A stretch of 33,796 nucleotides of DNA from Cellulomonas bogoriensis 69B4 = DSM 16987 (GTDB taxonomy: Bacteria > Actinomycetota > Actinomycetes > Actinomycetales > Cellulomonadaceae): the NCBI RefSeq assembly GCF_000767165.1, contig NZ_AXCZ01000012.1, forward strand, positions 1-33,796, in the 5' to 3' direction. Position numbers and translations under genes: made by a program. Under the pieces are notes generated by a model. That model worked only from the letters and a program-made list of their open reading frames with translations, did not search any database and was not told the DNA's origin. Positions 1 through 33,796 of this stretch are shown here, one piece after another; position 1 is the first letter of the stretch; each line of letters opens with the position of its first letter.

Positions 1-976
1 TCTCGGGTGTCGGGTCGGGTTCGTGTGCGGGCCGCCACGCCGCGTCCCGGCACTCGGACTCCGAGACCTTCGTGGGGTCTACCTGCCCGTCGAGGGTGAG
101 GGTCACGCACGCGTCGTAGAACACCTTGTCGTACTCGCGGAAGTTGAACACCTCTGCCCTGACGAGGAGGCGTTCGCCCTCAGGCGACCAGGTGACGCGG
201 TCCGGGAGCCAGAGGGTGTCGTCGAACACGACCTGGTCGGTGCCGTCGGCGGCCGCGTGAGCGGCGCGCCCCCCGATGCTGTATGCGATGCGTGTGCCGT
301 CCGGGGACCAGGCTGGGTTCGAACCCCAGGGGATGAGGAGGTCTCCTGGTGGTGGGGTGCTCCCGTCGGCCGCGACCACGTGGATCCCCTCGGGACCGCG
401 GTAGGCGATGCGGTCGCCGTCGGGGTGCCAGGCCGGGTCCCGGCCGGTGTAGCCCAGGTCCCGGATGTGCGTCCCATCCGTCGCGGAGATCACACGGTTG
501 CCCGTGGCGATCTCCGTCCCGTCCGGTGACCAGGACAGCCCGGCCAGGTCCGGGGTCCCCAGGTCACGCCAACTGCAGTCGGCCAGCGCGACGATGATCA
601 GGCTGGACGTGCCGCCCTGGTCATCCTCCGGTGTGAGCGCCAGCATGCTCCCGTCCTGCGACCAGGCGAGCTCTCGGTGCGATGACCACTTTGGCGCGGT
701 GAAGCGCACGTTGTGGAGCATCTGAAGCTCTCCCATGCACGGCGCGTTGTACCCACGCGCGTGGCCCTCCGCGAACTCGTCGCGCACCCCGGTCGGGATG
801 ATCGTGCGCACGTCGTCCTGGGTCGAGGCGGTGCTGGTGACCTCGCTCTGAGCCCCGGCCGGCATGACGGGGGTGGCTGCGAGGGCCAGTGCCAGGAGGG
901 GGACGGCACCTCGCCGCCCGAGCGTGCCCCACCTCCGTGGCGTGGCTCCCGGTTCTGCGATCCGGTTGCTGGTCAT
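1..976 (-). CDS. Secreted TolB/PD40-like beta-propeller protein, C-terminus beyond window edge
   Basis: The reading frame is open from an ATG at 976 to the left edge (325 residues visible). It starts with a Sec-type signal: an Arg-containing n-region, a Leu/Ala-rich core near residues 24-39, and a likely cleavage after A-G-A near residue 42. The mature part has propeller repeats of the form W-S-P-D-G-T-x-I-A (for example LSWSPDGTEIATG, PAWHPDGDRIAYRG, PAWSPDGTRIAYS, VTWSPEGERL). Conserved Cys occur in a D-C-S-W-R-D-L-G segment. The start is 8 bases after the stop of its upstream paralogue, and the Shine-Dalgarno AGGAG overlaps that stop, so the two are translationally coupled. It is a tandem duplicate of the gene at 985-2370. 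By analogy, the missing part should hold the Cys/Trp C-terminal module. Function unknown; extracellular by its signal. Confidence 0.85.
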   Translation of the reverse strand, partial: MTSNRIAEPGATPRRWGTLGRRGAVPLLALALAATPVMPAGAQSEVTSTASTQDDVRTIIPTGVRDEFAEGHARGYNAPCMGELQMLHNVRFTAPKWSSHRELAWSQDGSMLALTPEDDQGGTSSLIIVALADCSWRDLGTPDLAGLSWSPDGTEIATGNRVISATDGTHIRDLGYTGRDPAWHPDGDRIAYRGPEGIHVVAADGSTPPPGDLLIPWGSNPAWSPDGTRIAYSIGGRAAHAAADGTDQVVFDDTLWLPDRVTWSPEGERLLVRAEVFNFREYDKVFYDACVTLTLDGQVDPTKVSESECRDAAWRPAHEPDPTPE

Positions 977-984
977 GATCACTC

Positions 985-2370
985 CTAGCAGTCGGGGACG
1001 TCGGTGACGTACTCGAGGCTGTGGTGGCGGGCGGCTTGCACGACGGTGCCCCAACCGAGACCGCCCCTGCGCCATGTGCCGTCGGAGGAGTCCATGTAGT
1101 AGAAGGGGATGCTCAGGGGGACGCGGTGGCGGACGAGCCTGACGACCTGGTCCATCTGGACGGCCCACCCGGGTCCGCAGATGTGGGACTCGAGCAGCTG
1201 GGGGTCCAGGTCACGGGGCCAGGTGTGGCCGAACTCCACGTGCAGCAAGGTCTGGTGGCCGCTGTTGTGCCAGGAGGGTGGGGCGTCGGGGTCGACCTTG
1301 CGGTACAGGTAGACCAACGTCATCTCGGGTGTCGGGTCGGGTTCGCGTGCGGGTCGCCACGCCACGTCGCGGCACTCGGACTCAAGGATGAGGTTGTCGA
1401 CCTGCCCGTCGAGGGTCATGGCGATGCACGAACCGTGGAACACCTCGTCGTACTCGCGGTACGTGAAGGCTTCGGCCGTGACGGCGAGGCGCTCGCCCTC
1501 AGGTGACCAGGTCACCCGTGAGGGGTAGTCGAAGTCGTCCGGGAGCAGGGCCTGGTCGGTGCCGTCGGCGGCGGAGTGGGCCACGCGGCCCCCGGTCAGG
1601 TAGGCGATGCGTGTGCCGTCGGGGGACCAGGCGGGCATCCCGGCCCAGGGGATGAGGAGGTCTCCTGGTGGTGGGGTGCTCCCGTCGGCTGCGACCACGT
1701 AGATGCCGCCGCTCCCTCGGTAGGCGATGCGGTCCCCGTCGGGGTGCCAGGCCGGGTCCCTCCCGGTGTAGCCCAGGTCCCGGATGTGCGTCCCGTCGGT
1801 CGCGGAGATCACGCGGTTGCCGGTGGCGATCTCCGTCCCGTCCGGGGACCAGGACATCCCCGCGAGGCGCGGGTTCCCCAGGTCGTGCCACGTGCAGTCG
1901 GACAGCCTGACGACCCCAAGGCCGTACCGGACCGACCCCAGCTCCGCCCCGAGCATCGACTCCGCTTCGATCGCGAGCATGCTTCCGTCCTGCGACCACG
2001 CGAACTCCTGCGCTTGGTAGCGCGGGAGGAGGCTCAGCTCGGTGACAGGATTGTAGGGATGTCTCAGGCACGGTCCGTGGAACCCGTTCCCGAACGCGTA
2101 CACGAACTCATCGAGCACCCCGGTGGGGATTCGGGTAGGGACGTCATCCCCGGCCGAGGTGGCCTCGGTGGCCTCGCTCTGAGCGCCTGCTGGGGTGAGG
2201 GGTGTGACCGCCAGGGTCAGGGCGAGCAACGGGACGGCACCACGCCGCCCGATCGTGCTCCACCGGCGTCGCGTCGTGCCTGACGCGGGAGTCCGTGTGG
2301 CGGTCATGAGCGGTCGGAGCCGCCTACGGCGGCGAGGGCTGGGAATCGTGAGACGACGTTGTCCGGTCAT
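985..2370 (-). CDS. Secreted TolB/PD40-like beta-propeller protein with one C-terminal Cys/Trp module
   Basis: This 461-residue product has a signal peptide ending in a P-A-G-A-Q-S region, then a propeller built of W-S-P-D-G-T-E-I-A type repeats, then a C-terminal module encoded at about 987-1325. The module runs V-Y-L-Y-R-K-V-D-P, S-W-H-N-S-G-H-Q, R-D-L-D-P, I-C-G-P-G-W-A-V-Q, L-G-W-G-T, ending Y-V-T-D-V-P-D-C. The same module occurs in the genes at 11290 and 13230. Start choice is uncertain. ATG 2370 has a GGGGGG Shine-Dalgarno, but adds an Arg-rich leader. ATG 2307 (440 residues) aligns with the start of the downstream paralogue but has no clear Shine-Dalgarno. No anchor motif is seen, so release outside the cell is likely. 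The ligand and role are unknown. Confidence 0.85.
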   Translation of the reverse strand: MTGQRRLTIPSPRRRRRLRPLMTATRTPASGTTRRRWSTIGRRGAVPLLALTLAVTPLTPAGAQSEATEATSAGDDVPTRIPTGVLDEFVYAFGNGFHGPCLRHPYNPVTELSLLPRYQAQEFAWSQDGSMLAIEAESMLGAELGSVRYGLGVVRLSDCTWHDLGNPRLAGMSWSPDGTEIATGNRVISATDGTHIRDLGYTGRDPAWHPDGDRIAYRGSGGIYVVAADGSTPPPGDLLIPWAGMPAWSPDGTRIAYLTGGRVAHSAADGTDQALLPDDFDYPSRVTWSPEGERLAVTAEAFTYREYDEVFHGSCIAMTLDGQVDNLILESECRDVAWRPAREPDPTPEMTLVYLYRKVDPDAPPSWHNSGHQTLLHVEFGHTWPRDLDPQLLESHICGPGWAVQMDQVVRLVRHRVPLSIPFYYMDSSDGTWRRGGLGWGTVVQAARHHSLEYVTDVPDC

Positions 2371-2528
2371 GGTTGCCCCCCGGCGGTATCGCGCCGTGGC
2401 CCCCTGCCGGACGGCGCTGGGGAGCGCTGGGCTCCCGTCCGGCGAACGTAACAACCGACCGCGGGCCCGCCTACCCCCTCAGGGGATCGGATCGCGGACG
2501 CGGGGGTGGGGTTGTGCGGGTCTGGGGC

Positions 2529-2576
2529 GGGACGTCCGGCAGAGTTCACGTGTTCGTGACATCCGCCGGACGTCCC
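2529..2576 (-). terminator. Hairpin after nrdB, probable terminator of the nrdAB operon
   Basis: A perfect 12-bp inverted repeat (GGGACGTCCGGC at 2529-2540 with its complement at 2565-2576) encloses a second small stem (TCACG/CGTGA). It lies just after the nrdB stop at 2585 and before the next minus-strand gene. There is no T-run, as is common for actinobacterial terminators. Confidence 0.65.
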
Positions 2577-2584
2577 GTCGAGGG

Positions 2585-3586
2585 TCAGGCGCGGGCGGTG
2601 GAGGCGGCCGCGTTGACCTCGTAGCTGGTGTTGGTGGCCTCGAAGAAGTTCACCAGCTGCAGGGTGTCGTTCGCTGCGGCCATCCACTTGGCGGGGTTCG
2701 ACACCTTGTAGTGCGGGTCGAACCCGAGCTCCTCCAGGCGGCGGTCGGCCAGGTACTTGACGTACTGGTTCACGTAGTCGGCGTTCAGGCCGAGGATGCC
2801 GGTGGGCAGCAGGTCCCGGTTGTACTGCTCCTCCATGTCGACAGCGTCCAGGATCATCTGGCGGATCTCCTCGGCGAACTCCGGGGTCTGCAGGTCCTCG
2901 TTCTCCTCCAGGACGGTGAGGATGAGGTTGATCCCGAACTTCAGGTGCAGCGACTCGTCACGGATGATCCAGTCCATGAGGGACCCGAAGTTCCGCAGCA
3001 GGTTCCGCTGACGGAAGCTCAACGCGACCATGAACCCGCTGTAGAACCAGATGCCCTCGAGGATGACGTTGTACGCCACCAGGTTCCGCACGAAGTCCTG
3101 CTTGCCGGCGGTGGTGGTGATGTCGAGGGTCTGCTCGGTCATCCGCTTGATGTAGCGGACCTCGAACTCCTCCTTCGCGGCCATCGAGGGGACGGTCACG
3201 TGGGACTCGTACGCCTCGGCGCGGTCGATCGGGAACGTCTCCAGGACGTACTCGAACGACATGCAGTGGTTGGCCTCCTCCCACATCTGCTTCGCGAGGT
3301 ACAGGTGCGCCTCGGGTGCATTGATGTAGGGGTACACCCCGAACGCGAGCGCCTTGTTGACCAGCAGCTCGTTGGGGTTGAAGTAGCTCATGAGGAACGT
3401 GACGGCGTGCTTCTCCTCGTCAGTCATCTTCTGGAAGTCCGCGAGGTCCTCACCGAGCTGGATCTCGTTGGGGAACCACGTGTTCGCCACGGCCTGCTCG
3501 TACAGGTCCATGGCCCACTGGTAGCGCACGGGCTTGAGGAGCAGGCCCTCGGAGATCCCGGTGCCGAGCATCTGGGGTGCGGTCAT
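2585..3586 (-). CDS. nrdB: Ribonucleotide reductase class I beta subunit, class Ic-type (Phe at the radical position)
   Basis: The 333-residue product is the R2 subunit, which generates and stores the oxidant that starts ribonucleotide reduction in NrdA. The six metal ligands of the ferritin-like bundle are present: E73, E104, H107, E177, E211 and H214. The residue seven after E104, where the stable tyrosyl radical sits in class Ia/Ib proteins, is F111. The first ligand is Glu rather than Asp. These positions match the Chlamydia trachomatis class Ic protein (E89, E120, H123, F127, E193, E227, H230) with a constant offset of 16, and C-terminal Y322 matches its Y338. This predicts a Mn/Fe cofactor, not a Tyr radical. 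The gene lies 73 bases downstream of nrdA, starts at ATG 3586 with AAGGAG, and is followed by a hairpin. Confidence 0.96.
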   Translation of the reverse strand: MTAPQMLGTGISEGLLLKPVRYQWAMDLYEQAVANTWFPNEIQLGEDLADFQKMTDEEKHAVTFLMSYFNPNELLVNKALAFGVYPYINAPEAHLYLAKQMWEEANHCMSFEYVLETFPIDRAEAYESHVTVPSMAAKEEFEVRYIKRMTEQTLDITTTAGKQDFVRNLVAYNVILEGIWFYSGFMVALSFRQRNLLRNFGSLMDWIIRDESLHLKFGINLILTVLEENEDLQTPEFAEEIRQMILDAVDMEEQYNRDLLPTGILGLNADYVNQYVKYLADRRLEELGFDPHYKVSNPAKWMAAANDTLQLVNFFEATNTSYEVNAAASTARA

Positions 3587-3659
3587 GACGACTCCTTGTT
3601 CACATGGCCCGTCGTCGTGGTCGGGCCGGCGCGGTGGGTGGGTCAGGCTCGGGCAGGGA

Positions 3660-6383
3660 TCACTGGCAGGACTCGCACTGCAGGCGTTCCATCGGGTCGA
3701 CGGGGCACGCGACGCCGTCGACCACGTCGGTGTCGGACACGTCCGTGACCTCCAGCACCCGCTCGACCGCAGCCTCCAGCTGCTGGTCCGACGCGACGCT
3801 CGGCGCAGGCGCAGGCGCAGGCGCAGCTTTCGGGGTGGGCGCGGGAACGGGGGCTGGGTCCGCTGCCGGCTCCGGGGCCTTGGCCGTCGCGCCCCCGGTG
3901 GCCTTGCCGAACCCGAAGCCTCGACGCTGCGCCGGTGCGCTGCTCCCGGAGGTGGCCTCGGGGGTAGACGTCCCGGGCCGCTTCTCGGCCTTGTTGACCC
4001 GCACGGTCGACTGCTCGGCGGTGTGCCGGGGCTTCACGTGCAGGTAGTACGTCGTCTTCACACCCCGCTCCCACGCCGCGGAGTACAGGGACGCCATCTC
4101 ACCGACGTCCCGCGAGGCGAGGTAGATGTTCCGGCTGATCGCCTGGTCGATCCACTTCTGGGCGCGGGCCGCGACCTCGATGAACGCGTACGGCGAGAGC
4201 TGGAACGAGGTCCGGTACACGTCGCGGATCCGCTCCGGGATTCCCTCGACCTGCTCCAGGTCGCCCTGCGCGGCCAGCAGGTCCTCACGGACGTCGTCCC
4301 ACAGGCCGGCGGCCTGCAGGTCGCGCACCAGGTTGCGGTTGACCTCCAGGAACTTGCCCGAGGACGTGGCCCGGCTGAAGATCTGCGAGAACTGCGGGTC
4401 CAGGCCGGGGGTGGTGCCGGCGACCAGGCCGATGGACGCCGTCGGTGCGATGGCCATGAGGGTGGCGTTGCGGATGCCGCCCTTGACCTTGGTGCGCAGG
4501 GTGTCCCAGTCGAGGCGGGTGGTGCGGTCGACCTTCACCGGCACGCCGCGGTCGGCCTCGAGGCGGTCCAGGGTGTCGATCGGGACCATGCCCTTGGACC
4601 AGCCCGAGCCCTCGAAGTTCGCGTAGGCGCCGCGCTCGCGGGCCAGGTCGGCGCTGGCGTCGATCGCGTGGTAGCTGACGAACTCCATGACGCGGTCGAT
4701 CAGCTCGTAGGACTCTTCGGACTCGTACGCGTACCCGAGGCGCTCGGTCAGGTCGGTGAACCCCATGACGCCCAGACCGATCGCCCGGTTGGAGCGGTTG
4801 GCGTGGTCGGACTCGTCGACCGAGCTGAGGGTGATGTCGACCAGGTTGTCGAGCTGGCGGACGGCGGTGCGGGCGCTGTCACGCAGTCGGTCCCAGTCCA
4901 GGTCGCCGTCGGTCAGGTGCGCGGCGAGGTTGATGGACGCGAGGTTGCAGACGGCGATGTTGTCGCGGTCCTGCGGCAGGCAGATCTCGGTGCACAGGTT
5001 CGACAGGTGGATGGTCCCGGTGTTGTCGTTCAGCGCCCGGGAGTTGATGGTGTCCTTCCACGTGAGCCACGGGTGGGACGTGGTCTGCAGGGTGATGAGG
5101 ATGGAGGTCCACTGCTCGCGGGCCTTGATGCGGCGGTGCCGGCTCAGGCGCCCTGCCTTGGCCTCTGCGACGTAGTGGGCGTACCGGGCCGAGAACTCCG
5201 CGCCGGTCAGCTCGACCAGGTCGGGGGTCTCGGCGGGGTCGAACAGGTACCAGTCGTCGTCGGCGGCGACGCGCTTCATGAACTCGTCGCTGATCCACAC
5301 GGCGGTGTTGGCGGTGCGGGTGCGTCGGTAGGGGTCGCCGGAGTTCTGGCGCAGGTCCAGGAACTGGGGGAAGTCCAGGTGCCAGTTCTCCATGTAGAAG
5401 CACAGGGCCCCGAACTTCTTGCCCCCGCGGGACACCGCGCGCAGCGTGGAGTCGATCGTGTGCATGAACGGGATGGGCCCGGTGGAGGTGGTGTTGTTCG
5501 ACCGGATGGGCGAGCCCTCGGACCGCAGCTTGGTGACGGACAGGCCGATGCCGCCGGTGCCCTTGGTGAGCCACATGACGTCGCGCACCGACTTGGCGAT
5601 GTGCTCGATGTCGTCCTCCATCTGCATGACGAAGCAGTTGGAGAGCTGGGGGTAGGACGTCCCTGCGTTGACGAGGGTGGACCCGGCGGGCAGGTAGTCC
5701 AGGCGGGCGATCTTGTCGTAGAACCCGATCGCGGCGGCGGTGGGGTCGGCCTCGTTGAGGGACAGGCCCATGGCCACGCGCATCCAGAAGTACTGGGGGA
5801 CCTCCAGGGCCTTGCCGTGCCGGTCGTTGATCATGTACCGGTTCCGCATGGTGACGGTCCCGATGTAGTGCAGGTTCTCGTCGTGGTGGTGGTTCAGCGC
5901 GGCGGCGACGGCGTCGAGGTCGAAGTGGGTGACCAGGCGCTCGTCGAGCAGACCCTGCTCGACGGCCTCACGGACGTATCCGGGGAACCGGGCCTGGTGG
6001 AGCAGGGCGAGCTCGAGGTCGGTCTCGTAGTCGCCGAGCACACGCTTGTAGATGACCTTGCGCAGCAGGCGGGCGGCGATGACGTCGTAGTCCGGGTCGT
6101 CCTTGACGTTCTGGACGGCGACGCCGATGGCGGCCTCGTCGAGCTGCTCGGTGGTGATGCCGTCGAACAGGGTGATGGCGAGCTCGCTGGCGACCTGCAT
6201 GGCCTTGGCGATGTGATCGGTCAGGCCGGCGGCCGCGCGCTCGATCGCCTTGTTGATCATGTCGGCGTTGTAGGGCTCCTGCGTCCCGTCGCGCTTGGTG
6301 ACGTGGATGCGGGGTGTGTGGTGGGAGGTCGCGTCCCCGGACGGTGATCCGTCGGGGTTGGTGCGGAGGTCGGTGAGGGTCAT
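3660..6383 (-). CDS. nrdA: Ribonucleoside-diphosphate reductase class I alpha subunit
   Basis: The 907-residue catalytic subunit makes dNDPs from NDPs. An N-terminal ATP-cone (about residues 24-115) is the allosteric activity site. Active-site Cys are C250 (in S-N-C-F-V), thiyl C464 (in N-L-C-T-E-I-C) and C479 (in N-I-A-V-C-N-L). The radical-path tyrosines are Y779-Y780 (in V-K-T-T-Y-Y). The C-terminal redox pair is C903/C906 in the last five residues. Between the barrel and the tail is an unusually Ala/Pro-rich flexible stretch of roughly 50 residues. The frame stays open upstream to 6713, but that part overlaps the riboswitch. ATG 6383 has a GGGAGAG Shine-Dalgarno and begins right before the ATP-cone. 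It is the first gene of nrdA-nrdB, with a ~310-base leader carrying a cobalamin riboswitch and NrdR boxes. Confidence 0.97.
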   Translation of the reverse strand: MTLTDLRTNPDGSPSGDATSHHTPRIHVTKRDGTQEPYNADMINKAIERAAAGLTDHIAKAMQVASELAITLFDGITTEQLDEAAIGVAVQNVKDDPDYDVIAARLLRKVIYKRVLGDYETDLELALLHQARFPGYVREAVEQGLLDERLVTHFDLDAVAAALNHHHDENLHYIGTVTMRNRYMINDRHGKALEVPQYFWMRVAMGLSLNEADPTAAAIGFYDKIARLDYLPAGSTLVNAGTSYPQLSNCFVMQMEDDIEHIAKSVRDVMWLTKGTGGIGLSVTKLRSEGSPIRSNNTTSTGPIPFMHTIDSTLRAVSRGGKKFGALCFYMENWHLDFPQFLDLRQNSGDPYRRTRTANTAVWISDEFMKRVAADDDWYLFDPAETPDLVELTGAEFSARYAHYVAEAKAGRLSRHRRIKAREQWTSILITLQTTSHPWLTWKDTINSRALNDNTGTIHLSNLCTEICLPQDRDNIAVCNLASINLAAHLTDGDLDWDRLRDSARTAVRQLDNLVDITLSSVDESDHANRSNRAIGLGVMGFTDLTERLGYAYESEESYELIDRVMEFVSYHAIDASADLARERGAYANFEGSGWSKGMVPIDTLDRLEADRGVPVKVDRTTRLDWDTLRTKVKGGIRNATLMAIAPTASIGLVAGTTPGLDPQFSQIFSRATSSGKFLEVNRNLVRDLQAAGLWDDVREDLLAAQGDLEQVEGIPERIRDVYRTSFQLSPYAFIEVAARAQKWIDQAISRNIYLASRDVGEMASLYSAAWERGVKTTYYLHVKPRHTAEQSTVRVNKAEKRPGTSTPEATSGSSAPAQRRGFGFGKATGGATAKAPEPAADPAPVPAPTPKAAPAPAPAPSVASDQQLEAAVERVLEVTDVSDTDVVDGVACPVDPMERLQCESCQ

Positions 6384-6486
6384 GGTCGTGCTCTCCCAGT
6401 CGAGCCGGTGGTGCGGTGCCCTGGGACGACGACGCTGCGCACGACGGCGCGTGTTCGCCGAGCCCGCCCGAGAGGCCCCGAACCGA

Positions 6487-6507
6487 ACGTGCACCGGCGG
6501 TGCACGT
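6487..6507 (-). promoter_or_regulatory. Perfect 10-bp hairpin between B12 aptamer and nrdA, possible expression platform
   Basis: ACGTGCACCG and its exact complement are separated by one base, immediately downstream of the riboswitch aptamer on the transcribed strand. No T-run follows, and the nrdA ribosome binding site is about 90 bases further on. Whether it acts in attenuation or in sequestering translation signals cannot be told from sequence alone. Confidence 0.4.
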
Positions 6508-6510
6508 ACC

Positions 6511-6690
6511 GACGGCAGGTCTTCGGACTCGTGGGCGGTGGACCAGGCCCGGTCCGTCCTACTGGCCGTCGCTTCCCGGTCTCCCAGTGCGTCATGACGG
6601 CGGTCGTTCCCACTTACCGCTGCGGGGCAGTCCCGGAGTTCCACCGGGTTCCCTCTTGCCTCACCCGGATGGCGCCCGGGTGAACCGTTC
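6511..6690 (-). promoter_or_regulatory. Cobalamin (B12) riboswitch in the nrdA leader
   Basis: On the minus strand the conserved B12-box core is clear: GGTGGAACTCC, then GACTGCCCCGCAGCGGTAA, preceded by GGGAA. The closing element ACGAGTCCGAAGACCTGCC follows at 6514-6533. These are the hallmark elements of the adenosylcobalamin aptamer (consensus G-C-C-A-C-T-G / GACTGCCCCGCAACGGTAA and GAGCC-GGA-GACC-GCC). The aptamer starts almost at the predicted transcription start and lies about 130 bases before the nrdA start. In actinobacteria, B12 riboswitches on class I reductase operons shut them off when cobalamin allows a B12-dependent class II enzyme (NrdJ) to work. No nrdJ is in this window. The 5' boundary is approximate. 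Confidence 0.93.
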
Positions 6691-6699
6691 GGCTGTGCG

Positions 6700-6730
6700 A
6701 GCGTAACCCACAACTTGTCAGATCACACAA
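6700..6730 (-). promoter_or_regulatory. Probable nrdAB promoter
   Basis: On the minus strand TACGCT (6705-6700) fits a TAnnnT -10 element. TTGTGT (6730-6725) is 19 bases upstream as a -35 and overlaps the downstream NrdR box. The predicted start near 6693 leads straight into the riboswitch. The spacing is slightly long, so the exact start is uncertain. Confidence 0.5.
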
Positions 6731-6771
6731 GATGTAGGGGGTGTTGGCGCCACCCATCTCAAGATGTGGGG
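6725..6771 (-). promoter_or_regulatory. Tandem NrdR boxes upstream of nrdAB
   Basis: Two 16-bp boxes are seen on the minus strand, CCCCTACATCTTGTGT (6740-6725) and CCCCACATCTTGAGAT (6771-6756). They share the CACATCTTG/TACATCTTG core of the NrdR-box family. They are exactly 31 bp apart, the three-turn spacing typical of NrdR sites. One box overlaps the predicted -35. NrdR is the ATP/dATP-sensing repressor of reductase genes; its own gene is not in this window. Confidence 0.82.
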
Positions 6772-6820
6772 GTGATCACATGCTCTGCCCCTGGTAGGTC
6801 GCCGGGCGGACGGGCGTGAC

Positions 6821-6987
6821 CTGCGGGTACGCAGAACCCCGACGGCCGCCTGGGCGCGTCGGGGTCGGGTCGGGTTCACGGTGGGTGCGGGTCGGAGCGC
6901 TGCTCGACGACCGGCTCACGCCCTGCACGGGCGTGAGGGGCGCACTGCCGGGTCGCGGAGCCCCCTGGTCACGCGACCCGGCAGTGC
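6821..6987. repeat. Cluster of four inverted repeats, including a perfect 16-bp stem
   Basis: Four hairpins follow one another: CTGCG/CGCAG (6821-6834), CCCCGACG/CGTCGGGG (6837-6864), CTCACGCCC/GGGCGTGAG (6915-6937), and GCACTGCCGGGTCGCG with its exact complement (6942-6957 and 6972-6987). They sit between the upp 3' end and the nrdAB promoter. They may terminate minus-strand transcription coming from upp, but upp ends 450 bases earlier and there is no T-run. Their role is unproven. Confidence 0.6.
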
Positions 6988-7436
6988 AGAGTCCTCAGTC
7001 AGCATCCCCCGAGCCGACGAGGACGTTCTCGGGTGCGCAGCCGGCGGACCGACCCGCACCCCGGACGGTGACGGCAGGCAGGTAGCCCCCCAGCTCCACG
7101 CACAGCCGTCGCACACGAATACCGTCACGGTGACCGGAGCGAACCCGTGCGACGGACAGCCACCCGTCTGTCACAAGAGCCCGCTCGTTTGTCACAGGTT
7201 GAGTCTGGGGCCTGGGGCGCCCGGCGACAAAGGGATTCCGGGAACGTCTCACGATGTGAACGAGTCTCACCTGTTCGGAGGTGGACAGGCTGGACATAGC
7301 GGACATTCGGGCGCGAACTGTTGAGGTTTCAACGTCCACGCGTTGGGCACGAACGGTGAACGGAGTCATAATTGTTTGTCACAATGTGACGCAATCGGGC
7401 TTTGTGCCCAGAACCGTCAAGCGTGCGGTCCTCGGG
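6988..7436. other. Intergenic stretch with no convincing gene; repeated TGTCACA words
   Basis: This part is visibly less GC-rich than its surroundings. A 124-codon minus-strand frame (6995-7369) exists, but its third codon positions are only moderately GC-rich and it resembles nothing I know. TGTCACA occurs three times (7169-7175, 7190-7196, 7377-7383). The last lies inside a perfect GTCACA-A-TGTGAC dyad at 7378-7390. The dyad could be an operator, but no plus-strand gene follows it. Confidence 0.4.
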
Positions 7437-8072
7437 TCAGACCAGCCCGTAGAGCCGGTCCCCGGCATCGCCCAGGCCGGGGACGATGTACGCCTTCTCG
7501 TTGAGGCGCTCGTCGACGGCGGCGACCACCACGGTCACGTCGGCGCGGTCACCGACGTGCTCCTCGACCACCCGTACGCCCTCGGGTGCGGCGAGCAGGC
7601 AGATGCACGTCACGTCCCGTGCACCCCGCTCGAACAGGTAGTCGATGCTCGCCACGAGCGTGCCCCCGGTGGCGAGCATGGGGTCCAGGACGAAGCACTG
7701 GCGCCCGGAGAGGTCCTCGGGCAGGCGGTTGGCGTAGGTGATGGCCTGGAGGGTCTCCTCGTCGCGCTGCAACCCCAGGAACCCGACCTCCGCCGTCGGC
7801 AGCAGCCGGGTCATCCCCTCGAGCATGCCCAGGCCCGCGCGCAGGATCGGGACGACCAGGGGCCGGGGGTCGGCGATCGCCGTCCCGATGGTCGTGGCCA
7901 CCGGTGTGGTCACCTCGACGTCCGCGGTGCGCACGTCGCGTGTGGCCTCGTAGGCCAGAAGCGTGACGAGCTCCTCGGCCAGGTGCCGGAAGGTGGGGGA
8001 GGGGGTCCGGGCATCGCGCAGGAGCGTGAGCTTGTGGGCGATCAGGGGGTGGTCGGCGACGTGCAGGCGCAT
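7437..8072 (-). CDS. upp: Uracil phosphoribosyltransferase
   Basis: This cytosolic salvage enzyme makes UMP from uracil and PRPP. At 211 residues it has the usual length. The PRPP-binding loop is seen in [11 protein letters not shown]. The uracil-binding C-terminal segment is [21 protein letters not shown] in the central part is also typical. The ATG at 8072 was preferred over an upstream in-frame Met because homologues begin M-R-L-x-V-x-D-H-P-L. It is preceded either by a GGTGAGG ribosome site or, read differently, by TACGGT exactly six bases upstream (leaderless type). It is divergent from tadA, and the uracil permease gene at 30665 may supply its substrate. Confidence 0.96.
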
Positions 8073-8182
8073 GGCCTCACCGTACCGCCGCACCCTGCAC
8101 CGCATCCCGTGCCGCACCGGCCTTCGGCTACCGTCCGGTGGCAGGGGCGGGCCGGTGCGGGGCGGTGTTCACGGAGGTGTGG

Positions 8183-8647
8183 GTGAGGCAGCGGGACGAG
8201 GACCACATGCGTGGCGCGCTCGACGAGGCGCGCCTGGCGCTGGTGACCGGGGACGTGCCCGTCGGCGCGCTCGTCGTGGACCCGGACGGCCGGGTCGTGG
8301 GCCGGGGCCACAACGCCCGTGAGGCCACCGGTGACCCGACCGCCCACGCCGAGGTGCTGGCCCTGCGCACCGCGGCGCAGCACCTGGGCCGGTGGCGGTT
8401 GGACGACTGCACCCTGGTCGTGACCCTCGAGCCGTGCGCCATGTGCGCAGGCGCGCTCGTCCTGGCCCGTGTCCCGCGCCTGGTGCTGGGGGCGTGGGAC
8501 CCGAAGGCCGGGGCGACGGGGTCGGTGCACGACCTGGCGCGCGATCGCCGCCTGAACCACCAGGTCGAGGTCTACGGTGGGGTGCTGGCGGACGAGTGCG
8601 CCGCACTGCTGCGCGACTTCTTCGCCGCCCACCGCCAGGACGGCTGA
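8183..8647 (+). CDS. tadA: tRNA-specific adenosine deaminase (A34 to inosine)
   Basis: The 154-residue zinc deaminase converts the wobble adenosine of tRNA-Arg(ACG) to inosine. The zinc-site motifs are H55-A-E57, with Glu as proton shuttle, and P-C85-A-M-C88. The start is GTG 8183, five bases after GGAGG (8173-8177). It gives R-Q-R-D-E-D-H-M-R-x-A-L, which aligns with the family N-terminus. An ATG at 8207 would cut into the first helix. The gene is divergent from upp across about 110 bases and is followed after 14 bases by a lipoprotein gene, probably co-transcribed. Confidence 0.93.
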   Translation: MRQRDEDHMRGALDEARLALVTGDVPVGALVVDPDGRVVGRGHNAREATGDPTAHAEVLALRTAAQHLGRWRLDDCTLVVTLEPCAMCAGALVLARVPRLVLGAWDPKAGATGSVHDLARDRRLNHQVEVYGGVLADECAALLRDFFAAHRQDG

Positions 8648-8661
8648 CCGAGGGGGTCGCC

Positions 8662-9201
8662 ATGCGAGGACGAGTCGTCGTCTGCGCTGTCACGCTGTTG
8701 CTCGTGGCCGGGTGCACGGGCCCGGGCGGGTCTTCTCAGGTGCTCGCGAAGGTGGACGACTGGCATCCCGACACCCCTCAGGAGGCCTTCGCCCGGCTGG
8801 AGGTCGCCTACGACGAGCAGGCCGCGCGGCAGATGTGGGACGGGAACGTCGACCCCGCCCTGCCCGTACGGGAGGGCAACCCCCTCGAGCCGGGCGTCTA
8901 CGGAGACCTCGGGGACGTGGACCTCCAGACGCAGGTCCTCGCCCTGTACTCCGCGGGGCAGTCGGGGAGCTGCCCCCAGTGGCCCGTCTCGGTGACGACC
9001 TCCGACGGTGTGGTTCAGGTCGAGGTCACCGAGGACCTCCAGGGTGGGGACGGCTGCACCGACGACTACAACCCGTACCGGGCGCTCGTCGTCGTCGACC
9101 GGGACGAGGTGCCCCCGGTCGACGAGATCGACGACGCGCAGGGCAACCTCGCCGGCGGGTCCGGGCTCTCCGTCGAGCTCGGGGTCTACCGGGCCGACTG
9201 A
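8662..9201 (+). CDS. Predicted lipoprotein of unknown function
   Basis: The 179-residue product has a short signal with lipobox L-V-A-G-C (Cys about residue 17), so it should be lipid-anchored on the outer face of the membrane. The mature part is acidic and has two further Cys, in S-C-P-Q-W-P-V and D-G-C-T-D-D-Y-N, that could form a disulfide. No known domain is recognised. ATG 8662 follows GAGGGGG. It lies 14 bases after tadA on the same strand, and its 3' end is 3 bases from the convergent VOC gene. Confidence 0.85.
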   Translation: MRGRVVVCAVTLLLVAGCTGPGGSSQVLAKVDDWHPDTPQEAFARLEVAYDEQAARQMWDGNVDPALPVREGNPLEPGVYGDLGDVDLQTQVLALYSAGQSGSCPQWPVSVTTSDGVVQVEVTEDLQGGDGCTDDYNPYRALVVVDRDEVPPVDEIDDAQGNLAGGSGLSVELGVYRAD

Positions 9202-9204
9202 CCG

Positions 9205-9597
9205 TCAGCCGGGTGCGTCCATGTAGAAGACCTCCCACAGGTGCCCGTCGGGGTCGGCGACCGTGAACCCGTACATGGCTCCCTCCTCGACGGGACCCTG
9301 CAGGGTGCCGCCGTGGGAGACGGCGCGCTCGACGAACTGGTCGACCTCGTCGCGGTCCCGTGCGGCCAACGCGTTGATCACCTGGGTGCTGGTGCGGGCG
9401 TCGGCGATCTCACGGGTGGTGAAGTCCGCGAAGCGGTCCCGGTGCAGCAGCATCACGAAGATCGTCTCTGAGATGACGATGCACGCGACCTTCTCGTCGC
9501 AGAAGTCCTCGTTCACCGTGAACCCGAGCCCGGTGTAGAAGCGGCGCGAGGCCTCGAGGTCGGTGACCGGCAGGTTGACGAAGATCATGCGGTTCAT
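9205..9597 (-). CDS. VOC superfamily protein (glyoxalase/bleomycin-resistance fold)
   Basis: The 130-residue product has the paired beta-alpha-beta-beta-beta modules of the vicinal oxygen chelate fold. The N-terminus reads F-V-N-L-P-V-T-D-L-E-A-S-R-R-F-Y, and the C-terminus G-F-T-V-A-D-P-D-G-H-L-W-E-V-F. It belongs to the broad glyoxalase-like group whose members are often annotated as lactoylglutathione lyase relatives. The true substrate cannot be read from sequence. ATG 9597 follows GGGAGGAG. It lies 65 bases downstream of the sirtuin gene on the same strand and may share its transcript. Confidence 0.9.
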   Translation of the reverse strand: MNRMIFVNLPVTDLEASRRFYTGLGFTVNEDFCDEKVACIVISETIFVMLLHRDRFADFTTREIADARTSTQVINALAARDRDEVDQFVERAVSHGGTLQGPVEEGAMYGFTVADPDGHLWEVFYMDAPG

Positions 9598-9662
9598 GGT
9601 TCTCCTCCCAGGTGCCCCCCGTGCGGGGACTCACCGGTACCGACCGCCCAACGCCCCGGAAC

Positions 9663-10385
9663 TCATCGGTGCGTGTCGCCCAGGGCCTCGGCCAGGGCGG
9701 TCAGGGTGGGCGAGGTGCCCGCGTCCAGCAGCGCATCGGCGCCGTCGACCAGGGCCATCGCCCGGGCCACCCTGGCTGGCGGGACGTTCTCACCGAAGTA
9801 CACGATGTCGGGCTTGAGAAGGCCCCCGCACGCCTCGCAGTCCGCGACCGTGAACCCCTCGGTCGAGGCGATGACGGCGTCGGCGTCCGGTGCGATCTCC
9901 ACGTCGGCGACGACGGCCTCCACGAACCCCGGGTTGAGGGCTTCCAGCCGCACCGCCAGCTCGTCCCGGCTGATGACCATCCCGCACCCCAGGCACAGCA
10001 CCCTGGCGTAGGTGCCGTGCAGGTCGATCACGGCCCGGCTGCCCGCGGCCTGGTGCAACCGGTCCACGTTCTGGGTGAGGACGCCCACCACCGCACCGGC
10101 GGCCTCCATGCGAGCCAGGGCCAGGTGCCCGTCGTTGGGACGGGTGCGGTGCACGTGCCGCCACCCCACGTGGTTCCGTGCCCAGTAGGTGCGCCGGTAG
10201 GCGGCATCACCCACGAACTGCTGGAACGTCATGGGGGACCGCGGGGGCGATCCAGGACCCCGGTAGTCCGGGATCCCCGAGTCGGTCGAGATCCCCGCCC
10301 CCGTCAGCACAGCGACCCGCTGCCCACGGAGAATCGCCACCGCGGCGTCGACGTCCCGTGGTGGCGCGAGCAGGTCTTCGCGCAC
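9663..10385 (-). CDS. Sir2-family NAD-dependent protein deacylase, short C-terminus
   Basis: Sirtuins remove acyl groups from lysines using NAD. Seen here are the NAD motif G-A-G-I-S-T-D-S-G-I-P-D (residues 29-40), T-Q-N-V-D (104-108), catalytic H123 in D-L-H-G-T, and zinc Cys C131, C134, C183 and C186. The protein then reaches A-G-T-S-P-T-L at 222-228 and stops at residue 240. Homologues continue for several strands after G-T-S-L-x-V, including the V-x-N segment that closes the NAD pocket. That part is missing in all frames downstream. GTG 10385 has TAGCGT exactly six bases upstream, which suggests a leaderless message. It may be a decayed or altered sirtuin. Confidence 0.85.
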   Translation of the reverse strand: MREDLLAPPRDVDAAVAILRGQRVAVLTGAGISTDSGIPDYRGPGSPPRSPMTFQQFVGDAAYRRTYWARNHVGWRHVHRTRPNDGHLALARMEAAGAVVGVLTQNVDRLHQAAGSRAVIDLHGTYARVLCLGCGMVISRDELAVRLEALNPGFVEAVVADVEIAPDADAVIASTEGFTVADCEACGGLLKPDIVYFGENVPPARVARAMALVDGADALLDAGTSPTLTALAEALGDTHR

Positions 10386-10488
10386 CCCACCACGCTACGT
10401 CACCGACCAGACGAGCGCGTGGTGCCTGACCTGCGACGACGCCACGATTCGGCTACCAGCGGGCCTAGCGGGTACCCTTGGTCGCCGA

Positions 10489-10578
10489 GGTAGCGTGTCC
10501 GAGCGGCCTAAGGAGCACGCCTCGAAAGCGTGTGTGGGTGAAAGTCCACCGTGGGTTCAAATCCCACCGCTACCGCCA
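10489..10578 (+). tRNA. tRNA-Ser (anticodon CGA), CCA encoded
   Basis: The acceptor stem is GGTAGCG/CGCTACC with discriminator G and an encoded CCA. The anticodon stem is CACGC/GCGTG around loop CTCGAAA, with anticodon CGA at 10523-10525. A long variable arm (GTGGGTGAAAGTCCACC region), typical of class II tRNAs, and a GTTCAAAT T-loop are present. A TACCCT hexamer at 10472-10477 could be its -10 element. Confidence 0.97.
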
Positions 10579-10580
10579 AC

Positions 10581-10622
10581 CGAAGGGCCCCACCCGCACA
10601 CTCGTGCGGCTGGGGCCCTTCG
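10581..10622 (+). terminator. Hairpin terminator of tRNA-Ser
   Basis: CGAAGGGCCCCA pairs perfectly with TGGGGCCCTTCG, with a second stem CCGCAC/GTGCGG inside the loop. It starts three bases after the tRNA CCA. Confidence 0.85.
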
Positions 10623-10823
10623 TCGCTCCCGGGTCTGCCGAGGCGACGAAGAGCGGCCGCGGACCAGTCCCGGGACCGCCCTCCGTTCATGCTCGGGCGG
10701 GCGCTCAGGGCGGCGTCGGCACCTGTGCGCCGTGCTGTGGCGTGTCCCGTCGGCAGAGGGGCGAGGCGCTAACGTGGCGAGAACCCGTCCGCGCCTCGCG
10801 GGCACGACCAGGAAGGGCCTCGC

Positions 10824-11087
10824 GTGCCACCACTCCTCTCGTCACGGCGGCTGTTCTGGGTGGGGATCGCGTTCGCGTTCGTCCCACCGTTGCTGAACGT
10901 CCTGCTGAGCGTCCTGCTCAGCGGGGCGCTGACCGGTACCGGGTGGGCCACGATGCGCGTCCTGTCCACCGTGACCGCGTTCGTCGGGACGATCCTGCAG
11001 CCGTTCGCGCTCATCGGCGCGGGGCTGGTCGCCGCCTCGTTCGTCGTCCGGCACGTGGAGGCAGCGCGCACCAGCCCGGAGCCCTGA
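10824..11087 (+). CDS. Small membrane protein, two predicted TM helices
   Basis: The 87-residue hydrophobic protein has one long apolar stretch at about residues 10-36 and a second at about 45-75, so two membrane helices are likely. The C-terminal tail is charged. GTG 10824 follows AGGAAGG with seven bases between. A TAACGT hexamer some 50 bases upstream could be a -10 element. No family is recognised. It precedes the propeller gene pair by 200 bases on the same strand, but that gap makes co-transcription uncertain. Confidence 0.75.
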   Translation: MPPLLSSRRLFWVGIAFAFVPPLLNVLLSVLLSGALTGTGWATMRVLSTVTAFVGTILQPFALIGAGLVAASFVVRHVEAARTSPEP

Positions 11088-11289
11088 CGGGCGGGTCCGG
11101 CGGGCAGGCGAGGGCTGCGACTGCGGTGGAGCGGAAAGTGTGACGTTCGTCTCGGTCATTGTGGTCATGAAAACCGTGAGGGACCGTTGGTCCCACCGGG
11201 GTCATGGCATCGGTGGGAGCGCGATGCTGCCGACCGACGGGTGCCATGTGAGCGACAGGCGCCGTCACCGGTCGTAAGCAGGGGGACAC

Positions 11290-13179
11290 ATGAGGGCTCG
11301 ACGGACGACGACTGCTGCGCTGGGGCTGGTCCTGGTCACGGCAGGAGGTGCAGGACCAGCGGCGGCCGAGCAGCTGCCACCGTTGCAGGGGTCACCGGCG
11401 ATCGAGGTCCCCGGTGAGCTGGCGTACTACTCCGCCGATGGATTCCGGGGCGTCTGCCCGGTACCCCCGGGTGCACCGGCCTACTCGACGCCGTTCAACG
11501 GCATGTTCGGGTACGACTGGGCCTTCTCCCCGGACGGTGCCGAGCTGGCGATGGACGTCCGGGGCGGCACGGACGGGCCCACCTCTCGCCTGGTGGTGGT
11601 GGACCTCGAGGACTGCACCTGGAGGGACCTCGGCCCGACCGAGCGGGAGCTTCCTTCCACCGACCCGCGTCGCGAGCCGGAGGTGGAGGAGCTGCTCCAC
11701 GGGATCGCGTGGTCGCCCGACGGCACCGAGCTGGCCCTGGGGTGGGAGGGCGACGTCGTCGTGGTGTCGGCCACCACCGGCGAGCACCTGCGCAAGATCA
11801 CCGACACCCCTGACGTCGAGGAGTACAGCCCGACGTGGCACCCGGACGGAGACGTGATCGCCTACAGCGCCGGTGTGTACAGGGGGCGTGGCCCCTCGGA
11901 CTTCTGGCAGCACGTGCAGGTGTCACCGGCGGACGGCAGCGGTGGCGCCCGCACCCTCGTGCGTGATGCCACCGACCCCCGGTACTCACCGGACGGTGCA
12001 CGGATCGCGTACGTGCGGGTGCCTCCGCGCAACGTCTACGGCACGTACCAGCCTGCGGTCTACGGGCACTCCCGGGCCACCGACGGTGGGGACGAGACCC
12101 TCCTGCCCGAGGGGCTGATGGCCGGTTCCCCGATCACCTGGTCCCCGGACGGGCGGTACCTGACCTTCGACGCTCAGGTGCACACGGGTGGTGGGGTCAC
12201 CGAGGACGTCAACCGGTGCCACGTCGTCGACCTGGCCGGGGCAGCGGTCTGGTCCTCACGTCCTGAGCTCGAGGACTGCTACCTGCCAGCGTTCCGCCCG
12301 GGGTCGACGCCGGTGGCGTTGCCGGCGTCCGGTCCGCTCCCCGTCGTCGCACCGCTCCCGCCGCCGCGCGCGGGACTCAACCGGGACAGCACAGCGGTGT
12401 ACGTGTACCGCAAGCTCGACCCGGGTGCGCCGGCGTCGTGGGAGAACAGCGGTGTGCAGCAGCTGGTGTGGATCTCTCAGCTGGACTACGGGCTGGACCC
12501 GCGCTACTGGTTCGTTCCCGAGGGGATGTGCGGGTCCGGCTGGGGTGCCCACGTGGGTCGGGTGCGTGGCGACGACCGCACCCTGGCGATGTTCGTGGAC
12601 CCGACGGTCGACGCTCCGTTCCCCGGCGAGGTGGTGGTGCGGCAGGAGGAGCACCTCGAGCTCGACCCCATGGTCGACCTGCCGCCCTGCCCCATGGTCG
12701 ACCCCGTGCCCGGTCCAGGGCCGGTGACCGCGGTGTACGTGTACCCGAAGGTGGACCCCACCGCTGCCGCGTCGTGGGTCAACTCCGGCCCTCAGCGTCT
12801 GGTCGACCTGCGTGAGGGTCACGGGTGGTTCCGTGACCTGGACCCTGCGCTCCTGCCCGACGACGTGTGCGGGCCGGGCTGGGGGGTGCAGCTGGACTGG
12901 GTGGTCGGTCTGGAACGTGAGGACGTGCCCACCGAGGTCGACCGCTCGACCGGCACGGGCCTCATGGGATGGGGCACGACGGTCGTCCAGGCCCGTCACC
13001 ACAGCTTGGCGTACGTCACCGACGTCCCGGAGTGCGACGACGAGGCACCGGACGGGGACGTCGCGCCCGGTGCGGGTCACGACCGGGAGCCGGTCGGTAC
13101 GAGGGTGCCCGACCGGCGTCCGGGACGGGGGGTCTGCGAGACGGCGGCGTGCCTGCCGGCAGCGCCGACGACGAACTAG
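11290..13179 (+). CDS. Secreted beta-propeller protein with two C-terminal Cys/Trp modules
   Basis: The 629-residue product starts with a Sec signal (cleavage near A-A-A-E, residue 27). A propeller follows with F-S-P-D-G-A-E-L-A, W-S-P-D-G-T-E-L-A, W-H-P-D-G-D-V-I-A, Y-S-P-D-G-A-R-I-A and W-S-P-D-G-R-Y-L-T repeats. Two modules come next. Module a (bases 12391-12690) has Y-V-Y-R-K-L-D-P, W-E-N-S-G-V-Q and C-G-S-G-W-G-A. Module b (12723-13035) has Y-V-Y-P-K-V-D-P, W-V-N-S-G-P-Q, R-D-L-D-P and C-G-P-G-W-G-V-Q. A Pro-rich hinge joins propeller and modules, and an unrelated ~45-residue tail follows. ATG 11290 has AGGGGG. The next gene is a close paralogue 50 bases downstream. Extracellular; ligand unknown. 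Confidence 0.88.
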   Translation: MRARRTTTAALGLVLVTAGGAGPAAAEQLPPLQGSPAIEVPGELAYYSADGFRGVCPVPPGAPAYSTPFNGMFGYDWAFSPDGAELAMDVRGGTDGPTSRLVVVDLEDCTWRDLGPTERELPSTDPRREPEVEELLHGIAWSPDGTELALGWEGDVVVVSATTGEHLRKITDTPDVEEYSPTWHPDGDVIAYSAGVYRGRGPSDFWQHVQVSPADGSGGARTLVRDATDPRYSPDGARIAYVRVPPRNVYGTYQPAVYGHSRATDGGDETLLPEGLMAGSPITWSPDGRYLTFDAQVHTGGGVTEDVNRCHVVDLAGAAVWSSRPELEDCYLPAFRPGSTPVALPASGPLPVVAPLPPPRAGLNRDSTAVYVYRKLDPGAPASWENSGVQQLVWISQLDYGLDPRYWFVPEGMCGSGWGAHVGRVRGDDRTLAMFVDPTVDAPFPGEVVVRQEEHLELDPMVDLPPCPMVDPVPGPGPVTAVYVYPKVDPTAAASWVNSGPQRLVDLREGHGWFRDLDPALLPDDVCGPGWGVQLDWVVGLEREDVPTEVDRSTGTGLMGWGTTVVQARHHSLAYVTDVPECDDEAPDGDVAPGAGHDREPVGTRVPDRRPGRGVCETAACLPAAPTTN

Positions 13180-13229
13180 GTCACAGCACCGGCACCCGTG
13201 CGTGCCGGTCCGATGCAGGGGGAGCGGTC

Positions 13230-14993
13230 ATGCGGGGGCGACGGGCGACGACGGTGGCGCTGGGCATCGTGCTGGTGGCGGTGGGGGGTGCGGGCCCTGC
13301 GGCGGCGGACGAGGCGCCACCCCCTGAGTTCGCGTCCCCGATCACGATCCCCGGGGACCTGGCTTACTACTCCCCGGAGGGGTTCGCGGGCATCTGCCCG
13401 GTGCCACCGGGAACGCCGTCGTACTCGACACCGTTCAACGGGGCGTTCGGTTACGACTGGGCGTTCTCCGCAGACGGTGCCGAGCTGGCGATGGACGTCC
13501 GCGGCGGGACGGAGGGGACCACCCGGCACCTGGTCGTGGTGGACCTCGAGGACTGCACGTGGCGGGACCTGGGCCCCACACAACGGGTCGTCCCACCCAC
13601 CGAACCCGGCCTGGGTCCGGACTGGGTGGACCTGCTCCACGGGATCGCGTGGTCGCCCGACGGCACGGAGCTGGCCCTGGGGTGGGAGGGTGACATCGTC
13701 GTGGTCTCGGCAGCGACCGGTGAGCACCTGCGCACCATCACCGACAACCCGGACGTCGAGGCGTACAAGCCGACGTGGCACCCCGACGGTGACGTGATCG
13801 CACACACAGCCGCGGTCTCCACCGGCCGGGCCCCGTCGGACACCTGGCGGCACATCCAGGTCTCGCCGGCGGACGGCAGCGGCGGCGCGCAGACGCTCGT
13901 GCGCGATGCTGCCGACGCCCAGTACTCACCCGACGGTGAGCGGATCGCGTTCCGGCGGGTGCCCCCACGGAACGTTCACGGCACCCACCAGCCGGCGGTG
14001 TACGGGCACGCGCGTGCCGCGGACGGCGGGGACGAGGTGCTCCTGCCGGAGGGCCTGATGGCGAGCCGCCAGATCTCCTGGTCGCCGGACGGCGCGTACC
14101 TGGCCTTCGACGCACGGGTCCACACCGGGGGAGGCGTCTCGGAGAGCCGCACCCGGTGCCATCTGGCCGACCTGGCCGGGAGCATCGTGTGGTCCTCGGA
14201 CCCGGATCTCCGTGCGTGCTACCTGCCGGCGTTCCGCCCGCGGTCGACGCCCGTGGCGTTGCCGGAGTCCGGCCCGGTCCCTGACGTCGCACCGCTCCCG
14301 CCGCCACGTCCCATCAACCGGAACAGCACGGCCGTGTACCTGTATCGCAAGCTTGACCCGGAGGCCGCGGCGTCGTGGGAGAACAGCGGGGTGCAGCAGC
14401 TGGTGTGGGTCTCGGCCACGGAGTTGACGGTCGATGACCCCGTCAGGTGGTTCCTTCCCGAGGGGTTGTGCGGCTCGGGCTGGGGTGCCCATGTGGGTCG
14501 GTTGCGTGGTGACGACCGCACCCTGGCGGTGTTCGTGGACCCGACGGTCGACGACCCGTTCCCCGGTGAGGTGACGGTGCGTGAGGAGGAGCACCGCGAG
14601 TTCGACACCATGTACGACATCCCGCCGTGCGACGACGAGGAGCCGGCTCCGGGCGTCGAGCCGGAGCCGATCACTGCGGTGTTCGTGTACGAGCGCCTCG
14701 ATCCGGACCGGGCGCCCTCGTGGGGGAACTCGGGGATGCAGCGCCTGGTGGAGATCCGTGACGGTCACAGCTGGTTCCGGGACCTGGACCCTGGTGCGCT
14801 TCCCGACGACGTGTGCGGTCCCGGGTGGGCCGCGCAGGTCGACTGGCTCGTCGGCACCGAACGCGACCAGGTCCCTGAGGTGATCGACAAGAAGAGCGGC
14901 ATCGGCGTCCTGGGGTGGGGCACCCGGGTGCTCCAGGCGCGCCATCACAGCCTCGGGTACCTGACAGACGTCCCGCCGTGTCCTGACGTCTAG
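13230..14993 (+). CDS. Secreted beta-propeller protein with two C-terminal Cys/Trp modules (paralogue)
   Basis: The 587-residue product repeats the plan of its upstream neighbour: signal peptide ending A-A-A-D, propeller with W-S-P-D-G repeats, Pro-rich hinge, then module a (bases 14325-14629) and module b (14670-14990). Module b ends in T-D-V-P-P-C, close to the protein's end, with no extra tail. Long stretches are nearly identical to the gene at 11290, so this is a tandem duplication. ATG 13230 follows AGGGGGAG, which is better than any upstream in-frame start. A strong terminator follows the stop. It is probably co-transcribed with the preceding gene. No sorting signal or transmembrane anchor is present. 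Confidence 0.88.
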   Translation: MRGRRATTVALGIVLVAVGGAGPAAADEAPPPEFASPITIPGDLAYYSPEGFAGICPVPPGTPSYSTPFNGAFGYDWAFSADGAELAMDVRGGTEGTTRHLVVVDLEDCTWRDLGPTQRVVPPTEPGLGPDWVDLLHGIAWSPDGTELALGWEGDIVVVSAATGEHLRTITDNPDVEAYKPTWHPDGDVIAHTAAVSTGRAPSDTWRHIQVSPADGSGGAQTLVRDAADAQYSPDGERIAFRRVPPRNVHGTHQPAVYGHARAADGGDEVLLPEGLMASRQISWSPDGAYLAFDARVHTGGGVSESRTRCHLADLAGSIVWSSDPDLRACYLPAFRPRSTPVALPESGPVPDVAPLPPPRPINRNSTAVYLYRKLDPEAAASWENSGVQQLVWVSATELTVDDPVRWFLPEGLCGSGWGAHVGRLRGDDRTLAVFVDPTVDDPFPGEVTVREEEHREFDTMYDIPPCDDEEPAPGVEPEPITAVFVYERLDPDRAPSWGNSGMQRLVEIRDGHSWFRDLDPGALPDDVCGPGWAAQVDWLVGTERDQVPEVIDKKSGIGVLGWGTRVLQARHHSLGYLTDVPPCPDV

Positions 14994-15016
14994 GCCCAGC
15001 GCTGAAGGCGCGCGTC

Positions 15017-15060
15017 CACCCGTGCCGGGTTCCGGGGCCCGGCACGGGTGAGGGCGTTTT
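15017..15060 (+). terminator. Intrinsic terminator after the propeller gene pair
   Basis: CACCCGTGCCGGG pairs perfectly with CCCGGCACGGGTG across an 8-base loop and is followed by GCGTTTT. It lies 24 bases after the stop at 14993. Confidence 0.85.
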
Positions 15061-15427
15061 CAGGTGGTGACCTCCTGCCCGTCCTGCACGGTGGCCGCAC
15101 CTCACCGCTGAGTCCCTTGTGGACGGCGATGCCGGGCTCGTCGTCGTCGGTGGGGAGCGGGTCCGGGCGGCGGTGCCATCCTCCTCGAGGTGGCCACGCC
15201 GTCCTGGACCGCCACATTCACGCCGGACCGGAACGTGCGAACCCCATGACGCCGCAGGGGCACACCGAGTTCGAGGACTGACCCTCCCGCGCGGCCAAAG
15301 TCAGGCCACGCGCCCGGGGGAAATGGCTCGCGGCGGGGGCGTCGGCGTGGGCAGGATGCTGCCGTTCCCGGTGCAGCGGCCCTGATGGGCTGTTCGGTGC
15401 TGCCCACGTCTGTCGATCGAGGCTGAG
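15061..15427. other. Intergenic stretch with no recognised gene
   Basis: All frames give short, Arg/Pro/Gly-rich translations without start signals or familiar motifs. The only support for coding is high GC, which is general here. The rtcB promoter should lie in its last 100 bases, but I cannot define it. Confidence 0.5.
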
Positions 15428-16645
15428 ATGAGCACGTTCCCCGTCCCCCTGAGCGGTGCGAAGGCCCCCACGTTGATGTGGGCGCACGAGCACGACGTCG
15501 AGCACGCCGCGCTGCAGCAGCTGCGCAACATCGCGGCGCTGCCGTGGGTGCGCGGGTTGCGCGTCATGCCGGACGTCCACCTGGGCAAGGGCGCGACCGT
15601 GGGGTCGGTGATCGCGATGAAGGACGCCGTCTCGCCCAACGCCGTCGGGGTCGACATCGGGTGCGGGATGATCGGTGTGCGCACCTCCTTGACCGCCGCC
15701 GACCTGCCGGACGACCTGGGGCCGTTGCGGTCCGCGGTCGAGGCCGCCGTCCCGGTCGGCTTCCGCATGCACGACGAGCCGGTGGACCTCACCCGGTTGC
15801 GGCCCGTGGGCGGCGGGGGTGGTCGGTTCGCCTCCGGCACGGACCAGTTCTGGTCCCGGTTCGACGCCCTGCACCACGGGGTGCGGGGCAGGGAGGCCCG
15901 GGCCCGGCGCCAGCTGGGGACCCTGGGTGGTGGCAACCACTTCATCGAGCTGTGCGTCGACGACGCGGACACCGTGTGGCTGCAGCTGCACTCCGGGTCG
16001 CGGAACATCGGCAAGGAGCTCGCCGAGCGGCACGTCGCCGAGGCCAAGGGCCTGGACCACAACCTGGACCTGCCCGACCGGGACCTGGCCGTGCTGCTGG
16101 CCGGTACCCCGCAGATGGACGCCTACCTGCACGACCTGCGGTGGGCGCAGGAGTACGCGGCCCGGTCCCGTGCGGTGATGATGAGCCTGGTCGTCGAGCA
16201 GGTGCGGCGGTTCTTCACCGCCGCCCGGCCCACGTTCGACGAGGCCGTGAACGTCCACCACAACTACGTGGCCGTCGAGCACGTGGACGGTGAGGAGCTG
16301 ATCGTCACCCGCAAGGGCGCGATCCGCGCCGGGTCCGGCGAGCTGGGCCTCATCCCCGGGTCCATGGGGACGGGCTCGTACGTGGTGCGGGGTCTGGGCA
16401 ACGAGGCGTCGTACTGGTCGGCGTCCCACGGTGCCGGCAGGCGCATGTCGAGGAACAAGGCCCGGCGCACGTTCACCGTCGAGGACCTCGCCGCCCAGAC
16501 CGACGGCGTCGAGTGCCGCAAGGACGCCGGTGTCGTGGACGAGATCCCTGCTGCGTACAAGGACCTCGACCAGGTCATCGCCGCCCAGACCGACCTGGTG
16601 GAGGTCGTCGCACGGCTGCGCACCCTCATGTGCGTCAAGGGCTGA
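15428..16645 (+). CDS. rtcB: RNA-splicing ligase RtcB family protein
   Basis: The 405-residue Mn/GTP-dependent RNA ligase joins 2',3'-cyclic phosphate (or 3'-phosphate) ends to 5'-OH ends, for RNA repair. Motifs seen are P-D-V-H-L-G-K-G, G-V-D-I-G-C-G-M with the metal Cys, L-G-T-L-G-G-G-N-H-F-I-E, and H-S-G-S-R-N-I-G. The guanylylated His is H334 in S-H-G-A-G-R. Length is complete for the bacterial form. ATG 15428 has GAGG about ten bases upstream. No RtcA, archease or RtcR-type regulator lies nearby, so the gene stands alone. A hairpin terminator follows. Confidence 0.95.
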   Translation: MSTFPVPLSGAKAPTLMWAHEHDVEHAALQQLRNIAALPWVRGLRVMPDVHLGKGATVGSVIAMKDAVSPNAVGVDIGCGMIGVRTSLTAADLPDDLGPLRSAVEAAVPVGFRMHDEPVDLTRLRPVGGGGGRFASGTDQFWSRFDALHHGVRGREARARRQLGTLGGGNHFIELCVDDADTVWLQLHSGSRNIGKELAERHVAEAKGLDHNLDLPDRDLAVLLAGTPQMDAYLHDLRWAQEYAARSRAVMMSLVVEQVRRFFTAARPTFDEAVNVHHNYVAVEHVDGEELIVTRKGAIRAGSGELGLIPGSMGTGSYVVRGLGNEASYWSASHGAGRRMSRNKARRTFTVEDLAAQTDGVECRKDAGVVDEIPAAYKDLDQVIAAQTDLVEVVARLRTLMCVKG

Positions 16646-16691
16646 CGCGAACCACCAGCGGTCAGTGGGGAGCGTTCGGTGCGGAATGCGA

Positions 16692-16725
16692 GCGAGGCGC
16701 TCCCCGATCGTGGGGAGCGCCTCGC
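16692..16725 (+). terminator. Hairpin terminator after rtcB
   Basis: A perfect 14-bp stem (GCGAGGCGCTCCCC and its complement) with a 6-base loop lies 47 bases after the rtcB stop. Confidence 0.75.
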
Positions 16726-16741
16726 ATGGACCTACGTTGGG

Positions 16742-16780
16742 CCCGCCGCGCCGGGAGCGTGAGCGTCCCGGCGCGGCGGG
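16742..16780 (-). terminator. Hairpin terminator after the GH9 cellulase
   Basis: A perfect 15-bp stem (CCCGCCGCGCCGGGA and its complement) with a 9-base loop lies 10 bases beyond the cellulase stop. With the neighbouring hairpin it separates the convergent genes. Confidence 0.75.
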
Positions 16781-16789
16781 GTCGGTGGG

Positions 16790-19274
<2,485 letters not shown>

Positions 19275-19446
19275 TAGGGCAGGCGCGGTTCACCGGCCAG
19301 ACCGACGGCACCCCGGTCGCCACCTGGGCTCCGGGTCGACGCATCGGACCAAGGTCCTGATCTTGGGCGTTCGGGTCCGCGGATGCGGTCGTGGACCCTG
19401 TGACGGACAGTGGTCCCACCAGACGATCCGGCTGACGAGGAGTGTC

Positions 19447-20769
19447 ATGAGCACCGGCCCGCGCAGGCTCCCGCACGCGTCCTTGACCGACACCGTGCAG
19501 ATCGTCGGGACGGTGGTGCTGCCGACCCTGGCGCGCGGGGTGATCGTCCGCCGCCCGCCGGTGGTCGCCAAGGCTGAGAAGCTGGACGCGGACCGTCGGG
19601 CCGTGGAGCTGCTGCAGCGCATGCGCCGCAGGTACGGGCGCGGCCCGCTGCGGTTGCGGTTGCCGCGACGCATGGTGGTGCTGCTCGACCCCACTCACGT
19701 GCAGCGGGTCCTGGACCAGACCCCGGAGCCGTTCACCCCGGCGAGCGCGGAGAAGCGTGCCGCCCTGGGGCACTTCCAGCCGCACGGGGTGCTCATCTCC
19801 ACGGGGGCCGAGCGTGACGACCGGCGCCGGTTCAACGAGGAGGTCCTCGACACGACCAGCCCGGTGCACCGCAGTGCCGACGTGATGGTCGGCCGGGTAC
19901 AGGACGAGGTCGACCAGCTTCTGACCAGGGCGCGTCGCGACGGGGCCCTGGTCTGGGACGACTACTCGACCATGTGGGACCGCATGGTGCGCCGGGTGGT
20001 GCTCGGCGACGGGGCCAAGGACGACGAGGAGCTCACCGAGCTGCTGGTGCGGCTGCGTGCCACCGCGAACTGGGCGTTCCTGCACCCGCGTCGGGTCCGT
20101 ACCCGTGCCCGGTTCCTGGACCGGTTGGCCGAGCACGTGGACCGGGCCGAGCCGGGGAGCCTGGCGGCGTCGATGGCCGGCACGCCCACCACGGACATGA
20201 CCGAACCGGGGCAGCAGCCACCCCAGTGGATGTTCGCGTTCGACGCCGCCGCGTGGGCGAGCTTCCGGGCGTTGGCGCTGCTGCACGCATTCCCGGAGCA
20301 GATGGCGCGGGCACGCGAGGAGATCGCCGGGCGTGACCTGAGCACCCCCCAGGACCTGTCGTTCCTGCGGGCGTGCATCCTGGAGTCGTTGCGGTTGTGG
20401 GCCACGACGCCGGCGGTCCTGCGGGAGTCCACCGAGCGCACCCTGTGGGAGGACGGGCCCATGCCGGAGTCCACGTCGATCCTCACCTACGCGCCGCTGT
20501 TCCACCGCGACGACGAGAACCTGCCGTACGCGAACGAGTTCGACCCCGACGTCTGGCTGGACCCCGCCAAGGCCCGCGACTGGCCGCTCATCCCGTTCAG
20601 CGCGGGACCGGCCGAGTGCCCGGGCCGCAACCTGGTGCTGCACGTGTCGAGCTCCATCCTCGCGATGATCCTGGCGGGCACGGAGCTGCGCCTGGAGGAC
20701 GAGGACCGTCTGCACCCCCTGCCCAGCGTGCTGGACCCGTTCTCGTTGCGGTTCCCGGTGGTGGGCTGA
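19447..20769 (+). CDS. Cytochrome P450 with atypical heme and I-helix motifs
   Basis: The 440-residue haem monooxygenase-like protein has no membrane anchor. The K-helix E313-S-L-R316 and the haem-ligand loop F-S-A-G-P-A-E-C391-P-G are present. Two features are unusual. The loop has Ala where most P450s have the haem-propionate Arg. The I-helix, expected as A-G-x-D/E-T-T, reads F-D266-A-A-A-W-A-S, with no acid-Thr pair for oxygen activation. It may use peroxide, have another reaction, or belong to a distinct subfamily. ATG 19447 follows GAGGAG. No ferredoxin or reductase gene is near. nei starts 26 bases downstream but has its own promoter-like element. Confidence 0.92.
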   Translation: MSTGPRRLPHASLTDTVQIVGTVVLPTLARGVIVRRPPVVAKAEKLDADRRAVELLQRMRRRYGRGPLRLRLPRRMVVLLDPTHVQRVLDQTPEPFTPASAEKRAALGHFQPHGVLISTGAERDDRRRFNEEVLDTTSPVHRSADVMVGRVQDEVDQLLTRARRDGALVWDDYSTMWDRMVRRVVLGDGAKDDEELTELLVRLRATANWAFLHPRRVRTRARFLDRLAEHVDRAEPGSLAASMAGTPTTDMTEPGQQPPQWMFAFDAAAWASFRALALLHAFPEQMARAREEIAGRDLSTPQDLSFLRACILESLRLWATTPAVLRESTERTLWEDGPMPESTSILTYAPLFHRDDENLPYANEFDPDVWLDPAKARDWPLIPFSAGPAECPGRNLVLHVSSSILAMILAGTELRLEDEDRLHPLPSVLDPFSLRFPVVG

Positions 20770-20783
20770 CGGCGCGCACTGGC

Positions 20784-20789
20784 TAACCT
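20784..20789 (+). promoter_or_regulatory. -10 element for leaderless nei transcript
   Basis: TAACCT lies exactly six bases before the GTG at 20796, and no Shine-Dalgarno is present. This is the expected geometry when transcription starts at the first base of the start codon. The -35 is weak. Confidence 0.55.
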
Positions 20790-20795
20790 GACCCG

Positions 20796-21755
20796 GTGCC
20801 TGAGGGTCATACCGTCCACCGGATCGCCCGGCGCTTCGAGCTCGACGTCGTGGGTGAGGTCGCCCGGGTGACCTCACCGCAGGGTCGGTTCGCCGACGGG
20901 GCACGGGTGCTCGACGGCCGCCCGGTCGTCGCCGCGCACGCGGTGGGCAAGCACCTGTTCGTGGGGTTCGGTCCCACCGAGGGTGCTGCGCAGCCCGCGC
21001 CGGACCGGTGGTCGGTCGCGTCGTCGTGGTTGCGGGTGCACCTGGGGCTGTACGGGGCGTGGGACTTCCACGGCAGGCTCTCGCCCCTGACCCCCGGGGA
21101 CGTGGCTGTCGGGTCGATGGGCGCACCCCGGTTGCGCCGGTCGGTGCGCGTGGGGGAGGGCGAGTCGACCCTCGCTGACGACGGGCCCTTCCCGCCCGAC
21201 CCGGTGGGCCAGGTGCGGGTGCGGGTCGCGACCGAGCAGACCGTCGCGGACCTGCGGGGCCCCTCGGCGTGCGAGCTCCTCACCGCCGACGAGGTGCGCC
21301 TGCTGGTCGCGCGCGCGGGCCCCGACCCGCACCTGGACGGGTCTGCCGCGGCCAGGCGCCGGTTCGTCGAGGCCGTCCGGGCGCGGCGGGTGGCGGTCGG
21401 TCAGCTCCTCATGGACCAGTCGGTCGTCAGCGGCATCGGCAACATCTACCGCGCCGAGCTCCTGTTCCGTGCCGAGCTCGACCCGTGGACGCCCGGGCGG
21501 ACGGTCCCCGCCGAGGTCGCCGGAACACTGTGGGACGACTGGGCGGTGCTCCTGGAGGACGGGATCACCACCGGGGTGATGCTCACCCGGGCCGATCTCG
21601 CCGAGGGGGACCGGGTGCGCGCCCTGACCGACCCGTCCCTGAGGCACGCGGTGTACGGCCGTGCGGGCCGGCCATGCCTGAGGTGCGCCGCGCCGGTCGT
21701 CGTCGAGCCCATGGCCGGCCGCAAGCTCTACCGCTGCCCGGCCTGCCAGCGTTGA
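20796..21755 (+). CDS. nei: Fpg/Nei family DNA glycosylase (endonuclease VIII-like)
   Basis: The 319-residue base-excision repair enzyme removes oxidised bases and cuts the abasic site. After Met removal the N-terminus is P2-E3-G-H-T-V-H, with Pro as Schiff-base nucleophile and Glu as acid. His after G marks the Nei rather than the MutM branch. The H2TH segment G-Q-L-L-M-D-Q-S-V-V-S-G-I-G-N-I-Y is intact. The C-terminal zinc finger has C294, C297, C314 and C317, with the catalytic R309 in G-R-K-L-Y. The start is GTG 20796, apparently leaderless. Complete length for the actinobacterial Nei family. Confidence 0.95.
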   Translation: MPEGHTVHRIARRFELDVVGEVARVTSPQGRFADGARVLDGRPVVAAHAVGKHLFVGFGPTEGAAQPAPDRWSVASSWLRVHLGLYGAWDFHGRLSPLTPGDVAVGSMGAPRLRRSVRVGEGESTLADDGPFPPDPVGQVRVRVATEQTVADLRGPSACELLTADEVRLLVARAGPDPHLDGSAAARRRFVEAVRARRVAVGQLLMDQSVVSGIGNIYRAELLFRAELDPWTPGRTVPAEVAGTLWDDWAVLLEDGITTGVMLTRADLAEGDRVRALTDPSLRHAVYGRAGRPCLRCAAPVVVEPMAGRKLYRCPACQR

Positions 21756-21919
21756 CGACGGGGACATCGCAGGGCCAGCATCTCGGTTCCGCGTGCGCAG
21801 GGCGTGGGCCCTCGGGATGACCGGAGTCGCGGCTAGGGTTGACGCGGGCGGGTGTCCGGCCATCAGCACGGCTGGCGGTCTCTCCGGGTTCTCTGGTTTC
21901 GGTCGACGATCGGTGGGAC

Positions 21920-23968
21920 GTGCACAGGATCGCTGCGCTGGCGATATGGATGGCGTTGGGGTTCGCGGCAGTCGTCGCTTTCCAGGTGTTCGTCACTGCT
22001 GACGAGGTGCAGCCGGTCGGGACCCAAGGGTCGTTCACGGTGGTCGAGCTCGAGTCCGCCACCAAGGACGATGCGATCGGCGTGATCGACGAGACGGCGA
22101 AATCCCTGGGCGTCAACATCTTCAAGGTGCAGCCGGACTCGTACGGGCTGCCTCAGGAGCGGACGCTCTTCGCGTTCGTCGGGGACCGTGAGGGATTCGA
22201 GGCGAACGGCGGGTACGACTACCCGAGCTTCTCGAGCCGAGCGATGGTCACACACGTCGCGCCGGCCGGTGACATCACGTTCCAGGACCTGCGCGGGAGG
22301 TACGTCACAAGTGCTCCGGCAGCCCAGGTGGAGCAGGTCGTCACCAGGCTCGAGCAAGGGGGCGTCCTCGCGACGAGCACGTCGCTCGGGCCGGGCGTGG
22401 TCGTGCTCCACGGCGCAGCGGAGGGCAACCTCTTCGGCCCGTCCGTCGTGCTGATGCTGGCACTTGGTCTGGCGGTCGCGTACTCGGTGAGTCGCCGCCG
22501 CAAGGTGTATGCGCTCCGCGCGCTTCACGGCTACCGGAGGGTCGCCAGCGTCCGGGCCGAGGTGTGGAGCTGCACGGTCCTGTTCGGCGTGGGCCTGGCC
22601 GTGCTGACGGTGGTCGGCGTGCCCTTCCTCTGGGCCCACAACGGGTTCAACCAGCTGTCAGGGTTCCTTCCGGTGCTCGCCGTGACCGTCCTCGGCCTCT
22701 ACCTCTTCACGGTCGTCGTCGTGCTGGTCGCCGTCCGGGCCGCATCCCGGGGCAGCATCCCCACGATCCTCAAGGGCGAGCGGGCTTCGGTGCGGGAGGG
22801 AGTGCTGGCTGCGACTGCGCAGGTGACGGTCCTGGCCATCGTGATGGCGACGACGTCCGCGGCGATGACGCGCATCGAGTCCGTCGCGGCGACCATGGAC
22901 GAGTACTCCCGGTGGTCCGAGGGCGACCCCCTGTACGCGCTCCGCCTGTCCGTGTCCGGCACGCGTGAGGATGACGTCCGTGACGCTCCAGGGCTGAGCG
23001 CGGTGATCGCAGAGCTGGAGCAGGCGGGCCAGGTGCTGATGGCGCACCCGGGGGACGCGTTCAGCGGTGACCCGGACGCCGAGGTCGGGCCCGAGGGCGC
23101 GCGCTCGATGATCGTGAACCACGCCTACGTCGAGCGTGAGCCCATCGAGGACCCCGACGGCAGGCCCGTGCGCGACCTCCCTACCGGTGAGGACCACTTC
23201 AGCCTCCTCGTCCCCATGTCCTACGACGGGGACGTCGAGCCGTTGCTGCAGCAGTACGTGTCCTTCTTCTCAGGCTTCGCGTGCACCGACGACACCGAAG
23301 GTGGTCGTGCGTCGTGCGACCCCGTCGGGTCTGTCGTGCGGACCAAGGCGGGTCAGGACCTCTTCACGTACAACGGGACGGCGCCTCTGCCTGCTCAGAT
23401 GCAGCCTCCGATGTTCGTGCACGACCCGGTCCTGGTCGTGGTGTCCGCAGACTCCGGACTGATCTCGCCACTGCTGTACCTGTCGTACACCTCGGGCAAC
23501 GACGTCCTGTTCACAGATCCGGACGTCCTCGACAGCCGCCTCCAGGAGCACGGCATCCGGGGCTCGTTCCAGGGCATCGACGACGCGTCCGACGCCGTCT
23601 CGGACTCCGTGGCGTTCAGCCGGCGCCAGCTGCGGATGGATGCGTTCAGCCTGGCACTGGGCTGGGCCGTCCTGGCCCTGGCGGCCGTGGTGATGGTGGC
23701 GGTCTACTGCGACCGTCGTCGACGGCCCATGTTCGTGCAGCTGATCCACGGGTACACCTTCGCCGGGAGGCACTGGCCCTACCTCGCCGGCGCCGCCGCC
23801 CTGTCGCTGCTGGGTGTGGGCATCGCCGGGGCTGCAGGCGGGAGCCTCGCTCACGGCCGTGACGTGGCCGCGGCCGCAGCGTTCGTCACCATCCAGGTCG
23901 TGATCTCCCTGGTTGCGATCAGCATCTACGAGGCCAGGTTCCGTGCCGACGTCATCAAGCGTAACTAG
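21920..23968 (+). CDS. ABC permease of the bacteriocin-associated (lactococcin-972 immunity) type
   Basis: The 682-residue integral membrane protein has one N-terminal helix, an outside loop of about 160 residues, four helices (about residues 175-330), a second large outside domain of about 270 residues with a Cys pair, and three C-terminal helices. This plan and length fit the DUF1430/bacteriocin-associated integral membrane family (TIGR01654), which works with a dedicated ATPase. GTG 21920 follows GGTGGG and places the first helix at the N-terminus. A TTG at 21839 is also in frame but adds a non-hydrophobic leader. Stop and start of the next gene are 9 bases apart, so they form one operon. 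The bacteriocin precursor gene normally found beside such pairs is absent. Confidence 0.82.
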   Translation: MHRIAALAIWMALGFAAVVAFQVFVTADEVQPVGTQGSFTVVELESATKDDAIGVIDETAKSLGVNIFKVQPDSYGLPQERTLFAFVGDREGFEANGGYDYPSFSSRAMVTHVAPAGDITFQDLRGRYVTSAPAAQVEQVVTRLEQGGVLATSTSLGPGVVVLHGAAEGNLFGPSVVLMLALGLAVAYSVSRRRKVYALRALHGYRRVASVRAEVWSCTVLFGVGLAVLTVVGVPFLWAHNGFNQLSGFLPVLAVTVLGLYLFTVVVVLVAVRAASRGSIPTILKGERASVREGVLAATAQVTVLAIVMATTSAAMTRIESVAATMDEYSRWSEGDPLYALRLSVSGTREDDVRDAPGLSAVIAELEQAGQVLMAHPGDAFSGDPDAEVGPEGARSMIVNHAYVEREPIEDPDGRPVRDLPTGEDHFSLLVPMSYDGDVEPLLQQYVSFFSGFACTDDTEGGRASCDPVGSVVRTKAGQDLFTYNGTAPLPAQMQPPMFVHDPVLVVVSADSGLISPLLYLSYTSGNDVLFTDPDVLDSRLQEHGIRGSFQGIDDASDAVSDSVAFSRRQLRMDAFSLALGWAVLALAAVVMVAVYCDRRRRPMFVQLIHGYTFAGRHWPYLAGAAALSLLGVGIAGAAGGSLAHGRDVAAAAAFVTIQVVISLVAISIYEARFRADVIKRN

Positions 23969-23977
23969 GAGGGTCGC

Positions 23978-24799
23978 GTGCGATCAGGAGCTGTAGTCGA
24001 ACCCCTCAAGGCCCGTCCGTTCGAGCTCGTCGTGTCGGGGATGGCCAAGCGGTTCGCGAACAAGACGCTGTGGTCCGACCTGTCGTTCGAGATCCCCTCG
24101 GCGGCCATGACCGTGGTCAGAGGCCCCTCCGGTTCGGGCAAGACCACTCTTCTCAACTGCGTCGGCCTCCTCGAGCCGTTCGACCGGGGCACCGTCGCCT
24201 TCGGTGGGTGGTCCTTCACCGCCGGCTCCCGGAGCGCATCGCGTCGGTGCTTCCGTGACGTCCTGGGCTTCCTGTTCCAGAACTACGGGCTCGTCGAGTC
24301 GTGGAACGTCCGCCGGAACCTGCAGGTTCCGCTCAGGATCCGCCCCGGCTCCCGGAACGGGGGCAGGCACGCGATGGCCGAGGCCCTGGAGCGCGTCGGC
24401 ATGCGTGGGTCCGAGAAGGAGATGATCTACACGCTCTCCGGCGGGGAGCAGCAACGCATCGCCCTGGCCCGTCTGATGCTCAAGTCGCCGTCGGTGGTCC
24501 TGGCCGACGAGCCCACCTCAGCCCTGGACAAGGCGAACGCCGACCTGGTGATGTCGATCCTCGCCGAGGAGGCGCGCCACGGTGCCCTCGTGCTCATCTC
24601 GACCCACAGCGACGAGATCGCCGCCCGCTGCGACCACGCCCTCACCCTCGACGCCAGGCCCTCGAACGAGGAACGCGGCACGCCAGGTCCTCAACGGACG
24701 GAACCGCCCACGACGGTTCGCCGCTCAGACGCCGAGGTCGACGGCAGGGCACCGTGGACGGCGAGCATCGCGTCCACGGTCCGGGACCAGGGGAACTGA
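23978..24799 (+). CDS. ABC transporter ATP-binding protein, lactococcin-972 export group
   Basis: The 273-residue ATPase should power the preceding permease. Walker A G49-P-S-G-S-G-K-T-T, Q-loop F-L-F-Q-N-Y-G-L-V-E-S-W-N-V, signature L-S-G-G-E-Q-Q-R, Walker B V-V-L-A-D-E-P-T-S-A-L-D and H-loop S-T-H-S are intact. The Q-loop text with L-V-E and an N-L a few residues later is typical of the TIGR03608 group. GTG 23978 follows AGGAGGG, which overlaps the permease stop. The last ~50 residues lie beyond the ATPase domain, are Thr/Arg/Pro-rich, and are encoded partly (24691-24799) on the strand opposite a glycosyltransferase 3' end. That tail may be non-functional read-through. Confidence 0.92.
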   Translation: MRSGAVVEPLKARPFELVVSGMAKRFANKTLWSDLSFEIPSAAMTVVRGPSGSGKTTLLNCVGLLEPFDRGTVAFGGWSFTAGSRSASRRCFRDVLGFLFQNYGLVESWNVRRNLQVPLRIRPGSRNGGRHAMAEALERVGMRGSEKEMIYTLSGGEQQRIALARLMLKSPSVVLADEPTSALDKANADLVMSILAEEARHGALVLISTHSDEIAARCDHALTLDARPSNEERGTPGPQRTEPPTTVRRSDAEVDGRAPWTASIASTVRDQGN

Positions 24800-25827
24800 A
24801 GCGCGCGCCGTCGGGCAGCCGACCGGGTCCGGTCCCGGGACCTGCTCAGGACCTCACGGGTCGCGGCTGCGAAGCCGACCGCGGTCGGCTCCGCGCACAC
24901 CCCGGACTCCTCGTCCACCATCTCGACCAGGGCGGAGGTGACGGACGCGACGACGGGCGTCCCGCACGCCAGCGCCTCCAGGGCCGCCAGGCCGAACGTC
25001 TCGACCGGCCCCGGTGCGAGGACGGCGTCGGCGTGGGCGAGCAGGTGCGCGACGGCCGAGCGGTCCGTCACGTGCCCCAGGAACGTGACCGGCAGGCCCC
25101 GTGCCGCACGCTCCACGGCCCGTGCCGACGGCCCGTCACCGATGACGACCAGCCGGGCGCGCAGACCCCCTGCGTGCAGCAGCCGCAACGCCTCGATCGC
25201 GAGGTCCGGGCGCTTCTCCGGTGACAACCGGCTGCACATCACGAGCACCGGTGCCCCCGACCGGGCCGGTGCCCGGACCGGGGTGAACGCCTCCAGGTCC
25301 ACCCCCAGCGGCACGTGCACCGTGCGCACCCCGATGCGGTCGAACTCCCGGGCCGCGAACCGCGTGGTCGTCACCACCCGGAACGCGGACGCCATCACGT
25401 CGTTGTGACGGTCCGCCACGGTCCGTGCCACGCCCGCCGGCAGGTGCAGGCCGGTGCGCAGCACCCCGTCCAGGCGCTCGTGGGCGATCATCACCGCGGG
25501 CACGCCGCGCGCGTCGGCCCACGCGCCCAGGCCCCCCAGGGTGAACCGGTCCGAGACCTCCAGACGGTCGGGGGTGAGCGCGTCCAAGGTCCGGCGCACC
25601 CGGCGCACGTCCAGCAGCGCCCGGTACCCGCCGGTCCACGGCACCACCGGTCCCGGCAACCGGATCAGCGTCCCCCACGAGCGGCGCTCGGTCGACAGGT
25701 GCGTGCCCGGGGCCACGAGCGTGAACTGGTGCCCGCGCTCGCGGTACCCGGCCCCCAGGGCGTGGGCGGTGGTGCGGATGCCGCCGCTGTGGGGTGCGTA
25801 GGCGTTGGTCAGGTGGACGACGTGCAC
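24691..25827 (-). CDS. GT-B glycosyltransferase (GT4 type)
   Basis: The 378-residue cytosolic glycosyltransferase probably acts on a lipid or cell-envelope acceptor. The N-terminal acceptor domain begins V-V-H-L-T-N-A-Y-A-P-H-S-G-G-I, with the glycine-rich loop. The donor domain has S-R-L-S-P-E-K-R-P-D, V-I-G-D-G-P and P-G-P-V-E-T-F-G-L-A-A-L-E-A-L-A-C-G-T-P-V-V, the retaining GT4 E-x7-E motif. Sugar donor unknown. GTG 25827 has GGTGAGG upstream. The gene starts 3 bases after the stop of another GT4 enzyme, so the two act together. Its last 109 bases overlap the convergent ABC gene. Confidence 0.93.
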   Translation of the reverse strand: MHVVHLTNAYAPHSGGIRTTAHALGAGYRERGHQFTLVAPGTHLSTERRSWGTLIRLPGPVVPWTGGYRALLDVRRVRRTLDALTPDRLEVSDRFTLGGLGAWADARGVPAVMIAHERLDGVLRTGLHLPAGVARTVADRHNDVMASAFRVVTTTRFAAREFDRIGVRTVHVPLGVDLEAFTPVRAPARSGAPVLVMCSRLSPEKRPDLAIEALRLLHAGGLRARLVVIGDGPSARAVERAARGLPVTFLGHVTDRSAVAHLLAHADAVLAPGPVETFGLAALEALACGTPVVASVTSALVEMVDEESGVCAEPTAVGFAAATREVLSRSRDRTRSAARRRALQFPWSRTVDAMLAVHGALPSTSASERRTVVGGSVR

Positions 25828-25830
25828 CGG

Positions 25831-26955
25831 TCACCTCACCGCCGTGGTCGCGGGCCGGGCGGCGGTCGCCGCCGCGTAGTGGTCCATGAGCCGTTCGCAG
25901 ACCACCGGCCACGTGCGTGACCGGACGGCGTCGCGGCCCGCCCGGCCCATGGCCCGGCGTTTGCCCGCGTCGCCGGCGAGGTCCTCGACCCGTGCGCGTA
26001 GCGCCGCCAGGTCACCCCGCGGGTACGTCCACCCGGTGCGGGAGTGGTCCACGAGCTCGGCGACGCCCCCGGCTGCGACGGCGACGACCGGCACCCCCGC
26101 GGCCATGGCCTCCTGGGCGGACTGGCAGAACGTCTCGTGCGGGCCGGTCTGCACGGCCACGTCCAGGGTCGCGACCGTCGTCGCGAGCTCCGTGCCGGTC
26201 TGCAGCCCCAGGAACGTCGCGGCCGGCAGGTGCCGTTGCAGCCGTTCCCTCTCCGGTCCGTCGCCGACGACGACGAGCCGTACCCCGAGCAGGTCGTGGA
26301 CGGCGCGCAGGTCCTCGAGCTGCTTCTCCGCCGCCAGGCGCCCCACGTACCCGACGAGGGTCTGCCCGCCGGGGGCCAGACGGCGGTGCAGGGCCTCGTC
26401 GCGGTGGCGGGGGTGGAACCGGTGGGTGTCGACCCCCCGGGGCCACAGCCGTACCCGGTCCACCCCGTGGGAGGTGAGGTCGTCCGCGGCCGCCTGCGAG
26501 GGGGCGAGGGTCACGTCGGCGGCGTCGTGGATGGCGCGCACGTGCCACCAGGCGGCCTCCGCGGCGGCGCCCAGGTGGTACTGGCCGGCGAACCCGGCCA
26601 CGTCGGTCTGGTAGACGGCCACCACGGGGATGCCGAGCCTGGCTGCGGCCCGCACCGCGGGCCGGCCGGTGGTGAACGGGGACGCCAGGTGCACCACGTC
26701 GGGCGCGAAGGTCGCGAGCTCACGGACCACGGACCGGGTGGTGGGGACCCCGAGCGGGAAGTCGGTGTACCCGGGCATCGGCACCGACCGCACCGGGACG
26801 ACGCGCGCCCCGTGCACCAGGTCCGGTGGTTCGCCGGGCGCCAGCACCAGTGCCGGGTGCCCGGCTCGTTCCAGGTGCTCCAGGACCCGCAGGACGGAGT
26901 GGGTGACGCCGTTGACCTGGGGGAGGAAGGACTCGGTGATGATCGCGACCCGCAC
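25831..26955 (-). CDS. GT-B glycosyltransferase, MgtA/mannosyltransferase-like
   Basis: The 374-residue enzyme resembles GDP-mannose-dependent alpha-mannosyltransferases of actinobacterial glycolipid synthesis. The N-terminus is V-A-I-I-T-E-S-F-L-P-Q-V-N-G-V-T-H-S-V. The donor domain has Y-V-G-R-L-A-A-E-K-Q, V-V-G-D-G-P-E-R and G-P-H-E-T-F-C-Q-S-A-Q-E-A-M-A-A-G-V-P-V-V. GTG 26955 is chosen because homologues begin at this residue; the Shine-Dalgarno is weak. An open frame continues upstream to 27126 but would overlap the acr3 promoter. First gene of a two-gene operon. The exact sugar and acceptor are inferred only from the family. Confidence 0.9.
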   Translation of the reverse strand: MRVAIITESFLPQVNGVTHSVLRVLEHLERAGHPALVLAPGEPPDLVHGARVVPVRSVPMPGYTDFPLGVPTTRSVVRELATFAPDVVHLASPFTTGRPAVRAAARLGIPVVAVYQTDVAGFAGQYHLGAAAEAAWWHVRAIHDAADVTLAPSQAAADDLTSHGVDRVRLWPRGVDTHRFHPRHRDEALHRRLAPGGQTLVGYVGRLAAEKQLEDLRAVHDLLGVRLVVVGDGPERERLQRHLPAATFLGLQTGTELATTVATLDVAVQTGPHETFCQSAQEAMAAGVPVVAVAAGGVAELVDHSRTGWTYPRGDLAALRARVEDLAGDAGKRRAMGRAGRDAVRSRTWPVVCERLMDHYAAATAARPATTAVR

Positions 26956-27061
26956 ACCGGCAGAGAACCAGCCCCGGGCGGACCGTCGGGCGACGACGCA
27001 GCGACGCGACGGTGACCACTGGGCGAACGGTCGGTGCCCGGGGTCCAGGCCCCTGGACCGC

Positions 27062-27101
27062 CTGGTTCGACGTGTGTCAATATCGACGCATGTCGAACCA
27101 G
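27062..27101 (+). promoter_or_regulatory. Inverted repeat and leaderless promoter at the acr3 start; probable ArsR operator
   Basis: CTGGTTCGAC (27062-27071) and its exact complement (27092-27101) flank the start codon. Between them lies CAATAT (27078-27083), exactly six bases before ATG 27090, and TGGACC (27054-27059) sits 18 bases further up as a -35. The TCAATATCGA segment recalls ArsR-type sites. An ArsR dimer here would block the promoter; the RNA hairpin would also hide the start codon. Confidence 0.6.
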
Positions 27102-28229
27102 CACCTGGCCGCGCCGGTGGCGCCACGCCTGTCGACCCTGGACCGGGCTCTGCCGTTGTGGATCGGGCTGGCCATGGTCCTCGGGCTTGGGCTGGGACGG
27201 TTCGTCCCGGCGCTCGGGGAGGTCCTGGAGGCGATGGAGGTCGGGGGAGTCTCCCTCCCGATCGGCCTGGGGCTGCTGGTCATGATGTACCCGGTGCTGG
27301 CCAAGGTCCGTTACGACCGGCTCGGCACCGTCACCGCCGACCGGCCCCTGCTGATCTCGTCCCTGGCGCTGAACTGGCTCGTCGGCCCCGCTCTGATGTT
27401 CGCGCTGGCGTGGATCTTCCTGCCGGACCTTCCCGAGTTCCGCACGGGCCTGATCATCGTGGGCCTGGCCCGCTGCATCGCGATGGTCGTCATCTGGAAC
27501 GACCTGGCGTGCGGTGACCGTGAGGCGGCCGCCGTGCTCGTGGCCCTCAACTCCACCTTTCAGGTGGTCGCGTTCTCCGGCCTGGCGTACTTCTACCTCA
27601 CCGTCCTGCCCGCGTGGCTGGGTCTGGACACCGCCGGCCTGGACGTCAGCATGGGTCAGATCGCGATCAACGTCCTGATCTTCCTGGGTGTGCCGCTGGG
27701 CGCAGGGTTCGCGTCCCGCTGGATCGGTGAGCGCAGCCGCGGCCGCGACTGGTACGAGTCACGCTTCGTGCCCGTGATCTCGCCGTGGGCCCTGTACGGC
27801 CTGCTGTTCACGGTGGTGCTGCTGTTCGCCCTGCAGGGCGACGCGATCGCCGCGAACCCCCTGGACGTCGTGCGGATCGCGGTGCCGCTGCTGATCTACT
27901 TCGCCCTCATGTGGGTGGTCGGGTTCGCCACCGGGCATCTCCTGCGCCTGGGCTACGCACGCACCACCACGCTGGCGTTCACCGCCGCGGGCAACAACTT
28001 CGAGCTCGCGATCGCCGTGGCGATCGGGACGTTCGGGGCCACGTCCGGTCAGGCGCTCGCCGGGGTGGTCGGCCCCCTCATCGAGGTGCCGGTGCTGGTG
28101 GGCCTGGTGTACGTGAGCCTGGCGATCGCCCGCCGCTGGTACCGCCACGACCCCACCGCCCCCATCCCCCCCGCAGTCCGCACCGAGAGCGAGACCGAGA
28201 CCCGCACCGAGACCGAGGCCCCGGCATGA
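27090..28229 (+). CDS. acr3: ACR3-family arsenite efflux permease
   Basis: The 379-residue inner-membrane carrier, with about ten helices, expels arsenite. The family motif with the essential Cys is seen in V-G-L-A-R-C-I-A-M-V-V-I-W-N-D-L-A-C-G-D. A-A-G-N-N-F-E-L-A-I-A-V-A-I near residue 300 is also conserved. The C-terminal tail is a run of Thr/Glu/Arg. ATG 27090 has no Shine-Dalgarno but has a -10 element six bases upstream, so the message is likely leaderless. The stop overlaps the arsR start by ATGA, so the two are translationally coupled. Confidence 0.96.
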   Translation: MSNQHLAAPVAPRLSTLDRALPLWIGLAMVLGLGLGRFVPALGEVLEAMEVGGVSLPIGLGLLVMMYPVLAKVRYDRLGTVTADRPLLISSLALNWLVGPALMFALAWIFLPDLPEFRTGLIIVGLARCIAMVVIWNDLACGDREAAAVLVALNSTFQVVAFSGLAYFYLTVLPAWLGLDTAGLDVSMGQIAINVLIFLGVPLGAGFASRWIGERSRGRDWYESRFVPVISPWALYGLLFTVVLLFALQGDAIAANPLDVVRIAVPLLIYFALMWVVGFATGHLLRLGYARTTTLAFTAAGNNFELAIAVAIGTFGATSGQALAGVVGPLIEVPVLVGLVYVSLAIARRWYRHDPTAPIPPAVRTESETETRTETEAPA

Positions 28230-28600
28230 CCGACGTCTGCACGCCCGCACCCCGCCCTTCGCTGACGGTCGACGCCGCCGAGCGCGCGGCGCGGGTCCTC
28301 AAGGCCGTGGCCGACCCGGTGCGCCTGAGGATGCTCGCCACGGTCGCGAGCAGCCCGACCGGCGAGGTCTGCGTGTGCGACCTGACCGACCTCGCCGACC
28401 TCACCCAGCCGACCGTCTCCCACCACCTGAAGGTCCTGCGCACCGCCGGTGTGCTGACCTGCGAGCGGCGCGGGACGTGGGTCCACTACCGCGTCACCGA
28501 GCACGCCCGCCCGTTCGTGGACGGTGTGCTCGACGGCGTCGTCCCAGCCGCACTCACCCTCATGACCGCCACGCCCGAACCCGAGCCCGCCAGGAGCTGA
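28226..28600 (+). CDS. arsR: ArsR/SmtB-family arsenic-responsive repressor
   Basis: The 124-residue winged-helix repressor leaves DNA when As(III) binds. The DNA-recognition helix contains T-Q-P-T-V-S-H-H-L-K-V-L, followed by the wing E-R-R-G-T-W-V-H-Y-R. Likely As(III) ligands are C49 and C51 in E-V-C-V-C-D-L, the classic ArsR pair, with C5 as a possible third. It is placed second in the operon, coupled to acr3 by a 4-base overlap, and probably acts on the inverted repeat at the acr3 start. Confidence 0.95.
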   Translation: MTDVCTPAPRPSLTVDAAERAARVLKAVADPVRLRMLATVASSPTGEVCVCDLTDLADLTQPTVSHHLKVLRTAGVLTCERRGTWVHYRVTEHARPFVDGVLDGVVPAALTLMTATPEPEPARS

Positions 28601-28601
28601 C

Positions 28602-29033
28602 ATGACCACGCACGCCGAGCCCACCCGCCCGAGCGCCCTGTTCGTGTGCGTCCACAACGCGGGCCGTTCGCAGATGGCCGCGGGCCTGCTCACCCACCTG
28701 TCCGGGGGCGCGGTCGAGGTGCGGTCCGCCGGGTCCATGCCCGCGGACCAGATCAACCCGGTGGCCGTAGAGGCGATGTCCGAGCTGGGCATCGACATCC
28801 GCGACCAGCAGCCCAAGGTCCTGACCACCGAGGCCGTCCAGGCCTCCGACGTCGTCATCACCATGGGCTGCGGGGACGTGTGCCCGGTGTTCCCGGGCAA
28901 GCGTTACGAGGACTGGGCGCTGGCCGACCCCGCCGGGCAGGGCATCGAGGCCGTGCGTCCCATCCGGGACGAGATCCGCGAGCGCGTCCTGCGTCTGCTG
29001 GACGAGCTGGGTGTGGAGCCGCGCACCAGCTGA
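28602..29033 (+). CDS. arsC: Arsenate reductase, low-molecular-weight phosphatase type
   Basis: The 143-residue cytosolic enzyme reduces As(V) to As(III) for export by Acr3. The phosphatase-like P-loop is C16-V-H-N-A-G-R22-S-Q. The downstream Cys lie in M-G-C-G-D-V-C-P, and the acid loop is E-D-W-A-L-A-D-P. In actinobacteria such enzymes usually draw electrons from mycothiol/mycoredoxin or thioredoxin; which is used here is not visible. ATG 28602 follows CAGGAG, 1 base after the arsR stop. Third gene of the ars operon. Confidence 0.96.
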   Translation: MTTHAEPTRPSALFVCVHNAGRSQMAAGLLTHLSGGAVEVRSAGSMPADQINPVAVEAMSELGIDIRDQQPKVLTTEAVQASDVVITMGCGDVCPVFPGKRYEDWALADPAGQGIEAVRPIRDEIRERVLRLLDELGVEPRTS

Positions 29034-29051
29034 GGGTGGCAGGCTGGGGGC

Positions 29052-29999
29052 ATGGACCTGCGCATCTTCACCGAGCCCCAGCAGGGCGCCACGTACGACG
29101 ACCTCCTGGCGGTGGCCACCACGGCCGAGCGGCTGGGGTACGACGCGTTCTTCCGCTCCGACCACTACCTGGTCATGGGCGACGGGGACGGGCTGCCCGG
29201 GCCGACCGACGCGTGGACCACGTTGGCGGGCCTGGCCCGCGACACCGAGACGATCCGGTTGGGGACGCTGGTCAGCTCGGCGACGTTCCGGCACCCGGGG
29301 GTGCTGGCCATCCAGGTCGCGCAGGTCGACCAGATGTCCGGGGGGCGGGTGGAGCTCGGTCTGGGGGCCGGGTGGTTCGCCGAGGAGCACAGCGCCTACG
29401 GGATCCCGTTCCCGGACAAGCGCTTCGGCCTGCTGACCGAGCAGCTGGAGGTCCTCACGGGGTTGTGGGGGACGCCGGTGGGTGACCGGTACACCCACGA
29501 GGGTCGTCACTACACGCTGACGGACTCCCCGGCGCTGCCCAAGCCGGTGCAGCGGCGCAACGTGCTGCCCGGTGCCCCGGGGGTGCCGGTGATCGTCGGT
29601 GGCAACGGCCCGCGTCGCACCCCGGCGCTCGCGGCCCGGTACGCCACGGAGTACAACGCGGCGTTCCCCGAGATCGCTGACATCCCGGAGCGGTTCGCGA
29701 CCGTGCGTGCCGCGTGCGAGGCCGTGGGCCGGCCCGCGGACGAGCTGACGTACTCGGTCGCGCTGGTGATGTGCGTGGGCGCCGACGAGGCCGAGTTCGC
29801 CCGCCGGGCCGCGGCGATCGGCCGTGAGCCGGACGAGCTGCGTGAGCACGGGGTCGCCGGCACCGTCGAGGAGGCTGCCCGGAGGCTCGCGACGTTGCGC
29901 GAGGCGGGTGTGGAGCGCCTGTACCTGCAGGTCCTGGACCTGTCCGACCTGGACCACCTCGAGCTGGTCGCCCGGGAGGTCGCCCCCCGGGTGGGGTGA
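29052..29999 (+). CDS. LLM-class oxidoreductase, probably F420-dependent
   Basis: The 315-residue product has the luciferase-like TIM-barrel. It shows G-Y-D-A-F-F-R-S-D-H-Y, the loop V-S-S-A-T-F-R-H-P, D-Q-M-S-G-G-R-V-E-L-G-L-G-A-G-W, and P-V-I-V-G-G-N-G. These fit the actinobacterial TIGR03560 group, thought to use coenzyme F420. The substrate is unknown. ATG 29052 lies 18 bases after arsC. A CAGGCT hexamer six bases upstream and a G-run make both leaderless and led starts possible. It may be read with the ars operon, but no arsenic role is implied by its sequence. Confidence 0.93.
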   Translation: MDLRIFTEPQQGATYDDLLAVATTAERLGYDAFFRSDHYLVMGDGDGLPGPTDAWTTLAGLARDTETIRLGTLVSSATFRHPGVLAIQVAQVDQMSGGRVELGLGAGWFAEEHSAYGIPFPDKRFGLLTEQLEVLTGLWGTPVGDRYTHEGRHYTLTDSPALPKPVQRRNVLPGAPGVPVIVGGNGPRRTPALAARYATEYNAAFPEIADIPERFATVRAACEAVGRPADELTYSVALVMCVGADEAEFARRAAAIGREPDELREHGVAGTVEEAARRLATLREAGVERLYLQVLDLSDLDHLELVAREVAPRVG

Positions 30000-30022
30000 G
30001 GTGGGCCAGGTCGGTCGTGCCG

Positions 30023-30040
30023 GGCCCGCGTGCGCGGGCC
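30023..30040. terminator. Hairpin between convergent genes
   Basis: GGCCCGCG/CGCGGGCC forms a compact stem between the LLM oxidoreductase (plus) and the DUF4190 gene (minus), suited to both directions. No T-run. Confidence 0.5.
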
Positions 30041-30047
30041 GGGTCGG

Positions 30048-30545
30048 TCAGTAGGTGGGGATGGTCGCGAGGACCATCGCGAAGAACGCGATCCCGACCA
30101 GGAGCAGTGCGAGCCCGATGTAGCCGACGATCAGGCCGGCGACGGCCAGGCCGGATCCGCCCTCGCCGTTCTGGCGGATCGCGCGGCGCGCGAGGTGGCC
30201 GGTGATCACACCACCGATGGACGCGATCACCGGGAAGAAGGTCAGCCCAAGGACCGACAGGACCAGCGAGATGACCGCCAACGGGTTGGTCCGCGGGCCG
30301 GTGCCGTAGGGACCGGGGGCCTGCTGGCCGTACGGGGCACTGCCGTACGGGGCACTGCCGTACGTGGGTGCTGTGCCGTACGTGGGTGCCGTGCCGTAGG
30401 TGGGGGCGGTGCCGTACAAGCCCTCGGGGGACGGCGGGGGGTGTGCCGTGGCCGGCGAGGACGGGGGTGCGCCGTACGGGTTGGACTGCCCGGCGGAGCC
30501 GAACGGCTCCGGCGTGCTGCCCATCGGGGGGGTGGGGTTGCTCAT
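30048..30545 (-). CDS. DUF4190-type membrane protein with Tyr/Gly/Pro-rich N-terminus
   Basis: The 165-residue product has a disordered N-terminal half rich in Pro, Gly and Tyr, with Y-G-T-A-P-T repeats. Two membrane helices follow in the pattern N-P-L-A-V-I-S-L-V-L-S ... G-H-L-A-R-R-A-I-R ... G-L-A-V-A-G-L-I-V-G-Y, the DUF4190 signature. Function unknown; such proteins are common in actinobacteria. ATG 30545 follows CCGGAG. Upstream in-frame Met would extend into the divergent promoter of the uracil permease gene. Confidence 0.88.
   Translation of the reverse strand: MSNPTPPMGSTPEPFGSAGQSNPYGAPPSSPATAHPPPSPEGLYGTAPTYGTAPTYGTAPTYGSAPYGSAPYGQQAPGPYGTGPRTNPLAVISLVLSVLGLTFFPVIASIGGVITGHLARRAIRQNGEGGSGLAVAGLIVGYIGLALLLVGIAFFAMVLATIPTY
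30325..30417 (-). repeat. Tandem Tyr-Gly-(Thr/Ser)-Ala-Pro coding repeat
   Basis: Near-identical units of 18 and 15 bases encode three Y-G-T-A-P-T copies and two shorter Y-G-S-A-P copies. The array is in frame and is not CRISPR-like. Confidence 0.85.
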
Positions 30546-30664
30546 GGTGCTCCGGCCTGCGTAGAAGGTGCGGCAAGCATCCCACCGAAGGCCCACGCCG
30601 TGCCAGGACCGGCCGCTACGGTGTGCACGCCCGGCATCCCTGCACCCCCGACGAGGAGCACCCG

Positions 30665-32035
30665 ATGAGCTCACCCGCACCCACCCGCCGCTTCGGCTGG
30701 CAGCGTCATGGCGACGGCCGCCGTGTGCTTCCCGGTGCGGTGGTCGCGCCGGGTGAGCGGCTCAGCTGGCCCCGGACCGTCGGGGTCGGCATGCAGCACG
30801 TGGTGGCGATGTTCGGCGCCACGATCCTGGTCCCGGCGCTGACCGGCTTCCCGGTCGCCACGACCCTGTTCTTCTCGGCGGTGGGCACGGTCGTCTTCCT
30901 GGTGGTGACCGGCAACAGGCTCCCCAGCTACCTGGGGTCCTCCTTCGCGTTCATCGCCCCGATCATGGCGGCGACGGCGTCCGGGGGGCGGTCCTCGGCC
31001 CTGGGCGGGATCCTGCTGGTGGGCCTGGTCCTGGTGCTGGTCGGCGTGGTGGTGCACGTGGTCGGTGCACGGTGGATCGAGGTGACGATGCCCCCGATCG
31101 TCACCGGGACCATCGTGGCGCTCATCGGCCTGAACCTGGCGCCGGTCGCGTGGGGCAGCTGCGACGACGACGGGACGTGCACGGGGGTGCAGGCCGCACC
31201 GCTCACCGCGGTGATCACCCTGGGGGCGATCATCCTGACGACCGTCCTGTTCCGCGGGATGCTGGGCAGGTTGGCGATCCTGGTCGGTGTGGTGGTCGGC
31301 TACGTCGCGGCGTGGCTGCAGGGCGAGGTCAGCTTCGAGCAGGTCGCCGCCGCGCCGTGGGTCGGCCTGCCGGAGTTCATGGCCCCGTCGGTCGACCTCT
31401 CGGTGCTCGCCCTGTTCCTGCCGGTGGCGTTCGTGCTGGTGGCGGAGAACGTGGGCCACGTGAAGTCCGTCGGGACGATCACCGGCACGGACATGGACCC
31501 GCTGATGGGGCGTGCGATCGCCGCGGACGGCCTCGCGACGGCCTTCGCGGGGGCGGGCGGCGGTTCGGGTACCACCACCTACGCCGAGAACATCGGTGTG
31601 ATGGCGGCGACCAAGGTGTACTCGACGGCCGCGTACTGGGTGGCGGCCGGCGCGGCGCTGGTGCTGAGCATGTCACCGAAGTTCGGTGCGCTGGTCCACT
31701 CGATCTCCCAGGGCGTCCTGGGTGGGGCCGGGACGTTGCTCTACGGGATGATCGGCATCCTGGGGGCGCGCATCTGGGTCCAGAACCGTGTGAACTTCTC
31801 CGACCCGGTGAACCTCACCACGGCGGGTGTCGCGCTCGTGATCGGGGTGGCCAACTACAGCTGGGTCACCGAGGGCGGGCTGGAGTTCGAGGGGATCGCC
31901 CTGGGGACCGCGGCGGCGCTGGGCATCTACCACGGGATGCGGGCCGTGGCCCGGTGGCGGGGCACGTCGCAGGAGCCCGCGAGCCCGGCGTCGGTGCCCG
32001 GTGGTGCCGAGCTGGAGGGCGAGCGTCCCGCCTGA
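30665..32035 (+). CDS. uraA: NCS2-family uracil/xanthine permease
   Basis: The 456-residue inner-membrane symporter has about 14 helices. Family motifs include the start of TM1 Q-H-V-V-A-M-F-G-A-T-I-L-V-P, Y-L-G-S-S-F-A-F-I-A-P, the TM8 motif F-V-L-V-A-E-N-V-G-H-V-K-S with the substrate Glu, and G-G-S-G-T-T-T-Y-A-E-N-I-G-V in TM10. This pattern fits uracil carriers better than purine ones. ATG 30665 follows GAGGAG. It could feed upp elsewhere in the window. It is divergent from the DUF4190 gene and converges with the LytR_C gene. Confidence 0.95.
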   Translation: MSSPAPTRRFGWQRHGDGRRVLPGAVVAPGERLSWPRTVGVGMQHVVAMFGATILVPALTGFPVATTLFFSAVGTVVFLVVTGNRLPSYLGSSFAFIAPIMAATASGGRSSALGGILLVGLVLVLVGVVVHVVGARWIEVTMPPIVTGTIVALIGLNLAPVAWGSCDDDGTCTGVQAAPLTAVITLGAIILTTVLFRGMLGRLAILVGVVVGYVAAWLQGEVSFEQVAAAPWVGLPEFMAPSVDLSVLALFLPVAFVLVAENVGHVKSVGTITGTDMDPLMGRAIAADGLATAFAGAGGGSGTTTYAENIGVMAATKVYSTAAYWVAAGAALVLSMSPKFGALVHSISQGVLGGAGTLLYGMIGILGARIWVQNRVNFSDPVNLTTAGVALVIGVANYSWVTEGGLEFEGIALGTAAALGIYHGMRAVARWRGTSQEPASPASVPGGAELEGERPA

Positions 32036-32050
32036 GCGGACCGAGGCGGG
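32027..32050. terminator. Hairpin between convergent genes
   Basis: CCCGCCT/AGGCGGG forms a 7-bp stem overlapping the permease stop and facing the end of the LytR_C gene. It is modest, and there is no T-run. Confidence 0.4.
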
Positions 32051-32056
32051 TGGGGG

Positions 32057-32770
32057 TCAGTCGCCCTCGGTGTCCTCACCCGCCGGTTCCTCGCCACCGT
32101 CGACGTCCTCGTCACCCTCGACGTCCTCGCCGGCCTCACCGGTGAGGGTGGCGCCGGGGGCGGGCTGGGCGACCTGCAGGGCCTCCTCGAGCGAGATGCA
32201 GCCACCGCGCGGTTCCAGCGGCTCGTCGGGGGCGAGGACGACCTGCTCCTCCTCCATGAGGCTCTCCCACGCGGTGCCGACCACCAGGTCGATGGCGGTG
32301 CCGTCGCGCAGGTCCAGGACGAGCACCGAGTCCGGCACGTGCGCGGCCAGGGTGTACGCGGCGTCGACGCTCTCCTGACCGAAGAAGATCTGCGCGACCC
32401 CGGGGTACTGGGGCGAGAAGTCGCCGGTGGAGACCACGTCGAACCCGCGCGCCGTCAGCGACTCGGCGGTCACGCCGGCCAGGCCGGTGCGACCGGTGCC
32501 GTTGAGCACCTGGATCTCGATGTCGCCGTAGGGCACCGGAGCCGCGTCCTCGGTGGGGCAGGGGGGCGCTGAGACCACGGTGGTGGGCTCGGGGTCCTCG
32601 ACGCGCGTGAACTCCCGCTCCAGGAACGGGGCGTCCAGGGCGCCGGTGTACACGGCGGTGGCGAACAGGCCGGCGACGGCCAGGCCAGCGACGATCGAGC
32701 CGAACACGACGGCCTGCCGTTCCTGGCGGCGTCGGCGGCGCAGGGCGCGCGCCTGCTGGGCGGTGACCAT
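32057..32770 (-). CDS. Membrane-anchored LytR C-terminal (LytR_C) domain protein
   Basis: The 237-residue product has a basic N-terminus, one membrane helix (about residues 22-42), and an outside LytR_C domain with I-E-I-Q-V-L-N-G-T-G-R-T-G-L-A and G-F-D-V near residues 84-115. The very acidic Glu/Asp/Gly tail (about 205-237) looks disordered. LytR_C domains occur with envelope-polymer ligases, but there is no LytR-CpsA-Psr catalytic domain here. ATG 32770 overlaps the stop of the upstream gene by one base (TGATG), so translation is coupled. Confidence 0.88.
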   Translation of the reverse strand: MVTAQQARALRRRRRQERQAVVFGSIVAGLAVAGLFATAVYTGALDAPFLEREFTRVEDPEPTTVVSAPPCPTEDAAPVPYGDIEIQVLNGTGRTGLAGVTAESLTARGFDVVSTGDFSPQYPGVAQIFFGQESVDAAYTLAAHVPDSVLVLDLRDGTAIDLVVGTAWESLMEEEQVVLAPDEPLEPRGGCISLEEALQVAQPAPGATLTGEAGEDVEGDEDVDGGEEPAGEDTEGD

Positions 32771-33069
32771 CAGGACTCCAGGACGAGGACGCGGGCGTGC
32801 AGGACGGGGCGTTGCTGCAGGGCGGCGCGGACCGCTCGGTGCAGCCCGTCCTCCAGGTACATCACGCCCTTGAACTGGACCACGTGGGCGAACAGGTCGC
32901 CGTAGAAGGTCGAGTCCTCCGAGAGGAGGTTGTCCAGGTTCAGGGTGCGCTTGGTGGTGACGAGCTCGTCGAGGCGGACCTGGCGCGGGGGGACCGTCGC
33001 CCAGTCCTTGGGCGTGGTGAGGCCGTGCTCCGGATAGGGGCGGCCCTCGCCCACAGCCTTGAAGATCAC
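32770..33069 (-). CDS. Conserved actinobacterial small protein (VapB-annotated, ParB-like motif)
   Basis: The 99-residue product belongs to a highly conserved actinobacterial family beginning I-F-K-x-V-G-x-G-R-P-Y-P. It has V-P-P-R-Q-V-R-L-D-E-L-V-T-T-K and ends L-E-D-G-L-H-R-A-V-R-A-A-L-Q-Q-R. The D-G-x-H-R-x-x-A-A pattern recalls the ParB/sulfiredoxin fold. Databases sometimes call relatives a VapB antitoxin, but no toxin gene is here and the partner is a LytR_C protein. GTG 33069 has TAGACT exactly six bases upstream (33076-33081), so a leaderless message is likely. Confidence 0.87.
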   Translation of the reverse strand: MIFKAVGEGRPYPEHGLTTPKDWATVPPRQVRLDELVTTKRTLNLDNLLSEDSTFYGDLFAHVVQFKGVMYLEDGLHRAVRAALQQRPVLHARVLVLES

Positions 33070-33155
33070 AGGGTGAGTCTAGTGGCGTCGGGGCCCGCGC
33101 CTCCGTGGCTTGTGCACGGCGCGTTGGTCGGCGGCCCCGACGGGGCGCGCGCGGG

Positions 33156-33272
33156 TCAGCGGCAACGGCACCTGTCCGACGGTGCGACGCCGGCCAGGAC
33201 TGCGTCGGCGTGCTGGCCGCACCCGGTCCAGGTGACCTTGCGGCAGGTGGAACAACGCGCGGGGCTGCACAT
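33156..33272 (-). CDS. 38-residue Cys-rich protein, probable metal-binding
   Basis: The short frame encodes M-C-S-P-A-R-C-S-T-C-R-K, then T-W-T-G-C-G-Q-H, and ends C-R-C-R. Six Cys (2, 7, 10, 18, 35, 37) and H21 suggest a zinc-ribbon-like site. I recall similar tiny unannotated proteins beginning M-C-S-P-A-x-C with a G-C-G-Q-H-V centre in other bacteria, so this looks conserved. ATG 33272 follows GAGGAG with good spacing. It is divergent from the DUF2892 gene and shares its CsoR-type operator. Function unknown; a role in handling copper or reactive sulfur would fit. Confidence 0.82.
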   Translation of the reverse strand: MCSPARCSTCRKVTWTGCGQHADAVLAGVAPSDRCRCR

Positions 33273-33310
33273 GGTGGTACTCCTCGTAGGTCGGAACGAT
33301 GACATCCAAG

Positions 33311-33326
33311 ATACCCCAGGGGGTAT
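33311..33326. promoter_or_regulatory. CsoR/CstR-type operator between divergent genes
   Basis: ATACCCC-AG-GGGGTAT has perfect 7-bp arms, the typical GC-tract dyad bound by CsoR-family repressors (copper-sensing CsoR or persulfide-sensing CstR). It lies 39 bases from the Cys-rich gene start and 35 bases from the DUF2892 gene start, so one repressor could control both. No csoR gene is visible in the window. Confidence 0.8.
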
Positions 33327-33360
33327 GCCCTGCGCCAGGGTGTACCCGGAGGAGGACCAC

Positions 33361-33796
33361 ATGAGCGACAGCAGCACGCGCAGCCACGAGCCCGAGCCGG
33401 ACCGGGTGCGCGCCCACACCGACCCCGAGGTCAACCAGCAGCTCGACGACGAGCGCGTCGGGTCCGTCGCCGCGATGGTCGGTGCACCCGAGGCGGCGGT
33501 GCGAGCCCGCCTGGCCGACCTCGACCACGAGTGGGACGTCGAACGCGTGCTCCAGGTCAACGCCGCTGCCCTGACGCTGCTCGGCGTGAGCCTGGGGGCC
33601 ACCCGCTCGCGTCGGTGGCTGGCCCTCGCGGCCGTGGTCCCCGCGTTCCTGCTGCAGCACGCGGTGCAGGGCTGGTGCCCCCCGCTGGCGCTGCTGCGCA
33701 GGCTCGGGGTCCGTACCCGGCGTGAGATCGAGGCCGAGCGCACCGCCCTCAAGGCCCTCCGCGGCGACTTCGACGGGCTCGACGGCGACGCCCCAC
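33361..33796 (+). CDS. DUF2892 (YgaP-like TM) protein, C-terminus beyond window edge
   Basis: ATG 33361 follows GGAGGAGG and the frame is open to the right edge (145 residues seen). A hydrophilic, acidic N-terminal part (about 1-70) is followed by two apolar helices and the marker Q-G-W-C-P-P-L-A-L-L-R-R-L-G-V-R-T, as in DUF2892 proteins. The conserved tail R-R-E-I-E-A-E-R-x-A-L-K-A-L-R-G-D-F is present, so little is probably missing. Relatives are often linked to rhodaneses and sulfur metabolism. With a CsoR/CstR-type site upstream, response to copper or persulfide is plausible. Confidence 0.85.
   Translation, partial: MSDSSTRSHEPEPDRVRAHTDPEVNQQLDDERVGSVAAMVGAPEAAVRARLADLDHEWDVERVLQVNAAALTLLGVSLGATRSRRWLALAAVVPAFLLQHAVQGWCPPLALLRRLGVRTRREIEAERTALKALRGDFDGLDGDAP

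Follow-up and report, generated by a model that had tools for sequence, protein, structure and literature searches.

In this study we show that a module of ~100 residues, present in five copies in secreted propeller proteins on one contig of Cellulomonas bogoriensis, represents a genuine domain family that none of the libraries we searched names. This adds a family missing from these libraries, on outward-facing proteins of actinobacteria. With a probability of about one half, we are dealing with an exported beta domain that folds on its own, serves in recognition, was moved from anchored proteins onto secreted propellers and was then multiplied. The family itself, its carriers, the fusion to propellers, the duplication and the changed residues are all read from sequence.

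The window, i.e. the whole stretch of 33,796 bases analysed here, is contig C77, one of the 524 contigs that make up a genome of 3.18 Mb. Three of its genes combine a signal peptide (recognised by eye) with a TolB-like propeller and the module. The gene at 985..2370 on the minus strand, with an alternative start at 2307, has one C-terminal module of type b, while the tandem paralogues at 11290..13179 and 13230..14993 on the plus strand have a type-a and then a type-b module, in the former case followed by a 44-residue tail. A paralogous propeller gene (2..976, minus strand) is cut by the contig edge and reads ...HEPDPTPE directly before the expected module. The assignment of these genes to a propeller family by the earlier note holds: PD40 repeats scored above the cut-off in all three proteins (E 9.4e-12 for gene 985, 5.8e-15 and 1.8e-07 for the others), and a fold search with the 11290 protein put TolB structures on top. 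By eye, none of the three window proteins has a sorting signal (LPxTG/LAxTG, membrane stretch, basic tail); their C-termini consist of the module end or a polar tail. Contig C53 of the same genome (8,897 bases) bears three further propeller-module genes in tandem, each with a single type-b module, and altogether the genome holds at least seven such genes (one of them cut) and eight modules. In out-of-frame translation the right end of C53 seems to start in the tail of a propeller-gene module. Probably C53 and C77 are neighbours broken at the module repeat, and the real tandem array probably extends further than the assembly shows. Not far from its module genes the window encodes a GH9 cellulase with CBM2 and CBM3 (16793-19231), and genes resembling carotenoid-synthesis genes by eye lie beside the array on C53 (L011, 679-4925).

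A profile of 36 rows, none of them from the source genus (which in our counts takes in Actinotalea sp. C106 and Actinotalea fermentans), was run against the 367 six-frame stretches of the window. It found the five copies that had been noticed earlier, one in gene 985 and two in each of the others, at i-E 3.3e-17 to 3.8e-28: type b at 988-1317 on the minus strand (5.7e-22) and, on the plus strand, type a at 12394-12699 (3.3e-17), type b at 12730-13044 (3.8e-28), type a at 14331-14639 (1.1e-17) and type b at 14676-14990 (3.3e-24). One extra stretch was listed at i-E 180, and the reversed control on the same 367 stretches gave no match at E 10. In the alignment W-x-N-S-G-x-Q and the terminal Cys stand in all five copies as described. 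Other parts of the described motif needed correction: the opening V-Y-x-Y-x-K-x-D-P is found in four copies but reads V-F-V-Y-E-R-L-D-P in the copy at 14676, the centre C-G-x-G-W is common to all five but its next G is present in three and replaced by A in two, and T-D-V-P-x-C is restricted to the three type-b copies, whereas the type-a copies end in V-D-L-P-P-C and Y-D-I-P-P-C. A DNA pattern for the C-G-x-x-G-W-G centre gave 7 matches genome-wide vs 23 for the backward-read control. The evidence for the repeat is the entire module, not this centre.

As the earlier note had supposed, no named domain fits. The best E values were 0.013 in Pfam (1 of 46 module members), 0.032 in NCBIfam (1 of 46) and 0.45 in PHROGs (1 of 12), none of them significant; hence we reject the idea of a known named domain. 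Searches of the open-licence literature, by motif words or otherwise, found nothing on the module. A structure prediction of one copy, which had been proposed earlier, gave a confident and compact AlphaFold2 model (46 rows, query 12724-13044; pLDDT 94.9, pTM 0.87, five strands of at least 3 residues). With this model Foldseek returned 23 matches in the PDB, none meaningful (best E 3.9, TM at most 0.28), and reached at best E 1.1 and TM at most 0.45 in a viral structure library; by sequence no relative was found in the PDB up to E 5. The PDB search itself is functional, since the full-length model of the 11290 protein (8 rows, pLDDT 66.2, propeller fair, modules poor and of low confidence) found TolB at 1.1e-11. 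For a small beta domain, an absent Foldseek match does not prove that the fold is new. With its confident model and no solved fold to match it, the module nevertheless lends itself well to structural work and to a search for its ligand.

The module is also present outside the source genome, as profile and pattern scans detected it in other genera. The earlier note had named two outcomes that would speak against its module, a match to a named domain and a motif confined to this genome without a predicted fold, and neither occurred. A first profile of 5 rows matched 6 of 59 relatives. With a profile of 13 rows, 53 of 150 genomes and 8 of 25 genera of the family matched, 52 of the 53 genomes by a single match; five matches (G135, G146, G159, G166, G172) cover only about the first 35 positions. 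Within the source genus 3 of 19 genomes match, two of them (the source genome and G005) with propeller plus module and the third (G013) with the module alone. A nine-residue pattern searched in 84,980 species returned 23 stretches, of which 22 were confirmed (Cellulomonas 8, Oerskovia 6, Arthrobacter 3, Actinotalea 2, Protaetiibacter 1, one Micrococcales MAG and one Actinomycetales MAG); the pattern is narrow, and 22 is a lower bound. A wide spread of the module finds no support: in a draw from the order, 10 of 297 genomes matched, the source genome included and all of its own family (16 candidates scored per genome), and in a draw from the phylum the only match among 396 was the source genome itself (12 candidates scored per genome). 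In the family of G052 none of 186 genomes matched, an empty result that carries no weight in this search, and the reach of all three broad draws is weak.

In the relatives nearly all carriers of the module are putative sortase-anchored surface proteins, as judged by their sequence signal. Among 53 fetched carriers, counted as distinct by their last 60 residues and excluding the three window proteins, 46 have a C-terminal L[APG]x[TS]G plus a hydrophobic stretch by a permissive hydrophobicity count; outside the source genus the same motif and count give 46 of 48. The seven carriers lacking the signal are five source-genus proteins (three from the source genome), L074, which is cut by a contig end, and L026, a viral protein with a membrane stretch and no canonical motif. 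The earlier remark on similar segments in other Micrococcales surface proteins was borne out by the carriers in Oerskovia, Arthrobacter, Protaetiibacter and others. For C. gilvus a single LPXTG protein, with no homologues in the other Cellulomonas genomes, is reported in a paper on Cellulomonas genomes (PMC3544764); LAxTG carriers such as the present ones would be missed by that LPXTG count. The usual order is an N-terminal part, the module, a P/T-rich or multi-domain stalk and the anchor, with the module mostly in the N-terminal half, ahead of the stalk. Oerskovia-type carriers have ~90 residues ahead of it, and L026 and L063 another N-terminal stretch. The module seems able to stand alone, because carriers of ~190-350 residues (the smallest seen, on viral contig L093, has 188) consist of one module, stalk and anchor.

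Gene context points to no function. In 11 loci (L065, L073, L075, L078-L081 and L103-L106, the first seven being named Cellulomonas loci) a ribosomal-protein operon contains the module gene, with map on one side of it and infA on the other. There secY, adk, map, rpsK and rpoA were identified by Pfam matches in L080 and by tblastn in L103-L106; in the other named Cellulomonas loci secY, adk, map and rpsK followed from all-against-all homology, as did rpoA where the stretch reaches it. The genes which we take to be infA, rpmJ and rpsM were assigned in each of the 11 loci by motifs typical of their products. Too little downstream sequence is present in an eighth Cellulomonas locus, L074, and in L099 the module gene is found 4.4 kb past rpoA. 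In Oerskovia (L067, 1753-8140; same flanks in L068 and L069) the module gene is preceded by genes for an ECF sigma factor and an RskA-type anti-sigma factor and followed by fasciclin and DsbD/thioredoxin-like genes. This resembles the mpt83-sigK-rskA cassette, which has been described from mycobacteria and others (PMC7509140); O. flava (L094), however, has no sigma, anti-sigma or DsbD-like gene beside its module gene. Among the genera examined no flanks are common, except between Protaetiibacter and one Micrococcales MAG.

How could the module have come to the propellers? We propose a ~100-residue exported beta domain, probably closed by a C49-C104 disulfide, whose role would most likely be non-catalytic recognition; export, the disulfide and binding are what we infer here. 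In the relatives the module is situated distally, towards the N-terminus of surface proteins with a sortase anchor. In the source genome it would have been transferred to secreted TolB-like propellers, at whose C-terminus a single copy or a pair might fasten the propeller to a target or a cell surface. Tandem duplication would then have multiplied the fusion, and an internal copy (type a) would have drifted, with Q-x-D changed and specificity probably altered or lost. A recognition role is favoured because carriers are anchored and stalked, the module can be their sole folded part, and it is attached to propellers in the window. The layout like that of fibrillar adhesins, the conserved cysteines, the compact model, the TolB-like propeller and the grouping in the tree speak for this proposal. 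Against it, the module has no structural relative and is not always outermost (Oerskovia-type carriers, L026, L063), and the residues N20, S21, Q24, Q56, D58 and H92 are conserved and polar and would suit an active site too. Lacking an anchor, the window proteins may not share the role that the module has in the relatives.

The module might instead be structural, a spacer or self-association domain that orders wall-anchored fibres or oligomerises propellers with no outside ligand, an explanation that we regard as possible though not probable. The ribosomal-protein operon at the 11 loci would suggest steady housekeeping expression, and the single match in nearly all matching family genomes fits such a use as well. 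It is less easily reconciled with carriers in which the module is the sole folded part, and with the presence of the module on phage contigs.

Four distinct metagenomic viral contigs carry the module (L025, identical to L090; L026, identical to L092; L091; L093). Of ten of their genes compared with PHROGs eight matched, with functions of tail, endolysin or peptidase, integrase, exonuclease, helicase and resolvase. Each contig had at least one phage-type match, and therefore we consider all four to be phages. On L093 (5710-8447) a gene of ~188 residues with signal peptide (by eye), module and LPVTG comes after an integrase gene and a small gene of helix-turn-helix type, the latter matched under the curated cut-off. 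L093 is thus a temperate-phage-like contig, and its module protein a candidate surface protein of lysogens. The module proteins of L090 (7830-8450) and L091 (7875-8456) have LAETG and a membrane stretch but, by eye, no signal peptide. In a tree of 55 rows and 104 columns, where 13 of the 52 inner branches are open, L093 and L026 pair at 100/99; L025 groups with a MAG, and L091 does so with Oerskovia, in both cases at support below the starred level; several uptakes by phages are possible on this tree. A tblastn search of named phage and plasmid records with four queries (E limits 0.1 and 0.01) gave no match, the 50,697 named phage records included, so the phage evidence rests on the four metagenomic contigs. 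Of two further viral scans one returned three stretches, none confirmed, and the other only L093 again. It might even be that the module is a new small extracellular recognition fold on the surface of Cellulomonadaceae and their relatives, which phages took up, perhaps repeatedly, and display on the lysogen wall (as signal peptide, module and LPVTG beside an integrase), possibly blocking or mimicking a receptor, and which in the source genome moved onto secreted propellers and multiplied; we consider this wider scenario rather doubtful. The phage copies do pose a testable question: what do lysogens show on their surface?

Across 46 aligned rows Y7, W18, N20, S21, Q24, C49 and H92 are invariant, and C104 is present in 45. 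This pattern could also be that of an enzyme domain in which S21, D58 and H92 (with K9, N20, Q24 and Q56) would form a catalytic site and type a would be a pseudo-enzyme. D58 stands in 44 of 46 rows, both exceptions being the type-a copies, but no known enzyme was matched by sequence or fold at a meaningful score, and we hold a catalytic role to be unlikely. An isopeptide bond at K9 was dropped as a candidate, with R in place of K in 2 of 46 rows.

Q56 and D58 are missing solely in the two type-a rows, which have H and G instead (H-x-G for Q-x-D) and retain W18, N20, S21, Q24, C49, H92 and C104. In the 55-row tree both type-a copies form a pair (100/100) whose branch has a length of 1.35, and the type-b propeller modules form one group of 7 rows with the module of Actinotalea sp. 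C106 (98/92). Judged from this tree, type a is a long-branch derivative. The earlier rule that type a comes first and type b last is seen in both double-module genes, but it amounts to a single event because these genes are tandem paralogues (72% identity); the single-module genes (one in the window, three on C53) are all type b. The alternation deserves less weight than it was given. That the repeats are a mere by-product of gene duplication in one genome, as the tandem pair and the second tandem set might suggest, we reject as highly improbable, since the module occurs apart from propellers in other genera and on viral contigs and has a confident predicted fold of its own.

Three known systems come closest to the module and its carriers. 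For Actinobacteria the LAXTG motif is described as the signal of class E sortases (PMC5148588). Nearly all carriers outside the source genus share this LAxTG or the LPxTG signal with sortase-anchored proteins; the module, however, is no part of the definition of that group, and the window proteins do not have the signal. TolB-type propellers (PD40, TIGR02800) resemble the N-terminal part of the window proteins, but these are not TolB proper: they reach 21.7, 39.4 and 23.5 bits, far under the TIGR02800 equivalog cut-off of 343.15. TolB is not known to carry such C-terminal modules. The structure models of a survey of fibrillar adhesins are of Firmicutes proteins (PMC9210967). Although the present module has no significant Pfam match and adhesion by its carriers is putative, many carriers are like the fibrillar adhesins described there (PMC9210967), with a signal peptide, a folded module, a P/T-rich or multi-domain stalk and a wall anchor.
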